Assembly (NCBI GenBank): GCA_025455065.1
Contig: JALONG010000048.1
Location: 1 to 64,000, forward strand
From: Candidatus Kapaibacterium sp.
Lineage (GTDB): Bacteria > Bacteroidota > Ignavibacteria > Kapaibacteriales > UBA4661
DNA: 64,000 nucleotides
Reading direction: 5' to 3'
Below, piece after piece: positions 1 to 64,000 of this stretch. The notes under the pieces were generated by a model, which worked only from the letters and a program-made list of their open reading frames with translations, searched no databases and was not told where the DNA came from. Position numbers and translations under genes: made by a program. Numbering within the stretch: position 1 is the first letter of the stretch; every line of letters begins with the position of its first letter.

Positions 1-108
1 AATCCTTCTCGTGATGTCATAGCTCTCTGCAAGTCTCTTAAAAACTGGGATTCTGGAATATGACGTTTGAGAAAGAAAAATCGTTAGGTACTAAAATTCC
101 GCCATAAA

Positions 109-149
109 ACAAGAGGCAATTACGCTGTCGTGATTGCCTCTTGTTTTTT
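109..149. terminator. Bidirectional hairpin terminator
   Basis: A perfect 12-bp inverted repeat (109-120 pairs with 133-144) with a 12-nt loop is followed by six T on the plus strand and preceded by an A-rich stretch, so it can work in both directions. It lies just beyond the stop codon of the minus-strand HNH gene and probably also ends a plus-strand transcript entering from the left. Confidence 0.8.
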
Positions 150-155
150 CGGTCA

Positions 156-713
156 TCATGTCATAAACAAATAGGGTTTCCAGCCTTCATCAATATCGCC
201 TCCTAAATTTTTGATAAAAGTTACGTGGCTGGGGCGGCGCGGCGTTTTGAGGAGTTTCATATTTGCCTCTTCGGGAGTGCGATTACCTTTTTTGGTGTTG
301 CACTTCACACACGCGCACACGAGATTCTCCCAAGTGTCATTGCCCCCACGCGATTTTGGCTGCACGTGGTCAATGGTAAGCGGTGCTTTGGACGTGCTAC
401 AGTATTGGCACTGGTGGTTGTCGCGTCGGAGAATGTTCTTCCGCGACAATTCAACCTTTTTCACGGGGACGTGGATATACCGCCGCAAGCGAATAACGCT
501 CGGATAGGCAAAGAAATCCTTGATTGTACGCACCTTGCGTCGTTCATTGCTGACGACGATTTCTGCTTTCATCAAAAAAAGCAGCGTCATTGCTTTCTTC
601 ACATTACAAACACTAATCGGCTCATAGCTTTGGTTCAGCACAAGCACGCGCCCACTCAAAAAGCCCGATGAGCGCTCGGAAGAAGAATCACGGTGAGAAG
701 AGGAAGCCGCCAA
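156..713 (-). CDS. HNH endonuclease family protein
   Basis: 185 residues from a TTG start. The N-terminal half (about 23-90) is the basic beta-rich region that in this family begins RVLVLNQSYEP. The C-terminal half is an HNH nuclease core: a CxxC pair at C102/C105, the DH of the catalytic motif at D115/H116, then SRGG, a second Cys group C135/C138 followed by N139, and a KKGNRTPEEA tail. The two Cys pairs probably bind zinc. The family is common in Bacteroidota and Cyanobacteria and its biological role is unclear. No in-frame ATG exists; a GTG at 645-647 giving about 163 residues fits family length better, so the start is uncertain. It stands alone and ends at a bidirectional terminator. Confidence 0.85.
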   Translation of the reverse strand: MAASSSHRDSSSERSSGFLSGRVLVLNQSYEPISVCNVKKAMTLLFLMKAEIVVSNERRKVRTIKDFFAYPSVIRLRRYIHVPVKKVELSRKNILRRDNHQCQYCSTSKAPLTIDHVQPKSRGGNDTWENLVCACVKCNTKKGNRTPEEANMKLLKTPRRPSHVTFIKNLGGDIDEGWKPYLFMT

Positions 714-1037
714 TGATGCGGTAGAAACACCCGACGATTTGGATGGATGGGGAAGGGCAAACGTTGGGAAAGCAGCACCTTTTGTCGGAAAAGATTGACA
801 AATCGGTAATTAAGGCGAACACCCTCAAGATACGCATCTAATTTCTTAAAGTCAAGAGACTTGTGGCGTTTCTTAGCGAATTACCGAAACTTTACCTTTG
901 TCAATGGTGCGTTGCATTAGTCAATCTCGTCGCTCATTCCTGTTCCACCGCCGCCGCGAAGCCGCAGCAAGCGGTGAACGGAATGTACTTGAACTGTTAC
1001 TATCTAGGTGCTACTATCGGTGGCTTGGGTGTATTTA
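714..1037. other. Intergenic region, no gene seen
   Basis: Some 320 bases between the HNH gene and the 3' end of ispG. Open frames here lack recognisable protein features and look like chance frames. The region should hold the HNH promoter and perhaps the ispG 3' end, but no clear hairpin with a T-run was seen. Confidence 0.5.
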
Positions 1038-2195
1038 TCATGCTGCCGCTTCTTCCGCCGGAACAAAGCGCTGAATTTCTTCCAAAAGCGCCGGAACGAT
1101 TTCCTCTTCCTTGATTTTGCGCACGACTTCGCCTTTGCGGTAGAGAATTGCCACGCCTTTTCCGGCTGCAATGCCGATGTCTGCTTCGCTGGCTTCGCCG
1201 GGACCATTGACCACGCAGCCCAAAAGCGCCACTTTTACAGGCTTTTTAATGCCCTTCACAGCTTCTTCGAGTTGGTTGGTGATGCTGAATAAATCTACTT
1301 CCAAGCGTCCGCACGTGGGACAGGCAATAATCTCCACGCTGCGCTGCGCCATACCGAGCGAGCGCAAAATTTCTTTACCAACTTCGACTTCTTTTTCAGG
1401 TTCGTCTGTGAGCGAAACGCGAATCGTATCGCCGATACCCTCTGCAAGCAGTGTTCCGATGCCGACGGCTGATTTAATTGTGCCGACGCGCGTTGTTCCG
1501 GCTTCGGTAACGCCTAAGTGCAAGGGGAAATCGGTGCGCTCGGCAAGCATACGGTACGCCTCAATCATGAGACGCACATCGGTGGATTTTACCGAAATAA
1601 TCACGTCGTCAAATCCAAAATCTGCTGCAATACCAGCGTGGCGCATGGCGCTTTCAAACAAGGCTTCAGGAGTTGGGTAGCCGTGTTTTTCCAAAATATC
1701 TTCTTCCAGCGAACCCGAATTTACGCCAATACGAATCGGGATTTGACGCTCTTTTGCCTTTGAAAGAACCTCGTGAATACGCTCTTTGGAGCCGATATTA
1801 CCCGGGTTGATGCGCACTTTGGCGATACCTGCTTCGATAGCTTTGAGCGCAAAAATGTGATTGAAGTGAATATCCGCCACAAGCGGCACGGGCGAGCCTT
1901 TGACGATGTCGGCAATAGCTTCGGCAGCGTGTTTGTCGTTGATGGTAACGCGCACAATATCTACACCTGCTTCGTGGCAACGGTGAATTTGGTCGAGTGT
2001 GGCTTTTACGTCGGAGGTTTTCGTTTTGGTCATGGTCTGGACACTAATCGGCGCATTTCCGCCGATTTGAACGCCGCCGACCATGACGGCACGAGATTTT
2101 CTGCGGCGAAAAGGTGCTGTTGCGTAGGGCTGTTCGTGCGTACCATTTACGCCATTTTTGCCGTTCATCACGGGCAAATCAAAGGTGGTGGACAT
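1038..2195 (-). CDS. ispG: 4-hydroxy-3-methylbut-2-enyl diphosphate synthase (IspG/GcpE)
   Basis: IspG converts methylerythritol cyclodiphosphate to HMBPP in the MEP isoprenoid pathway using a [4Fe-4S] cluster. The 385-residue product has the N-terminal TIM-barrel part (GGNAPISVQTMT, VRVTINDKHAA, VADIHFN, KVRINPGNIG) and the C-terminal cluster domain with the three cluster cysteines C292, C295 (ACPTCG) and C327 (LGCVVNGPGEA), plus the conserved Glu of GPGEA. It is the compact two-domain bacterial form. I chose the ATG at 2195 because the frame further upstream, overlapping hicB, encodes no family sequence. It is the last gene of a leftward run, 38 nt after the hicB stop, so it may share a transcript with hicAB. 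Confidence 0.96.
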   Translation of the reverse strand: MSTTFDLPVMNGKNGVNGTHEQPYATAPFRRRKSRAVMVGGVQIGGNAPISVQTMTKTKTSDVKATLDQIHRCHEAGVDIVRVTINDKHAAEAIADIVKGSPVPLVADIHFNHIFALKAIEAGIAKVRINPGNIGSKERIHEVLSKAKERQIPIRIGVNSGSLEEDILEKHGYPTPEALFESAMRHAGIAADFGFDDVIISVKSTDVRLMIEAYRMLAERTDFPLHLGVTEAGTTRVGTIKSAVGIGTLLAEGIGDTIRVSLTDEPEKEVEVGKEILRSLGMAQRSVEIIACPTCGRLEVDLFSITNQLEEAVKGIKKPVKVALLGCVVNGPGEASEADIGIAAGKGVAILYRKGEVVRKIKEEEIVPALLEEIQRFVPAEEAAA

Positions 2196-2227
2196 AGAAA
2201 CGTGAAAAATTGTGAAGTAAAAAGATG

Positions 2228-2241
2228 TAGGTTTTATGCGG
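2228..2241. repeat. TAGGTTTTATGCGG micro-repeat copy
   Basis: One copy of a short motif found at least eight times in the window (consensus CTAGGTTTTATGCGG; other copies near 17328, 17373, 17465, 21188, 21425, 36664 and 45619). Here, read on the minus strand, it supplies the TAA stop codon of hicB. The function is unknown. Confidence 0.5.
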
Positions 2242-2455
2242 TTTTTAGAGAAGATGCCGAAAATACTTGTGGAACGGGTAAAGGTTTTTGCTCTTGTTCG
2301 TAAAAGTCCATAAGCGATTCTATCATTTCCTGTCCTTGTTGCACAGCTTCGAGGTATGTTTCGCCGTGCGTTTGGCAATGGGGAAATTCGGGCAGCGAAA
2401 CAACAAACACCGAGTCTTCTTCAGACCACTGTAATGTCATAGTGTATTTAGACAT
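2234..2455 (-). CDS. hicB: HicB-like antitoxin (type II)
   Basis: 73-residue protein with the partial RNase H-like fold of HicB antitoxins: an early beta hairpin (YTMTLQWSEEDSVFVVSLPE), FPHCQTHGETYLEAVQQGQEMIE, then a short helix. It lacks the C-terminal DNA-binding domain of longer HicB proteins, so any autoregulation would need another factor. ATG at 2455 lies 10 nt after the stop of the reading frame that encodes the rest of hicA, the usual toxin-antitoxin spacing. The antitoxin is intact while the toxin is frameshifted, so it may now be without a partner. ispG follows after 38 nt. Confidence 0.85.
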   Translation of the reverse strand: MSKYTMTLQWSEEDSVFVVSLPEFPHCQTHGETYLEAVQQGQEMIESLMDFYEQEQKPLPVPQVFSASSLKTA

Positions 2456-2465
2456 AGCTTTCTCG

Positions 2466-2659
2466 TTATTTTGTTTTTGCGATAGCATCACGTACATTTT
2501 TTTCTTGATATGATTTTGCATCTTTGCCATCATTACCTGACAACACAAGGGTTTGATGAGTTTAGCGTGATACCATACTGTATGGCTGCCCTTGCCTTTT
2601 CGCCAAGAAAATCCTGCCTGAAGAAGCTGTTCCTTGAGTTCTCTGATTTTTTGCGGCAT
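2466..2659 (-). pseudogene. hicA: HicA toxin gene, frameshifted
   Basis: HicA toxins are small double-stranded-RNA-binding mRNA interferases. From the ATG at 2659 the frame encodes a typical HicA N-terminus (MPQKIRELKEQLLQAGF, then RKGKGSHTVWYH with the expected active-site His 26). Near 2549-2551 the homology jumps by one base to another frame, which continues LVLSGNDGKDAKSYQEKNVRDAIAKTK and stops at 2466. A single-base loss in a CCC run explains this. The unshifted frame runs on into hicB and encodes nothing family-like after the lesion. The CCC context (codons AAA CCC) is not a good -1 slippery site, so programmed frameshifting is unlikely. A sequencing error is possible. Confidence 0.8.
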
Positions 2660-2687
2660 TATGGTACAAAAAAATCGGTGAAAATCG

Positions 2688-3707
2688 CTATTTCTGCTTC
2701 GGCAAAGCGTGAACAAATGCCGCAATCGTTTCAATCACCGTCGGGACAACAGGCAGCGCCGGATTGTTGTACGATGCCATTTGCTGTGTCACATCCGCCG
2801 GAACCGCCTTCAGTACGTGATTCATGCCGTCAATAATCAAAAATTTCGCGTCAGGTTTCGCGGTGCGAAGAGCATTTGCATCATCCAAACTGACTTGAAT
2901 ATCCGTCGAGCCTTGCAAAATAAGTACCGGACAGCGCAAACGCCTCATTTCTTCACGCGGGTCGTAGCGAAACCACGAAATCATGTACGGCTGTACACTT
3001 GGGCGATAGATTGAGTATAATTCCTGCGGCACTTGTGCTGTTACGGTTTTGCCTGATTCGAGACTTTTGAGAATAGTTTCGCTCTCAGCAATCAAATTGA
3101 GTGGAAGCTGCTTTGCAAGCTGTTTACGGAGAATTTGCGCTGCCGGAAAGCCCGCTCCGGCTAAGGACACAACCCCTTGCGCACCCACTTTCTGCGCAGC
3201 AACCATGCCGATAAGCGAACCTTCGCTGTGTCCGACAATCGTTACCGATGAATAACGCGGCTTCAGCGTAAAAGGTTTGGATTGAAAAAGACGAACAATT
3301 TCTACAGCATCACCGATATAGGTTTCAAAGCGCAAATCTGCTTCATTGCCACCTGCTTGCTTGCTTTCAGCAATGCCGCGTTTGTCGAATCGTGCTACAG
3401 CAATACCTTTTTGCACCAAGCCCTGTGCAAGCATTTTGAGGCTGTTATTGGTCATCATCGGATTATTGCCGTTGCGGTCAGTTGGTCCCGAACCTGCAAT
3501 TATCAGTACAAGTGGAATTTTTCCTGTGTCGGAAGGCTCTTCCAGCGTTCCGTGCAGCTTTCCTGTTGTTGTTTCGCAGATAAAAGGAGCAGAGGTTTGT
3601 TTCGCAACAATTTTTTCTTGCCCTTGGCTTTGGCGAACACTGAGAATATTAAGCAGCAATACTGCCGCAAAGCTCATCAATACTTGTTGTCTAGGGAAAA
3701 GGTTCAT
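2688..3707 (-). CDS. Secreted alpha/beta hydrolase
   Basis: About 339 residues with an N-terminal signal peptide (hydrophobic FAAVLLLNILSV, then GQEK). The alpha/beta-hydrolase core shows the oxyanion region IIAGSGPTDRNG, the RFDKRG strand-turn, the nucleophile elbow GHSEGS (catalytic Ser), a late acid loop GSTDIQV and the catalytic His in DGMNHVLK. It resembles the YqiA/esterase-type serine hydrolases secreted by Bacteroidota; the substrate cannot be told from sequence. The ATG at 3707 places the signal peptide correctly; a GTG at 3734 overlapping the preceding stop is an alternative. It probably shares a transcript with the membrane protein upstream. Confidence 0.85.
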   Translation of the reverse strand: MNLFPRQQVLMSFAAVLLLNILSVRQSQGQEKIVAKQTSAPFICETTTGKLHGTLEEPSDTGKIPLVLIIAGSGPTDRNGNNPMMTNNSLKMLAQGLVQKGIAVARFDKRGIAESKQAGGNEADLRFETYIGDAVEIVRLFQSKPFTLKPRYSSVTIVGHSEGSLIGMVAAQKVGAQGVVSLAGAGFPAAQILRKQLAKQLPLNLIAESETILKSLESGKTVTAQVPQELYSIYRPSVQPYMISWFRYDPREEMRRLRCPVLILQGSTDIQVSLDDANALRTAKPDAKFLIIDGMNHVLKAVPADVTQQMASYNNPALPVVPTVIETIAAFVHALPKQK

Positions 3708-3727
3708 AATTTGAGCAAGAAAATTTA

Positions 3728-4222
3728 TTACCACATCGCCTGTTCACGCAAAACCGCAGCAGCAATGCCCCAGAGCAGAAACAGCGCTGCAAACAACGCC
3801 GCCGTAATCTTCCCTGCAAGTGTTGTACTGAACTGTACATAGCGCATATACACCAGCCCGTAAGGAATAGCCATCATGTAGCCCAATGTACGCTCTGTCA
3901 GGCTTTCCAATGCGCCGTTTTTGAAGATGTCGGGCATTGAAACGCTCATGGTCAGCGCAAGCCAGACAAACACAGGTGCGAGCGCAAGTGATACGCGCAC
4001 AACAGCGTCCAATTTCGGCAGAACAATGTACAACACAAGCGCGAATGCAGCCGCCGAGCCATACCACCACAGAACATCCGTTGGCATTGCCCATGGTGTT
4101 CCGAACAACCACGTTGTCAAAAACAAGCCCCGCACAGCAGAAGCAATGAGGAGCATCGGTATGAATTTCTCCATCACCAACGCCGCAATGCTGTGGCGCA
4201 TATCTACTGCAAGTGTAGTCAT
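3728..4222 (-). CDS. Small multipass membrane protein, function unknown
   Basis: 164 residues, mostly hydrophobic, with four or five predicted membrane spans (around 18-36, 48-67, 75-95, 112-130 and 137-157). I do not recognise a family. It has no charged catalytic-type motif. Its stop lies within the start region of the downstream hydrolase, suggesting translational coupling. Upstream, the rhomboid gene is 39 nt away in the same direction. Confidence 0.7.
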   Translation of the reverse strand: MTTLAVDMRHSIAALVMEKFIPMLLIASAVRGLFLTTWLFGTPWAMPTDVLWWYGSAAAFALVLYIVLPKLDAVVRVSLALAPVFVWLALTMSVSMPDIFKNGALESLTERTLGYMMAIPYGLVYMRYVQFSTTLAGKITAALFAALFLLWGIAAAVLREQAMW

Positions 4223-4261
4223 TGCGAGAACCTAATTTGTTGAAGTAAGGATTCTGTGCGT

Positions 4262-5212
4262 TTATAATTTCTTACTCGCCTCCATCAGCGTCCGCTTTTC
4301 CTCTTCGGAAAGGCTTCCGTAGCCGGTTTTGGCGATTTTATCCAAAATTGTGTCTATTTCTTCTTGGGTAATGGCGCGGTTGCCGTCGTTACTTGTTTTT
4401 GCGCGAAACCACGACGAAACGCCGGATTCTTGGCGCTGCCCGTAGCTATTTGCCTCGCGGATGTCGTAGATTTTTCGCTTGTTGCCGAAAACTTTCCGTC
4501 CGCCGCCGCCGCTCATCATATCGCGGAGTTTATCGAAAAAGCCGAAGATTCCTGCTTGGTCGCCGAAGCGCAAGAGCAAATATCCCGTCAGTGCGCCGCC
4601 TAAGTGCGCGAAGTGTGCTACACCGTCATTGCCCATAAGCCCTGCAACTAAATCCACGCCAATCCAGATAAAAACAAAAATCTTTGCCGGAATTGGGAAA
4701 AAGATGGGAAACATCATAATTGGGCGGTCGGGAAACATCAAGCCAAAGGCAATCATCACGCCTTGAATAGCGCCAGAAGCACCAACAGTCGGACCACCAT
4801 AGCCCGGAAAAGCTGCGCCAACGGCGATTTGCGCCAATCCCGCACCAATTCCCGCAAGCAGATAAAATATCAAAAAGCGCCTCGAACCCCAGATAGATTC
4901 TAACTCTGAGCCAAACATCCAGAGCGCAAGCATATTGAAAAACAAATGCCACAAACCGCCGTGCATGAATTGGTAGGAAACAAGCTGCCAAGGGTAAAAG
5001 AAGCCGCTTTCAACGGGTTGTAAGGCGAAGTACGCCATAAGCAGGCGCTGGACGGACATTCCGCCAACGGTCAAAAAGCCTAAAAAGAGGTATTGTGCTA
5101 CGAAAATAGCGACATTGGTAATGAGCAGAATTTTGATGACAGGCGTAAAAAGCGAAAAGCCGCCACCGCTCAAGCCTCCGCCGTAATTGCTGCGAAAATA
5201 ATAGTTTGCCAT
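4262..5212 (-). CDS. Rhomboid family intramembrane serine protease
   Basis: 316 residues. Rhomboids cut transmembrane substrates inside the membrane with a Ser-His dyad. The catalytic Ser is in GASG (S146), the His in AHLGG (H203), and the supporting H-x(4)-H-x(3)-N pattern is present as H84, H89 and N93. About six membrane helices span 22-218. The soluble C-terminal tail ends in a helical segment (EEIDTILDKIAKTGYGSLSEEEK) typical of rhomboids in Bacteroidota. A Gly-rich N-terminus precedes the first helix. Substrates are unknown. Confidence 0.93.
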   Translation of the reverse strand: MANYYFRSNYGGGLSGGGFSLFTPVIKILLITNVAIFVAQYLFLGFLTVGGMSVQRLLMAYFALQPVESGFFYPWQLVSYQFMHGGLWHLFFNMLALWMFGSELESIWGSRRFLIFYLLAGIGAGLAQIAVGAAFPGYGGPTVGASGAIQGVMIAFGLMFPDRPIMMFPIFFPIPAKIFVFIWIGVDLVAGLMGNDGVAHFAHLGGALTGYLLLRFGDQAGIFGFFDKLRDMMSGGGGRKVFGNKRKIYDIREANSYGQRQESGVSSWFRAKTSNDGNRAITQEEIDTILDKIAKTGYGSLSEEEKRTLMEASKKL

Positions 5213-5309
5213 GAAGCAAAAAGAAAATTGTCAAAGGAAAAATTTCTGCGTTATCATCTAAGACGCAGGATAAACGGAATGATTGCGAAAAATTTCACTC
5301 CGTCGGTAT

Positions 5310-6593
5310 TTACCACGTATATCCGATACTTACACCACCCCAAGGGAAAATTGTTGCGCCTGTCGGTACGCCGAAAAGTGGCGTAAATACTGCGCGGAAT
5401 AGCACCCCATTGGATGCGGCTTGATAACGATAGCCAATAGTACCTTGATAAATGGGCAGAACATTCCCATAACTGATTGTTGTGGTTATTCCAACACCAA
5501 GTTCGCATTTATGCTCAATGTGGCTGCCTACCAGAAAGTTCACGCATACAGGTATTACTGTTACATTTTGACCATCGGTGAGAAATCCGGCACGCAAGCC
5601 ACAAAAATCCGTTACCAGGCGCTCATAATTTACTGACCCCAAAATACCAGCGCCACCCAATTCTGCAAAAACACTGTTCCTTGCGGTTCGCCAAAATACG
5701 GGGCGCGTGGAGTCAGCCAGTACATCAGGAAATGATGCGCGATAACTTGAATCAATCTGCTGAATGCCCTCAATTATCGGTAATTGACCTATACAAGTCA
5801 ATGGTGGTTGCGCGTCCAATTCTTCGTTAATCCGTTGTGCCGAAATTACAGCATCAATAATGGAAGCAACTCGTACACCAATCAGACCTGCTAAAGCAAT
5901 TTGCGCTATGTTGATACCAATTATCCCTCCCGAAGAAAATGAACCTGAGCCTGTGATAATTGCACTGCCAAGATTGCCCAAAAATAAAAGACTACCAAGT
6001 CCGCCAATGCCCAGAAGCCCTAAATCAACAACTCCGTAAGTGTTTGCCTTGTCATATTGGCGATTATACCAATGCCCAGCGCCTGCGGCAAAGAGCGAAC
6101 TTATGCCTGCAACCGCCGGAGAGCGCCTCCCTTCTAGCGTCCAAATTTCATCAATAGCCTGTCCCGAAATGGTTTCCCACTCTTCGGGGAAATGTTGTGG
6201 TTCACGGTAGAATGCGCCTTTGTAGCTGGAATAATCAGCAGTGAACCGAATAGCAAATTTTCCGCGATACAGAGCATCGTTCCAATTTCCGCACCACAGC
6301 CCGTTATTCAGCTTTCCTATGAATTGACCGTCGTAACGCGGCTGTGGAAATAGTTCAAATGGGTTGGTATTTCCGAATGATTGAGGCGGCGAGCCAATAA
6401 ATCGCCCTACCAAGCCGGAATCACACATTTCCACGATAAAACTTTTGCCAATGGAACTTGAGTATTCACGCTTTTGCCAAAATGGTAACGTCTGACTATA
6501 AACACAATGTGTAGCAATTATGGTTGTAGCAATTATGGTTGTAGCAGTTATGGTCAGACGAATGACGAAGGCGAGAATACTGAGGTTGCGCAT
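5310..6593 (-). CDS. Putative outer-membrane or secreted protein, unknown function
   Basis: 427 residues with an N-terminal signal peptide whose hydrophobic core is built from repeats (ATTIIATTIIATH). The middle has a Gly/Leu-rich hydrophobic region (about 185-250: GLLGIGGLGSLLFLGNLGS, then GGIIGINIAQIALAGLIG) that may be two membrane hairpins. The last 100 residues alternate like beta-barrel strands and end in an aromatic residue (SIGYTW), as outer-membrane proteins often do. I cannot assign a family. It stands alone, with spacers on both sides. Confidence 0.65.
   Translation of the reverse strand: MRNLSILAFVIRLTITATTIIATTIIATHCVYSQTLPFWQKREYSSSIGKSFIVEMCDSGLVGRFIGSPPQSFGNTNPFELFPQPRYDGQFIGKLNNGLWCGNWNDALYRGKFAIRFTADYSSYKGAFYREPQHFPEEWETISGQAIDEIWTLEGRRSPAVAGISSLFAAGAGHWYNRQYDKANTYGVVDLGLLGIGGLGSLLFLGNLGSAIITGSGSFSSGGIIGINIAQIALAGLIGVRVASIIDAVISAQRINEELDAQPPLTCIGQLPIIEGIQQIDSSYRASFPDVLADSTRPVFWRTARNSVFAELGGAGILGSVNYERLVTDFCGLRAGFLTDGQNVTVIPVCVNFLVGSHIEHKCELGVGITTTISYGNVLPIYQGTIGYRYQAASNGVLFRAVFTPLFGVPTGATIFPWGGVSIGYTW
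6511..6555 (-). repeat. Three 15-bp tandem repeats inside a signal peptide
   Basis: Three nearly identical copies of a 15-bp unit (GTAGCAATTATGGTT on the plus strand, one substitution in the third). Because 15 is a multiple of three, copy changes lengthen or shorten the hydrophobic core of the signal peptide by five residues without breaking the frame. Confidence 0.85.
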
Positions 6594-6620
6594 AATTACA
6601 AAAGCAAGAGTTTATGAGGA

Positions 6621-6700
6621 AAGTATGAAGTATAAATGATAAGGTATGAAGCCCAAAGACCGCTTCAATACTTGTCTCGGAGTTCTATACTTCATACTTT
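6621..6700. repeat. AAGTATGAAGTATAAATGAT dispersed repeat
   Basis: The spacer between two minus-strand genes holds AAGTATGAAGTATAAATGAT (6621-6640), CGCTTCAATACTTGTCTC (6661-6678) and an inverted CTATACTTCATACTTT (6685-6700). The same words recur near 31937-31966 and, inverted, at 54348-54402. The origin is unknown. Confidence 0.55.
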
Positions 6701-6718
6701 ACCAACAAGGCTACACCA

Positions 6719-8959
6719 TCAATCTCGCACACAATCCACAATGCACAACGGCTCTTTTCCGTTGCGAAATTCCTGCCTGACAACTACGCCGCCTTGACCG
6801 ATAACTTTTGTTTTGATGCCTGCCGCGTGAAGCAGCGTCAGCGCTCTGCGGACGCTCATTCCGCGCACATCGGGAATGGAAGCGGCGGTAATTTTTTCTG
6901 CAACAAAATCCGGTTGTAATGTGCCGACAAGCACGGCTGTACCTGCTTTCACGAGCGTTCCAGCTTTCGTTTTTTGGCTGCTGACGATGATAGTACCGGT
7001 TTTGGGATTCGGCGTAAGCGGAGCAATTTTCAGATTCAGATTTTGTGCAATATCAACGGCATCATTCCACATCAACCCGCGAAAATCCGGCACTTCTACC
7101 TTGTCTGCATCGGCTTTTTGAGCGCTGTTTTGCGAGGCAGAATCCCCCTGATTTGCTGCAACAGCACCACTATTCCTCGAAGAAACTAATGCGGACGACA
7201 CAAATTTTTGAGCAATGCGCTGGAAAATCGGCGCAGCCACATCGCCACCGTAATAGCCTTTACGCGGTTTGTCCATGCGTACAACTATCACGACTTCCGG
7301 TTTATCGGCAGGAAAATATCCCGCAAAAGAGGCGTTGTAATCACGTTTGGAATACTTCCCTTCGGTGATTTGCTGTGATGTTCCGGTTTTTCCCGCAATC
7401 GCCAAGCCCTGTACCCGTGCGGCTTTTCCTGTTCCGCGCTCAACCACGCCGCACAAAAGATTGGTCAGCGTTTTTGCGGTCGTTTCGGAAACAACGCGCC
7501 GAACGCGCTGCGGCTCGAATGTCTGGACGCTTTCGCCGCTCGCATCCACGATGCGTTGCACCAAATAGGGCTTCATCATCACGCCGCCATTGGCAATGGT
7601 CGCATACGCATTGGCAAGTTGCAAGACCGTTGATGAAAGCTCGTAGCCATGCGCCATGTAGATTTTTGTGGTATAATCAAACTCCGCCGGCTTTTTCACA
7701 ACGCCGCGCACTTCGCCCGGAACGTCAATTCCTGTGAAAATGCCAAAGCCAAAATCGCGGGTGTATTTGTAAAATTTCGGTGTGGGGAGGCGCTGTGCAA
7801 GCGTTGATAAAACAACATTACTGGAGCGCTCCAATGCTTGCGAAAACGGCACTGTGCCAACGGGATGTTCGTCGCGCACGACTACAACGCCGTCACGCCC
7901 TGTTATCGTCTCCGCGCCTGTTACAATCTCACTTGGCGAGATTTTTCCTTCTTCCAGCAAAGCAGCCGTTGTAATCAGTTTGAAGGTAGAGCCGGGTTCG
8001 TATGTGTCAGTGAAACACGCATTGCGCGTCAGTTCGGGTGAGGCGCTGAGAAGGTTGTTCGGGTTGAAGGTGGGATAGCTTGCCATTGCGAGGATTTCCC
8101 CCGTTGCAGGATTGATGACGATTGCCGAGCCTGACTCTGCTTCAGCGCTCTCCACGCCTTGTTTGAGTTCGTTTTCGACAATGGTTTGCATATCCATATC
8201 CAGCGTCATCACGAGCGAATATCCCGCTTGCGGGGCAAGCATGGGCGCGTCCGGCACGGGGCGCTTTTTACCGCGTCCGTCGCGTTGCAAAAACATATAA
8301 CCGCTCTTGCCCGACAATACCGAATCCCAACCGAGTTCAATACCGCTTGCGCCCTCGCCTTCAGCATTAGTAAACCCAAGTATTTGTGCTGCAAGCGAGC
8401 CGTAGGCAAAACTGCGGCGCGGTTCACGAATTTTGATAAGCCCGTTGTCCTCAAGTGTGTCGAGCGTAGCATTCATCACGCTGGAGGGCGAATCAATCGC
8501 CCGTTCAAGCCAGATAAAGCGTGAGCGTGTGCCTTTAATTTTGGCAAAATACGTTTCGACAGGTTTGCCTGTAACAGCAGCAATGGCGCGGAATACACGC
8601 ATGGTGTCGTCCAGCATTTTGGGGTCAATGGCAAGCGACAACTTCTCCACCGTTGTAGCAACAATGCGGTTTTTGCGGTCGAAAACTTTCCCGCGTTCTG
8701 CCGGAAGTTCAATGCGCGATTCGTATTGCCGACGCGCAATGTCTTGATAATACTCGCTCCGAATGACCTGAATCATAAACAGTTTCGCCAAAACCAACAC
8801 AAAGCCCAGCAAAAACGCCAAAAAGATGATTTTGATTTTGGTATTCATGCGGCGCGTCATGCGCTCATCGCGCACAGGTGCGTTATCGGGCAAACGCCCG
8901 TCGGTAACGGTCTCGGAAGGCGTATTGCGCGTAAATTCGGGGTTTATCGGCTGAATCAT
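6719..8959 (-). CDS. Class B penicillin-binding protein with two PASTA domains (FtsI/SpoVD-like)
   Basis: 746 residues. After a 40-residue cytoplasmic part comes one membrane span (about 42-64), a dimerisation region with the RGxIxDRxGR-like motif (ERGKVFDRKNR, 89-97), and a transpeptidase domain with S324-T-F-K327, the SxN motif S379-S-N381 and K524-T-G526. These acylate and cross-link peptidoglycan stem peptides; the family acts in septal or lateral wall synthesis. Two C-terminal PASTA domains follow (about 621-679 and 692-744). PASTA domains are typical of Gram-positive SpoVD/PBP2x but also occur in FtsI of the FCB group. No division-and-cell-wall cluster surrounds it. Confidence 0.92.
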   Translation of the reverse strand: MIQPINPEFTRNTPSETVTDGRLPDNAPVRDERMTRRMNTKIKIIFLAFLLGFVLVLAKLFMIQVIRSEYYQDIARRQYESRIELPAERGKVFDRKNRIVATTVEKLSLAIDPKMLDDTMRVFRAIAAVTGKPVETYFAKIKGTRSRFIWLERAIDSPSSVMNATLDTLEDNGLIKIREPRRSFAYGSLAAQILGFTNAEGEGASGIELGWDSVLSGKSGYMFLQRDGRGKKRPVPDAPMLAPQAGYSLVMTLDMDMQTIVENELKQGVESAEAESGSAIVINPATGEILAMASYPTFNPNNLLSASPELTRNACFTDTYEPGSTFKLITTAALLEEGKISPSEIVTGAETITGRDGVVVVRDEHPVGTVPFSQALERSSNVVLSTLAQRLPTPKFYKYTRDFGFGIFTGIDVPGEVRGVVKKPAEFDYTTKIYMAHGYELSSTVLQLANAYATIANGGVMMKPYLVQRIVDASGESVQTFEPQRVRRVVSETTAKTLTNLLCGVVERGTGKAARVQGLAIAGKTGTSQQITEGKYSKRDYNASFAGYFPADKPEVVIVVRMDKPRKGYYGGDVAAPIFQRIAQKFVSSALVSSRNSGAVAANQGDSASQNSAQKADADKVEVPDFRGLMWNDAVDIAQNLNLKIAPLTPNPKTGTIIVSSQKTKAGTLVKAGTAVLVGTLQPDFVAEKITAASIPDVRGMSVRRALTLLHAAGIKTKVIGQGGVVVRQEFRNGKEPLCIVDCVRD

Positions 8960-9073
8960 AACAACAAAAGATTGAATTCAATAGGGCATGAACTCAAGCG
9001 AGAATGGGTAATAACGATGTTCGTGCAAAGCGCAGTGCTGCTCTGCGCTTTGGGGAAGGATTCTTGGTATCGG

Positions 9074-9892
9074 TTATTTTTTCATAGACTGCGCCTGCTC
9101 AACCATCAGTATCCACCAAGGTTTGCTGAAATCTACTTTGTTTGGCGGAACGACAACAGCTTCTTTCGGTACATCGAACATTTTCCAGAAATTTTTCTTG
9201 TAGGTTGCATCAAAAATTTCAAACGACTTCGATTTTTCGCGGTCTTCGAGGTATTTTTTGTATGCGCCGATTGGCTCAAAGGGGTTTGCCTGCTTCATCA
9301 CAACCGTACCGCCGTACTGTTTGTAGAGCGATTGGTCGAATTTCCAGACCTGTACCGTGCGCTGTGCGAGGTCTTTTTCTTGCTGCGTCGGGTCGGAAAG
9401 TGGCTTACCGAGTTGTTCCAAAGCGCCTTGCATCTGCTTTTTGAGTGCTTCGCCTTGTTGTTTTTGCTGGGCGTTCAATTGTCCGCTTTGCATTTGCGCA
9501 TTCAGTTGCTGAAGATTTTGCTGAATCTGATTTTTCTGAAGGTCGCGGGCTTTTTTTGCGTAATCGAAAAACGCTGTGATTTCATTCGGAGCGACGTTGA
9601 TATTTTTTTCCTTCAAAAACTGCTGCTGAAGCGGCTCCCAGATGAGCGCTGCCATTTTCACATAGCGCACTTCGGACAACCATTGATTGTACTTGCCTTT
9701 GAGCGCGTCTTTGGCTTGTTTTTTGGTTTTGTCGTCAGGTTCAAGTTGGGAAGGAACGATATTTTGCTGCAAAACTTTTGCAATAGGTTTTTCTGTGGAA
9801 CTTGCATTGGAATTTGCAGGTGCTTTTTGAGCCTGCATCGCTAGAGGCAAGCAAACAAGCGCTATACAAAGGGAAGCGAGTTGTGATTTCAA
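9074..9892 (-). CDS. Secreted Gln/Lys-rich helical protein, unknown function
   Basis: 272 residues from a TTG at 9892, chosen because GGAGA lies five nt upstream and the product then opens with a good signal peptide (KSQLASLCIALVCLPLAMQAQ). A longer TTG start would bury the signal peptide. The mature part is strongly charged and Gln-rich, with a likely coiled coil at about 135-195 (QQNLQQLNAQMQSGQLNAQQ). No catalytic motif is visible. It may be a periplasmic or surface scaffold, but this is a guess. Confidence 0.6.
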   Translation of the reverse strand: MKSQLASLCIALVCLPLAMQAQKAPANSNASSTEKPIAKVLQQNIVPSQLEPDDKTKKQAKDALKGKYNQWLSEVRYVKMAALIWEPLQQQFLKEKNINVAPNEITAFFDYAKKARDLQKNQIQQNLQQLNAQMQSGQLNAQQKQQGEALKKQMQGALEQLGKPLSDPTQQEKDLAQRTVQVWKFDQSLYKQYGGTVVMKQANPFEPIGAYKKYLEDREKSKSFEIFDATYKKNFWKMFDVPKEAVVVPPNKVDFSKPWWILMVEQAQSMKK

Positions 9893-10135
9893 GCGGTCTC
9901 CGAAAAAAATGTGGTCAAGAAATATTGGCGAAAATGTGCGGAACAATTTCTGCCAAACAACTCGCTAAGTTACGAATTTTCCTGTTTTGGGAAGAATATT
10001 ACTTTTTGGCATAGAAAGTCCTGACGTTTTGGACTGTAACAGAACGTGTATCATGCTGTTTTTGATAGAGTAAGGAATCGCGAGCCTTTGTATTTCCACA
10101 ATTTTTTACTCAACACATTTTTTTGGAGAACAGCC

Positions 10136-10792
10136 ATGAAAGCGGTCTTCACCTTTCTTGCTCTTTGCGTTATGACGGTCTTCACCCACAACGCAGACAC
10201 TTTTGCACAACAGCGCCCCGCTACGACAGGCACAATAGCAGTGCGCCCTTCAACCACAGGCACGGTACGCCCCGCCACCACAGGTACAGTGCGGCAGCCG
10301 GAGCGCCCTTCAACGACAGGTACAGTACGCCCTTCAACATCAGGCACAGTGCGGCAGCCGGTGCGCCCCTCGACCACAGGTACGGTGCGTCCTTCAACCA
10401 CAGGTACAGTACGCCCTTCAACCACAGGTACAGTACGCCCTTCAACCACAGGTACGGTGCGTCCTGACACCACACGCCCTCAACCACGCGACACCGTGCG
10501 CCCTGAGCCACGCGACACAACGCGACCATTTGTTTCGGGTATTGTCGTCAGAGCCTTCCCAAATCCTGCTTCTGTGCGGCTTGTCGTGGGCTTTGCGAAT
10601 CTTCCGCCGCGTGCAGAACGAGTAACAGTGCGCATTTTGACGACAACGGGCGAAGAATTGCTGTCGGAGACCGTTCCGGCAACACAAAGCGAGGTGATAT
10701 TTGATGTCTCCCGCTTGCGCGAGGGGCAGTATGTTGCGGTTGTGAATGTAGCGCGGGTTGTGGGTAGAGCGGTGGTGATTATTCGGCGCTAA
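10136..10792 (+). CDS. Secreted TTGTVRPS-repeat protein with a putative type IX sorting domain
   Basis: 218 residues. GGAGA six nt before the ATG fixes the start. Layout: signal peptide 1-25; low-complexity repeats of RP(S/A)TTGTV at 27-110; a Pro/Arg/Thr linker to 131; then an 80-residue C-terminal domain beginning VVRAFPNPASV and ending VAVVNVARVVGRAVVIIRR. The FPNP entry, the GQYVAVV strand and the basic end match the type A sorting domain used by the T9SS. The repeats look like a surface stalk or attachment region. That it is exported by a T9SS is inference, since no T9SS machinery gene is in the window. Confidence 0.75.
   Translation: MKAVFTFLALCVMTVFTHNADTFAQQRPATTGTIAVRPSTTGTVRPATTGTVRQPERPSTTGTVRPSTSGTVRQPVRPSTTGTVRPSTTGTVRPSTTGTVRPSTTGTVRPDTTRPQPRDTVRPEPRDTTRPFVSGIVVRAFPNPASVRLVVGFANLPPRAERVTVRILTTTGEELLSETVPATQSEVIFDVSRLREGQYVAVVNVARVVGRAVVIIRR
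10214..10465 (+). repeat. 24-bp coding tandem repeats (RPSTTGTV units)
   Basis: About ten copies of a 24-bp unit encoding RP(S/A)TTGTV, twice interrupted by QPE or QPV. The last four units are almost identical at the DNA level, which suggests recent expansion. Confidence 0.9.
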
Positions 10793-10825
10793 CTCTGCAA
10801 GCATCTGGATAGGCTTGATAAAGCG

Positions 10826-10860
10826 AAAAGCCGCTTTCCACAAAGGAGAGCGGCTTTTTT
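10826..10860. terminator. Hairpin terminator between convergent genes
   Basis: A 14-bp stem with one mismatch (left arm 10826-10839) is followed by six T. It sits between the repeat protein and the convergent phosphatase gene and has A residues on the other side, so it may serve both. Confidence 0.8.
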
Positions 10861-10896
10861 GCGTGATGTTGTGTTGTGCAAATTTTTGAAAGACAA

Positions 10897-12198
10897 TTAC
10901 TCCGAAATGCCCGTCTCCAAGTGTTCATCGCTGCCGGGCGGCATACGTTTGATGACAACTAAGGTTTTATCATCGGTGTAGCGGTCTTCTGCTCCGACGG
11001 AAAATTTCTGTGCTTCTTCGATGCAATGATAGCCGATTTCACGCGGCGTTTTGGTGTGCATCTTCCGCAAGATAGATTTTAAGCGATTTTCACCGAATAA
11101 TTTCCCGTGTTTGTTCTGTGCTTCGATAATGCCGTCAGTGTAAAGCAGCAAAATATCGCCCGGAGCCATGTTGATATTTTCAATCCGAAACCGTTGGTCA
11201 GGCGAGATTCCAAGCATACTTCCGGTGGTGGGTAGCAAATAAAAATCACGAGTTTTTGCACGGTAATGAATCGGGTTACAATGCCCCGCATTGGCAAACA
11301 GCAGCAACCCTTTGTCCGACGGTATCAGTTCGCAGTAAAACAGCGTTACAAAGCGCTCGTAAGGAAAGGTTTCGTAAATAAGTGTGTTTAATCGTGAAAG
11401 CAACGAAGCCATTTTTAGGTCAAAACCAATACCCATACGAATAGCACCCGACACGAACAGCGCTTGAATAGCAGCCGCCATGCCTTTGCTGGACGCATCG
11501 CTCACCAGAACACTCAACCGTTCTTCATAATTGTTGGGAGGACGCAGATAATCGAAATAATCACCACCGACAATGCGGTCGGGAATGGAAATACCGAAAA
11601 TGTGATAATCGTGGAAAATGGTCTCGTGGTCAGGCAACAAGCCTTTTTGAATTTCTGATGCCTGCGAAAGATCTTTTTCAATAACGCGCTGCTGTTGCTG
11701 CCGCTCCAAATCTCTCAGACGAATACTCACCGCACTGCCGATAATGTTAATCATATCGAAAAACTTATCGCTGATTTGTGGTGCGTTAAATGCCAGCACG
11801 TAGGGAAAATACTTTGCGCCTTTGCGTTTGGAAAGTTCACCGATACCTGTGGCAGAATAGAGCCGAATCCCTGTTTTCATCAAGACTTCATCGGTTTCGT
11901 AGTTCATAATCGTTCTACGGGCGGGCAGTTCAGCGAACATTGGGTATTCACTAATGGTAACGGTGTAATTTTCCGGTACGGTTTCGAGCGAACCGTACTG
12001 ATACCGCAGTGTGTAAGCGTCTTCCAGAGGGTCGAGTTCCCAAATTCTTCCGCCGCTAATCTCAATGTCCGCTCTATCAACGATTTCGCGCATGACCGAA
12101 CTTAGTAAGTCTAGTTCATGCACATACTTCGCCGATGCGACTTTATCAACGATACGAAAAATCTGCTTTTGTGTCATTACCTGTGCTGTACGTTTCAT
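10897..12198 (-). CDS. SpoIIE-type PP2C serine phosphatase with N-terminal sensor region
   Basis: 433 residues. About 1-160 forms a GAF-like sensor region, followed by a short coiled coil (162-185). The C-terminal PP2C/SpoIIE domain has the metal-binding motifs GGDYFDY (D213), SDASSKGMAAA (D234), AGHCNPI, LLYTDGIIEA and DDKTLVVIK. Such enzymes (RsbU-like) dephosphorylate STAS anti-sigma antagonists. The window also encodes an RsbW-like kinase (26867-27310) and a STAS protein (27527-27874), so they may form a partner-switching route, although the genes are 15 kb apart. It lies 20 nt after the AtuA-like gene in the same direction. Confidence 0.9.
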   Translation of the reverse strand: MKRTAQVMTQKQIFRIVDKVASAKYVHELDLLSSVMREIVDRADIEISGGRIWELDPLEDAYTLRYQYGSLETVPENYTVTISEYPMFAELPARRTIMNYETDEVLMKTGIRLYSATGIGELSKRKGAKYFPYVLAFNAPQISDKFFDMINIIGSAVSIRLRDLERQQQQRVIEKDLSQASEIQKGLLPDHETIFHDYHIFGISIPDRIVGGDYFDYLRPPNNYEERLSVLVSDASSKGMAAAIQALFVSGAIRMGIGFDLKMASLLSRLNTLIYETFPYERFVTLFYCELIPSDKGLLLFANAGHCNPIHYRAKTRDFYLLPTTGSMLGISPDQRFRIENINMAPGDILLLYTDGIIEAQNKHGKLFGENRLKSILRKMHTKTPREIGYHCIEEAQKFSVGAEDRYTDDKTLVVIKRMPPGSDEHLETGISE

Positions 12199-12218
12199 AA
12201 CCTTTTCAATAATAAGGA

Positions 12219-13580
12219 TTAAACCGCTTCGACAATCACTTCGGGCTGAATAACTTCTTTTTTGATAAGTGCCGGAAAATATGCGACAACCTCACTCGGC
12301 TTCGGGCGACCGCCTGCGAAGCCTGTAACGGAAGGTGGTCCGGTCAAAATAAGCGGTGCTATTTCTTTGCCGAAGCGCTCAACCGATTTGTAATCCCGCG
12401 ACCGCACACCAACCCGCATCATCACTTCGTTGGGAATAATCGGTGCTGCAATGCCGCCGTGACAGGCGTTCATGCCGACAAATTCGGTGCGGATTTCATC
12501 GAAGTTCAATTTGAGATTGTCCAATAGCCGTGTACGCAAGATTTTATCGGCTACTTGGGCTTTTTCGAGAGCATCGGGCGCGGAATACGTCAGCGTACTA
12601 AAGGCAATATATCCATCGGCATAGCTGGCAGAAACTTTGAGAAAGGGCGTTGCCGGCTTGCCTTTGATGCCGAAAACGCGCACACGGTCTTTGCCGACAT
12701 CTTCCAAGTGAATGGTAGTGAAATCTGCCACAACATCGGGTGTGATGTACTCTGCGGGGTTGCCGATTTCGTAGAGAAGTTGTTCACTAACGGTTTCGCG
12801 GCTCACTCTACCGCCTGTGCCGTCGTGTTTGGTAACGATAAATTCACCGTTTGGAAATGCTTCAATAATCGGAAAACCCACATTTGCCATGTCAGGCAAA
12901 CTGCGCCAATCACCAAGAAAATTCCCGCCGGAAGCCTGTGCGCCACATTCGTTGATGTGTCCGGCGACTGTTCCTGCCGAGAGTTTGTCCCAATCATCGG
13001 CACTCCAACCAAATTCGTAAATCATGGGAGCGAGTGTTAATCCCGTGTCGGTGGTGCGTCCGGTGATAACAATGTCCGCGCCTTGCTTCAGCGCTTCGAC
13101 AATCGGAAATGCGCCCAAATAGACGTTTGCGCTGAGAAGTTTGTCTTTTACTTCAGCAATAGGCTGTCCCGTTTCCATCTGCTTCATGTCATGCCCTGCG
13201 GCGATGAAATTGTCAATGCTGCTGAGGATATTATCACCCATAACGACACCGATTTTTAAGCCCGTAATGCCGAGTTTTCGCGCCACAGCAAAGATTGCAT
13301 CCCGCGCTGCAAGCGGATTAACGCCACCACCGTTGGTGATAAGTTTTATTTTGTTTTTGACCAAATAGGGCAGTATTTCCTCGCAAACCTCGACCAAATC
13401 TTTTGCGTAGCCGAGTGCCGGATTTTTTAATTTTTGCTTTTGCATAATGGACATCGTTACTTCCGCCAAATAATCCATCATCAAATAATCAATCTGCCCT
13501 TTGCTCACCTGTGCGAGCGGTGCGGAGAGCAAATCTCCCCAAAAACCTTGTCCTGATGCGATGCGAATAGAATTTTTCAT
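12219..13580 (-). CDS. AtuA-like (DUF1446) protein
   Basis: 453 residues from the ATG at 13580. It matches the acyclic-terpene-utilisation AtuA/DUF1446 family: an N-terminal GQGFWGD motif, KLITNGGGVNP, the DIVITGRTTDTGL stretch, AGHINECGAQASGGNFLGDW and HDGTGGRVS. In pseudomonads AtuA is needed for citronellol/geraniol breakdown, but the biochemical function is not settled, and no other terpene or leucine/isovalerate pathway gene is nearby. The SpoIIE-type phosphatase follows 20 nt downstream, so they may share a transcript. Confidence 0.85.
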   Translation of the reverse strand: MKNSIRIASGQGFWGDLLSAPLAQVSKGQIDYLMMDYLAEVTMSIMQKQKLKNPALGYAKDLVEVCEEILPYLVKNKIKLITNGGGVNPLAARDAIFAVARKLGITGLKIGVVMGDNILSSIDNFIAAGHDMKQMETGQPIAEVKDKLLSANVYLGAFPIVEALKQGADIVITGRTTDTGLTLAPMIYEFGWSADDWDKLSAGTVAGHINECGAQASGGNFLGDWRSLPDMANVGFPIIEAFPNGEFIVTKHDGTGGRVSRETVSEQLLYEIGNPAEYITPDVVADFTTIHLEDVGKDRVRVFGIKGKPATPFLKVSASYADGYIAFSTLTYSAPDALEKAQVADKILRTRLLDNLKLNFDEIRTEFVGMNACHGGIAAPIIPNEVMMRVGVRSRDYKSVERFGKEIAPLILTGPPSVTGFAGGRPKPSEVVAYFPALIKKEVIQPEVIVEAV

Positions 13581-13705
13581 GGAATATCGGATAAAAAAAC
13601 ACGTTGAACAAAATTCACACACTGCGCTAAAATTACAACAATTCCCGCTATGCCTGAAGAGGTTTTCTTGTGATTGGTGGTTTTTTACGAGTTCATAAAT
13701 CTGTG

Positions 13706-14311
13706 CTATACACCTTCGGGGCGCTGTTTTTTCATGCGCTCTTTAACGAAAATCTTAGCGTCGGTGCGGGTTTGCAGGGCTTCAACTAATCCTTTTCGGG
13801 CAGCGTGAGTAAGGCGGCGGCGAAATTCCAGCACGTCTTTGCCTGTGGCTTCGGCTTTATCGGTGTAGTACATCACGACAGAATCCCAAATTGGGTCTTC
13901 TTCCACTTCTACCAAGTGAATTTGGTCATAACGCACCAAGCGCCAGTTTTCTTCAAAAATTGTTCGCCCGACTAAGCCCAACGTCTTGATTTGAAGGCGT
14001 TGTTGATACATTCGATAATAAAATTGCATGAAATTGATAAGGAGGCAAAGCGGCACGACATACAATTCAATGCGTGCTTCGTTCCATGCCAGCGCAATCC
14101 ATGTAAACAGTGCCGTCAGCATCACAATACCGCCTAAAATCACCATCATAAATGGGTCGTAGGAAACATCCAAATCCTCGCCAAGTTTCACATCTTTGGC
14201 AGCAAAATCATCCAAAATTTGACGATACGCCGTTGCACCTAATGCCAAGAGCGCATAGATAAACGCTAGAAAGAAAGCGTAAGCAAGGACTCGCGGGTCG
14301 AAATTGCCCAT
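13706..14311 (-). CDS. Membrane protein with C-terminal soluble domain, unknown
   Basis: 201 residues. Three membrane spans (about 9-29, 53-74 and 82-99) are followed by a charged soluble region (about 105-190) rich in beta-prone segments (LVRYDQIHLVEVEED) and ending in a basic tail. The last part could be a PH-like domain, but this is not certain. dapB lies 83 nt upstream on the same strand. Confidence 0.65.
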   Translation of the reverse strand: MGNFDPRVLAYAFFLAFIYALLALGATAYRQILDDFAAKDVKLGEDLDVSYDPFMMVILGGIVMLTALFTWIALAWNEARIELYVVPLCLLINFMQFYYRMYQQRLQIKTLGLVGRTIFEENWRLVRYDQIHLVEVEEDPIWDSVVMYYTDKAEATGKDVLEFRRRLTHAARKGLVEALQTRTDAKIFVKERMKKQRPEGV

Positions 14312-14394
14312 AATTGTAAAAACGATTGGTGAAAAAACTTCTGCCTAAAGTAGCAATAGAGACGTGTGGAAGCGAGAAATACTGTATTGGCGAA

Positions 14395-15162
14395 TTATAC
14401 CCGAAGATGTAATTGCTCAAATACCTCGCTAAATTCCATCATTCCTTGCTTTCCGACAATCCATCGCGCCGTGCGTAAAGCACCAATCGCAAAGCCGCCT
14501 CTGTTCCGAGCGCGGTGTGTGATTTCGATAGTGTCCGGCACTGCGTCGAGATAGAGCGTATGCGTACCCGGTGTTTCACCGACGCGCGTCGAAGAGACAT
14601 GAAGAGCGTCCGCAGCAATGCGACCATGAGCAGTATCGCCCAAAATGGTGGTTTTACTCTGCACAGCGCTTTGAACGATACTTGCCAACGAAAGCGCCGT
14701 GCCGCTTGGTGAGTCGAGTTTGCGTGTGTGGTGCAGTTCGTGAATGGCGATGTCGTAATCGTCAAATTGTGCCGCTAATTCAGCAGCAACGCGAGCTACA
14801 CGATTGAAAATCTGTACGCCGACCGAAAAATTTGTTCCCCAAACAAGCGCCGTATTACTGCTCAGGATAATCTCTTCTATGGCGCTTTTATGCTGCATCC
14901 AGCCTGTTGTGCCGAGAATAATATTTTTGCCGTTTTCGGCTAGCAGCCGCGTATTTGTAAGAACAGTCGTCGGTATGGAAAAATCAATCGCAACATCAAA
15001 GGGCTGCTCTTGAATTGTGGCACTTGTAAGGGGGCGCTTTGTGGTAAAAATGCTCTGAACGGCGCATCCATACTGCGGTGCGAGGCGCTCAAGTTCTTTG
15101 CCCATTGAACCGTAACCGACAAGAGCTATACGGGTGGGAGAAGAAGAAATAGAAGTATTCAT
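14395..15162 (-). CDS. dapB: 4-hydroxy-tetrahydrodipicolinate reductase
   Basis: 255 residues. DapB reduces hydroxy-tetrahydrodipicolinate with NAD(P)H in the lysine/diaminopimelate pathway. Visible: nucleotide-binding VGYGSMGKE (15-23), the strand AIDFS (58-62), GTTGW (84-88), the catalytic HH pair (H144/H145) with K148 in ELHHTRKLDSPSGTA (142-156), and the C-terminal ITHRARNRGGFAIGA. Slightly short but complete. It diverges from ccmD. Confidence 0.96.
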   Translation of the reverse strand: MNTSISSSPTRIALVGYGSMGKELERLAPQYGCAVQSIFTTKRPLTSATIQEQPFDVAIDFSIPTTVLTNTRLLAENGKNIILGTTGWMQHKSAIEEIILSSNTALVWGTNFSVGVQIFNRVARVAAELAAQFDDYDIAIHELHHTRKLDSPSGTALSLASIVQSAVQSKTTILGDTAHGRIAADALHVSSTRVGETPGTHTLYLDAVPDTIEITHRARNRGGFAIGALRTARWIVGKQGMMEFSEVFEQLHLRV

Positions 15163-15406
15163 GCGGCTTGCAGGGTATTTGTTTTGGTAATGTGTTATTG
15201 GGAAAGCATTTGTTTTGTGAGCAATGGTCGGGATAATCTACGCAAAAACAATCTGCTTCGCAATGGCTTGGTTGCTCTTTTGCAAGAAATTGTGAGAAAA
15301 GATTTTTGCGTTTGGAAAAGCATCTCATCCTGTGTATCTTGGCAGCACTTTTGCCAAAAGCAACCTCATAGTAATCATCGTTTCATCACAAATTAGGCTA
15401 CAAATC

Positions 15407-15568
15407 ATGTACGAATTTTTAACACAAAACTCTCTGTATGTCGTTCTTATTGTAGCACTAACAGTGTGGATTGGGATTGCATATTACTTGTTTCGTTTGG
15501 AACGAGCCGTTATAACATTGCAAGCCTCCTCTGACAGGAATAATTCATCGTCTGCGGCTCATTCATAA
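15407..15568 (+). CDS. ccmD: CcmD-family micro-protein
   Basis: 53 residues: a short N-terminus (MYEFLTQNSLY), one membrane helix (VVLIVALTVWIGIAYYLF), then RLERAVITLQ. This pattern is that of the CcmD proteins annotated near cytochrome c biogenesis genes in Bacteroidota and Chlorobiota; CcmD helps release holo-CcmE from the CcmABC complex. No ccm gene lies next to it, so the role is inferred from similarity only. The ATG at 15407 is preferred over an upstream frame extension. Confidence 0.7.
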   Translation: MYEFLTQNSLYVVLIVALTVWIGIAYYLFRLERAVITLQASSDRNNSSSAAHS

Positions 15569-15775
15569 GCCTCAAACGAGCATCCATGCAGGTTTGTGGG
15601 AAGTGCTAAAAATACTTGTGAGACGGTATTTTTTCTAAATTGTTCGTTCACGGTGGCATTTTCGGTAAACTTGTGTGTACTTCCTTCGTTTTTTTTACCT
15701 CGGTTTTTTTTACCTCAGAAAACTTCTTCCGAAAGTTCTTCTCTTTCTCATTTTATCACGTGTTCAGGTACTATC

Positions 15776-17278
15776 ATGGCAACAATAGCTGAAGAAAAAA
15801 CCTCCTCATCCGCAATGGCAAACGAAGCTCAATTTTTCGGGCATCCGCGCGGATTATCGGTCTTGTTCTTTACGGAATTTTGGGAGCGATTTAGTTTTTA
15901 CGGATTGAGAGCGATTCTTCTGCTCTTTATGACTGCACCCGCCGCAGCAAGCGGTATGGCGTTTGACACAACTACTGCCGGTTTTATCTACGGTGTTTAT
16001 ACCTCAATGGCGTATTTAGCAAGCGTTCCGGGCGGTTGGATTGCAGATCATTTAATAGGGCAGCGCAAAGCAATTTTTTATGGTGGAATTTTGATAGCCG
16101 CCGGAAATTTGACCTTAGCACTTCATGGGATGCAGTTTTTATTTCTTGGCTTAGGGTTAGTTGTCTTGGGTACTGGGCTGCTCAAGCCAAATGTCAGCGC
16201 CATTGTCGGTGGATTATATTCGCCTGACGAGTCTGCTCGGCGTGATTCGGGGTTTTCGATTTTTTACATGGGCATCAATCTTGGGGCGTTTGTCGCGCCA
16301 CTTATTGTCGGTGGTTTGGGCGAAAATGTCAATTGGCACTTAGGATTTTTAGCATCGGGAGTCGGGATGATTCTGGGAATTATTTGGTTCCGCTTTGGAA
16401 CGAAGCACTTAGGAACAGCCGGGGAGTTTCAAGCTACCCCCGAAGCCTTTGCAAAGGCAAAGCGGACATTGTTGTTGGGGCTGGTGGGCTTAGTGGTTGT
16501 GGTTGCTCTTGCTGCTGCACTGCATTTTTCGAGTATTCTCCCTTTAACGGTGGACGTAATGAAGAATGTCTTTAACGTTGGCTACTTAGTCATACCAGGG
16601 GCGTTTTTTGCTGTTGTTTTTGCTGACAAAACACTGACTATTGTGGAGAAGAAGCGATTTGTCGTTATCGCCATTTTCTTTTTGCTTTCGGCAATATTCT
16701 GGGGTTCTTTTGAACAGGCAGGAACAACCTTTACACTTTTTGCGCGAGATTACACCAATCGTGAAATCTTTGGAACCTTGCTTCCTGTTTCGTATTTCCA
16801 ATCACTGAACGCAATGTTTATCGTCATTTTTGCGGCAGTCTTTGCGTTGATATGGATGAAACTCGGCGACCGTCAGCCTTCCAGTCCGCTTAAATTCGGT
16901 ATTGGGTTAATACTGGTGGGTGTGGGTTTTTGGATTTTATCCGTCGCAGCCGGAATCGCTGCTAGTGGCACGAAAGTTACCCCGCTTTGGCTTGTGTCGG
17001 TGTATTTGATTCACACGTTTGGTGAGCTTTGCCTCAGCCCCGTGGGATTGAGCAGCATCACAAAACTCGCACCGACGCGGTATGTAAGTCAAGCAATGGG
17101 CATTTGGTTTTTGGGTGCATCGCTGGGGAATTACATTGCCGGACAGGCCGCGGGATACATTGAGCATTTTCCCGCGTCGGAGGTGTTTTTTATTGTCTTT
17201 TGCATTGCTTCGGGTGTGGGGGTATTCATTGCGCTTGTCTCCAAGCCGATTGCGAAGCTTATGGGTGGTGTGAAATAA
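15776..17278 (+). CDS. POT-family (PTR2) proton-coupled peptide transporter
   Basis: 500 residues with about 14 membrane helices. The family signature is clear: FFTEFWERFSFYGLRAIL (first helix, with the ExxERFxYYG-type motif), a second signature around GLGLVVLGTGLLKPNVSAIVG, and FSIFYMGINLGAFVAPL. POT proteins import di- and tripeptides with protons. The ATG at 15776 begins a short polar N-terminus; the frame extends upstream but is low quality. No operon partner is evident. Confidence 0.93.
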   Translation: MATIAEEKTSSSAMANEAQFFGHPRGLSVLFFTEFWERFSFYGLRAILLLFMTAPAAASGMAFDTTTAGFIYGVYTSMAYLASVPGGWIADHLIGQRKAIFYGGILIAAGNLTLALHGMQFLFLGLGLVVLGTGLLKPNVSAIVGGLYSPDESARRDSGFSIFYMGINLGAFVAPLIVGGLGENVNWHLGFLASGVGMILGIIWFRFGTKHLGTAGEFQATPEAFAKAKRTLLLGLVGLVVVVALAAALHFSSILPLTVDVMKNVFNVGYLVIPGAFFAVVFADKTLTIVEKKRFVVIAIFFLLSAIFWGSFEQAGTTFTLFARDYTNREIFGTLLPVSYFQSLNAMFIVIFAAVFALIWMKLGDRQPSSPLKFGIGLILVGVGFWILSVAAGIAASGTKVTPLWLVSVYLIHTFGELCLSPVGLSSITKLAPTRYVSQAMGIWFLGASLGNYIAGQAAGYIEHFPASEVFFIVFCIASGVGVFIALVSKPIAKLMGGVK

Positions 17279-17300
17279 ATTTTCCGACTTTTTATACTGC

Positions 17301-17505
17301 CAATAGTCTGGACATTTTTAAAGAATCTAGGTTTTATGCAGGTTTCAAGCCGCGCTGTTTTTTACTCGAAATCTAGGTTTTATGCGGATTCCAGCAAAAA
17401 AGAAAATTTTGTCAGAAGCCCCATAAAATCTCAATTCTTGCTCAAAAACTTCCTGCTCTACAAGCCGCATAAAATCTAGCTTTTTGAAAAATGTCCGAAC
17501 TATTG
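17301..17505. repeat. MITE-like element A, long copy
   Basis: 205 bp bounded by inverted ends: CAATAGTCTGGACATTTTT (17301-17319) and AAAAATGTCCGAACTATTG (17487-17505). The similarity between ends extends inward to about 40 bp and includes copies of CTAGGTTTTATGC in opposite orientations. No ORF. A 135-bp internal-deletion relative lies at 36570-36704. The remaining spacer to 17658 shows nothing recognisable. Confidence 0.75.
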
Positions 17506-17658
17506 TTCCCATAGAGATGCTCAAAAATCATCCACAATACCACACCATCAGGAACTACGTTATTGCTTCTTAATTTTGTCCGAACCATTGATTGAATGAA
17601 CCTACTCTAATCACGAACTTGAGCTGCCTCCGAAAAACTGGACAGGTAGCATAGACGT

Positions 17659-18740
17659 GAATTCAAGTTACAAGTGCGAAAGTTGTAACGTGTTGGAACA
17701 GAATACCTCTGCTGGAGTTCGGAAGTCGAGAACCTTTCAAGGTCGGTTGTTTAATTTGTCCATAATTTTTTGACAATCCTCTTGGGTGAGATGCTCAAAG
17801 CCCATGGACTTTGGCAGGTACTGTCGAATCAAGCCGTTGGTATTCTCGTTGGTTCCTCGCTCCCACGAATGGTAGGGATGGGCAAAGAAGAATAACGCCT
17901 CCAACGTCTCGGCAATACGCTCAAACTTGGCAAATTCTTTGCCGTTATCGGCGGTGATACTCTTGACCTTATCACTAAAGGGCGTGAGAATCTCAATGGT
18001 TTTCTCTGCGCACGGCTCGGCGTGTTTGCCGACGAGTTTGCCGATGACCGTGAAGCGACTCGTGCGTTCAACTATTGTTACGATTGCTCCATCATGGCTC
18101 TTGCCAATGACGGTATCAATTTCCTAATGCCCGATATCGTCACGTGATTCAACCTCTGCCGGACGAGCATCAATGGACACTTTATTCGGTATCTGCCCAC
18201 GCTCTTGCTTGGAACCATAGCCTTTACGGTATTTCTTCGGAATATGGCGCAAATGCTCATAGAGCGTCCCGCCGACGCGCTTGTCGTCCCAAATATGCTG
18301 ATAAATGCGCTCATGCGATACCATCGCAATCCCTTCACGCTCGGCGCGTCCAACAATCTGTTCCGGCGAGAAATCTTTCCGAATCCATGCCTCAACCTGT
18401 AAGCGTATCGTAGAGGTAAAGTACACCTTGCGCGGCTTCGAGGCTTGACGCATCGCTGCTTTATCATTCGCTTGTTTCGGGCGGTAGCCCTTGAGACCGG
18501 TGTTCCGATTGATTTCCCGATAGATACTCGAAGGATGCTTCCCAAGCGATGAGGCTATCGCGCTCTTGGGCACTTTCTCGGTAAGTTTCTCATATATTTC
18601 GTATCTTTCCTCTTGGGTGAAATGCTGGTACATAACGATGTGCCTTTCGTTGGTGGATGACTCTTGGTCGGGTTTCTGCCAAAATAGGCATTTCACCCGA
18701 TTTTTATCATCTCAACTTTTCGCACTTACAACTTGAATTC
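17659..18740 (-). mobile_element. IS30-family insertion sequence, transposase inactivated
   Basis: About 1,080 bp. The ends are imperfect inverted repeats: the left begins GAATTCAAGTTACAAGTGCG (17659) and the right, read inward, begins GAATTCAAGTTGTAAGTGCG (ending at 18740); both continue GAAA(A)GTTG. One minus-strand transposase gene fills it. No target duplication is obvious. Size and gene content fit the IS30 family. Confidence 0.85.
17737..18633 (-). pseudogene. IS30-family transposase with an in-frame amber codon
   Basis: Translating through one TAG at 18124-18126 gives a full IS30 transposase of 298 codons. The N-terminal helix-turn-helix region (YQHFTQEERYEIYEKL, SAIASSLGKHPSSIYREI) and the DDE catalytic domain are present: EIDTVIG just after the stop, then SITADNGKEFAKFE and HPYHSWERGTNENTNGLIRQYLP, ending at 17737. 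The TAG is codon 170, in RDDIGH*EIDTVIG, where the family normally has Trp (GHWEIDT). A TGG-to-TAG change therefore separates the DNA-binding half from the catalytic half. No frameshift is seen. It should be inactive unless suppressed. Confidence 0.9.
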
Positions 18741-18975
18741 AAGAACTAATGTAGAAACGACACTGCACGAAATGGGCGATGATTCAACCACCTCACAAAA
18801 AAATGTTTGATATATCACATACTTTCTGCAACTTGCGTGTTTTGCGTATCATCCTCTCGTTAGACCTTATAATGACAATTCCTGCATCCGCAAGGAACTA
18901 TCACGCGCTCACAGGCATATTACGAGGAAATTGCTTCAAAAGCGCATCATTACGACTCATCCAAAACCATTCTTT
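18741..18975. promoter_or_regulatory. Upstream region of mreB
   Basis: About 235 bases between the IS30 end and mreB, with no convincing gene. This region must carry the mreBCD promoter; I could not pick out a reliable -35/-10 pair. Confidence 0.35.
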
Positions 18976-19998
18976 ATGGCACTTGGCATTTTTTCCAACG
19001 ACATTGCTATTGATTTAGGCACAGCAAATACGCTTATCTGGGTAAAAGGGAAAGGCATTGTTCTGAACGAGCCGTCCGTGGTGGCATTTGACCGCGTAAG
19101 CAAGCGCATCGTCGCTATCGGACACGAAGCTCGCTCTATGGTGGGCAAAACTCACCGCGATATTGAAACCATTCGCCCACTTCAAGACGGCGTAATTGCT
19201 GATTTTGAGATTACCGAAGGAATGTTACGTGCGCTTATTCGCAAGATTTCTCCCCAGTGGCAGCCTGCACGCCGCGTGGTTATTTGCGTTCCGTCCGGCA
19301 TTACCGAAGTGGAAAAACGCGCCGTACGCGACAGTGCCGAACACGCCGGAGCAAAAGAAGTTTATCTCATCTCCGAGCCGATGGCGGCTGCAATCGGCAT
19401 CAATCTTAACGTTGCCGAACCCGTCGGAAACCTGATTGTGGATATTGGCGGTGGCACAACGGAAATTGCGCTTATTTCTTTATCAGGCATTGTGGGGCAT
19501 CAGTCCATCCGCGTTGCAGGCGACGAAATGACGGATTCCATTGTGCAATACTTCAAGCAAAATTACAATATCCTCATCGGCGACCGCACGGCGGAAATGA
19601 TTAAATGTCAAGTTGGCTCTGCTGTGCCGTTTGCAGAGGAAGTGGCTATCGAAGTCAAAGGGCGCGACCTCGTTGCCGGTATTCCGCGCATGATTCGCGT
19701 CAGTTCGGCTGATATTCGTCAGGCGCTGAACCCGACCATTACGGAAATGATTGACGCTATTAAAACGCTTTTGGAACGAATGCCGCCGGAACTTTCCGCC
19801 GATATTTTTGACAGAGGTATCATGCTCACAGGCGGCGGAGCGCTGCTGAAAGGCTTAGACGAGCGTATCCGCTTGGAGACAAACTTGCCTGTTCACGTCG
19901 CTGAAGACCCGCTCACGGCAGTCGTGCGTGGCACAGGCAAGGTGCTTGAGAATATTGACGAATACTCGGCTGTTTTGATTAAGAACCGCCGATATTAA
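18976..19998 (+). CDS. mreB: Rod shape-determining protein MreB
   Basis: 340-residue bacterial actin that guides lateral wall synthesis. The phosphate-1 loop is DLGTANTLI (13-21). Other ATPase motifs include the phosphate-2 loop in LIVDIGGGTTE and the adenosine motif LTGGGALLKGLDE. The ATG at 18976 starts the usual MreB N-terminus (MALGIFSNDIAIDLG); the frame upstream is not family sequence. First gene of an mreB-mreC-mreD group, with spacers of 128 and 381 nt, wider than usual. Confidence 0.97.
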   Translation: MALGIFSNDIAIDLGTANTLIWVKGKGIVLNEPSVVAFDRVSKRIVAIGHEARSMVGKTHRDIETIRPLQDGVIADFEITEGMLRALIRKISPQWQPARRVVICVPSGITEVEKRAVRDSAEHAGAKEVYLISEPMAAAIGINLNVAEPVGNLIVDIGGGTTEIALISLSGIVGHQSIRVAGDEMTDSIVQYFKQNYNILIGDRTAEMIKCQVGSAVPFAEEVAIEVKGRDLVAGIPRMIRVSSADIRQALNPTITEMIDAIKTLLERMPPELSADIFDRGIMLTGGGALLKGLDERIRLETNLPVHVAEDPLTAVVRGTGKVLENIDEYSAVLIKNRRY

Positions 19999-20017
19999 AA
20001 AAGATACCGAATAATTT

Positions 20018-20060
20018 GAAAGCGCGTTAGCCGCAAAACCTTTGCGCTTAACGCGCTTTC
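20018..20060 (+). promoter_or_regulatory. Strong hairpin between mreB and mreC
   Basis: A 12-bp perfect stem (20018-20029 with 20049-20060) encloses an inner CGCAAA/TTTGCG pairing. It is not followed by a T-run, so it looks more like a transcript-stabilising or attenuating hairpin than a simple terminator. It would separate mreB (needed at high copy) from mreC and mreD. Confidence 0.55.
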
Positions 20061-20126
20061 TCGCACTTCAGACCTGAGGACAAATGTTATGCACATTTTC
20101 TCCACAATTCGCTCGGCAAATCCGCA

Positions 20127-21137
20127 ATGATACGCATCCTCGAACTTATCGTCCGTTTCAAAGAGTACGTGGTTTTATGCGTCCTCGTGGCGATGTGTTT
20201 TTTGCTGATGACCTTTGGCAATGCCGCGAAACTGCGTGGGTTTCGGATTCTGCTCATCAGCACGATTGGTAATGTGCAAGAATCTCTGTCGTGGCTGCCG
20301 AATCCGCTTACGATTCTCAGTGATAATGCAGCGTTGCGGGATGAAAACTATCGTCTGAGCCGCGAAATAGCACAAACACGACGTGCGGTAGCAGAAAATG
20401 AGCGCTTTCGGGCATTGTTGCAATTCCGTGATTCGAGTGATTACGCCGTGCGCCCGGCACGAATCGTGGGGCGCATTATGGACAAATCGCGCTATTATCT
20501 CACACTCAACGCCGGAGCGCTTGACAGCGTGTTCACAGGTATGCCGATTGTGAATGACAAAGGCTTAGTGGGTTTTGTCTTCTCGTCCGCACGGCATCAC
20601 GCCATTGTTCAGACGATTTTAGACAAAGACACACGCATTGCAGCGAAGGTAGAACGAAGCCGCGTAAACGGCATCATTGCTTGGGAAGGCGGCGCAAACT
20701 TGTATCTGACTAACGTTGCAAAAACTGAAGATGTGAAAGAAGGTGATATTGTCGTAACGTCGGATTACAGTAGTCGTTATCCGGCGGATATTGCGATTGG
20801 AAAAATTGTTGAGAAAAAAGATGAACCAACGACGCTATTTTGGAAACTCCGCATTGAGCCTGCGGTTCATTTTCCGTCGCTGGAGTACGTCTTTGTTGGC
20901 TTGCAGCCACCTGATGAAGAGCGCTTGCTTGTCGAAGAACTCTTGGAGAAGCGCATGAAAAAAGGCGAGGTAAACAAAGAAACCTCCAATCGCGCTCGTG
21001 AGGCAATCCGTGAGGCAAACCGCCTCAGCCGCGAAGCCACAAAAGAAGCCGCAAAAGAGGCTGAGCGACAAGCGGCACGAGATTCCATCAATAAACTCCG
21101 CCAAACAGCACCGAAAGACAGCACGGAAGAGCAATAA
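20127..21137 (+). CDS. mreC: Rod shape-determining protein MreC
   Basis: 336 residues. MreC is a bitopic periplasmic organiser linking MreB to wall synthases. Visible: short cytoplasmic N-terminus, one membrane span (about 13-31), a coiled coil (about 65-95), then the double beta-barrel region (PARIVGRIMDKSRYYLTLNAG, GMPIVNDKGLVGFV, GDIVVTSDYSSRYP). The tail (about 270-336) is unusually charged and Arg/Glu/Ala-rich, with repeats like EANRLSREATKEAAKEAER, beyond the normal end of the family fold. Confidence 0.94.
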   Translation: MIRILELIVRFKEYVVLCVLVAMCFLLMTFGNAAKLRGFRILLISTIGNVQESLSWLPNPLTILSDNAALRDENYRLSREIAQTRRAVAENERFRALLQFRDSSDYAVRPARIVGRIMDKSRYYLTLNAGALDSVFTGMPIVNDKGLVGFVFSSARHHAIVQTILDKDTRIAAKVERSRVNGIIAWEGGANLYLTNVAKTEDVKEGDIVVTSDYSSRYPADIAIGKIVEKKDEPTTLFWKLRIEPAVHFPSLEYVFVGLQPPDEERLLVEELLEKRMKKGEVNKETSNRAREAIREANRLSREATKEAAKEAERQAARDSINKLRQTAPKDSTEEQ

Positions 21138-21231
21138 CAGTGTTGAGTTTTGAGGGTAACTTTTGAGTGGTAAATTTTGAACAAACTCCCCATAAAACCT
21201 AGGAATGCAATCAAAATAAGTCAGTCATCTT

Positions 21232-21364
21232 GCCGTAGCATAGACATTCTTGTCTGTGCCCTTAACGCCGTTAGGCGTAATTGCCGAAAGCATTCTAAAG
21301 ACTGACTTTGAAGATAATTCGCTTCGCTCATTTTGGTCACAGACAAGAATGTCTGTGCTACGGC
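21232..21364. repeat. Inverted pair of palindromic CACAGACATTCTTGTCTGTG repeats
   Basis: Arms at 21232-21259 and 21337-21364 are inverted copies of about 28 bp (GCCGTAGCAYAGACATTCTTG and onward), differing at about two positions. Each arm is itself a small hairpin (CACAGAC/GTCTGTG around ATTCTT). About 77 bp lie between. A third single copy occurs at 51819-51840. The element sits in the mreC-mreD spacer and could fold in the transcript. Confidence 0.8.
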
Positions 21365-21395
21365 GAAGATAGTTCGCTTAATTTTGCTCGTGCTC

Positions 21396-21470
21396 CCTAG
21401 TACCCAGAACCTATAACCTAAACCCCGCATAAAACCTAGTACCCGGAACCAATAACCCAGAACCTGACCC
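21396..21470. repeat. CTAGTACCCAGAACC / GCATAAAACCTAG micro-repeats
   Basis: The spacer before mreD holds two copies of CTAGTACCC(A/G)GAACC (21398 and 21435 regions), another CCCAGAACC, and the shared CCGCATAAAACCTAG (21425-21439). A related CTAGAACCCAGAACC lies near 41560, in front of atpA. These look like degenerate dispersed repeats. Confidence 0.55.
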
Positions 21471-21518
21471 TTGGACTTTTTCCGCTCACAAACGCCCTTC
21501 GCAGACCGTGAAGCCTTG

Positions 21519-22013
21519 ATGAATAATCCGGTCTTGCGATACATCGCTTACGCAATCGCGGCTTTATTGCTGGCTGTTGCGACGGTGGTGCTTGTGCCGT
21601 TTATTGCCATTGACGGCATTGTACCGGATGTGATGCTAATTTGGGCAATTTGGGTGGCGCTGAATGAAGGGCAGATGATTGGTATGCTGGCGGGCTTTGG
21701 AGCAGGTCTGCTTTTTGATGTCGTCTCGGCAGACGTGGTTGGTTCTAATGCGCTGGCAAAAGTGATAGCGGTTTTTGTGGCAGGATATTTTTATCTCGAA
21801 ACCCGCGAACAAGAAATGACGGGCAGTTTGCGCTTTCCGATGATTGTGGCGCTTTGTGCCGTCGTTCACAACGTGATTTACTACTTTTTTTACCTTCGCC
21901 CGACGGAGATAGATTTTGTGCAGTTTTTCTTGCGCTATGGGCTTTTGACGGCGCTTTACACGGTGGTTTTGTCGCTGATTCCCATGCTCATTATTTCGCG
22001 GCAGAAAGATTGA
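21519..22013 (+). CDS. mreD: Rod shape-determining protein MreD
   Basis: 164-residue integral membrane protein with five or six helices, the normal size and hydrophobicity for MreD. The typical segment VPDVMLIWAIWVALNEGQMIGMLAG aligns with MreD helices 2-3, and it ends with a short basic tail. It follows mreC after a repeat-filled spacer. No rodA or mrdA follows, so the wall synthase genes lie elsewhere. Confidence 0.85.
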   Translation: MNNPVLRYIAYAIAALLLAVATVVLVPFIAIDGIVPDVMLIWAIWVALNEGQMIGMLAGFGAGLLFDVVSADVVGSNALAKVIAVFVAGYFYLETREQEMTGSLRFPMIVALCAVVHNVIYYFFYLRPTEIDFVQFFLRYGLLTALYTVVLSLIPMLIISRQKD

Positions 22014-22039
22014 TGCAAAGCATTTCCTGTAAATGATTT

Positions 22040-22912
22040 ATGATGACTGAACAAGAAATCCCGATTCCCGTCGCACACCTATTCGCAAGGCTTGATACGC
22101 TCTTGATTGACCTGCTTGGCAGTCTTGACGATGAGGATTGGTCAAAGCCCACACTTGCGGGTGCATGGACGGTGAAAGACATCGCAGCCCATTTGCTGGA
22201 CACAAATTGCAGAGCGCTTGCCATTCAGCGCGACGGCTATTACGACATAAAACCGCCTCAAGCGGCGCTTGAATCTTACTCCGGCTTGGTGGAGTGGTTG
22301 GACAGCCTCAATCACGAATGGGTGCAGGCTGCAAAGCGCCTCAGTCCTCGTGTTTTGGTGCAGCTTTTGGAAATAACGGGCAAAGAAACAAGCGCCTACT
22401 ATGCTTCCACCGACCCTTGGGTAATCGCGCCTTTTGGCGTTGCATGGGCTGGCGAAGAGCAAAGCTACCAGTGGATGCACCTCGCACGGGAATACACCGA
22501 AAAGTGGCATCACCAGCAGCAAATACGCGAGGCGCTGGGCAAGAGCAAAGGTCAGCCCGAACGATTGATGACACGAGAACTGTTTTACCCCAATATCGCA
22601 ACCTTTATGCGTGGTCTGCCACACACCTATCGCAGTGTGGAAGCGGCTTTGGAGACGGTCGTCGAAATTATCATCGAAAGCGAAGCCGGAGGAACATGGT
22701 ATCTGCAACGCGGAAAAACCGCATGGAATCTGGCTCCTGAAGCATCATCTTCGCCAAGCGCAACAGTAACGTTACCGCCGGAAACCGCATGGAAACTCTT
22801 CACGCGGGGAATTTCCCAAGCGGAAGCCAAGCAGCAAATACGGATGCAGGGCGATGAAACACTTGGAATGCCCGTATTATCTATGCTTTCGATTATGGCA
22901 AAACCGCGATAA
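22040..22912 (+). CDS. DinB/MDMPI-like protein (maleylpyruvate isomerase N-terminal family)
   Basis: 290 residues. The N-terminal four-helix bundle carries the family signature LAGAWTVKDIAAHLLD (about 40-55), and a His in REYTEKWHHQQQI (about 155-166) is a probable metal ligand. The C-terminal 90 residues (EIIIESEAGGTWYLQRG, then VTLPPETAWKLFTRGIS) resemble the sterol-carrier-like domain paired with this bundle in TIGR03083-type proteins. Some relatives use mycothiol or another thiol cofactor; the substrate here is unknown. It starts 26 nt after mreD and may be co-transcribed. Confidence 0.75.
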   Translation: MMTEQEIPIPVAHLFARLDTLLIDLLGSLDDEDWSKPTLAGAWTVKDIAAHLLDTNCRALAIQRDGYYDIKPPQAALESYSGLVEWLDSLNHEWVQAAKRLSPRVLVQLLEITGKETSAYYASTDPWVIAPFGVAWAGEEQSYQWMHLAREYTEKWHHQQQIREALGKSKGQPERLMTRELFYPNIATFMRGLPHTYRSVEAALETVVEIIIESEAGGTWYLQRGKTAWNLAPEASSSPSATVTLPPETAWKLFTRGISQAEAKQQIRMQGDETLGMPVLSMLSIMAKPR

Positions 22913-23056
22913 AATCGTATTTTTGTAAAGATTGTTCCCACGAGCAAGCGCAAGCAGCATTGCGATTGCTCCTTTTCCAACCATTCCTATTCAAGGTCAA
23001 AAGCCACATTTTGAAAAAATGTGCGCTTGTGAGCCTTGATTATCCCCTGTTATTCC

Positions 23057-26000
23057 ATGTATTTATCTGAAATTGAAATTTTCGGCTTTAAGTCCTTTGC
23101 CGTCAAAACTCCTGTGAAATTCACGCCCGGCATGACCGCTATTGTCGGTCCCAACGGCTGCGGCAAAACCAACGTTGTAGATGCTTTGCGCTGGGTTTTG
23201 GGTGAGCAGAAGGCTTCCACGCTGCGTTCCGACAAAATGCACGATGTTATTTTCAACGGCACGAAAAACCGCCGCCCGCTTGGTTTGGCGGAAGTGTCGC
23301 TGACGGTGCAGAATAATCGCGGTGTGCTGCCGACGGAGTATTCTGCCGTCAAAATCACGCGCCGCCTTTTCCGAAGCGGTGAAAGCCAATACCTTCTGAA
23401 CGGCACGGAATGTCGCTTGCGCGATATTACCGACCTTTTTATGGATACCGGCATGGGACCGGATGCCTACTCGGTGATTGAGTTAAAAATGATTGAAACT
23501 ATTCTCAGCAATCGCACCGACGAGCGCCGCCGCCTTTTTGAAGAAGCCGCCGGAGTAACGAAGTACAAAACCCGCCGGCGCGAGGCGGAGCGCAAGTTGG
23601 AGACGATTCAAGGCGACCTTTCGCGGATTAACGATATTGTTGTAGAAGTGCAGAAAGTCGTGCGTTCGCTCTCGCGCCAAGCCGCAAAAGCGAAGTTAGC
23701 GGCAGAAATTGGCGGAAAGCTGCGCAATGTCGAGCGTGTGATGCTTCAGCACGAATACGCACAACTCCTGCGTTTGGCACAGCCGCTTGAACAAGGCATC
23801 ACCACGGAACGCGCCGCTAAAGAGCGCTACGAACAGGAATTGCAAGACGCAGAAGCAGTCTTGGCGAAGTTGGAAGCACAGCAAAACGAGATACAGAGCC
23901 GTTTGCAAGCCGCTGAGTCTGCGTTTGTGGAAGCACAGCGCCGCCAAATGTCCGCGTCGCAAGAACGCGCTGTTGCCAATGAGCGCCTTATTGCGCTGGA
24001 ACGCAGTCGTGAACGGGCATTGAAGGATGCTGCCGAACTCAAAGAAGCAATCGCTCAAGCAGAAATCCGCCTTGCCGAAAACCGTGCCGCGCTTGATGCT
24101 TCCGAGCGAGATTTGGAACAAGCCGAAAGCGCCCACGCAAGCCTCAAAGCCATTGCCGATGAAATCAGCGCTCAGGCACAGACCGCCCGCGCTAATGCCC
24201 GTACCGCAAACGACGCAGTGATGAGCCTTTTGAACCAAATCAATGCTGTCCGTGCTGATTCCGAGCGCACGATTGCTGCCTTAAACGCCCTTCGTCAGCG
24301 CAAAAGCGAGACAGAACGCGCTATGCAGCAACAACAAGAAAAACTCCTCCTGACGCAGCGAGACCACGAGGCATCACAGCAGCTAGGTTCTGAGCATGAA
24401 CTCCGTGTGCGCCGCGCCGAAGATGAACTCCGCATTGCCCAAGAAACCACCGAAGCACTCCAAGCCGAAATCTCAGCAATGGAGCGGGATTCAGCAAGTT
24501 TGCAAGCAGACCTCAGCCGCAAAACCGCATCACTCGAATTTCTGCAAGGCTTGGTAAACACCGCCGACACCGCACAATTCCTGATGAAAACCGCAGAATG
24601 GCAGCCTTCACGCCGCATTACGCTTGCTGAAGCAGTTTCGGCGGATGAGCGGTATCGCGTTGCGCTGGCTTCGGCATTGGGCGAAGCAGCAAACTACTTT
24701 GTCGTGGAAACCGCACAGGAAGCCGCTTCTGCGATTGCTGCGCTGAAAAATGCCAATAAGGGCAAAGCAACGTTTATTTGCTTGGAACGAGTTCCGATGC
24801 GGGATGCACCCGCTACTTCGGCATTGCCGTATTTGAGCGAAGTTGTGAACGTCAGCAATGAAGCGCCTCACAGCATAGCACTCCGCAACGTCCTCCGCAA
24901 CACACTCGGCGGAATGGTTTGCGCAGAAAGTCCCGAAGCCGCACGGGAGGCTGTCGAGCAGGGATTGTGCGAAGCAGCCGTTTCGCCGGACGGTGCAATT
25001 TTCCGCAAGAACGGACAAATCAAAGGTGGCGGCACAAATCCCACCGAAGGCGCTGCAATCGGGCGCACAGAGCAAATTGAAACGCTGAAGCAGGAAATAA
25101 GCGCCTTGCAGACGCAGATTGCCGAACTTCGCGCTACCATTACCGAAAAAACGGCGCTCCGCAAAGAACTGAGTCCGAATCGCCTCGCCGACGCGCTTCG
25201 TCAAGCGGAAGCCGCTAAAAGCAAGCATGAACAGGCGCTTGGGCAACTGCGTTTTCAGGTGGAATCGCTTGAAGAAGCACTCGACCAAAAGCAAAACGAT
25301 ATTGACCGCTTTGTGGCGGAAATGCGTGCGTTGGAAGAAGCCCAAGCCGCAGAAAGCGCTCAGGGCAATGAAGTGGAGGAACTCGTGCAGCGCAAACACG
25401 CTGCCGAAGACCATTTGGCGGCAATGCAAAAAGCGCTTGCCGATGTCGAGGAAGAACTCGCAAGCCGCACAGATGAAGCCCGCACAGCCGAAATGCAGCT
25501 TGTGGAATTGCGCGGCGAACACCGTTCACTCGCAAGCAGTGTCGAGCGTTTGGAAGCAGAAATTTCCTCGCTGGAAGAGCGTAGCCACAAGCGCGAAGAA
25601 GAAGCAATAGCAGCACAAGCAGAACACGATGCCCTTGAAGAGCGCTTCAGCACTATGGAAGCGGAACTTTCCCTTTTGCAAAGCGAGGCAACAAGCGCTG
25701 AGGCAGTGCGCGACGGCGTTGCAGCAGAGCAGGCAGAAATTCGCCTGCAAATCCAGCGCGAAAGCGAGGAAACACGGAGCGTTCGCCGTGAAGCCGAAGC
25801 AGTAACGACGCGCCTTCACAAAGGAGAGTTGGATTTGACCAATTTACAAAATCGTCTGGAAGCCGCACGGGAAAGGGCTACGGAAGAATTTGCGATTGAC
25901 CTTACGACATTTCAATCCCCTGAAGCCTTGGAAGAATCAGCCCTTAGCGACAATGCAACGCTCTTTGAGGACGAAAAATTTGACCTTTCGCGCTTAAAAA

Positions 26001-26710
26001 ATGAGGCAAAATCACTCAAAGAACAAATCAAAAGTATCGGCACGGTGAACCCGCTTGCGGCGGAGGAATATGACCGCGAAAGCGCCCGTTTGGAGTTTTT
26101 GGAGAATCAATTCAAAGATTTGCAGGAATCCGAACACACACTAAGGCAAACAATTCAGGAAATCAATAACACCGCACAGAAGCAGTTTTACGACGTTTTC
26201 GAGCGGATTCGCACGAACTTCATTCACATTTTCAAAACGCTCTTCAACGAAGGCGACGAAGCGGATTTGCAAATCGAAGAAGGCGACCCACTTGAAGCAC
26301 CGATTAAAATTATCGCCAAGCCGCGTGGAAAGCGCCCTGCGTCTATCGAAATGCTCTCCGGCGGTGAAAAAACCTTGACTGCGATTGCACTGCTCTTTGC
26401 TATTTACCTCGTCAAACCAAGCCCTTTCTGTATTTTGGACGAAGTAGATGCGCCACTTGATGATGCAAACATCGGGCGCTATGTGAACCTCATTCGCACC
26501 TTCAGCGAAACGACGCAGTTCATTATGATTACGCACAACAAACTCACGATGGAAGCTGCCGATACGCTTTATGGCGTAACCATGCAGGAAGAAGGCGTAT
26601 CGAAGTTGGTTTCGGTGCAGTTTGGGCAGTATCTGGGGAATGGGAATTTTGCGGAAGAAAAGTCGGCTAAGAACGGCAAAGCTGTGTCGGCACTGGAGAT
26701 TGTTGGATAA
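23057..26710 (+). CDS. smc: Chromosome segregation ATPase SMC
   Basis: 1,217 residues, normal length. SMC with ScpAB compacts and separates chromosomes. N-terminal ATPase head: FGFKSFA and Walker A GPNGCGKTN (31-39). Long coiled coils (about 165-500 and 690-1,010, very Ala/Glu/Arg-rich) flank the hinge, recognisable by EVVNVSNEAP and a Gly-rich KNGQIKGGG. The C-terminal head has the signature LSGGEKTLTAIAL and Walker B FCILDEVDAPLDDANI. The ATG at 23057 gives the standard MYLSEIEIFGFKSF start; a frame extension seven codons longer is less likely. Confidence 0.97.
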   Translation: MYLSEIEIFGFKSFAVKTPVKFTPGMTAIVGPNGCGKTNVVDALRWVLGEQKASTLRSDKMHDVIFNGTKNRRPLGLAEVSLTVQNNRGVLPTEYSAVKITRRLFRSGESQYLLNGTECRLRDITDLFMDTGMGPDAYSVIELKMIETILSNRTDERRRLFEEAAGVTKYKTRRREAERKLETIQGDLSRINDIVVEVQKVVRSLSRQAAKAKLAAEIGGKLRNVERVMLQHEYAQLLRLAQPLEQGITTERAAKERYEQELQDAEAVLAKLEAQQNEIQSRLQAAESAFVEAQRRQMSASQERAVANERLIALERSRERALKDAAELKEAIAQAEIRLAENRAALDASERDLEQAESAHASLKAIADEISAQAQTARANARTANDAVMSLLNQINAVRADSERTIAALNALRQRKSETERAMQQQQEKLLLTQRDHEASQQLGSEHELRVRRAEDELRIAQETTEALQAEISAMERDSASLQADLSRKTASLEFLQGLVNTADTAQFLMKTAEWQPSRRITLAEAVSADERYRVALASALGEAANYFVVETAQEAASAIAALKNANKGKATFICLERVPMRDAPATSALPYLSEVVNVSNEAPHSIALRNVLRNTLGGMVCAESPEAAREAVEQGLCEAAVSPDGAIFRKNGQIKGGGTNPTEGAAIGRTEQIETLKQEISALQTQIAELRATITEKTALRKELSPNRLADALRQAEAAKSKHEQALGQLRFQVESLEEALDQKQNDIDRFVAEMRALEEAQAAESAQGNEVEELVQRKHAAEDHLAAMQKALADVEEELASRTDEARTAEMQLVELRGEHRSLASSVERLEAEISSLEERSHKREEEAIAAQAEHDALEERFSTMEAELSLLQSEATSAEAVRDGVAAEQAEIRLQIQRESEETRSVRREAEAVTTRLHKGELDLTNLQNRLEAARERATEEFAIDLTTFQSPEALEESALSDNATLFEDEKFDLSRLKNEAKSLKEQIKSIGTVNPLAAEEYDRESARLEFLENQFKDLQESEHTLRQTIQEINNTAQKQFYDVFERIRTNFIHIFKTLFNEGDEADLQIEEGDPLEAPIKIIAKPRGKRPASIEMLSGGEKTLTAIALLFAIYLVKPSPFCILDEVDAPLDDANIGRYVNLIRTFSETTQFIMITHNKLTMEAADTLYGVTMQEEGVSKLVSVQFGQYLGNGNFAEEKSAKNGKAVSALEIVG

Positions 26711-26866
26711 AACCCACGTCAGAACAAGTATCATATCTCGGAGTACAATATCTGTACGGAAATGAGAAAAAGTGCAAAAACCATAAAAATATTTTCGTCC
26801 TCTTTGAAAAATAATCTGACGATTGTTATCAATTTAGATGATGTTTCAAAGACAACTACCTGACAA

Positions 26867-27310
26867 CTAACTCAGTTTTTTTACCAACTTCAGGCGGTTC
26901 ATTTGCTGTGCAGCTTCGGCGGGGAAGTATTCAACGGCATCCATGACCATACGGATAATATGCACACCAAAACCGCCTTTGCGGTGCTGTGCGGCGTACT
27001 GTTTGAGGTCGGGAGCAGGCACGGTAAGTGGATCGAAGGCAGTGCCGTTATCAAGAATTTCGATAACAAGCGCTTCGTCGTCTTGGGGATGAATGTCAAT
27101 AAAAAACTCGCGGGTGTCGTCGAGGTGATAGGAGTGGCGAATCAGATTAGAACAAGCCTCATCCACAGCAAGCGCAATTTTATGAATCCCCTGTTCGGAG
27201 AAACCAAATTCACGCGCTTTGTCCTGAACAAACTGGCGAATACGCTCCAGTTCGGTCGTATCACCGGAAGCCGTCAGGCGCTCGTGTATGAAGGTACTTG
27301 CGTTGGACAT
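26867..27310 (-). CDS. RsbW/SpoIIAB-like anti-sigma factor kinase
   Basis: 147 residues with a GHKL ATPase fold: N-box AVDEACSNLIRHSYH, G1-type motif EILDNGTAFDP, and G2-type GGFGVHIIRMVMD. Such kinases bind a sigma factor or phosphorylate a STAS antagonist. The start at 27310 gives the usual short lead before TFIHERL; an ATG ten codons upstream (27340) is possible. The next gene upstream on this strand (27527-27874) is a STAS protein, so the pair is a natural partner-switching module. Convergent with smc. Confidence 0.87.
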   Translation of the reverse strand: MSNASTFIHERLTASGDTTELERIRQFVQDKAREFGFSEQGIHKIALAVDEACSNLIRHSYHLDDTREFFIDIHPQDDEALVIEILDNGTAFDPLTVPAPDLKQYAAQHRKGGFGVHIIRMVMDAVEYFPAEAAQQMNRLKLVKKLS

Positions 27311-27526
27311 TCGTGGTTGAGCAATTAAAGAAAATTTCATTGTGAAAAATGGCGATCCCAAGCAGCGTTGCAGATAGTCGTTTCAGTGTGAAACCTTTGG
27401 CTGCACAACTATACCAATTTTGGGGGCGAACATTTTCGGGAAGGTTTTGGAAATTCGACGGAATAAACTTCGCAAAAGTTTATAGGTCAAAGATTTACGA
27501 GAAATATTATTTCTGCCGAATGTGCC

Positions 27527-27874
27527 TTATGCGGCAAATTTCGCCAGAGCCTCTTCTTCTTTGTCCGTAATGTCGAAGAGCATGGGAAACCCCAGCAAAT
27601 CAAAGACCGTATAAACCTTTTGTTTCATTGCGGTTAGCTTAATATCACCGCCGCTTGCGCGAACTTCTTCAATAAAGACCATAAACACGCCCAAACCGGC
27701 GCTGCTAATGTATTCGAGGTCGTTGAAATTCACAACGAGACGATGATTTCCGGCGGCAATCGCTCCTGCTATTGCCGATTCCAGTTCCGGTGCGGTATGC
27801 GCGTCCAGAAAGCCTTTCAAATAAAAGACTTCTGTGCTACCGTTGGTTTTTTGTTCGAGGGAAAATTTACTCAT
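27527..27874 (-). CDS. STAS-domain anti-sigma factor antagonist
   Basis: 115 residues filling one STAS domain. The phosphorylation loop reads DLEYISSAGLGVF with Ser57/Ser58, matching the SpoIIAA/RsbV site. Unphosphorylated protein would sequester the anti-sigma kinase encoded 216 nt downstream on the same strand; a SpoIIE-type phosphatase is at 10897-12198. The target sigma factor is not in the window. Confidence 0.9.
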   Translation of the reverse strand: MSKFSLEQKTNGSTEVFYLKGFLDAHTAPELESAIAGAIAAGNHRLVVNFNDLEYISSAGLGVFMVFIEEVRASGGDIKLTAMKQKVYTVFDLLGFPMLFDITDKEEEALAKFAA

Positions 27875-28073
27875 AACTGTCTCTACGCTAGGTGTGTCAA
27901 AAAGTTGCAGACAATTTCTTGTCCGGCTGGTGTGGTCGAAACGGCGTACTCACCCCGACGCTACACGGCTAAAACAGTGGTTGAAACGCTCCAGATTACG
28001 CCTGCAAATATACTCAAAAAATGTCCTCAACAATGCGTTGCTTCATCTCAAGTGTGCCTCATGCGAGATTTCA

Positions 28074-28643
28074 TCACTTGTCCGATGAAGCCAAATCTTC
28101 TTGCGATTGTGCTTGTGCCTCAATTTGCATCGGCTGGACAATAAGGCAAAATACTGCGCTCACATACCCAAGCATAGACAAAAACGGTCCTGCACCGCTC
28201 AATATCGTCAAACGCTTGACCAGAAACGCTTTTGTGGCTTCAAGTGGAAAATCCGAATATGATGCATACTGCACAAGCTGAATCAAATGAACGTCGTAAT
28301 AGATTTGCCACAATTCAATCGGAATATACAGTGCAACCAAAACTCCGCCAATAAACAAGCCGCCCCGCACACGCCAATAGCGCTTGTGCGAAAGCCACAA
28401 ATACCCGCCGACCAGCACCAATGCTGCATAACCGCTAATGGTGTAAAACGACGATTGCGCAAAAAGCCTGAGCGCCTGTGCCTGAGCCATCGGTGGCATA
28501 TCGGGCTTAAAAGTCAGTGTGCCGGGAACAAACAAATCAAAACCGATAGCAGCACGAATAATCAAGCCGCCAAGCCAAACGATACCGCCTAAGGCAGCCA
28601 GAAAAAGCGCTACACGTTGTGCTGTTGAAAGTGTTGTCATCAT
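28074..28643 (-). CDS. Four-helix membrane protein, unknown
   Basis: About 189 residues with four membrane spans (roughly 8-27, 58-80, 88-108 and 148-169). A conserved-looking extracytoplasmic loop contains FVPGTLTFKPDMPPMAQAQALRLFAQ, and the second helix is followed by LSHKRYWRVRG. I do not recognise the family with certainty. Start: tandem ATGs at 28643 and 28640. It begins 36 nt after the OmpA-family gene in the same direction. Confidence 0.65.
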   Translation of the reverse strand: MMTTLSTAQRVALFLAALGGIVWLGGLIIRAAIGFDLFVPGTLTFKPDMPPMAQAQALRLFAQSSFYTISGYAALVLVGGYLWLSHKRYWRVRGGLFIGGVLVALYIPIELWQIYYDVHLIQLVQYASYSDFPLEATKAFLVKRLTILSGAGPFLSMLGYVSAVFCLIVQPMQIEAQAQSQEDLASSDK

Positions 28644-28678
28644 ACCGTTGTTGTCATCTGTCGTTATGGTTCTTGAAT

Positions 28679-30811
28679 TCAAGGCTGTTGCGCAAATTTA
28701 TCAATAATAAACTCCACGCGGCGGTTTAACTGTCTTCCTTCTTCGGTTTTATTGCTGCTTGCGGGATTATCCGCACCGAAGCCTTTTGCGGCAAGGCGCT
28801 TGGGTTCGATACCGAGTTGAAGCATAAATTCCAACACGGCTTGAGCGCGTTTTTGCGAAAGGTCTAAGTTGTTCTTTTTTGTGCCGACATTATCGGTGAA
28901 TCCTGCAATCGTAATAGACATTGAAGGATTACGCAGCAAAAGTTCGGAAAGGCGCTTCAATTCTGGGTCTGATTCGCGGCGTAAATCCCATTTCCCCGTA
29001 TCGAAAAAGATGTTGTTCACCAATACGGATTGCCCTTGTTCAAGTTTCACCAAGCGTAAATCTCGCCTTACCTCTTGATACTTCTGCAAATTGCGTAAAT
29101 CTATGTTTTCGTTAATCGAAATATACGTATCGGCTTCCGCCCGAAAACCATACAACTCACCCACAGGAAGCGAAATAGTGTAAGCGCCCGTGAGCGAATC
29201 ACTCCGCGCAACGCCGATTTCACGCCCTGTTGTGAGCGATTCGTAACGAATAATCGCACCAATCGGCTTTTTCGTTTTTGCATCCAGCACTTTGCCGGAC
29301 ATGAGTGTTACAGGGCGCGGACGCAATGCGTCGGGAATGGCAATGCGATAAATATCGCTTTTGTTCGCCACATTTTTCGTAGAAACAAAGTAGGCAAATT
29401 CTCCCGAAGCAGGCAAAGAAAAATAGCCGTCCCATTCGGGAGTATTGATAGACGGACCGAGATTTTGCGGCTCTGTCCAGCGTTGCCACGTGGAATCAAG
29501 CCGCCGCGACATAAAAATATCATTGCTTCCCAAGCCGTTATGTCCTTCGGACGAAAAATACAGCGTCATGCCGTCGCTGGCTAGAAACACCGTCGTTTCG
29601 TCACCTGCCGTATTGATGTCGCGCCCCAAATTAAGCGGCGGCGACCATTTGCCGTTTTGCTGTAAAAAACTCACGAACAAATCCATACCGCCCAGCGACG
29701 TATTGCGGTCAAGCGCCATGAGCAAGGTTTTTCCGTCCGGCGCAAGCGAATAATTCACCGTGACGGTGTTGATTTGGTAATCCATGATGTACTGCCGCTC
29801 CGGTTGCGACCAGCCTTCGGTGGTGCGGTATGCCATAGAAATTCCGTCCCGCGCATTACCGTTGCTGAGATAAACATTGCCAACCAGCATCGTGTTCCCG
29901 TCAGGCAGAATTCCGCAAAGAAAGTTCGGGTGCCGATTGTTGAGCGGTGCGCCGATATTTTTTGCCTCGCCCCAAACGAGTTGGTGCGTCACGCTGTCTT
30001 CTTGCTGTTCGGAATACCAAATATCTTCCAACTTGTCCAATCCCGCGTTAGCAGGGTGATTTTTTCGGCAAAAATAGAGCGTTTTTCCGTTTGGAGTAAT
30101 TATCGGAAAAAGTTCGTCAAAGGCACTGTTTACGCCTGCTCCAAGATTTTCAGGACGCACGGGCATCTGCGAACCGGGCGCAAAGTTGATTTCGGGTTTA
30201 ATCGTGTCGAGCGTCGTGCCAAGCCCAATAGCGTCTATCTCGTTTGCACCCGCAACCAAACCCACGTTTACGACCAATTCTACTTCGCTCACGTTGTAAG
30301 GGCGCGGCTCAAAAAAGACGTTCAACATCCGCCACGACACAGGCTGCACTTGGGGTTTGGCTTTGTACACCGTATCAACTTCCTGCGGGTTTGAGCCACG
30401 CACCAAAATTGCCGAAATTGCTCCCGGATTCACATTCTCCGCCACTGCGACCTGACGCGCCTTCACAGGCACAGCAAAGCCAACGCGAAGATTGTCGGTG
30501 ATACTAACCGAAATACGGTTGTTGTCCTTTGAAGACGACCACGAACAAGGATTGGTCTCGCCTGCGCGGGAAAGGATATTGGGTTTGCCCAAAAGTTGAT
30601 ATGCCGAATACGGACCGATATTGCGCAACTGCGAAGTTATGCGCACAAGTTTGGAAGCCCATTGTACCTTTGGTTCTGCTTGTGATTCCGACTGTTTTGC
30701 GTTGGTTTTGGGCAAGGTTTGTGCAAAGGTGGATGTCGGACAATTCACGCCACAGAACAGTACCACACCTGCAATACACGCCACAAGAGAACGCAGCCCA
30801 GCGCGGCGCAT
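28679..30811 (-). CDS. OmpA-family protein with PD40-type beta-propeller repeats
   Basis: About 710 residues. Signal peptide at the start (MRRAGLRSLVACIAGVV), which is why I chose the ATG at 30811 over one at 30868. A discoidin-like region is followed by PD40/TolB-like repeats (NGKTLYFCRKNHP, LPDGNTMLVGN, APDGKTLLMALD, ASDGMTLYFSSEG), a carboxypeptidase-regulatory-like Ig fold (SGKVLDAKTKKPIGAIIRY), and a C-terminal OmpA domain (FFDTGKWDLR, then GFTDNVGTKKNNLDLSQKRA and LNRRVEFII) that binds peptidoglycan. This order is characteristic of Bacteroidota outer-membrane anchors; the T9SS component PorE/SprE shares part of it. Any link to secretion is inference. Confidence 0.9.
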   Translation of the reverse strand: MRRAGLRSLVACIAGVVLFCGVNCPTSTFAQTLPKTNAKQSESQAEPKVQWASKLVRITSQLRNIGPYSAYQLLGKPNILSRAGETNPCSWSSSKDNNRISVSITDNLRVGFAVPVKARQVAVAENVNPGAISAILVRGSNPQEVDTVYKAKPQVQPVSWRMLNVFFEPRPYNVSEVELVVNVGLVAGANEIDAIGLGTTLDTIKPEINFAPGSQMPVRPENLGAGVNSAFDELFPIITPNGKTLYFCRKNHPANAGLDKLEDIWYSEQQEDSVTHQLVWGEAKNIGAPLNNRHPNFLCGILPDGNTMLVGNVYLSNGNARDGISMAYRTTEGWSQPERQYIMDYQINTVTVNYSLAPDGKTLLMALDRNTSLGGMDLFVSFLQQNGKWSPPLNLGRDINTAGDETTVFLASDGMTLYFSSEGHNGLGSNDIFMSRRLDSTWQRWTEPQNLGPSINTPEWDGYFSLPASGEFAYFVSTKNVANKSDIYRIAIPDALRPRPVTLMSGKVLDAKTKKPIGAIIRYESLTTGREIGVARSDSLTGAYTISLPVGELYGFRAEADTYISINENIDLRNLQKYQEVRRDLRLVKLEQGQSVLVNNIFFDTGKWDLRRESDPELKRLSELLLRNPSMSITIAGFTDNVGTKKNNLDLSQKRAQAVLEFMLQLGIEPKRLAAKGFGADNPASSNKTEEGRQLNRRVEFIIDKFAQQP

Positions 30812-31108
30812 GGAAATTGCGGTCAGTGAAGAAAAACGGGGAAAAACAGTATAAAAATCAAACGTCATGGCAGGATAATCATAGATGAAGCGCTTGCGCA
30901 GCGATGTGAGCGCACCGAACAACAAAAAACGATATAGTAGTTGGTCATATTCCGTGAAATACGCAAATTACAAAGGTACGGCTTTTTTGCGGGATAATCA
31001 TGGAAAATTATCTACTGCAATCGTCGCACGTTTGTTACACGTGATAGATGCTTCATGTCGGCTGTACGTTTATTTGGTCGTATTTTTGATTTCAATTTGC
31101 ACCTAATT

Positions 31109-31930
31109 ATGCTCCAACGCCTCATTCTTCTCGCGGCCTGTATGGGCTTTTTCGCATCATTACCCGCAAGGGCGCATGATACATGGCTTCTGCCGAAAAA
31201 ATTTCGCCTCAAAGCGGAAGAGCGCTCCACGCTTGCCTTGACAAGCGGTATGGCGTTTCCACGCAATGAATTTGCTATTGCGCCGGAGCGAATAAACCAA
31301 GCATTTGTGCTACTTGCAGGCGAAAAAACGGTGTTAGCAAAACGCGAAAAACAAGCTAAAGCGCTGCAATTCCCCGTCATGCCGCCGAATGTCGGCGTGG
31401 CGACGGTGTTTGTAAGCCTTTTGCCGAAAACCTTGGAATTGCGCCCCAACCTTGTGCGTGAATATTTGCACGAAATCGGTGCGTCGGATTCGCTGCAAGC
31501 TGTTTGGAAAAATGTTCCCAATGCTGATAAAAACAAGCGTTGGCGGGAAGAATACAGCAAACACGCAAAATCGTTTCTTTTTGTCGGCAAAGAAGAATTT
31601 TATCGCAGCGATTCGTCATGGAAAACGCCCTGTGGTTTGATGCTCGAAATCGTACCCGAAGCGCATCCGGGTTTACTTCGCGCAAAGTCAGATTTTCCCG
31701 TTCGGGTGCTGTTGAACGGCAAACCGCTCCCCAATTTCCCGCTTGATTGTGTGCTTGAGGGTAAAAAGAAAGGAACACTCCTGAGAACCGATGCGGAAGG
31801 GCGCACACGCTTCACCTTTGCAAAGGCTGGGCGCTATTTGCTACGCGGAACACTGCTCCAAGCCGCATCCAGCAACGACCTTGATTGGCAGAGCCATTTT
31901 ACGACATTGACCGTTGAAGTGCGGCGGTAA
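31109..31930 (+). CDS. DUF4198-family secreted protein
   Basis: 273 residues with a signal peptide (LILLAACMGFFASLPARA) directly followed by HDTWLLPKKF, the hallmark opening of DUF4198 proteins. These are periplasmic beta-sandwich proteins often found with nickel or cobalt transport; the His is a likely metal ligand. The C-terminal half (FPVRVLLNGKPLPNFPLDC, then RTDAEGRTRFTFAKAGRYLLRG) is the expected Ig-like fold. No transporter gene is adjacent, so the metal is unknown. Confidence 0.8.
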   Translation: MLQRLILLAACMGFFASLPARAHDTWLLPKKFRLKAEERSTLALTSGMAFPRNEFAIAPERINQAFVLLAGEKTVLAKREKQAKALQFPVMPPNVGVATVFVSLLPKTLELRPNLVREYLHEIGASDSLQAVWKNVPNADKNKRWREEYSKHAKSFLFVGKEEFYRSDSSWKTPCGLMLEIVPEAHPGLLRAKSDFPVRVLLNGKPLPNFPLDCVLEGKKKGTLLRTDAEGRTRFTFAKAGRYLLRGTLLQAASSNDLDWQSHFTTLTVEVRR

Positions 31931-31936
31931 GACAAA

Positions 31937-31966
31937 AAGTATGCAGTATAAACGATGAAGTATGAA
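31937..31966 (+). repeat. AAGTATGAAGTATAAATGAT dispersed repeat, diverged copy
   Basis: AAGTATGCAGTATAAACGATGAAGTATGAA is a diverged copy of the repeat at 6621-6640 and, inverted, at 54348-54402. It lies in the spacer after the DUF4198 gene. Confidence 0.5.
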
Positions 31967-32017
31967 ACGAAGAAACATAGTGTTTATGAGGCTTTCCATG
32001 CTATTTCTCAGAACAAG

Positions 32018-32054
32018 AGAGCCTGATGTTTCAATAAAACATCAGGCTCTTTTT
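32018..32054. terminator. Hairpin terminator
   Basis: A perfect 14-bp stem (32018-32031 with 32037-32050), 5-nt loop, then a T-run on the plus strand. It closes the DUF4198 gene and, being nearly symmetric, may also act on the convergent alanine dehydrogenase gene. Confidence 0.85.
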
Positions 32055-32094
32055 GGTATGTTGGGGTCTGAACAGATTCCGACTAAACAGAACT

Positions 32095-33213
32095 TTACGC
32101 CGGAATAAACTTGGTAGATTCTTCCCAAGGCAGATTAAATGCTTCTGCAACAGCTTGGTAGGTTATTGTCCCGCGATATACGTTCAATCCCAAGCGCAAT
32201 TCTTGGTTATCGGCAATGGCTTTTTTGTAGCCTTTGTTTGCCAACTGCAAGGCGTAAGGGAACGTTGCGTTGGTGAGCGCAATGGTCGAAGTGAACGGCA
32301 CTGCACCAGGCATATTTGCTACGCAGTAATGCAGAACACCATCAATCACATATGTTGGGTTTTCGTGCGTAGTGGCTTTGCTGGTCTCGAAGCAGCCGCC
32401 TTGGTCAATCGCCACATCCACCATTACCGCACCTTCTTTCATATCCTTGAGCATAGAGCGCGTGATGAGTTTTGGCGCAAGTGCGCCCGGAATAAGCACA
32501 CCGCCGATAATCAAATCTGCTTCGTGCGATACTTCGCGGATGGTTGCGGGATTGGACATGAGCGTTACGACGTTTTTCGGCATAACATCATCCAAATAGC
32601 GCAAACGGTAAAGGTTTGTGTCGAGGATAAACACCCGTGCGCCAAGTCCTGCTGCGATTTTCGCAGCATTTGTGCCAACAATGCCCCCACCCAATACCAC
32701 CACATTTGCCGGAGGAGTACCGGGAACGCCGCCCAGCAAAATACCACGTCCACCCATAGCGCGTTCAAGGTATTTCGAGCCTTCGTGAGCAGCCATGCGC
32801 CCTGCAACCTCGCTCATCGGAATGAGGAGCGGTAGCGAACCGTCGGCACGTTGCACGGTTTCGTAAGCGATACAAATACTTTCGCTTTCAACCATTGCTT
32901 CAGTGAGTTCCCGTGATGCGGCAAAGTGGAAATATGTGAAAAGAATCTGCCCTTCGCGGATGAGGTCATACTCAGGTTCAATCGGCTCTTTCACTTTCAC
33001 AATCATCTCGGCTTTGTCGTAAATATCCTTTGCTGTGGGCAAAATCTCGGCTCCGGCTTTGATGTAGGCTTCGTCATTAAAGCCACTGCCTTTGCCTGCC
33101 GTCGTCTCAACGTAAATCGTGTGTCCGTGCTGTTTCAACACTTCAACACCCGATGGAACAAGCCCGACGCGATTCTCGTAGGCTTTTATCTCTTTGGGAA
33201 CTCCAATAATCAT
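32095..33213 (-). CDS. ald: Alanine dehydrogenase
   Basis: 372 residues, standard length. Ald interconverts L-alanine and pyruvate plus ammonia with NAD. The substrate residues R15, K75 and H96 and the catalytic D270 occur at the canonical positions. The nucleotide-binding motif is [21 protein letters not shown] (172-192 region), and [12 protein letters not shown] precedes it. It is a single-gene unit with a terminator downstream. Confidence 0.96.
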
Positions 33214-33354
33214 TGCGTTTTAGGGAAATAAGATGAACGGACTGTCAAGGAATGATGCGGCTTTTGAGCGCAGCGACAGCCGATAACCGCACTCTGTACC
33301 ATGAACACACGAAATTATATTGCAATGAACACTGATGTAATGAAATACTGATAT

Positions 33355-33936
33355 TTAGTCGGTAAACTTCCGAAAGGAGGATTTGAAATAGACATAAACG
33401 GGATTGTATTTCACACGAGCGGCTTCGTCGCGGAATTTGAAGCCAAAGACCAAGCGCCTTCCAACCATAAACGCAACGGTATCTTCAAACGCCCGCATAT
33501 ACGATTCATCTTTCGCTTTGATACGCACGGTGCGAATCCGTACACCGTCTTTTTCTTCGATGGTTTGCCCAAGTTGCTCCTCTGTAGAGCGCTTCAATTC
33601 TATATCCGTAGGCTTGCCGGAATATCGCGGGCAATAGACATAGAACTCTGCCGAGCTGTCGGGTGCAGTAAAAAACACGCTGTCATCCGCACCGTCATTG
33701 CCGCGCAACGAAGGGCTGACCGTCCAACCGAGTGGGAAATACAAACCATACCATTTACCACGATATGCTTCGTACTGAAGGGTATCTTTCTGTGATTTTT
33801 TACTTTTTGAGGCTACTTTTTTGGAAGCGCTTTTGAGTGTTGCAGAAGTTGCAGATTGCTGTACAGGTGCGGCAAAGCCGATAGAACAGCCTAGTACGAT
33901 AACCAAACAAACCGAGAAACAGCGAAAGAAGTTCAT
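33355..33936 (-). CDS. Secreted protein, unknown (PsbP-like fold possible)
   Basis: 193 residues. Signal peptide (CFSVCLVIVLGCSIGFA), then a Lys/Ser-rich low-complexity stretch (about 34-52), then a globular domain: YRGKWYGLYFPLGWTV, DDSVFFTAPDSSAEFYVYCPR, and a final YNPVYVYFKSSF. The layout FPxxW...FxxPDSS...V resembles PsbP-type folds and the lipoprotein at 57959-58993, but similarity is too weak to be sure. accD follows 26 nt upstream in the same direction. Confidence 0.6.
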   Translation of the reverse strand: MNFFRCFSVCLVIVLGCSIGFAAPVQQSATSATLKSASKKVASKSKKSQKDTLQYEAYRGKWYGLYFPLGWTVSPSLRGNDGADDSVFFTAPDSSAEFYVYCPRYSGKPTDIELKRSTEEQLGQTIEEKDGVRIRTVRIKAKDESYMRAFEDTVAFMVGRRLVFGFKFRDEAARVKYNPVYVYFKSSFRKFTD

Positions 33937-33962
33937 AACGACAAGACAATCAATAAAAACAG

Positions 33963-34808
33963 TTAATCACACAACAAACCCAGCACTTGCGCTAAGGTTT
34001 GACGGAGTTCTTTGCGATGAACAATCATATCCAAAAAGCCGTGTTCAAGCAAAAACTCAGAACTTTGGAAGCCTTCGGGCAGCTTTTTACGAATGGTTTG
34101 CTCAATGACGCGAGGGCCGGCAAAGCCGATAAGTGCTCCCGGTTCCGCAATATTTAAATCACCAAGCATTGCAAAGGAAGCGCTCACACCGCCCGTAGTC
34201 GGGTCGGTCATCAGCGAGATGTAAGGAATACCTGCTTCGGAGAGTTGGGCGAGTTTTGCGCTGGTTTTTGCCATTTGCATCAGTGACAGTGCTGCTTCTT
34301 GCATCCGTGCGCCACCGGAGGCTGAAATAGACAGCAGTGGGATGCGTTCTTGCAAAGAAAGGTTTGCAGCACGGACAAATTTTTCGCCGACGACAGACCC
34401 CATACTGCCACCGACAAAATTAAAGTTCATGCTCGCAAACGAGATTTTACGCCCTATGACGTTGCCATAGCCTGTGGTCAAAGCATCGGGTGAATCCGTT
34501 TTTGCGTATGCTTCTTGAAGGCGCTTGGTGTAAGGCTTAGTATCAACAAATTCCAACGGGTCGGCAGAGCGCACGTTGCTGTGGGTTTCGACAAACGTGC
34601 CGCCATCGAAAATAATGTCAATGTATTCCAGCGTTGAAATGCGAAAATGATTGCCGCATTTCGGGCAGGTGTAGAGCGCTTCTTCAAGTTGTTTTTTGTA
34701 GATAATTTCCCCGCATTTGTCGCACTTTGTCCATAAGCCGTCAGGCATATTAGTAGTTACCTGAGAGCGTTCTGCAAGTGATGTTTTGGGGCGAAAAAAC
34801 CAAGCCAT
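33963..34808 (-). CDS. accD: Acetyl-CoA carboxylase, carboxyltransferase beta subunit
   Basis: 281 residues. AccD with AccA moves the carboxyl group from biotin to acetyl-CoA, the first step in fatty acid synthesis. Four-Cys zinc ribbon: C29, C32, C48 and C51 (TKCDKCGE, TCPKCGNHF). The crotonase-like core shows SASGGARMQEA (oxyanion region), MTDPTTGGVSASFAMLGD and EPGALIGFAGPRVIEQT. The ATG at 34808 gives the standard MAWFFRPK start; the frame extends further but without homology. accA is not nearby. Confidence 0.97.
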   Translation of the reverse strand: MAWFFRPKTSLAERSQVTTNMPDGLWTKCDKCGEIIYKKQLEEALYTCPKCGNHFRISTLEYIDIIFDGGTFVETHSNVRSADPLEFVDTKPYTKRLQEAYAKTDSPDALTTGYGNVIGRKISFASMNFNFVGGSMGSVVGEKFVRAANLSLQERIPLLSISASGGARMQEAALSLMQMAKTSAKLAQLSEAGIPYISLMTDPTTGGVSASFAMLGDLNIAEPGALIGFAGPRVIEQTIRKKLPEGFQSSEFLLEHGFLDMIVHRKELRQTLAQVLGLLCD

Positions 34809-34867
34809 GGTATATAGTCGAAAGAAGTGAGAAGATGAGTAAAAACGGGCAGTCGCAAACAACGCTG

Positions 34868-35798
34868 TTAATGTATCCACCGCTTGATTTCATCAAGCGA
34901 CGAGGCTTTGGCGACATCTGCCAAAAGTTTCTCCAAACGCGAAATATCGTTAATGCTGTGCAAGGGTTCGGATAAGGAATGAGCAGCAGTATCACCAAAT
35001 CGTGCAGACAGAAGAATGCTGATTGCTTGTTGCATTCCTTTGTCAATGGCTTCTCGTTCCCACCATGTGTAATAGGGCATTGTTGTATCCTCCAGCGCAT
35101 AAAATGCGTCTTTGAATTGTAATTCGAGGTCTTCTGGCAAGGTAATAAGCCAGTCTATGAACCGCAGTAATTCTAAAATATCTTGCCGTTGAAAATTTTT
35201 TTGATACAATGTGGAAGAAAGCCTGTAATTCCAAATTATACCGCTCTTCAGGATGTTGCCGCGTTTGCTGCGCTTTCAAATGCGCCATAACAACTGTTGC
35301 AAAAGGGTTGCTGGTTTCTTCGAGGCGTTGCCAATCCTGAGCAAAATCCAGCATTTTTGCAACAGAGAAATCCAACTGAATCGTGCAACAGAGCGTTGTT
35401 TGCTTGTATTGACGCGGCTGCCACGCAGGATGTTCATCAGTGAGAAGTGCTATACTCGCAATTTTGCGCTCGTAGCGGTCATAGAGGCGGTAATAATGCA
35501 CAAACATCCGCTCTGCAAATGTGGCATCCACCTGCCCTTAAATTTCCAAGTGAATAAGCACCCACGTTTCTTCGCCATTGAAAAGTCTTACGCTCACAAG
35601 TTTGTCGGCAATTCGTTTGCCAAGTTCAGCATCACGAACTACTTGCTGAAGTTCCTTGTCCAAAAATTCATATCCGGCGTTCCAATCTATTGCCGTTGCA
35701 ATTTCGGCAAAGAAAAACTCCATAAACTCACGGAAATAAATATTCAATGCCTCTTTCCATGGTGTGTCGAAATCGTTATATAGCGCAGAACTCGTCAT
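34868..35798 (-). pseudogene. Rpn-like PD-(D/E)XK nuclease family gene, broken
   Basis: Reading from the ATG at 35798, the N-terminal part (ALNIYFREFMEFFFAEIATAIDW, GYEFLDKELQQVV, DKLVSVRLFNGEETWVLIHLEI) is the recombination-promoting Rpn-type PD-(D/E)XK domain. At 35538-35540 a TAA replaces the Gln of the active-site EVQ/EIQ motif (HLEI*GQVDATFAERMF). Past it the same frame continues (HYYRLYDRYERKIASIALL). Near 35210 the homology shifts frame by one base beside a seven-base A run, then goes on LYQKNFQRQDILELLRFIDW to the stop at 34868. Two lesions make it inactive. Relatives occur in many copies in Cyanobacteria and FCB genomes. Confidence 0.85.
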
Positions 35799-35868
35799 GT
35801 TTTTTTTTAAGGAAGCGCAATTTACACAATTCATCATTTTTTTGTGCAGATATTTACGCTCAATGTCA

Positions 35869-36439
35869 TTATGTTAAGCATCCCGCCAAGCTATGAAGCG
35901 GGTTTGCGGGTATATTGTAGAATCGGACTTGTTGTGTCGGCGTTGGTTTTGTACGCGGAAAGCTGCGCTTTGGTCGCCGTGGAACGGGCGTTTGCAGGAA
36001 TAATACCGTCAGTTGCGCGAAGAGTTCATCGGTTGTATGTTCTGGCGCAAGCATCAATTCCAGCACATCACGGCGCAAGGTCGAAAATGCAACGGCATGA
36101 TTGACCTGCTGACGATGAAGGTTTTCTGCGGGTTTGGCATCAAGAATTGCCTGTGCATCAGCAGAGAAAACGGTTTCCATGTTGGAAACCAAGAGCGTTG
36201 CCCAAAAATCTTGGTAAATTAGATTCTTCACTCAAACCAGCAAACATTTCGATATTCATGACGTTTTTCACACGGTCAAAATAGGTTTCTTCGTTCCAGC
36301 GCAAAGAATAGATTTCACCAAATTCTTCGCTCGGATACTTTTCGGTATCAAGCAGTGAGGTGAAAAGGACTTCTTCCTCGCCTGTTGGCAAGTCAAGAAG
36401 GATGCACCGAATGGTAATCGTCTCCTGAAGACTGAGGGC
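35869..36439 (-). pseudogene. IS4-family transposase remnant, C-terminal part
   Basis: Two overlapping frames reconstruct the C-terminus of an IS4-type transposase. The upper frame reads TIRCILLDLPTGEEEVLFTSLLD and the full signature Y-(2)-R-(3)-E-(6)-K (IYSLRWNEETYFDRVK), then NIEMFAGLSEES. Near 36220 one extra base shifts the frame to IYQDFWATLLVSNMETVFSADAQ, continuing to the stop at 35869. The N-terminal two thirds are missing; the left-over ends close to a MITE-like repeat starting near 36464. Dead by both truncation and frameshift. Confidence 0.85.
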
Positions 36440-36463
36440 TTATACTGTTTTGATTTATTTTTA

Positions 36464-36569
36464 AGTATATTGTTCTTAAAATAAGCCATTATTAAAAAGC
36501 AAGTATTAAAGACACTTTAGTTTTTTCATGCCGCATAAATACTTGGTTAAAAATAACTGCTTAAATTAG
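36464..36569. repeat. MITE-like element B, copy 1
   Basis: About 105 bp of AT-rich sequence nearly identical to 54408-54518. It starts AGTATATTGTTCTTAAAATA, ends AACTGCTTAAATTA, and has short inverted ends (TTCTTAAAATAAGC against GCTTAAATTAAGAA in the other copy). It contains CAAGTATTAAAG and ATAAATACTT in inverted orientation. No ORF. It directly abuts element A copy 2. Confidence 0.75.
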
Positions 36570-36704
36570 CAATAGTTCGGACATTTTTCAATACGAGTAA
36601 GGAAAATTTGCCAAAAGCCTCATAAAACCTCAACTCTTGTCCGAAAATACTTCGCTGTACAAGCCGCATAAAATCTAGTTTCTTGAAAAATGTCCGAACT
36701 ATTG
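36570..36704. repeat. MITE-like element A, short copy
   Basis: 135 bp with perfectly complementary 19-bp ends, CAATAGTTCGGACATTTTT (36570-36588) and AAAAATGTCCGAACTATTG (36686-36704). The interior matches the right part of the 205-bp copy at 17301-17505 (CCTCATAAAACCTCAACTCT, CTGTACAAGCCGCATAAAAT) but lacks about 70 bp, as internal-deletion derivatives do. Confidence 0.8.
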
Positions 36705-36810
36705 ATACTGAAAATATAATCAAAATGGTACAACAAGTGTTTATCGGCTAATCTACGCAGCTTTATACAAATAAATTTACTAACCTTACATTTCGTCTAA
36801 TCAGTCAGAG

Positions 36811-36860
36811 AAAAAACAAAACGCGGCTTTCGGGGAATTGCCCTGAAAGCCGCGTTTGTT
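36811..36860 (-). terminator. Terminator of trxA
   Basis: An ACGCGGCTTTC / GAAAGCCGCGT hairpin with further weak pairing. On the minus strand it is followed by GTTTTGTTTTTTC, giving an intrinsic terminator 20 nt after the trxA stop. Confidence 0.8.
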
Positions 36861-36881
36861 ATGACGGGGGTGTGGTGCTGT

Positions 36882-37211
36882 TTAGTTCGCCGCAACAGCG
36901 TCAAGTTTTGCAGTGATGTGTGATTTCGGCACTGCGCCGATGATTTGATCTACGACCTTACCGCCTTTGAAAATAAGCAGCGACGGGATAGAGCGAATAC
37001 CGTATTGCATCGCCACGCGCTGGTTATTATCAACATCCAATTTGCCGATTTTTGCTTTGCCGTCGTAATCGCGGGCGATTTCTTCAATCACCGGAGCAAT
37101 CATACGACACGGACCGCACCATGCAGCCCAAAAATCAACTAAAACAGGTTTTTCGGAATCCAAGACTTCCAATTGGAAGTTATCATCGGTAAGGTGCATC
37201 GGTTCTGACAT
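36882..37211 (-). CDS. trxA: Thioredoxin
   Basis: 109 residues, the usual size. Active site W31-C32-G33-P34-C35, preceded by VLVDFWAA, and a cis-Pro in SIPSLLIFKGG. It reduces protein disulfides. The ATG at 37211 gives the normal N-terminus; an upstream frame extension is not thioredoxin-like. Monocistronic with its own terminator, divergent from the ATP synthase operon. Confidence 0.97.
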   Translation of the reverse strand: MSEPMHLTDDNFQLEVLDSEKPVLVDFWAAWCGPCRMIAPVIEEIARDYDGKAKIGKLDVDNNQRVAMQYGIRSIPSLLIFKGGKVVDQIIGAVPKSHITAKLDAVAAN

Positions 37212-37558
37212 GACAGAAACTCCATCGGATGTAAATAAAACAGTGAAATTGGGAGTACAAAATTGCGAAATTTTTGCATATCCAAAAAGAATGTTTTGTA
37301 CTCTTGTAAAGACGTTTTCCACACAATGTTTAGTGTCCGGCAAGTTTACGGGGAATCCGCTTGAAAATTTGTACCGCAAAAGCCGAAGTTTCACGAAAAA
37401 GTCAAGAATTTGTTTCCCGAAAAAAATTTTTTGTTTGACGGTAAAGAGCCACACATTAACTTTGTATGCTTTTGTAGTTCCGTCGCTTTACCCGATACGT
37501 TTTGACAACCGCAAAAAGCATTGCGCCTCTTTTATAACCTTTTGCTGCATTGAATGTT
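37212..37558. promoter_or_regulatory. Divergent intergenic region between trxA and the ATP synthase operon
   Basis: About 347 AT-rich bases separate two start codons on opposite strands, so both promoters should be here. No gene is visible. I could not identify trustworthy promoter boxes. Confidence 0.5.
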
Positions 37559-37879
37559 ATGGCGCTTCCATCCTCCAAAACTACCGCGCCGCAAGGTAAA
37601 TCGGAAGCGCTGCGCGAACTGGCTCCGCTTCTGAACACGGGCATGGAGCTTGCAGCGACGGTCATTTTTTTCGGTGCAATCGGCTGGTTCATAGATAAAT
37701 ACGCGAATACTGCACCGTTTTGGTTCGTTGCATTGCTGATGTTTGGCGTTGTTGGCGGCATGATAAAGTTTTTGCGAACAGTGATGAAATTTACAACGCA
37801 AAAGCCCCAAACACCGCAAAAAATCAAGCAAAACACGATTGCAGATTCGCCGGATTACTCAAACAACAACCATGAATAG
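37559..37879 (+). CDS. atpZ: AtpZ/AtpQ-type ATP synthase accessory membrane protein
   Basis: 106 residues: a soluble N-terminus, two membrane helices (about 31-49 and 56-78) with ATVIFFGAIGWFIDKYANTAPFWF, and a charged C-terminus. This is the family encoded at the head of ATP synthase operons, implicated in magnesium/calcium uptake or F0 assembly. The ATG at 37559 is preferred over a TTG nine bases earlier. It overlaps atpI by eight bases. Confidence 0.8.
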   Translation: MALPSSKTTAPQGKSEALRELAPLLNTGMELAATVIFFGAIGWFIDKYANTAPFWFVALLMFGVVGGMIKFLRTVMKFTTQKPQTPQKIKQNTIADSPDYSNNNHE

Positions 37880-38216
37880 CGCACCACCAAACGAGATGAC
37901 AAGCGCTCTCTGGGGCGCAGCAATATCACTCGTGAATATGGCTGTGGCAGCGATTGCTTTTCGCATTGCGCTTCGTCAAGAAGAAACAACGACGTTTTTG
38001 CGGATAATATTCGGCAGCATGGCGGGACGCGGCGTTATAACGCTTGCGATTGTTTGGTACGGACTAAAAATACTGCATTTTGCGACGATTCCGTTTATTG
38101 CGACGCTGCTTTTCTGCTATTTGCTTGGGCTTGGTGCCGAAATTTTGATATTGCACCGCAAGCAGTTGGAAATTTCGCGGAAATTCTACCAAAATGACGT
38201 AGAAAAAAACAGATAA
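37872..38216 (+). CDS. atpI: AtpI-like ATP synthase subunit I
   Basis: 114 residues with four membrane helices (about 12-33, 44-56, 58-78 and 80-98) and a basic C-terminus. Position between atpZ and atpB, size and hydrophobicity fit AtpI, which assists assembly of the c ring. The ATG at 37872 lies inside the end of atpZ (ATGAATAG overlap), implying coupled translation. Confidence 0.75.
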   Translation: MNSAPPNEMTSALWGAAISLVNMAVAAIAFRIALRQEETTTFLRIIFGSMAGRGVITLAIVWYGLKILHFATIPFIATLLFCYLLGLGAEILILHRKQLEISRKFYQNDVEKNR

Positions 38217-38252
38217 TACAACATATCATTTCACTTTCACGCTCGACAGAAT

Positions 38253-39296
38253 ATGAACGCTGATACGCATTCCACACCTGCCGAACATACAGCCAACGCT
38301 CACGCGGATTCCACTCACGCAGCCGCTTCGCACGGTGCTGCTCACGCAGAACACGGCGGTCACGGCTCGTCACATGATGTTCCGCCGCAAGAAGTGTTCA
38401 CGCATCTTTTGGGAGAACTTGGCGACCACCACGGCTTTGTGCTGTTTGGTCATGTTGCCGATTTGCCGATAATGATGGTGGACGGTGGTAATTTCCATGC
38501 CTACGCTAACCCGCATAGAATGGAAGAAGCCGGCATTTTTACCATGCACAAAGGGCATCCTGTCCGCAAGGCAGATTTGAAGCCACCGCAACTCGACCTT
38601 TCCATTACGAACTACGTGTTGTTTCAGTGGATTGCTTTTGTGATTTTGGCGGCAATCGGAATGTTCGTTGCGGGGAAATACAAGAAAAACCCGAAAAAAG
38701 CGCCAAGTGGTGTGCAAAATATGCTGGAAACCGTCGTGCTGTATTTGCGCGATGAAGTCGTTTACGCCAATATCCATGGCGATGCCGGAAAGCGCTTGCT
38801 GCCGTACTTTATCACGCTCTTTTTCAGCATTTTGCTGATGAATCTTTTCGGGTTGATTCCTGGTGCGCACACAGCCACAGGTGCAATCGGTGTAACGGCA
38901 GGTTTGGCGATAATTTCCTTCCTCGTTATCAATTACACTGCAATTCGTGAATCCGGCATCGGTGCTTGGTTTGCGCACTTAACAGGCGGCGCTCCGTGGC
39001 CCATGTGGCCCATTATGATTCCGATTGAGTTTATGAGCCTTTTCATCAAGCCGTTTGTACTGACGATGCGTCTTTTTGCAAATATGACCGCAGGACACAT
39101 CGTACTTCTGGCATTTGTAGGGCTGATTTTCTTCTTCAAATCTATCGCCGTTGCTCCGGCGAGTGTCGCGTTCTCGGTTTTTATCTACTTCCTTGAATTG
39201 TTGGCGGCTTTCTTGCAAGCATACATTTTTACGATGCTCACGGCAGTATTTACGGGCATGGCAATCGGCGACCACGCGCACGATGACCACCACTAA
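38253..39296 (+). CDS. atpB: ATP synthase F0 subunit a
   Basis: 347 residues, about 70 longer than E. coli subunit a. The C-terminal membrane core is normal: helices from about 118, and the essential Arg is R273 in LTMRLFANMTAGH. The extra N-terminal region (1-112) is soluble and very His-rich: nine His in the first 41 residues and more up to 102. The last nine residues contain four His (GDHAHDDHH). Long N-terminal extensions are known in Bacteroidota and Chlorobiota AtpB; the His density suggests metal binding or a pH-sensitive segment, which is inference. Confidence 0.95.
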   Translation: MNADTHSTPAEHTANAHADSTHAAASHGAAHAEHGGHGSSHDVPPQEVFTHLLGELGDHHGFVLFGHVADLPIMMVDGGNFHAYANPHRMEEAGIFTMHKGHPVRKADLKPPQLDLSITNYVLFQWIAFVILAAIGMFVAGKYKKNPKKAPSGVQNMLETVVLYLRDEVVYANIHGDAGKRLLPYFITLFFSILLMNLFGLIPGAHTATGAIGVTAGLAIISFLVINYTAIRESGIGAWFAHLTGGAPWPMWPIMIPIEFMSLFIKPFVLTMRLFANMTAGHIVLLAFVGLIFFFKSIAVAPASVAFSVFIYFLELLAAFLQAYIFTMLTAVFTGMAIGDHAHDDHH

Positions 39297-39453
39297 AGAA
39301 GGATGCGGATAAAGAGCAAAAGGATGAGGGCTTAGAACAGAATTGTGATAAAACCTTGATTTGATGCTTCACCGCACATAAATAATTTTGCAATCAAACT
39401 CATACTGAGTTCATTTTTTCATCATTTTTACTCTCTTTTCGGAGGATTATCCA

Positions 39454-39681
39454 ATGACAAATGCAGCTTTAGCATATCTTTCTGCGGGCTTGGGCGCAGG
39501 TATCGCAATCATCGGTGTAGGTATCGGTATCGGTCAGCTTGTAGCTGCTGCCTTGGAAGGAAGCAGCCGCCAGCCTGAAACATCGGGCGATTTGCGTACC
39601 ACAATGATTATCGGTGCTGCTCTTATCGAAGGTGCTGCCTTCTTCGCACTGGTTATCTGTATTCTTCTCGCAGTAAAATAA
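39454..39681 (+). CDS. atpE: ATP synthase F0 subunit c
   Basis: 75 residues forming the two-helix hairpin of the c ring. The ion-carrying acid is E59 in IIGAALIEGAAFF, and RQP is in the loop. Gly follows E59 instead of Ser/Thr, so a proton rather than sodium is expected, though Q28 in helix 1 is also seen in Na+ types. GGAGG at 39441-39445, eight nt before the ATG, is the best ribosome-binding site of the operon, and a 157-nt leader separates it from atpB. A strong hairpin follows, fitting the need for many c copies. Confidence 0.96.
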   Translation: MTNAALAYLSAGLGAGIAIIGVGIGIGQLVAAALEGSSRQPETSGDLRTTMIIGAALIEGAAFFALVICILLAVK

Positions 39682-39689
39682 TTTTGGCA

Positions 39690-39733
39690 AAAGACGTTGT
39701 AGCCTGCTTCCAAAGCGGGCTACAGCCGTCTTT
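39690..39733 (+). promoter_or_regulatory. Hairpin after atpE (processing or partial terminator)
   Basis: Long imperfect stem: AAAGACG..TGTAGCC (from 39690) pairs with GGCTACA..CGTCTTT (to 39733), with inner TGCTT/AAGCG pairing. Only a short TTT follows, so it may be a leaky terminator or an mRNA 3' stabiliser that raises atpE output over downstream genes. Confidence 0.6.
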
Positions 39734-39836
39734 GTGCAGAAAAATTGCGCTTGTGCAAAAGCATTCTCGTGTTAGAATTCTCCTGCAATAGCGTTAATCA
39801 AAAACAAGTGTTTCACCGTCAATTCTACAAACTGCT

Positions 39837-40337
39837 ATGGATGGCGTATTAAGTGTATCGCCCGGATTAATTATCTGGACTATCGTGAATTTTACGATTT
39901 TTGCGCTGATTTTAGGCAAATTCGCTTGGAAACCCCTGACAACCGCGCTACAAGAGCGCGAGAAGTCTATTCAAGATTCCATTGACCGTGCGGAAAAAGC
40001 AAGCCTTGATGCCGAGCGCATGATGAAAGAAAACGAAGACAAACTTGCCAAAGCGCAGCAGGAAATGAGCGAAATCGTGCGTCAGGGACGCGCTGAAGCA
40101 CAAGCAAAAGTGCAGGCTTCGCTCCAAGAAGCAGAAAAAGTGAAAGAGCAAAAGCTTGCCGAAGCACGTGCGGAAATTGACCGCGAGAAACAAGCCGCGA
40201 TGCAGTCTCTCCGCGAAGAAGTCTCGAATCTTGTTATCATGGCAACCGAAAAAATCTTGAAAGAAAAATTGGATGCCGGACAACAAAAGAAAATCGTTGA
40301 TAATTTTATTGACGAATTACAAAAAGCTAAAAACTAA
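39837..40337 (+). CDS. atpF: ATP synthase F0 subunit b
   Basis: 166 residues: one N-terminal membrane helix (about 8-25, [18 protein letters not shown]) followed by [17 protein letters not shown] and a long charged helix (to about 140) that forms the peripheral stalk dimer. Length and pattern are standard. Only one b gene is present, so there is no b/b' pair. Confidence 0.94.
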
Positions 40338-40379
40338 AAACTAAAATTCATCGCCGAATCTTAAACAAACGCTACTGTT

Positions 40380-40931
40380 ATGGCTCAATCTCGTGTTGCC
40401 AAGCGCTACGCAACGGCGCTCTTCCAAGAAGCACAGCAAAAAGGCACTCTCGAAACCGTTATCGGTGATGTTCGTGGTCTGAAGACGATGCTGAATGATT
40501 CTCGTGATTTTGCACTGTTTGTCGCAAGTCCCGTTATCAAAGCCGCGCAAAAACAAGCTGCTTTGAAGGCACTCGCCACAAAAACAGGCTTTGCGCCTCT
40601 GACGAATAATTTTCTTGCGCTCTTGGTCGAAAAAAGTCGTATTCCTGCGCTCGGCGATATTCTCAACTCTTTCGAGGCGCTCTACAACGCAGCAAACAAT
40701 CTTCTGCCTGTCGAAATCACCTCAGCGATTGAGTTGGATGCCGGGCAGAAAGACAGCCTACTCAAAAAACTCGAAACGCAAACAGGCAAAAAGCCGCAGC
40801 CGACGTATTCCGTCAATCCTGCGCTGATTGGCGGTTTTACCGTGAAAATCGGCGACAGCATGATGGACAGCAGCATTAAACACCAACTTTCGCTGCTGAA
40901 AAAACGTCTGCTCGAAGGCGCATTGAATTAA
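40380..40931 (+). CDS. atpH: ATP synthase F1 subunit delta
   Basis: 183 residues, full length. Starts SRVAKRYATALFQEAQQKG, the delta/OSCP signature, and ends with NPALIGGFTVKIGDSMMDSSIKHQLSLLKK. It connects F1 to the b stalk. It follows atpF by 42 nt. Confidence 0.95.
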   Translation: MAQSRVAKRYATALFQEAQQKGTLETVIGDVRGLKTMLNDSRDFALFVASPVIKAAQKQAALKALATKTGFAPLTNNFLALLVEKSRIPALGDILNSFEALYNAANNLLPVEITSAIELDAGQKDSLLKKLETQTGKKPQPTYSVNPALIGGFTVKIGDSMMDSSIKHQLSLLKKRLLEGALN

Positions 40932-41001
40932 ATTTCGGTTTTCTCGCATCAGATTTGGTGCGGTCTCCATCATTGGCAAATTTTTCGGGAAATCTTGAAG
41001 T

Positions 41002-41505
41002 ATGAAGCCTTTGCGTATTGTACTAAGCGTTTGCGTGTTGCTTTTTATGGCAAGTGCGTTGCTGGCTCAGGAAATGCCTGTGCCGGTGGCTGTACAAGCG
41101 CGGTACTTCAAAAAAGTGTTTGTGTATGACAAAACCATTCCGAAAGACGGTATCAAACTGCTGGTGGTGTATGGCGATGCAACGCCGAGCGATGTAAAAG
41201 ACGAAATTATTGATGCCTTCAACAGCATCGGCATCAAAACAACAGCCGCCAAAGGCGCACAAATAGCCACTGCCGGAGCAGGTGTGAATGTTGTTTATTT
41301 TGCTCCGGGCGGTGATTTGAAAGCAGTAAAAGAATTTTGCAAGAGTAACGGCATATTGTCTATTTCCGGCTTGCCAAATCTTGCGAATAACGGTGATGTT
41401 TCGATTGCTATCAACGCCGTGAACGATGCGCCAAAGGTTGTGGTTAATCCCGACCGCCTCAAAACAGAAAAACAAGACGCGGCTGATTTAATGCGGCTTC
41501 GGTAA
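41002..41505 (+). CDS. YfiR/DUF4154-like secreted protein
   Basis: 167 residues with a signal peptide (IVLSVCVLLFMASALLAQ). The mature part resembles YfiR/DUF4154: VQARYFKKVFVYDKTI at the start, a Gly-rich middle and ILSISGLPNLANNGDVSIAINAV near the end. YfiR is a periplasmic regulator of a diguanylate cyclase in Pseudomonas; the family is broader. It sits between atpH and atpA in the same direction, an unusual place. The gap to atpA is 125 nt and holds a CTAGAACCCAGAACC micro-repeat. Confidence 0.75.
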   Translation: MKPLRIVLSVCVLLFMASALLAQEMPVPVAVQARYFKKVFVYDKTIPKDGIKLLVVYGDATPSDVKDEIIDAFNSIGIKTTAAKGAQIATAGAGVNVVYFAPGGDLKAVKEFCKSNGILSISGLPNLANNGDVSIAINAVNDAPKVVVNPDRLKTEKQDAADLMRLR

Positions 41506-41630
41506 AGGGATGAAGGAAAAAGGATATGGGATAAGGGAAATAAGACAGAGTTACCCTTGCTAGAACCCAGAACCTAAAAAAACGAAACTAATTTCTTATT
41601 CATTTTCAATTTTTTACAAAGGTTTGAACT

Positions 41631-43184
41631 ATGACAGCAGTTCGCCCTGATGAAATTTCGACGATACTTCGCCAGCAACTGACGAGTTTCGATAACGAAG
41701 TTGATGTCTATGAAGTCGGAACCGTCTTGCAAGTCGGCGACGGTGTAGCGCGTATTTACGGGCTTTCAAATTGTATGGCAGCCGAACTTTTAGAGTTCCC
41801 CAACGGCGTAATGGGCATGGCGCTCAATCTTGAAGAAGACAACGTTGGTGCGGTACTTTTCGGCGATGACACGCTCGTCCGTGAAGGCGATACCGTGAAG
41901 CGCACGGGGCGCGTAGCCTCTGTGCCTGTCGGTGATGAAATGCTTGGGCGTGTTGTTAATCCGCTTGGTATTGCCATTGACGGCGGTGCAGCGATTGACA
42001 CCAAAGGCAAATTCATTCCGCTTGAGCGCAAAGCACCGGGCGTTATTGACCGCCAGCCAGTGAAACAGCCGCTTCAAACCGGTATCAAAGCGATTGATGC
42101 GCTGATTCCGATTGGACGCGGACAACGCGAACTTATCATCGGCGACCGTCAAACCGGTAAGACAACCGTTGCTCTTGATGCGATTATCAACCAAAAATAC
42201 ACTCACTCCGCAGAGGCGAAAGCACGTGGCATTGAGCCTGTTTATTGTATCTATGTGGCTGTCGGGCAAAAAGCCTCCACAGTGGCAAACGTGCTTGGCG
42301 TATTGCGTGAGCATGGTGCAATGGATTATACAATCATTGTTGCCGCAAACGCTTCCGAACCCGCACCGCTTCAGTATATTGCGCCGTATGCCGGTACTGC
42401 AATGGGTGAGTTTTTCCGCGACAACGGCAAACACGCACTCGTGATTTATGATGACTTGTCGAAACAGGCTGCTGCTTATCGTCAAGTATCCTTGCTTTTG
42501 CGCCGTCCGCCGGGACGCGAGGCGTATCCGGGTGACGTGTTTTATCTCCACAGCCGTCTTTTGGAGCGTGCTGCGAAGATGTCTGCCGAAAAAGGCGGCG
42601 GTTCGCTCACAGCGCTTCCTGTTATCGAAACACAAGCAGGCGACGTATCGGCGTACATTCCGACCAATGTAATTTCGATTACCGATGGTCAGATTTACTT
42701 GGAGTCAAATCTTTTCAACGCAAACGTCCGTCCCGCTTTGAACGTTGGTATTTCGGTATCGCGCGTGGGGGGCAATGCGCAGACTAAAGCGATGAAGAAA
42801 ATTTCCGGTACACTTCGTCTTGACCAAGCATCCTACCGCGCTTTGGAGGCGTTTGCACGTTTCGGCTCTGACCTTGACAAAGCAACGCAACAGCAGCTTC
42901 GTCGCGGTGAGCGCGTAAACGAGATTTTGAAGCAAAATCAGTACTCTCCCTTCCCCGTTGAACGTCAAGTAACCATCATTTATGCTGTAAACAACGGCTA
43001 TTTGGACGAACTTCCGAAAGATGCTTGCAAGCGCTATGAACAAGAGCTTTTCGAGCGCATGGAAGTTCGCCACAAAGATATTTTGAACGCTATTGCCGAT
43101 AAAGCAGAATTGACCGACGATATTACTTCCAAACTGAATGAAGTTTTGAAGGATTATTCCGCGTCATTCAAAGCAACACTCTAA
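41631..43184 (+). CDS. atpA: ATP synthase F1 subunit alpha
   Basis: 517 residues. P-loop GDRQTGKT (171-178), the alpha signature [23 protein letters not shown], and [11 protein letters not shown] are all present. The alpha subunit binds non-catalytic nucleotide. The beta subunit gene is not in this operon. It is followed after 31 nt by hldD. Confidence 0.98.
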
Positions 43185-43215
43185 GGCGCTTTCCGGCACT
43201 TCTCGAAAGGTATGT

Positions 43216-44178
43216 ATGATTGTTGTAACGGGTGGAGCCGGATTTATCGGAAGTTGTTTAGTTAAACTGCTCAATGACAAGGGCGTTCACGACATTCTTA
43301 TCGTGGACGCTCTTGGCACGGGAGCAAAGTGGAAAAATCTTGTCGGTAAGTCGTACCTTGACGTGGTGCATAAAACCTCTTTCCGTGAGGAATTGCTTGC
43401 TGGTGAGTACGGCGCTGAAATCGAAGCGATTTTTCATTTGGGCGCGTGCAGTTCCACGACTGAGCAGAATGCCGATTATCTTTTGGAAAACAACTACCGT
43501 TACAGCCGCGATCTTGCAGAATACGCCGAAGCACGAAATATTCGCTTCATCTACGCCAGCAGCGCCGCTACATATGGCGCAGGCGAAGCAGGGTACAATG
43601 ACCAAAATTTCGCCCTTAAGCCGCTCAATATGTATGGCTATTCCAAACAAATGTTTGACGAGTGGGTACTGAGAAACGGCTTAGAAACAAAGTTTGCAGG
43701 AGTAAAGTTCTTTAACGTTTTCGGTCCAAATGAATACCACAAAGGCGATATGGCAAGCGTGGTGATGAAATCCTTTCGCCAAGTGCAGGAGTCAGGCGTG
43801 ATACGGCTTTTCAAGTCGTACAAACCCGATGTTGCCGACGGTGAGCAAAAGCGCGATTTTATCTATGTGAAAGATGTCGTTGAAACGCTCTACGCAATGC
43901 TGCAATTCGGCGAAGTACGCGGTATTTACAATCTCGGCACAGGACTTGCCCGCTCATGGAATGATTTGGCAAACGCTGTCTTCACAGCAATGGAGCGCCC
44001 TGCGGCGATTGAGTATATCGAAATGCCCGTTGCCTTGCGTGGACAATATCAATACTTTACCGAAGCGGACATGAGCAAAATGCAGCAAACGCGCATTTAT
44101 CGTCCGTGCATGACACTTGAAAATGCTGCTAAAGACTATGTTCGCGGGTATTTGATGAAGAATTTTGAGCATTATTAA
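43216..44178 (+). CDS. hldD: ADP-L-glycero-D-manno-heptose 6-epimerase
   Basis: 320 residues, an SDR-type epimerase. NAD-binding GGAGFIGS (6-13) and the catalytic Tyr140-x3-Lys144 are in MYGYSK. The HldD-specific region HLGACSSTTEQNADYLLENNY and NVFGPNEYHKGDMASV are present. It makes the ADP-heptose for the LPS inner core. The heptose adenylyltransferase gene lies at 45627-46088. It is inserted between atpA and atpG. Confidence 0.94.
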   Translation: MIVVTGGAGFIGSCLVKLLNDKGVHDILIVDALGTGAKWKNLVGKSYLDVVHKTSFREELLAGEYGAEIEAIFHLGACSSTTEQNADYLLENNYRYSRDLAEYAEARNIRFIYASSAATYGAGEAGYNDQNFALKPLNMYGYSKQMFDEWVLRNGLETKFAGVKFFNVFGPNEYHKGDMASVVMKSFRQVQESGVIRLFKSYKPDVADGEQKRDFIYVKDVVETLYAMLQFGEVRGIYNLGTGLARSWNDLANAVFTAMERPAAIEYIEMPVALRGQYQYFTEADMSKMQQTRIYRPCMTLENAAKDYVRGYLMKNFEHY

Positions 44179-44197
44179 GGTTTGATTCCGAAACTTC

Positions 44198-44587
44198 ATG
44201 GAACGTATCAACATCTCCACCGGCGCAAAATGGGAAAGTATCGTCGGATATTCCCGCGCCGTTCGCATCGGGCAGCACGTCTGGGTTACAGGCACGACGG
44301 CGACCGATTATGCGACTGGACAAATCGTCGGCATTGGTGATGCTTACGCGCAGACTGTACAAACGTTGAAAAACATTGAATTAGCATTGCAAAAAGCAGG
44401 CGCGTCGCTGAAGGATGTCGTGAGAACGCGCATTTTCGTCAGGAATATCAGCGAATGGGAAACCATCGGCAAAGCACACGGCGAGTTTTTCGGAACAATT
44501 ATGCCTGCAACGTCCATGATTGAAATTTCCCGCTTGATTGACGAAGCAATGCTGGTAGAGATTGAAGCAGACGCATTTATCATGTAA
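44198..44587 (+). CDS. RidA/YjgF-family protein
   Basis: 129 residues, one YjgF fold. Typical segments: [35 protein letters not shown] (with the conserved Arg) and a C-terminal EIEADAFI. RidA hydrolyses reactive enamine/imine intermediates from PLP enzymes. The usual PATSMIE/PARTxVE segment is present as [11 protein letters not shown]. It lies 19 nt after hldD, inside the ATP synthase operon. Confidence 0.9.
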
Positions 44588-44647
44588 AATGTATCATGTA
44601 ACGCGAACACTTGTTCGTGATTCTTCCTTTTTGACACAACAACGACT

Positions 44648-45538
44648 ATGGCAACACTTCGTGATATTCGCACCCGCATCGGTTCGATTAAGAACATCGC
44701 TAAAATCACCTCCGCAATGAAGATGGTGGCTGTGGCGAAAATGCGCCGCGCACAGCAAAATATCTTGTCGGCGCGTCCTTACGCGGAAAAACTCTCGAAT
44801 ATGATTTCACTTTTGGCTGCTGACCAAGAGAACCTGACCGGTCCTTTTTTTGAGCAGCGCAAAGAGGTCAAAAATATCGCGCTTATCGTTGTGAGTGCCG
44901 ATAGGGGATTGTGCGGCGGCTTTAATTCCAATCTTTTGCGCAGTACACAAAGTCACCTCAAAGCACTTGCAAAGGAATATCCCGAAGCGAAGTTGCATTT
45001 GATTACCATCGGCAAACGCGCTACGGACTTTTTTGGCAAACGTGAAATCACGATTGATGCGAAATATCCGGGTGTGTTTCAGCGATTGGAGTTTGCTCAA
45101 GCACAAACAATCGGGCGCTCGGCGGTGAGTGGCTTTTTGAATGGTGATTATGACAAAGTGCAGATTATCGTTAACGAGTTCCGTTCTATCGCCAAGCAAG
45201 AAGTCGCTGTGCATGATTTCTTGCCGATTGCTCCAGCAAAAAGCACCGAAGCGGCTCAGGGCAAAAAATTCAATGTTGAGTATATTTACGAGCCGTCGCA
45301 AGCTGAAGTGCTGAATGGTATTTTGCCAAAGCATCTGAATATGCAGATTTGGCGGGCAATGTTGGAATCCAACGCCGCAGAGCAGGCTGCGCGGATGATG
45401 GCTATGGAAAATGCGACACGCAACGCGAAAGAACTCAATCGTACGCTCACGCTTACTTACAACAAACTCCGTCAAGCCGCAATCACGAAGGAGATTCTTG
45501 AGGTTGTCGGCGGTGCAGAGGCGTTGCGCTCGGAATAA
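44648..45538 (+). CDS. atpG: ATP synthase F1 subunit gamma
   Basis: 296 residues. N-terminal coiled coil starts LRDIRTRIGSIKNIAKITSAMKMVAVAKMRRAQ, and the Rossmann-like middle has SADRGLCGGFNSNLLR. The C-terminal helix (MMAMENATRNAKELNRTLTLTYNKLRQAAITKEILEVVGGAEAL) is standard. It is the rotor shaft. Last atp gene of the operon, followed by a strong terminator. Confidence 0.97.
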   Translation: MATLRDIRTRIGSIKNIAKITSAMKMVAVAKMRRAQQNILSARPYAEKLSNMISLLAADQENLTGPFFEQRKEVKNIALIVVSADRGLCGGFNSNLLRSTQSHLKALAKEYPEAKLHLITIGKRATDFFGKREITIDAKYPGVFQRLEFAQAQTIGRSAVSGFLNGDYDKVQIIVNEFRSIAKQEVAVHDFLPIAPAKSTEAAQGKKFNVEYIYEPSQAEVLNGILPKHLNMQIWRAMLESNAAEQAARMMAMENATRNAKELNRTLTLTYNKLRQAAITKEILEVVGGAEALRSE

Positions 45539-45562
45539 GCAGTTTTTCATTCTGGAAAAAGC

Positions 45563-45606
45563 AAATGTCTGCGTTGCCCGTTATTTCGTGCAACGCAGAC
45601 ATTTTT
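45563..45606 (+). terminator. Terminator of the ATP synthase operon
   Basis: A perfect 15-bp stem (45563-45577 with 45590-45604), 12-nt loop, and a T-run at 45602-45606. It is strong and lies 25 nt after the atpG stop. Confidence 0.9.
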
Positions 45607-45626
45607 GTATCTACTATCAAGGTTTT

Positions 45627-46088
45627 ATGCTAGTTTCACGCACATTAGCCGAAGAAATCGCTTTGGCACTTCGCAAGACAGGCAAAACGCTGGTTTTTAC
45701 CAATGGTTGCTTTGATATTCTGCACGTTGGTCATGTGTCGTATCTGGAAGCCGCAAAAAGACTGGGTGATGTGCTGATTGTTGGTGTGAATAGCGATGAT
45801 TCGGTGCGCCGTTTGAAAGGTGCTTCGCGTCCTATCAATCCCGAATCGGACAGAGCAATGCTGCTTTCCGCGCTCAAATCGGTAGATTTTACCTGTATTT
45901 TCGAGGAAGATACACCGCTCAATCTCATCACCGCTTTGCAGCCGGATGTTTTGGTCAAAGGCGGTGATTACACGCCGGAAACGATTGTGGGAGCGGATGT
46001 TGTGTGGACGCGAGGCGGACGTGTTGTTGTGCTGCCCTTTGTCGCTGGAAAATCCACCACGAACATAATTCATCGGATACACGGGTAA
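45627..46088 (+). CDS. hldE: D-glycero-beta-D-manno-heptose 1-phosphate adenylyltransferase (HldE C-terminal type)
   Basis: 153 residues, only the cytidylyltransferase-like half of HldE. The nucleotide motif is FTNGCFDILHVGHVSYLEAAK, later LVKGGDYTPETIVGADVV and GKSTTNIIHRIHG. It activates heptose-1-phosphate to ADP-heptose, the substrate of HldD encoded 1.5 kb upstream. The kinase half is absent here and must be separate. The ATG at 45627 lies within a GGTTTTATGC micro-repeat word, and the terminator before it suggests its own promoter or read-through. Confidence 0.93.
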   Translation: MLVSRTLAEEIALALRKTGKTLVFTNGCFDILHVGHVSYLEAAKRLGDVLIVGVNSDDSVRRLKGASRPINPESDRAMLLSALKSVDFTCIFEEDTPLNLITALQPDVLVKGGDYTPETIVGADVVWTRGGRVVVLPFVAGKSTTNIIHRIHG

Positions 46089-46150
46089 ACTTGCGTATTT
46101 TGCGGAGTAGCATTTTTGCCATCATTCCCACATTTTTGCGCTCTTTTCTA

Positions 46151-46180
46151 CCATATCGCAATACGCCATATCGCAATACC
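46151..46180 (+). repeat. Two 15-bp tandem repeats before a start codon
   Basis: CCATATCGCAATACG followed directly by CCATATCGCAATACC, the second ending at the base before the ATG of the large histidine kinase. Copy changes would move upstream signals relative to the start. Confidence 0.75.
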
Positions 46181-49100
46181 ATGTCGAATCACGCTTCACA
46201 TAACAACGCATCGGAGACTTATGCCGCACAACAGGCGTTAGGTATGGATGGAGAGTTATTTCGGGCGATTTTTGAATCATCCGCCGATGCGCTGTTCATT
46301 TCCGAAGACGATAATTCTTCACGAGTGATTGAGTGTAATGAACGTGCTTTGGCGTTGTTTGAAACTGATGATAAACACCTACTTATTGGCGGTGTTGGTG
46401 GCTCGCGGCGGCTTAGACCCTTGACGGAAGCGGAACTTCGGCAGAGAACGGAAGAATTGCACAAACAAGGTTCTGTCTATTCTGAAGTACAGTATCGCTC
46501 TTGCAAAGGGCGAATATTTTGGGTGGCGCATTTAATGAAATTGGTAGTTATTGGGGATAAACGCTTTCGCCTGACGCGGATTACGGATATTAACGAGAGG
46601 AAAAATGCAGAGCGCGAATTACAACGCCATAAAGAAATGCTTGAAGAGGCTCAGAGCGTTGCAAATATCGGCTCGTGGGAGTTTGACCTTGAAACGCAGC
46701 AAATTACATGGTCGGCAGAAACCTTTCGCATTTTTGGGATGAATCCCGAAACCGATGCTCCGCCGACGTTTGAAGAATATATGCAAATGGTTAGTCTACA
46801 AAACCATGAACACGCTGCTCAAGCAATTAGAGAAGCCTCTCTTAACGGTACGCCATACATCATTGAAGGACGCATTGTCGGGCGCAACGGTAAGGTGCGG
46901 TATCAAGAAGGACGCGGTAAAGGGATAAAAAACGCCGAAGGCAAGGTTGTACGCCTTGTTGGTACGGTGCGAGATGTTTCGGAACGACACCAACGCTTGC
47001 AAGAACTTCAACAAAGCGAGATGCGGCTTCGGAGCATTATTGATAACACCAACGCTATTCTTGCAACCATTGCCTTTGACGGAACGATTACCTTTGCATC
47101 CAACACATTTTATCGCATGTTGGGATTTACGCCGGAAATGGTGATTGGTAATAATTTCGGACAGTTTTTGCACCCTGATTATTTGCCGCTTTTGATGCAA
47201 CTAATGGAGCAGACACAGCGCGGTGAGACAGAAGGAAGCAACGTCGAAGTCCAAGTGCGCCATGCAAACGGTATATGGCTGTGGTTTAATATCATCACAT
47301 CTCTTGTCCGCGATGAGCAAGGAAAGCCGTCGCATTTAGTGAGCATTGCACGGGACATTACTGAGCAAAAGCAAATGCAAGAGCAGATTCGCAAAAATGA
47401 AGAAAGCCTTGCCGAAGCACAGAAAATGGCGCACTTGGGGAATTGGTATGCGGATTTGCAAACGGGAGTTATTGAATGGTCAAGCGAGCTATATCGCATT
47501 TTTGCTTTGCCCGAAACAACCAAGCCGATGAGCGGAAAAGATTTTTTGGATGTTGTTCACCAAGACGACAGAGAACGTGTTCGGCAGGCATTTATTCGTG
47601 CTATCAAGCATCAGGAACTGGGACAAGAAGAACTCCGCATTATCCGTAAAGGCGTGGTGCGATGGCTGGATGCCCGCATGAAACCTGTTATCGGAGCTGA
47701 CGGTACAACGGTCGCACTTTTTGGAACGGTCTGGGATATTACCGAGCGCAAAATTACGGACCAGCAAATACGTGCGCTCAATCTTACATTGGAAGAGCGT
47801 GTTCAAGAGCGCACGAAGCAGTTGGAAGACACCAACAAAAAGCTTCGTTCCAGCCAAAGCAATCTCAAAACGTTGATTGAAAGCACCAACGACGCAATCT
47901 GGTCTATTGACCGCGCATACCGATTAACGGCGATGAATGCCTCATTTTACTCGTTGCTGACCATTTACAACCAATACCGTGAGCCGCAACTTGGCGACAG
48001 CACGTTGGAAATTGTTCCCGGAGCAAGTGTGTTAGCATGGCGGCATCTTTATGACCGCGCCTTGAGCGGGGAGCGCTTTTCGACGCTGATGAACTATGTG
48101 CTGACAGGTCTCTCGTTTGATGTTGAAATTTCCTTTAATCCGATTATTGATGAACAATCCGAAATCGTCGGCGTTGTCGTTTATTCCCGTGATATTACTG
48201 AGCGTTTACAGCGTGAACGCGACTTGCGTGAGCGCGAAGAATTGTTGCAACTTATCTTCGACACTGTGCCTGTGGGAATTTCCCTCACCGACCGAAATGG
48301 TGTATATCAGCGCGTAAACACAGAATTTGTGCGTATGTTGGGATATGATTCTCCGCAAGATTTCAAGGACACAAGTTTTTCGGAATTGCTTCCTCCGGAA
48401 GCCCGTGCAACGCTTGCCAAGCAGTACCGCGATTTTTTTGACAGTGGACAACGGCAAAACGGCGCACCAAGTGAAGCAGTGATGCTCCGCCGCGACGGAA
48501 CGCTGCTTCCGGTCTTTTTTGCCTCGTCATTATTCAATACGGCAAACGGTGAAAAGCTCTCCATTACGACTATTACTGACATTACACCGCGCAAACAGGC
48601 AGAAGACGAAATCAAAAAAGCATTAGAGCAAGAACGCGAACTCAGCAATCTCAAATCGCGCTTTGTGGTTATGGTTTCACATGAATTTCGCACACCTTTG
48701 ACAACGATTCGCGCTTCGGCTCAACTGTTGGAGCGCCTACGGGAGCGTATGAGTGCTGAAAAGCAGAGCGAATATCTGCACGATATTCAGCAGGCAGTTG
48801 ATACGATGGCGCATTTAATGGAAGATATTTTGTATCTTGGCAAAGCCGACGCACGAGGGCTGGATTTTTCACCTGCACCTGTTCATGTTATTGCGCTTTG
48901 TGAAAGTATTATCAATGGTTTCGAGATCATGCCCGAAAATGAGCATCGCATCGTTGCTCATATCACGGGAATATTGCCTGAGCCGATGTTATTAGATGAA
49001 AAACTTCTTCGACAAATTCTCACGAATCTTCTTTCTAACGCGCTTAAATACTCGCCTTTAGAGCAATCTGTATATTTCTCAATGGAATTTCTTGCCGAGA

Positions 49101-49363
49101 ATCATCATTCCGCAACTACGAAGCAGCAAGGAATGATGCGCTTTTCCGTCAAAGACAGTGGCATCGGTATTTCCGAAGAAGACCAAAAGCACTTGTTCGA
49201 GCCATTTTACCGTGCCGATAATGTCGGTTCTATTTCCGGCACAGGGCTTGGGCTGACGATTGTGAAGCAAGCAGTAGAGACGCATGGTGGTACAATTACC
49301 TGTAAAACGGCGTTGAATCGTGGTACGGAGTTTGTTGTTGTTATTCCTTGTCAGGTAGCCTAG
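46181..49363 (+). CDS. Multi-PAS sensor histidine kinase
   Basis: 1,060 residues with no membrane helix, so probably cytosolic. About six PAS/PAC repeats follow one another (visible anchors: FRAIFESSADALFISEDD; ANIGSWEFDLETQQITW; MRLRSIIDNTNAILATIAFD; MAHLGNWYADLQTGVIEW; LIESTNDAIWSIDRAY; LIFDTVPVGISLTDRNG), each with a PAC-type end such as VGTVRDVSER or FGTVWDITER. A short coiled coil lies at about 527-560. The kinase core has HisKA H834 in VSHEFRTPL, N-box NLLSNALKYSP, KDSGIGISEED and GTGLGLTIVKQ. It probably phosphorylates the REC-kinase encoded 37 nt downstream, or a receiver elsewhere in the cluster. The signal sensed is unknown. Confidence 0.93.
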   Translation: MSNHASHNNASETYAAQQALGMDGELFRAIFESSADALFISEDDNSSRVIECNERALALFETDDKHLLIGGVGGSRRLRPLTEAELRQRTEELHKQGSVYSEVQYRSCKGRIFWVAHLMKLVVIGDKRFRLTRITDINERKNAERELQRHKEMLEEAQSVANIGSWEFDLETQQITWSAETFRIFGMNPETDAPPTFEEYMQMVSLQNHEHAAQAIREASLNGTPYIIEGRIVGRNGKVRYQEGRGKGIKNAEGKVVRLVGTVRDVSERHQRLQELQQSEMRLRSIIDNTNAILATIAFDGTITFASNTFYRMLGFTPEMVIGNNFGQFLHPDYLPLLMQLMEQTQRGETEGSNVEVQVRHANGIWLWFNIITSLVRDEQGKPSHLVSIARDITEQKQMQEQIRKNEESLAEAQKMAHLGNWYADLQTGVIEWSSELYRIFALPETTKPMSGKDFLDVVHQDDRERVRQAFIRAIKHQELGQEELRIIRKGVVRWLDARMKPVIGADGTTVALFGTVWDITERKITDQQIRALNLTLEERVQERTKQLEDTNKKLRSSQSNLKTLIESTNDAIWSIDRAYRLTAMNASFYSLLTIYNQYREPQLGDSTLEIVPGASVLAWRHLYDRALSGERFSTLMNYVLTGLSFDVEISFNPIIDEQSEIVGVVVYSRDITERLQRERDLREREELLQLIFDTVPVGISLTDRNGVYQRVNTEFVRMLGYDSPQDFKDTSFSELLPPEARATLAKQYRDFFDSGQRQNGAPSEAVMLRRDGTLLPVFFASSLFNTANGEKLSITTITDITPRKQAEDEIKKALEQERELSNLKSRFVVMVSHEFRTPLTTIRASAQLLERLRERMSAEKQSEYLHDIQQAVDTMAHLMEDILYLGKADARGLDFSPAPVHVIALCESIINGFEIMPENEHRIVAHITGILPEPMLLDEKLLRQILTNLLSNALKYSPLEQSVYFSMEFLAENHHSATTKQQGMMRFSVKDSGIGISEEDQKHLFEPFYRADNVGSISGTGLGLTIVKQAVETHGGTITCKTALNRGTEFVVVIPCQVA

Positions 49364-49400
49364 TTCCCTATTTCCTGTGTTTTTTTGGTGAGGTTATGCA

Positions 49401-50510
49401 ATGAAAAAAATTCTCATCATTGAAGATGAAAAAAATATCCGCAACCGCATTGTTGATACGCTGGATCTTGCCGATGAGCCGTATCACATCTTCGCTGCGC
49501 AGCACGGGCGAGAGGGGCTTGAAATAGCGCGGCGCGAAATGCCGGATTTGATTATTTCCGATGTCATGATGCCGGAAATGAATGGTTATGAAGTTTTGAA
49601 AGCGCTCCGCGCAGAAGAAGCTACTTCCACTATACCCTTTATTTTTCTTTCCGCAAAAGCCGATATTGCCCACATCCGCGAAGGCATGAATCTGGGCGCA
49701 GATGATTATCTGCCGAAACCGTTTAGTATTGATGAACTTTTGAGCGTTGTCGCAACGCGCTTGCAGCGCCAAGAGACGCAAGAGCGCCGTTCCCACCACG
49801 AAATGGATCTGATGCGGTTACGCATTGCCAGCTCGCTTCCACACGAGTTCCGAACGCCGTTAAGCGCGTTGATTGGTTTTACGGAGATGCTACGGAACTA
49901 TCAAAACCTTGATGACGGAGCAATCACGATGATGCTCGACCAAATCCGTGCAAATACGGAGCGTTTGGAGCGTCTGGTGGAAAACTTTCTGCTCTTCTCC
50001 CAAATTGAAGTGGCAAGTTTGCGTCTCAAAACACACGCTATTTTTCCAAATGTCGTTGAAAATTTTACCCCTGATTTGCTGGAAGAACGTGTACGATACA
50101 TAGCGGCGAAGTATAAGCGTACAAGCGATATTCAGATGAATTTGTTGGGTGGCACACTGCCGATTACAACGGTACATTTGCGAAAAATTATTGAGGAATT
50201 AGTGGATAATGCGTGTAAATTTTCTCCTGCCGGAACGCCTATACGCACAGAGGCATCAGTCACAGAAAGCGCATATTTGCTGACTGTAACCGATGTCGGG
50301 CGCGGTATGACCGAAGAATCTGTCGCACAAATAGACGCTTATATCCAATTTGAACGCGAAATTTATGAGCAGCAAGGAATGGGACTTGGGTTAGCTTTAG
50401 TAAAGCGTATTGTCAGCGCTTACATCGGTTCAGTTGATATCGATAGTGAAGTGGGCAAAGGCACACGTGTTGCCGTAACACTACCGTTGTCACCGCAGCC
50501 AAACTCCTGA
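49401..50510 (+). CDS. Receiver-histidine kinase protein (REC N-terminal)
   Basis: 369 residues in an uncommon order. The receiver comes first (about 1-125: E8D9 acid pocket, phosphoacceptor D54, K106), then a HisKA helix with H148 in SLPHEFRTPLSALIGF, then a HATPase (N-box ELVDNACKFSP, TDVGRGM-type G1, GMGLGLALVKRI). No output domain and no membrane span. Such proteins may take phosphate from an upstream kinase and pass it on, or use the receiver to gate kinase activity. It follows the PAS kinase by 37 nt, so they probably work together. A paralogue is at 59917-61014. Confidence 0.92.
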   Translation: MKKILIIEDEKNIRNRIVDTLDLADEPYHIFAAQHGREGLEIARREMPDLIISDVMMPEMNGYEVLKALRAEEATSTIPFIFLSAKADIAHIREGMNLGADDYLPKPFSIDELLSVVATRLQRQETQERRSHHEMDLMRLRIASSLPHEFRTPLSALIGFTEMLRNYQNLDDGAITMMLDQIRANTERLERLVENFLLFSQIEVASLRLKTHAIFPNVVENFTPDLLEERVRYIAAKYKRTSDIQMNLLGGTLPITTVHLRKIIEELVDNACKFSPAGTPIRTEASVTESAYLLTVTDVGRGMTEESVAQIDAYIQFEREIYEQQGMGLGLALVKRIVSAYIGSVDIDSEVGKGTRVAVTLPLSPQPNS

Positions 50511-50636
50511 AAATATGACGTGTAAAAGATGGAGTGAAAATTAAAGAAACCCAGTATTTAAGCGCTTTTTAGCGTTTCTCCCATTCTCTGCTGTAGAGTT
50601 TTCTGTGTACAGTCCCCTTTTTTCCTCACCAAGACC

Positions 50637-51404
50637 ATGAAATTCACCATTTTAGGAAGTGGCACCTCGACGGGTGTTCCTCTTGTGGGCTGCTCTTGTG
50701 CAACGTGCCTTTCTACCGACGTGCGTGATAAACGTTTGCGCCCTTCATTGCTGATTAAATCTGCTACAACAACGGTGGTTGTTGATACGTCGGCAGATTT
50801 TCGGTATCAAATGCTGCGGCATAATATCAAAAAAATTGACGCTGTTGTCTTTACGCATCACCATTTTGACCATATTGGCGGGTTTGATGATTTGCGGGCG
50901 TTTAATTTCCTGCTTCGCAAGGCAATGCCAATTTATCTGATGGAAGAAACAATGGAAAACCTTCACCGAACATTTATTTATGCCTTTACCGACACAGGAC
51001 AGAAGGGTGGCGGAGTACCTGTTGTTGAGCAGCATATCATTGATTCTGCACCGTTTACTGTCGGGGATATAGATTTTATACCAATTCCGATGCAGCACGG
51101 GAAAATGCGCGTCAATGGCTATCGTATCAAGAATTTTGCCTACTGCACAGACACCAACTACATTAGTGAGGAATCCTTCGCACTGTTGAATGGCTTGGAT
51201 GTTCTAATTTTGGATGCTTTGCGGTATGACGAGCATACAACGCATTTCAACGTAGAACAAGCAATAGCAGCTGCCAAGCGTATTCAAGCCAAACAAACAT
51301 ATTTCACACACATAGCGCATAACATCAAGCATGATGAGTTGGATGCCAAATTGCCATCGGAAATCCGTGTGGGGTACGATGGGTTGACATTTGAGATGGA
51401 GTGA
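50637..51404 (+). CDS. Metallo-beta-lactamase-fold hydrolase (PhnP-like)
   Basis: 255 residues. Metal motif HHHFDH (H74, H76, D78 and H79) with more His at HGKMRVNG and FTHIAHN. The N-terminal GSGTSTGVP and C19-x-C21-x2-C24 (GCSCATC) are typical of the PhnP/YycJ-type subgroup, which holds an extra zinc. PhnP is a cyclic phosphodiesterase; no phn genes are near, so the substrate is open. Confidence 0.88.
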   Translation: MKFTILGSGTSTGVPLVGCSCATCLSTDVRDKRLRPSLLIKSATTTVVVDTSADFRYQMLRHNIKKIDAVVFTHHHFDHIGGFDDLRAFNFLLRKAMPIYLMEETMENLHRTFIYAFTDTGQKGGGVPVVEQHIIDSAPFTVGDIDFIPIPMQHGKMRVNGYRIKNFAYCTDTNYISEESFALLNGLDVLILDALRYDEHTTHFNVEQAIAAAKRIQAKQTYFTHIAHNIKHDELDAKLPSEIRVGYDGLTFEME

Positions 51405-51608
51405 GGTTGGTGTGAGGGTAAAACAGACAATCAGTATGGGGAAAAACTCTATCAGTAACTGGTACGACAATACTGAATACTGATGGTGGCAGGCTTTTGT
51501 TTTTTCTGCCGTGCTTTATCGCTTCGTGCTTGCGTTCAGGACATCAAACAAGGTTGGTTTTTCTAACAAGTAATATCAGAAAACTTCACCGTTTTCCCGA
51601 CTGTATAT

Positions 51609-51734
51609 CTGAGAACTACGGAAATTTTATGAGAATGGCGCAAATGCTTGCTTACACAAAATCCGTATTTATCCAACAATCTAGGTTTGAAACGGCTTTC
51701 GTTACACAATCACAAAAATTTCCGTAGTTCTCAG
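51609..51734. repeat. MITE-like element C
   Basis: 126 bp bounded by perfectly inverted 20-bp ends CTGAGAACTACGGAAATTTT (51609-51628) and its complement (51715-51734); weaker pairing (TATAYA) extends outside. The interior contains ATCTAGGTTTGAAACGG, similar to the micro-repeat. No ORF. Only one copy is visible here. Confidence 0.7.
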
Positions 51735-51818
51735 TGTATATAATCTTCGGTTTCGCAAAATCTTGTCAATTATACCAATTTGAGTTGATAACTGTGCAAA
51801 AAAAATCCGGCTTCAGTG

Positions 51819-51840
51819 GCACAGACATTCTTGTCTGTGC
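51819..51840. repeat. Palindromic repeat GCACAGACATTCTTGTCTGTGC
   Basis: An 8-bp perfect stem with 6-nt ATTCTT loop. The same word occurs as an inverted pair at 21232-21364, giving three copies in the window, all between genes. Confidence 0.8.
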
Positions 51841-52146
51841 GAGTATTTATGCTGTTTCCAGAGAAAAGCCGCCGAGGATTTCATTGATTGAGGGCAACTG
51901 TTTCGGTACTCCCGTTGTCCGTCTTTTTCAGTTGCTGGTGCCCACCAAGAAGTATGGGAACCTACCCCTGCCGCAGTAGTATTTTTACACACTTCAGTCG
52001 TCGGGCGCAGGAAAGACCTGAACTGTCACGTGGTAGAGCGTCATTTTGTAACCAATCCAATCATCCTCAATCTTCGTTCCCAGATATTTTGCAAAAGTCC
52101 TAAAGCGGATTTTGAGTAATAGCTATCATCCACAGTAGCGTATAGC

Positions 52147-53145
52147 TTAATACTCCGATTCTGTGGGTTTGTTCTGGACAATTTCCTCAATGCGGTTGAT
52201 AACGTCTTCCGTAAGTTTGGGAACAGTGGCAAGCGAAGCAATATTCTCCTGTAATTGTGCGGTTTTGGAAGCGCCTAAAATAACCGTACTGACATTCGGA
52301 TTTTTCACGCACCATGCAATAGCAAGTTGTGGAAGTGTTGCGCCAAGTTCTTGGGCAAGCGGTTTCAGAAGCTCGGTTTTGCGAATATTTTCTTCGGTCA
52401 GTATGTTGTTTTTGAGCCAATCCAAGCCTTTTCGTGCCAAGCGAGTTCCTTCGTCAACACCTGATGAATACTTGCCCGTCAGTACACCAGATGCAAGGGG
52501 CGACCAAATTGTCGTGCCTAAGCCAATCGTGCTGTAAAGTCGCTTGTATTCTTGTTCTATGCGGTCGCGGTGGTAAAGGTGATATTGCGGTTGCTCCATT
52601 GTCGGCGGAATAAGATTATATTGCCGTGCAACCGAATATGCCTCTGTAATTTGTTGAGCGCTCCATTCTGACGTTCCCCAATACAACACTTTCCCTTGCT
52701 GAATGAGTGTATTCATAGCCCAAACGGTTTCTTCAATCGGTGTGTTTTTATCGGGGCGGTGGCAAAAATACAAATCTAGATATTCTACCTGAAGGCGCTT
52801 TAATGCTGCATTGCAGGCTTCAACGACGTGTTTGCGAGAAAGTCCGAGCTGATTGGGTTTGTCGCCGCCCCAATACACTTTGCTAGAAACAAGAAATGTC
52901 GTTCTGTCCCAATCAAATTTTTTCAATAATTTCCCCATAACCAATTCCGAGCGCCCGTGCGCATACGCTTCGGCATTGTCGAAAAAATTCATTCCTGCTT
53001 CGTAACTTGTGCGCATAAGGTCTTCGGCGGTGTCGTCGCTAATTTGACTGCCAAACGTCAGCCAAGAACCGAGAGACAACACGCTTACTTGCAAGCCGGA
53101 AGAGCCTAATCGGCGATATTCCATAGGAGGAAGGTGTGCAACCAT
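52147..53145 (-). CDS. Aldo/keto reductase (YghZ/K+ channel beta-subunit type)
   Basis: 332 residues, TIM-barrel NADPH oxidoreductase. The catalytic tetrad is visible: D56 (FFDNAEAY), Y61, K89 (LVSSKV) and H129 (LYFCHR). The sequence GSWLTFGSQISDD and YWGTSEWSAQQI place it near YghZ and Kv-beta. The C-terminus has the NADP-binding VILGASKTAQLQEN. The start could be the ATG at 53124 (MEYRRLG). It probably reduces small aldehydes; a precise substrate cannot be given. Confidence 0.93.
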   Translation of the reverse strand: MVAHLPPMEYRRLGSSGLQVSVLSLGSWLTFGSQISDDTAEDLMRTSYEAGMNFFDNAEAYAHGRSELVMGKLLKKFDWDRTTFLVSSKVYWGGDKPNQLGLSRKHVVEACNAALKRLQVEYLDLYFCHRPDKNTPIEETVWAMNTLIQQGKVLYWGTSEWSAQQITEAYSVARQYNLIPPTMEQPQYHLYHRDRIEQEYKRLYSTIGLGTTIWSPLASGVLTGKYSSGVDEGTRLARKGLDWLKNNILTEENIRKTELLKPLAQELGATLPQLAIAWCVKNPNVSTVILGASKTAQLQENIASLATVPKLTEDVINRIEEIVQNKPTESEY

Positions 53146-53523
53146 GATAATTCCTTTGTTGGTGAGTGATTGGGTGAGGGATGCTTTGTTGTCCGCATGC
53201 CAAATTTAGAGAAAACTTATCACACTTTAATTATTTCTTTTGTTAGCACACTTTCGCTTGGCACACTTTTTCGAGGACATCATCCCGAAAACTTCCTTGC
53301 TGTTACGCCATTGACCGAATAGTGCGAACACGAGTAGTTGCAAACACAAGAATGAAGACTAGTTGCAGCCAAATTTTGTAGATGAGCGAAATTTAATGGA
53401 AAATTTCTCTGTGTGATTGCATTTTTTTTGTATATTGCGCCTCGTTGCAGGTAAAACGAGGTTTTACGGCTTTCGTGATGAAACACCAAAACAATTTTTC
53501 ATTCCATTCTTTGTGGACAGGTT
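53146..53523. promoter_or_regulatory. Divergent promoter region
   Basis: About 380 bases between the divergent aldo/keto reductase and response-regulator genes. AT-rich; no gene. A TTTTTTTTGTATATTGCG stretch at about 53424-53441, some 80 nt before the regulator start, could include its promoter, but this is only suggestive. Confidence 0.35.
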
Positions 53524-54006
53524 ATGAAGCCATTAGCGCTTGTTGTGGACGATAATAAAATTACGACGAAACTTCTCAACCGCTATCTCACCCCGGCGGG
53601 ATACAACGTCAAAGAAGCATATGACGGCGTAGAGTGCTTGGAAAAAGTCCAAGAAGAGATGCCGGATGCTATTGTGCTTGACGTAATGATGCCGCGCCTA
53701 GACGGTTACGAGACAGTCAAGCGTCTGAAAGCAGACCCCAAAACCGCAAAGATTCCCGTCGTCATTGTTACGGCGCTCAATGACGTTTCCAACCAAGTTA
53801 AAGCAATTGAATCCGGTGCTGACGATTTCCTTTCCAAGCCGATTGAGGACAAATTGCTTATTGCGAAAGTGAAATTGCTTTCGTCGCTCAGTGTTGCGCA
53901 AAGGCGTGTTGATGCGTTGTCGGAAATGCTCGGTAAATCCTTGAAGGGCGAAGCATCGGCTGATGATGTTCAACAAAAATTGTCGCAGCTTGATATTACG
54001 TTGTAA
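53524..54006 (+). CDS. Receiver-domain response regulator with short C-terminal tail
   Basis: 160 residues. Complete receiver: D9/D10, phosphoacceptor D53 (VLDVMMPRLD), TAL near 83 and K in LSKPIED. The last 40 residues (AQRRVDALSEMLGKSLKGEASADDVQQKL) form a helix with no known output domain. It stands alone with its own terminator, so it could receive phosphate from any of the kinases in the 46-64 kb cluster. Confidence 0.9.
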   Translation: MKPLALVVDDNKITTKLLNRYLTPAGYNVKEAYDGVECLEKVQEEMPDAIVLDVMMPRLDGYETVKRLKADPKTAKIPVVIVTALNDVSNQVKAIESGADDFLSKPIEDKLLIAKVKLLSSLSVAQRRVDALSEMLGKSLKGEASADDVQQKLSQLDITL

Positions 54007-54025
54007 TATCCGTCGAACTTTAATT

Positions 54026-54076
54026 AAGCGCTTGTCGCATGAGCAAAACTCTTGCTCTTACGTCAAGCGCTTTTTG
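54026..54076 (+). terminator. Terminator after the response regulator
   Basis: AAGCGCTTG (54026-54034) pairs with CAAGCGCTT (54063-54071), with inner GAGCAA/TTGCTC pairing, followed by TTTTTG. Confidence 0.8.
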
Positions 54077-54347
54077 TATTTGTGGTAATCGCATCGGTTC
54101 TGCATAGTCTTACGAATAATCATTTGAGGAAACCACAGTTTTTTGAAACGGAAAGATCGGAAAGACACGGCATTCACAGAAAAATCCCATCTTGAGTGTA
54201 AGCATAGGCATTGTCTGATGTTCCTGAAAGATACGTCTCACATAATCCATGTCATCAAAGCCATTCAACCAAATCCATGTGAAAATTCTGATTAGGAATT
54301 GCAAAAAATAAACGGATAAGAGAATACGACACGAGGTGCTGAAAAAT

Positions 54348-54402
54348 CGCTTCAATACTGTGTCTCTTCTTTTCATTCTTCATCATTTATACTTCATACT
54401 TC
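54348..54402 (-). repeat. AAGTATGAAGTATAAATGAT dispersed repeat, inverted copy
   Basis: CGCTTCAATACTGTGTCTC followed by CATCATTTATACTTCATACTT matches, in rearranged form, words in the spacer at 6621-6700 and 31937-31966. Confidence 0.55.
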
Positions 54403-54407
54403 CCTTA

Positions 54408-54518
54408 GTACATTGTTCTTAAAATAAGCCTTTATTAAAAAACAAGTATTAAAGCCACTTTAATTTTTTTTTTATGTCGCATAAATACTTAGTTAAAAAT
54501 AACTGCTTAAATTAAGAA
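54408..54518. repeat. MITE-like element B, copy 2
   Basis: Near-identical to 36464-36569 through AGTACATTGTTCTTAAAATA and AACTGCTTAAATTA, with a longer T-run in the middle. Ends TTCTTAAAATAAGC (54416) and GCTTAAATTAAGAA (54505-54518) are imperfect inverted repeats. Confidence 0.75.
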
Positions 54519-54572
54519 TGATGTGCTTAGTAATCTGCATTAGTCCTGTACATTTGTTGTGAAAAAATTGTG

Positions 54573-55727
54573 ATGGAACTCCTTCTCATATCGCTTCTTA
54601 CATTTGCTGTTACAACGCTTGGTTCGTTTCTTTCGGCTGCTTTTGGTGGTGTTTCGCAGCATCAGCTCACAGAACTTGCTGAAAATGGGGATGAAAATGC
54701 CGAAAAACTTCTGGAGTTTAAGCGCGACAGCGATCCACCACGTTCTGCGCTGTTTTTGATTGATACGATTATCTCAACACTCGGTTGTATTGGCGTCGGT
54801 GGCTATGCCGTTGCTGTCTTTGACAGCGTTCAGGCAATTGCTGTTTCGCTTGCCATGACGCTTGTTCTGTTGATTCTGGGGCGCATTTTGCCTCGTGCGC
54901 TTGGCAAACGCTATGCCGGGGTTGTGGTGAAGTTTACCTCCCGAATGCTGACCTTAACAATGCTCATAATGAAGCCAATTACGGGCGTTGTTGGAGCGTT
55001 TTTGGCGCTCTTTGCTCCACCGGAACGTGCTGACGATGAAATTATTCGTGAGGAGTTAGACGAAATCTTGGAGACCGCACACGATGAAGGATCGCTGGAT
55101 GTTGGGGAATATCAACGCTTGAAAAACTTCGTGCGATTTAATGAAGTATTTGTTTCCGATGTGATGACACCGCGTACTGTGATTTTTTCCTGTCCATGCC
55201 ATCTTACCGTCGAAGAAGCAATTTCGTTGCCCGAAATGCGCCAATATTCGCGTTTTCCTGTTTATGAAGAAGACTCGCTGGATTCCATTGTTGGTTATGT
55301 TTTGACGAAAGATATTTTTTGGGCGCTCATAAGTGGCGAAAAAAATGTGCGCCTACGCGACCTTTCCCGTGAAGTCTATTTTATTCCGGAAAATATTGAC
55401 CTTGATAGGGCGCTGCAAAACTTCTTGGAACGGCGCGAACACTTGTTCGTCGTCGTTGATGAATACGGTGGTGTGGAAGGGTTGCTTACGATGGAAGATG
55501 TCATGGAAACGCTTTTAGGCGCAGAAATCCTTGATGAAGTAGATAAAATCAGTAATCTGCGAGAGTTTGCCGCAAAACACCGCGACGAACGTATTGCTAC
55601 GCTCCGCGCACAAAACGCCCAAGTGGATGATTCCGCAGGAGAACTCACCACTACCGACACAAGCAATGAAGCGCTTATTAAAGAACAGGACAGTAGTGAG
55701 CAAGAAACCCCACGCGAGCCCGAATAA
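54573..55727 (+). CDS. CNNM/CorC-type membrane protein with CBS pair
   Basis: 384 residues. N-terminal CNNM (DUF21) domain with about four membrane segments (1-25, 65-87, 89-112 and 130-150), an acidic linker (EELDEILETAHDEGSLDV) and two CBS domains (VSDVMTPRTVIFSCPC, YVLTKDIF, then LFVVVDEYGGVEGLLTMEDV). The C-terminal CorC/HlyC transporter-associated domain of longer family members is missing; instead there is a Glu/Thr/Ser-rich tail. The family is involved in Mg2+ or Co2+ export. The ATG at 54573 is preferred to a GTG one codon earlier. Confidence 0.88.
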   Translation: MELLLISLLTFAVTTLGSFLSAAFGGVSQHQLTELAENGDENAEKLLEFKRDSDPPRSALFLIDTIISTLGCIGVGGYAVAVFDSVQAIAVSLAMTLVLLILGRILPRALGKRYAGVVVKFTSRMLTLTMLIMKPITGVVGAFLALFAPPERADDEIIREELDEILETAHDEGSLDVGEYQRLKNFVRFNEVFVSDVMTPRTVIFSCPCHLTVEEAISLPEMRQYSRFPVYEEDSLDSIVGYVLTKDIFWALISGEKNVRLRDLSREVYFIPENIDLDRALQNFLERREHLFVVVDEYGGVEGLLTMEDVMETLLGAEILDEVDKISNLREFAAKHRDERIATLRAQNAQVDDSAGELTTTDTSNEALIKEQDSSEQETPREPE

Positions 55728-55772
55728 TTCGCGTTTTTCAATTCATCGGTGTTCTACTTTTTCTTTTTCGGT

Positions 55773-57677
55773 ATGAAAACATTGCAACGTTTTTTTTGTG
55801 TAGCGTTCACGGTATGGAGTGTGTACATTCCGCATGAAATCTTGGCTCAAAGCAAAGAAAATCAAAGCAAAGAAAATCAAAGCAAAGACAGTACGGCAAA
55901 AAAATATACGCTGCCTCAAGAAGTAACCGTTACTGGCAGCAGACTGCCCGATGACGGAAAAAATCCGCGTCGGACGCTGGTTGTTGTGCAGCGCATAGAC
56001 ATTGAGCGCTCGGCAGCCCGTAGCGTGGAGGAAGTTTTGCGGAATCTCGCCGGAGTGGATGTGCGCCAGCGCGGACCACTCGGAGTGCAAGCCGACATCA
56101 GTATTCGCGGAGGAACCTTTGAACAAACCTTGATAATGATTGACGGCGTAAAAATGCTTGACCCGCAGACGGGACATCACGCAATGAACATACCGCTCAC
56201 GCTTGACGATATTGAACGCATTGAGGTTTTGAAAGGTCCCGGCTCTCGTCAATACGGACCCAACGCATTTAACGGTGCTATCAACATCATCACGCGCCGA
56301 CACACTCGCTCTAGCGCTCGTGTACAGGTGATGGGTGGTGAATTTGGCTTGTGGGAAGGTTCGCTGGCAGGCGGAGCACCGCTTACGCTTGGCGAAGGTG
56401 CTACACTCCTGACGCGGGCTTCTTTCCAGCACAGGCGCTCGGCGGGATACCGTCCGAATACGGATTTTGACATAACAACTGCTTCAGGGGGGGCGCAGCT
56501 GCTTGCAGGGGAGAAATTTTCGCTTGATTGGTCGTTGAATTACGTGTCGAAAAATTTCGGTGGAAACGGCTTTTATGCACTCAGTTTTCCGACGCAATAC
56601 GAGGAAACGCGTACTCTTTTTGCGAATTTGACTGCGAATATGGATGTTGGTATTCCTATTCGGCTCACGGCGGCATGGCGGCGAAACAACGATTATTTCA
56701 TCTTGCGCCGCGAAAATCCTGCATTTTACCAAAATTTTCACACCTCCAACACTCTCAGTGTGGAGGCTCAAACAACGCTTACATCCTTGCTTGGCAAAAC
56801 AGCGCTTGGCTCGGAGTATGCCGCAGACCTTTTGGAAAGTACGAATTTAGGCAATCGGCAGCGTACACGCCTCAGTATTTTTGCGGAGCATCAAATCAAG
56901 CCTGTGGAAAATTTGACGCTGGAAATCGGCGCAACAGCGCTTTGGAACAGTGATTGGGGCTGGAATCTTGCTCCAGGCGCAGATATTGGCTGGCAAGTTT
57001 CGGAGAGCCTCACGCTGCGTGGCTCTGTGGCTCAGTCCTTTCGTATTCCCAGTTATACCGAACTTTTCTATAATGACCGCGTAACCCGCAGCAATCCTCT
57101 TGTTCAGCCGGAACGTGCATGGACGTTTGAAATCGGTGGGCGCTGGCGCGAAGGCATCGCAGAAGTACAGGCATCGGTCTTTCGGCGTGATGCGGTGCAG
57201 CTTATTGACTATGTACGTCAATCTACCACCGCACTTTGGCAGGCACAAAATCTGTCTGCTGCCGTTACCAACGGTGCAGACTTTCATCTAACGCTCACAA
57301 CGCGAGATATGATGACGATTTTGGAGCGTATAACCGCAAGTTATACCTATCTCGACCCAAATTTTTCAGTAGAACCCGGTTTGCAATCACGGTATGTCTT
57401 GGAGCAGTTACGCCATCAAGCCGCACTGGTGCTGGATTTACGCTGGTTTGGTCTTATCACCAACCAATGGCGCTTCCGCTACGAACAACGTCTGAATACC
57501 AATCGTGATGCGGCTTTTGTGGACGTGCGATTAGGCTGGGCGGGAAGCGGTTTTGAACTCTATGCCGAAGCCACGAATCTGTTGAATACGGAAGCGTTTG
57601 ATTTTATCGGCTTGCCTCTGCCCGGACGTTGGCTCAGAGCGGGTGCGGCGGTGAATCTTGCGGAAGTTTTTCGATAA
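55773..57677 (+). CDS. TonB-dependent outer-membrane receptor (BtuB-like)
   Basis: 634 residues. Signal peptide, then a short repeated stretch (SKENQSKENQSKDS, from a 15-bp DNA repeat), then the plug domain: EVTVTGSRLP, SVEEVLRNLAGVDVRQRG, SIRGGTFEQTLIMIDGVKM, RIEVLKGPGSRQYGPNAFNGAINIIT. The barrel follows to the C-terminus (LRAGAAVNLAEVF). It is short for the family, closest in style to vitamin B12/heme/siderophore receptors. No substrate-specific partner is adjacent. The ATG at 55773 begins the signal peptide. Confidence 0.92.
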   Translation: MKTLQRFFCVAFTVWSVYIPHEILAQSKENQSKENQSKDSTAKKYTLPQEVTVTGSRLPDDGKNPRRTLVVVQRIDIERSAARSVEEVLRNLAGVDVRQRGPLGVQADISIRGGTFEQTLIMIDGVKMLDPQTGHHAMNIPLTLDDIERIEVLKGPGSRQYGPNAFNGAINIITRRHTRSSARVQVMGGEFGLWEGSLAGGAPLTLGEGATLLTRASFQHRRSAGYRPNTDFDITTASGGAQLLAGEKFSLDWSLNYVSKNFGGNGFYALSFPTQYEETRTLFANLTANMDVGIPIRLTAAWRRNNDYFILRRENPAFYQNFHTSNTLSVEAQTTLTSLLGKTALGSEYAADLLESTNLGNRQRTRLSIFAEHQIKPVENLTLEIGATALWNSDWGWNLAPGADIGWQVSESLTLRGSVAQSFRIPSYTELFYNDRVTRSNPLVQPERAWTFEIGGRWREGIAEVQASVFRRDAVQLIDYVRQSTTALWQAQNLSAAVTNGADFHLTLTTRDMMTILERITASYTYLDPNFSVEPGLQSRYVLEQLRHQAALVLDLRWFGLITNQWRFRYEQRLNTNRDAAFVDVRLGWAGSGFELYAEATNLLNTEAFDFIGLPLPGRWLRAGAAVNLAEVFR

Positions 57678-57734
57678 TAATGCCGACAGCGAAAAATTCT
57701 TGTTCGCAAGCAAACCGTTTAGTAGATTATGAGT

Positions 57735-57778
57735 CTGTGATAAATCCGTGATAAATCTGTGATAAATCTGTGATAACG
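57735..57778 (+). repeat. Four 11-bp tandem repeats
   Basis: Four copies of CTGTGATAAAT (second copy CCGTGATAAAT, last ending AACG) in the spacer after the TonB receptor and about 180 nt before the lipoprotein start. They could be phased with the helix (about one turn each) or be a copy-variable spacer. Confidence 0.8.
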
Positions 57779-57958
57779 TTGCGGGTAACAATAGATTTGA
57801 TAAAAATCTTGAACAAGCTAGCTGAAGACCTCACCAATACTCATGTTGAGGTTGTCGAAGCATCTTCAAACAATGAGTTTCCACAACCGTAAACACCCTA
57901 TAATAAGAACACGAAATTTCTCAACTTCCTTCTTTTTAACCTTTTTTCAGGAGTATCA

Positions 57959-58993
57959 ATGAAACGTCCATTTCACTTGGGTATGGCTCTGGTAGCCGCT
58001 TCGATGGCAATTATTGTGAGCGCTTGCGGTAAAAAAGCCGAAGTGCCGCCGATTGCTGACCTCGACACCTACGAAGACAAATCCATGAATTTTAGCATCA
58101 AATTTCCGAAAAATTGGAAAGGTGCTGTTGAAGCCGGAAAACGTGCTGAATATTACTCTGCGGAGAATATCATGCAGCGTTTCCGCGAGTACAATGAATC
58201 TGAAATTACGGGAGCAAAAATGGCGATTATTGCCAATAAGCTAGAAGGCGCTCCAAACCTTGATAGTATCATTGATGCTACCAAAATTTTCCAAGATGCT
58301 TCGGTATATTCTACACCGGAAAAAGTACAGTTGGACGGCGTAGAAGCGACACGCATTAAATATGCGTACAAATATGCTGACGGTGAATTCAAAGGCGAGC
58401 GCTATTTTGCTATGAAAGACAGCACTGCCGTTACGATTATTGAATTTGAATCCTTTGGCGGCACATTTGACCAATTACATCCGAAATTTGAAGAAATGCT
58501 CAAATCCGTGAAACTCGCTTATTACAAGCCTGTTGTGAAGGATACCACTGGCGGCAAACCCGCAGAAGTCTTCAAACCCGCAGAATCACTTGCTTCTTTC
58601 GATGGAAAGAATTTCTCTATGCAGTATCCGACGAACTTCTCAGGCAAAAATATGGGCGGCGGCTTAGAAACAGTGCAGTTCCAAGGCATTGGCGGTCCGG
58701 CTGATTGTATTATCAACGTTACCGTTACCGACGCTTCCAAACAAAACAATCTTGACCGTATTGTAGAGCAGAACAAAAAACTCTACAAAGCGGCATCGTC
58801 TTCCGCAGCCAAATTGGGTGGCGAAACTGCTGCTTTTATTGAAGATATGCCTGTCAAAGACGTGCGCCGTCGTACCTATTTTGCGGTCAAGGGCAACAAA
58901 CTCTTCAAAGTTACCTTGCAGTGGTTCAAACCAGAGCAGGAAATCTTCCTGCCGACCTTTGAAAAATGCTTAGGTTCGGTTAGTTTGAAGTAA
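57959..58993 (+). CDS. Lipoprotein with two repeated domains
   Basis: 344 residues. Lipobox IVSAC puts the lipidated Cys at 23. Two similar domains of about 140 residues follow (about 40-185 and 205-340), each with FSIKFPKNWKG or FSMQYPTNFSG at the start and MLKSVKL or CLGSVSL at the end, so the protein arose by internal duplication. This resembles PsbP-like folds. A CAGGAG ribosome site lies just upstream, and a strong terminator follows, so it is one gene alone. Function unknown. Confidence 0.85.
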   Translation: MKRPFHLGMALVAASMAIIVSACGKKAEVPPIADLDTYEDKSMNFSIKFPKNWKGAVEAGKRAEYYSAENIMQRFREYNESEITGAKMAIIANKLEGAPNLDSIIDATKIFQDASVYSTPEKVQLDGVEATRIKYAYKYADGEFKGERYFAMKDSTAVTIIEFESFGGTFDQLHPKFEEMLKSVKLAYYKPVVKDTTGGKPAEVFKPAESLASFDGKNFSMQYPTNFSGKNMGGGLETVQFQGIGGPADCIINVTVTDASKQNNLDRIVEQNKKLYKAASSSAAKLGGETAAFIEDMPVKDVRRRTYFAVKGNKLFKVTLQWFKPEQEIFLPTFEKCLGSVSLK

Positions 58994-59019
58994 ACAAAAA
59001 CAAGTGTAACAAGTTGTTC

Positions 59020-59055
59020 AGCAGGCGCTTAGGAAATTCTAAGCGCCTGCTTTTT
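59020..59055 (+). terminator. Terminator after the lipoprotein gene
   Basis: A perfect 13-bp stem (59020-59032 with 59039-59051), 6-nt loop and five T. Strong intrinsic terminator. Confidence 0.9.
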
Positions 59056-59393
59056 ACGAAAAGTCGCAATGGTGAAAAAAATTTTTGGGGTAAAAGTGAG
59101 AAATTTGGTATAATTGCATCGTTGTTATGCTTGTCATGGGTGGCCGTACTACCGAACTTCGGGGGTGCGGCTTTTTTTATGCCGTCAAATGACGGATGTG
59201 TCTGGTGGTAGTGGATGTCAAAAAAGGGAGATATTTTTTATGACAATTACACTTGGACGTTTGTAAATTCCACATTTTATTCTAAATTGAACCTCGCGTA
59301 AAGAATTGCGTATTTCTGAGCAAATCCACGTAATTCTGCCTTGAATCTTCAATTCAATGGAACAATATTTCACCAAACTACTCTACTGTTATC
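59056..59393. promoter_or_regulatory. Intergenic region before a response regulator
   Basis: About 340 AT-rich bases with no gene. It should contain the promoter of the receiver/kinase pair that follows. No clear operator or hairpin seen. Confidence 0.4.
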
Positions 59394-59801
59394 ATGCGCA
59401 TTTTGATTTTGGAAGATGACTTTTTTCAGCGCAAACTGATGGCGCGTTTGCTCATTTCCTACGGGGAATGTGATGTTGCGGCAACTGGACCGGAAGCTGT
59501 GGACGCATTCAAGCGTTCATTAGATGCGAACCGTCCGTATGACCTCATTTTTCTGGATATCATGGTTCCGGGTATGGATGGACAGAAGGTTTTGCGCCAC
59601 ATTCGAGATTTTGAGCAGGAGCGCAATATCGAAGGGCTTTCTCGATCCAAAGTTGTGATGGTAACGGCGTTGGGCGATAAACACAATGTCACGACCGCAT
59701 ACAAAGAAAATTGCGATGCTTATTTGGTAAAACCATATGAAGAAGCCAAATTGGTAGATACTATCAAAAAACTTGGTTTATATCCTGCTAACAAAGCGTA
59801 A
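59394..59801 (+). CDS. Single-domain response regulator
   Basis: 135 residues, receiver only: E7D8D9, phosphoacceptor D55 (IFLDIMVPGMDG), T91 and K113 (YLVKPYEE). No output domain, so it acts by protein contact or as a phosphorelay intermediate. It is 115 nt before the receiver-histidine kinase gene. Confidence 0.93.
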   Translation: MRILILEDDFFQRKLMARLLISYGECDVAATGPEAVDAFKRSLDANRPYDLIFLDIMVPGMDGQKVLRHIRDFEQERNIEGLSRSKVVMVTALGDKHNVTTAYKENCDAYLVKPYEEAKLVDTIKKLGLYPANKA

Positions 59802-59916
59802 AGCAGACAATTTGCGCATAGAGAGCAGTCTGCTCGACAATGCCAACAGTACCGCAACTGTGTGTTAGATATTCCACTGTGAAGAGATTTCTTGCTATTC
59901 TACATTCTACGCAACT

Positions 59917-61014
59917 ATGAAACGAATTTTAGTTATCGAAGATGATGTCAGCCTGCGTGAGTTTATGATAAAGTATTTTCTTGAAAAAGAAGGATACCAA
60001 GTCATTACCGCAGAAAATGGGGAAATTGGCTTAGATAAAGCGAAACAAGACCTGCCCGACTTGATTATTTGTGATATTATGATGCCGAAAATGAATGGCT
60101 ACGAAGTTATTCAAGCGCTCCACGAATATCAACCGACAGCCAGCATACCGTTTATTTTCTTGACAGCCATGAGCGACCGTGCTAATATCCGCGACGGTAT
60201 GAATCTTGGTGCAGACGATTTTTTGACTAAACCCTTTGTCAGCCAAGAACTTATTTCGGCGGTCAATAAGCGTTTAGAGAAAATTCACAATGCCAATAGT
60301 CGAGCAAATGCAAAACTTAAAACGCTGCGCGATAAAATTACCAGTGTGCTTCCACACGAGTTCCGTACACCGCTTTCAACAATTCTTTCGGCTTCGGGTA
60401 TTTTGATTGATGAGGTTGAAACGATTGATAAAGACGAGCTTCGTGAGATGTTAGGATACATCAATACTTCTGCAAAAAGATTGAACCGCTTGATTGAAAA
60501 TTACCTGCTCTATATTAGTCTTGAAAATAACAACACTAGTGACGAGATGCGTAATGAAATAATGCTGTGTACCGAAGATCATGTCCGCGAGTGCATCAGC
60601 AATCAAGTGAAAAAATATAATCGCGTCCAAGATATTGTGTGGCATACCAATATGCCTTCCGGCAATGCTCGTATTGCTATGTCGGAATCATATTTTAATA
60701 AAATTTTGGAAGAAATTGCCGATAATTGCTGTAAATTCTCCGATGCGGGAACACCCATTACGATTTCTGTCAATGCAGAAAACGACCGACTCAGTTTTGA
60801 ATTTACCGACCAAGGTTTGGGTATGACCAAAGAGCAGATTGCGCAAATCGGTGCATTTATGCAATTTAATCGCGAAGTCCGTGAACAGCAAGGCAGCGGC
60901 TTTGGCTTGACGCTCACTAAGCGGATTATCGAAATTCATAAATCAACCTTTAGCATTGAAAGTATTGTCGGAACACAAACTATTGTGCGGTTCTCTGTTC
61001 CGATTGCGCAGTAA
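59917..61014 (+). CDS. Receiver-histidine kinase protein (paralogue of the one at 49401)
   Basis: 365 residues in the order receiver (D53, K105), HisKA (H147 in SVLPHEFRTPLSTILSA), HATPase (EEIADNCCKFSDAGTPI, TDQGLGMTKEQIAQI, GSGFGLTLTKRI). It resembles 49401-50510 along its whole length (shared LPHEFRTPLS, CKFS(P/D)AGTPI and G2 box), so the two arose by duplication. The paired single receiver 115 nt upstream is a probable partner. Confidence 0.92.
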   Translation: MKRILVIEDDVSLREFMIKYFLEKEGYQVITAENGEIGLDKAKQDLPDLIICDIMMPKMNGYEVIQALHEYQPTASIPFIFLTAMSDRANIRDGMNLGADDFLTKPFVSQELISAVNKRLEKIHNANSRANAKLKTLRDKITSVLPHEFRTPLSTILSASGILIDEVETIDKDELREMLGYINTSAKRLNRLIENYLLYISLENNNTSDEMRNEIMLCTEDHVRECISNQVKKYNRVQDIVWHTNMPSGNARIAMSESYFNKILEEIADNCCKFSDAGTPITISVNAENDRLSFEFTDQGLGMTKEQIAQIGAFMQFNREVREQQGSGFGLTLTKRIIEIHKSTFSIESIVGTQTIVRFSVPIAQ

Positions 61015-61070
61015 TATTGTGTAAATCCCACAAAATGTTGATGTAACGCCTTTTAGATCGTTAAGACCGT

Positions 61071-62045
61071 ATGAAATTTCTTTTTTGCGCCTGCATTATG
61101 CTGATATATTCTTCGGCAATAGTGCAGGCGCAACGCATTCCTGAGCGATTTTTTGTCATCAATCCCCTCGCCATGCCGATTTCGGGGGATGTGATTGCTA
61201 AGGCGGTAGATTCTTCCTGCGTGTGGATGTCCGGATTCGGCTTTTGGTCAGGGTTTGAACGGTATGCCATCAGTGATAACGCTCACGCTTGGCGGAATCC
61301 CTTTGGTGCGTATGCAGAAATTGTACGCTGGCGTACGCAAAGTGGTAAACAGTCTAATATCTACGCCATCGGTACATTTGAACACGTCGCTGACCCGAAT
61401 AATGACATTAGTTTCAATCCTCGTGCTGTTTGGTGGGAAGAAGGCATTGCTTATTCCACAGAACTGGACTCCGTCAGGCTTGGTACGATGTCTGCACCGT
61501 CGTATTTACATATCGGCTATTATCACCGATGCCGCCACGAAGTAGATAATCTTTTTCGCGGCGAAAGCCGAGTCATGATTTACGGGAGTTTGACAGGGAA
61601 ATATGTATTAGATTTTCGCAGCACTGAACCTGCCGAGCGCTTCACTACTGCTGTGCGAACAGATATTTACACCATTCGCACAGATTATCGCTATCCTTTT
61701 ATTCACACAAATACCCTTCCAAGCTACTTCGACCTTGTTGGCTCGTTGGGATTAAACCTGAACTATCGCAATTCTTTGCCTTGGAAGCAACTTGGATGGT
61801 ACGCAGGAGCGCGTGTGCTTACGACATGTTATGCAGGAAACAGGGAGTTTTTCGGGCGTTTTGGGGCAATCAACGCGGCGCGGGTAGATTATGGTGCAAC
61901 GCTGGGAATCTCAGTGGAAGGTGCTGTGCGTTGCAATATCGGCTTACACTATGAATATCTCGGAGACCCTGAGATGAAGCCGTTTCCGCAGCCGCAGCAT
62001 CTACTCTCGGTGGGGTTTATGTTTATGTCGCCCGTGGGATTGTAA
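61071..62045 (+). CDS. Secreted protein, probable outer-membrane type, unknown
   Basis: 324 residues. Signal peptide (FLFCACIMLIYSSAIVQA), followed by alternating polar/aromatic segments suggestive of a beta-barrel (YAIGTFEHVADPN, GESRVMIYGSLTGKYVL, LGWYAGARVLTTCYAG), ending LLSVGFMFMSPVGL. Four Trp/Tyr-rich segments recall DUF-type barrel proteins of the FCB group but no family is certain. It lies between the receiver-kinase and the TPR kinase, 43 nt before the latter, and may be co-expressed with it. Confidence 0.6.
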   Translation: MKFLFCACIMLIYSSAIVQAQRIPERFFVINPLAMPISGDVIAKAVDSSCVWMSGFGFWSGFERYAISDNAHAWRNPFGAYAEIVRWRTQSGKQSNIYAIGTFEHVADPNNDISFNPRAVWWEEGIAYSTELDSVRLGTMSAPSYLHIGYYHRCRHEVDNLFRGESRVMIYGSLTGKYVLDFRSTEPAERFTTAVRTDIYTIRTDYRYPFIHTNTLPSYFDLVGSLGLNLNYRNSLPWKQLGWYAGARVLTTCYAGNREFFGRFGAINAARVDYGATLGISVEGAVRCNIGLHYEYLGDPEMKPFPQPQHLLSVGFMFMSPVGL

Positions 62046-62087
62046 AGTTTTGGACAGTCTATTCACATTATCAAGCACCGCCCGACT

Positions 62088-64000
62088 ATGATATTTCGAG
62101 CATTTTTGCTTTTGACGTTATTCCTGTATTGTCTCCCTATGCCAATCTTTGCCCAGAAATCACTGCTGGACTCGGTTTTGGGCGTATGGGCAGTTCAGCA
62201 GTATATGCCCGATGACAGCGCAAAAGTGATGCTGATGAACGATTTATCGGAAAAATACAGGCTCTACACCAAAGACATGACCAAAGCCCGCTTCTTTGCT
62301 CATTCCGCGCTCAAAACTGCCCGCAAAATCACCTTTCCTCGAGGTACGGGGGATGCTTTGCACAGACTTGCACTTTCCTACTTCGTGGAAGCGCACTACG
62401 ACACGGCACGTCTGTATAGCGCATCGGCACTTGCTGTTCGGACTACTATCAAAGACACCGTTGGCATGGGGCGCTCACTCAATGCAACGGGACTGACGTA
62501 TCAGTTCCAAGGCAGTTATGACAAGGCTTCAGAGTATTATTTTCGGGCATTGCCCTTGCAGGAGGCTGTTGGAGACAGTATCGGTCTGGCGGTTTCGTGT
62601 GATAATATAGGCACGTGTTACCGATTTCAAGCCAACTTCGCACGGGCAATCGAATACCATGAACGCGCCTTGACGATTGACAATGCCATTCGGAATTATC
62701 AGCATACTCCCTATCCGCTTATGGGCTTGGGCGCGGTTTACGATGCGATGCACGATTACCCCAAAGCGCTTCAATACTACACCGAAGCACTGCGCCGCAG
62801 GCAAGAAATCAACCACCGTCAGGGAGTAGCGATTTCGCTGGGCGCCTTGGGAAAACTCTATAACAGCATGGGCAATCCCGTCAAAGCGCTACAAACCCAG
62901 ATGCAAGCGCTTGCGCTACAAGACAGCATCAAAGACCGTAGCGGTATGGCTTCGTCGCTGACGGAAATCGGGCGTTTGTATGCCGCAAAGAAGCAGTATG
63001 CCGAAGGCTTGCAATACAGTAAACAAGCGCTCTTACTGGCAGAAGACATAGGCTCGAAAACGATTATGAGCGAAGCAACGGCGCTGTCTGCCGAGATTTT
63101 ACGCGCTGAGGGGCGATTTGAAGAGGCTTTGACGTACTTTATGCGTTCTGCAGCGCTCAGAGACTCCATTTTTAGCCAAAAAACCGCACAACAACTTGCC
63201 GACATGGCTACGCAGCGCAAAATTGACAAACAAGAACAGGATTTGACGCTGTTGGCAAAAGACAATGACATCAAAACCTCCTGGCGCAATGGCTTGATTG
63301 CTGTTTTGGTGCTGGTTTCCGCTTTAGCACTGGTGATTACGATGCGCTATTACGACAACAAACGCGCCAATGCCGAAATTTTGCGCCAACAAGACATTCT
63401 CGCTGAACAAGCCCGTGAAATCGAACTTATCAACACCGAATTACAACAGGCAAACGATGAATTAGAGCAGAAGAACGAAGCACTGGTGCGGCTGAACGAG
63501 GAAAAAAGTGAGTTTTTAGGCATTGCAGCGCATGATATGAAAAGCCCTCTCAGCAGTATTCGTCTGCTTTCCGGCGTTATCTATGACCAATATCCCAACA
63601 TCGAACCCGCACCAACACGTGATTCTGCCTCACTTATCCGGCAATTAGCCGACCAAATGTTTGGGCTGATAAAAAATCTTCTGGACGCAAACGCCATCGA
63701 ACAAGGAATGATGAGCCTTCAGGCGGAAACGGTGGATATGAATTTGACGCTGCGTATCGCACTTGACCATTACAAACCGCTCGCCGCCGAAAAGCATATT
63801 ACCCTTGACGTGGCGCAAGATGCTGCGCTCTTTGCCAAAGCAGATACGCTTGCAGTAGAGCAGGTTATGGAGAATATTCTTTCCAATGCAGTGAAATTTT
63901 CGCCGCTCGGCTGTGCGGTAGTTATCGCATTGCACAAAGGGCGCATCAAGCATCACAACGGCACGGAATCAAGCGCGGAAGGCTTTATTTGCCTCAGTGT
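62088..64000 (+). CDS. TPR-repeat sensor histidine kinase (partial, runs off the window)
   Basis: 638 codons visible without a stop. Signal peptide (MIFRAFLLLTLFLYC and on to FAQ), then periplasmic TPR-type helical repeats (about 45-395; for example EYHERALTIDNAI, ALQYYTEALRRRQEINHR, GLQYSKQALLLAEDIG), a membrane helix at about 403-422 (NGLIAVLVLVSALALVITM), a coiled coil (about 435-472), then the kinase core with H482 in GIAAHDMKSPLSS and N-box ENILSNAVKFSP. The rest of the ATPase domain and stop lie beyond the window end. This TPR-membrane-kinase type is typical of Bacteroidota. The ligand is unknown. Confidence 0.92.
   Translation, partial: MIFRAFLLLTLFLYCLPMPIFAQKSLLDSVLGVWAVQQYMPDDSAKVMLMNDLSEKYRLYTKDMTKARFFAHSALKTARKITFPRGTGDALHRLALSYFVEAHYDTARLYSASALAVRTTIKDTVGMGRSLNATGLTYQFQGSYDKASEYYFRALPLQEAVGDSIGLAVSCDNIGTCYRFQANFARAIEYHERALTIDNAIRNYQHTPYPLMGLGAVYDAMHDYPKALQYYTEALRRRQEINHRQGVAISLGALGKLYNSMGNPVKALQTQMQALALQDSIKDRSGMASSLTEIGRLYAAKKQYAEGLQYSKQALLLAEDIGSKTIMSEATALSAEILRAEGRFEEALTYFMRSAALRDSIFSQKTAQQLADMATQRKIDKQEQDLTLLAKDNDIKTSWRNGLIAVLVLVSALALVITMRYYDNKRANAEILRQQDILAEQAREIELINTELQQANDELEQKNEALVRLNEEKSEFLGIAAHDMKSPLSSIRLLSGVIYDQYPNIEPAPTRDSASLIRQLADQMFGLIKNLLDANAIEQGMMSLQAETVDMNLTLRIALDHYKPLAAEKHITLDVAQDAALFAKADTLAVEQVMENILSNAVKFSPLGCAVVIALHKGRIKHHNGTESSAEGFICLS

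Follow-up and report, generated by a model that had tools for sequence, protein, structure and literature searches.

A MITE family in a Candidatus Kapaibacterium genome and the IS4-superfamily insertion sequence that probably mobilizes it

Within the window, the 64,000-nucleotide stretch of Candidatus Kapaibacterium sp. DNA analyzed here, two short repeats at 17301-17505 and 36570-36704 raise the questions of what kind of element they are, how the longer relates to the shorter, and which transposase could have moved them. An earlier note had described them as copies with inverted ends and no ORF of their own, and the repeat pair was confirmed in both position and character (Table 1). According to the explanation that we favor, to which we assign a probability of about 0.95, both repeats are members of a MITE family, i.e., short non-coding DNA with inverted ends, the 205-bp copy being a hybrid of two subfamilies, and the enzyme that would mobilize them in trans is the DDE transposase encoded by an insertion sequence (IS) of the IS4 superfamily, which has the same ends CAATAGTYYGGACATTTT and makes a target duplication of 5-6 bp (mainly 6 bp).

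Table 1. Coordinates of the repeats and neighboring features (window positions unless another sequence is named).
Feature	Position	Strand	Remarks
Left 99 bp of a subfamily B MITE	17301..17399	-	83% identity to positions 38-136 of B copy C36
Left end CAATAGTCTGGACATTTTT of the B part	17301-17319		From the alignment of copies
Right 106 bp of a subfamily A MITE	17400..17505	+	99% identity to the MITE within the C24 IS
Right end AAAAATGTCCGAACTATTG of the A part	17487-17505		Inward reading CAATAGTTCGGACATTTTT
Right-end remnant of the putative mobilizing IS (transposase 3' end and outer inverted repeat)	17506..17590	+
Outer IS inverted repeat TGTCCGAACCATTG	17577-17590		IS end motif found on the reverse strand
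IS30 relic	~17640-18830		Between the POT transporter and mreB genes
IS30-like ORF	18124-18696		HTH_38 (Pfam)
ORF beside the second copy	35869-36231		No Pfam match
Standard subfamily A MITE, 135 bp	36570..36704	+	Perfect 22-bp inverted ends, 36570-36591 and 36683-36704
Second short repeat	36461-36569; 54405-54530; C38 (L031 53-176)
REP-like palindrome sites	51770-51869; 21338-21361; C38 IS (L031 1340-1439)
24/60-bp tandem repeats	10243-10494		Within long open frames

With ≤2 mismatches allowed, the window contains seven occurrences of the end core CAATRGTTCGGACA, where 0.86 would be expected, and none of 100 shuffles reached seven. The genome-wide search with the 19-bp end, which the earlier note had proposed as a check on whether these two copies stand alone, returned 62 matches at ≤3 mismatches versus 8 for the reversed control. 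Most of these matches pair in inverted orientation, 135-136 bp apart, and resolve to about 27 elements with ends CAATAGTYYGGACATTTTT, a count obtained by pattern search that may miss strongly diverged copies. The elements measure 113-137 bp, mostly 135-136 bp, carry inverted ends of 19-22 bp and have no ORF, being short, non-coding and bounded by terminal inverted repeats as MITEs are. Subfamily A (ends TTCGGACA, 135-136 bp) comprises five copies and half of the first window copy; subfamily B (ends CTGGACA, 136 bp), fourteen copies, a fragment at C130:96620 and the other half of that copy; and subfamily C (113-137 bp), six copies with a REP-like palindrome doublet as their interior, and there is one divergent element at C30:155267. 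The second window copy is a standard subfamily A member, with near-copies at C40:2883 (98% identity) and C130:57594 (96%).

Exact target duplications flank 13 of the 27 elements (6 bp in 10 and 5 bp in 3, versus shuffled-flank expectations of 0.51 and 0.10), and no exact duplication of 4, 7 or 8 bp was found among the 27. The multiple copies at unrelated sites, bordered by 5-6 bp duplications, bear out the proposal of a non-autonomous MITE. Neither window copy has such a duplication: the first is rearranged, and the second lacks one because it abuts the truncated right end of a different short repeat, which its right flank does not resume. Among eight genomes of the genus, subfamilies A and B are confined to that of the window, the other seven holding short end fragments only. 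Identity within subfamilies ranges from about 83 to 99%; therefore, the amplification was recent but did not occur all at once. No match of the MITEs to plasmids was found.

The strong folding of these repeats (z of -4.9 to -9.0) and the mostly intergenic position of the A and B copies in an open-frame test could also be read as marks of domesticated regulatory or structural elements, namely hairpins kept by selection. We regard this as very unlikely, as the inverted ends account for much of the folding, and the target duplications, the scattered unrelated sites, the subfamily structure and the lack of A and B elements in the seven related genomes form the pattern of a recent mobile family. 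A helical constraint on a fixed 136-bp length was also considered and dropped, given that the lengths of related MITEs extend from 113 to at least 179 bp. A limited literature search found no published IS701 MITEs or Ignavibacteria MITEs. It is well supported that the MITE family is new, of a known kind and with an ordinary mechanism, adding to the record an Ignavibacteria family with an identified driver IS.

The two window copies differ in length, and the 135-bp copy had been interpreted as a deletion derivative of a 205-bp parent, to which it does align once a gap of about 70 bp is opened; however, the 205-bp form is unique, all other A and B copies measure the standard 135-136 bp, and its right half runs on into IS sequence. 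Moreover, the 135-bp copy is not a deletion derivative because the halves of the 205-bp copy match different subfamilies, which makes the parental reading extremely improbable. On alignment, the 205-bp copy is a B/A recombinant in which a left half from subfamily B meets a right half from subfamily A, and its ends are unequal. Its A part is 84% identical to positions 30-135 of the second window copy, the stretch 17400-17559 matches the C24 subfamily A MITE and the IS sequence that follows it at 99% identity, and 17513-17566 is 78% identical to the C38 IS. A hybrid of this kind could have formed when an IS carrying a subfamily A MITE near its right end came to lie beside a subfamily B MITE, and an illegitimate deletion or recombination then joined the left half of B to the right half of A; we infer as the simplest history a deletion with the junction of the two MITEs at an A-rich stretch. 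MITEs lying within an IS can thus act as recombination points.

In the relatives G001 and G007, the POT transporter and mreB genes that flank the first copy are ~270 bp apart and enclose no insert, which provides, at the level of the locus, the empty site that had been sought. Since this spacing holds none of the material present in the window, the whole block was inserted, the IS30 relic included. An ORF overlapping the IS30-like one in another frame suggests a frameshift in this relic.

Transposase relics of IS30 and IS4 type had been reported beside the two copies, and one of them might be taken as the source of mobility. The IS30 assignment holds through its HTH ORF, although not as the driver: by eye, what look like the IS30 ends (AATTCAAGTTRYAAGTGCGAAA) bear no relation to those of the MITEs, and there is another IS whose ends are exactly those of the MITEs. 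The IS4 relic next to the second copy was not confirmed, as the ORF there has no Pfam match. Mobilization by either relic is consequently exceedingly unlikely. What directly adjoins the first copy, and had gone unnoticed in the earlier note, is the right end of the driver IS itself (Table 1).

The genome contains two IS copies with MITE-type ends, at C24:29462 and C38:45201-46771. The latter is a decayed element of 1571 bp that retains both ends, with a broken transposase gene interrupted by a REP-like element. The former begins with the same left end and has a frame of 439 aa; close to the transposase 3' end it harbors a subfamily A MITE bordered by TTCCCA on both sides. Removal of the MITE and one TTCCCA restores the transposase frame, open over 257 of 264 codons, whose end, compared by eye, reads IEMLKNHPQYHTIRNY and resembles PEMIKNHPEFSAIRNY of an intact relative in the same-genus genome G005. 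Insertion of the MITEs is therefore documented by empty sites both in the C24 frame and at the POT-mreB locus. The intact G005 IS (JAAFIV010000056, an Ignavibacteria MAG) measures 1394 bp and encodes a 426-aa transposase, and IS ends 94-97% identical to it lie at contig edges in G002 and G004, a recurrence expected of a multicopy IS. Within the 131-contig assembly of the window's genome no intact transposase was found, and a collapsed repeat could be missing from such an assembly; a contig scan with the C24 transposase as sole query returned nothing, and an alignment query was needed. As a separate observation, the left IS end and the right end of the embedded MITE at C24 (C24:29462-30917, L032) delimit a unit of 1456 bp in which the outer right end is lost; the transposase core remains encoded there, its C-terminal tail being supplied by the MITE.

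The MITEs thus share their ends with the C24, C38 and G005 ISs, as well as with the wider clade described below, along with the duplication length. The presence of such full-length ISs in the genome and the genus strongly supports the proposal that a transposase recognizing CAATAGTTCGGACA moves the MITEs, and from these sequence matches the driver transposase would act on them in trans. An origin of the MITEs by internal deletion of the IS was rejected, as their interiors match the ISs at the ends only; because the interiors are not IS-derived, the match between MITE and IS rests on the ends and the duplication length.

Judged from its motifs, the driver transposase is a DDE enzyme of the IS4 superfamily with a full YREK signature. 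Its matches are to Pfam DDE_5 and to the IS701_3 and IS4 models of NCBIfam, none of them reaching the cut-off; the DDE residues of G005 and C24 are spaced 111 and 128 apart (D111D128E), and Y-2-R-3-E-6-K/R was found in 20 of 20 clade members examined. Relatives with 28-38% identity occur in Latescibacteria, cyanobacteria, Acidobacteria, Saprospiraceae and gammaproteobacteria. The 66 clade members with recognizable ends carry CAATRSTYCGGACA, a similarity partly selected, as ends were located by motif, and exact duplications of 6 bp flank 22 of them, of 5 bp seven and of 7 bp two. Chance would nevertheless not be expected to place full end matches immediately beside the gene with duplications outside them.

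The placement of this clade among described families is less straightforward. The driver resembles the IS4 family (De Palmenaer et al. 2008, PMC2266710) in its complete Y(2)R(3)E(6)K motif, its D111D128E triad, its single ORF and its 1.3-1.6 kb length, possessing the complete YREK and DDE of that family, whereas its CAATRSTYCGGACA ends match no subgroup consensus in Table 1 of that work and its duplications of 5-7 bp (mainly 6) fall short of the 7-13 bp of IS4. IS701_3 is the best NCBIfam model (E about 1e-25); however, the score of about 89 bits lies under the curated cut-off of 170, and the driver combines complete YREK with a 6-bp duplication, unlike IS701, with incomplete YREK and exactly 4 bp. 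IS1634 has similar AT-rich duplications of 5-6 bp, but the driver's matches to the NCBIfam IS1634 models are weak or absent, far below cut-off, and the complete YREK of the driver is absent in IS1634. The 2008 classification associates YREK with duplications of about 10 bp, and duplications of 4-6 bp (about 5) with incomplete or no YREK (PMC2266710). With complete YREK and a mainly 6-bp duplication, the driver clade therefore fits none of the ten groups of 2008 (PMC2266710) and cuts across that division, although subsequent updates of ISfinder may by now include it.

MITEs with the same ends are also found outside the genus. A Latescibacteria genome holds three 136-bp repeats with these ends and 5-6 bp duplications, and in the genome of the cyanobacterium Hormoscilla the same ends enclose elements of 119-179 bp; their interiors are unrelated. 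These independent MITEs point to a driver IS clade that spawns MITEs repeatedly. Nezha, a short cyanobacterial MITE from Zhou et al. in 2008, is similar in size to the MITEs of the window's genome, and its mobility is reportedly attributed to an IS (ISNpu3-like). We raise as a tentative possibility, which we think rather doubtful, that the driver represents an unrecognized phylum-spanning IS group with complete YREK, a 6-bp duplication and CAATRSTYCGGACA ends, repeatedly spawning MITEs of about 120-180 bp, and that in this genus such ends captured a REP doublet, giving subfamily C. If this were true, REP sequences would move by a classical DDE transposase.

Further repeats were observed in this genome. 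The REP-like palindrome GCACAGACAAGAATGTCTGTGC, which also forms the interior of subfamily C, occurs at about 265 sites genome-wide, frequently in inverted doublets with a spacing of about 50-100 bp, and the genome carries two Y1_Tnp (RAYT-type) genes. The second short MITE-like repeat measures about 110-125 bp and has imperfect inverted ends (TTAGTACATTGTTCTTAAAATAAG). The window additionally includes a set of 24/60-bp tandem repeats (Table 1).
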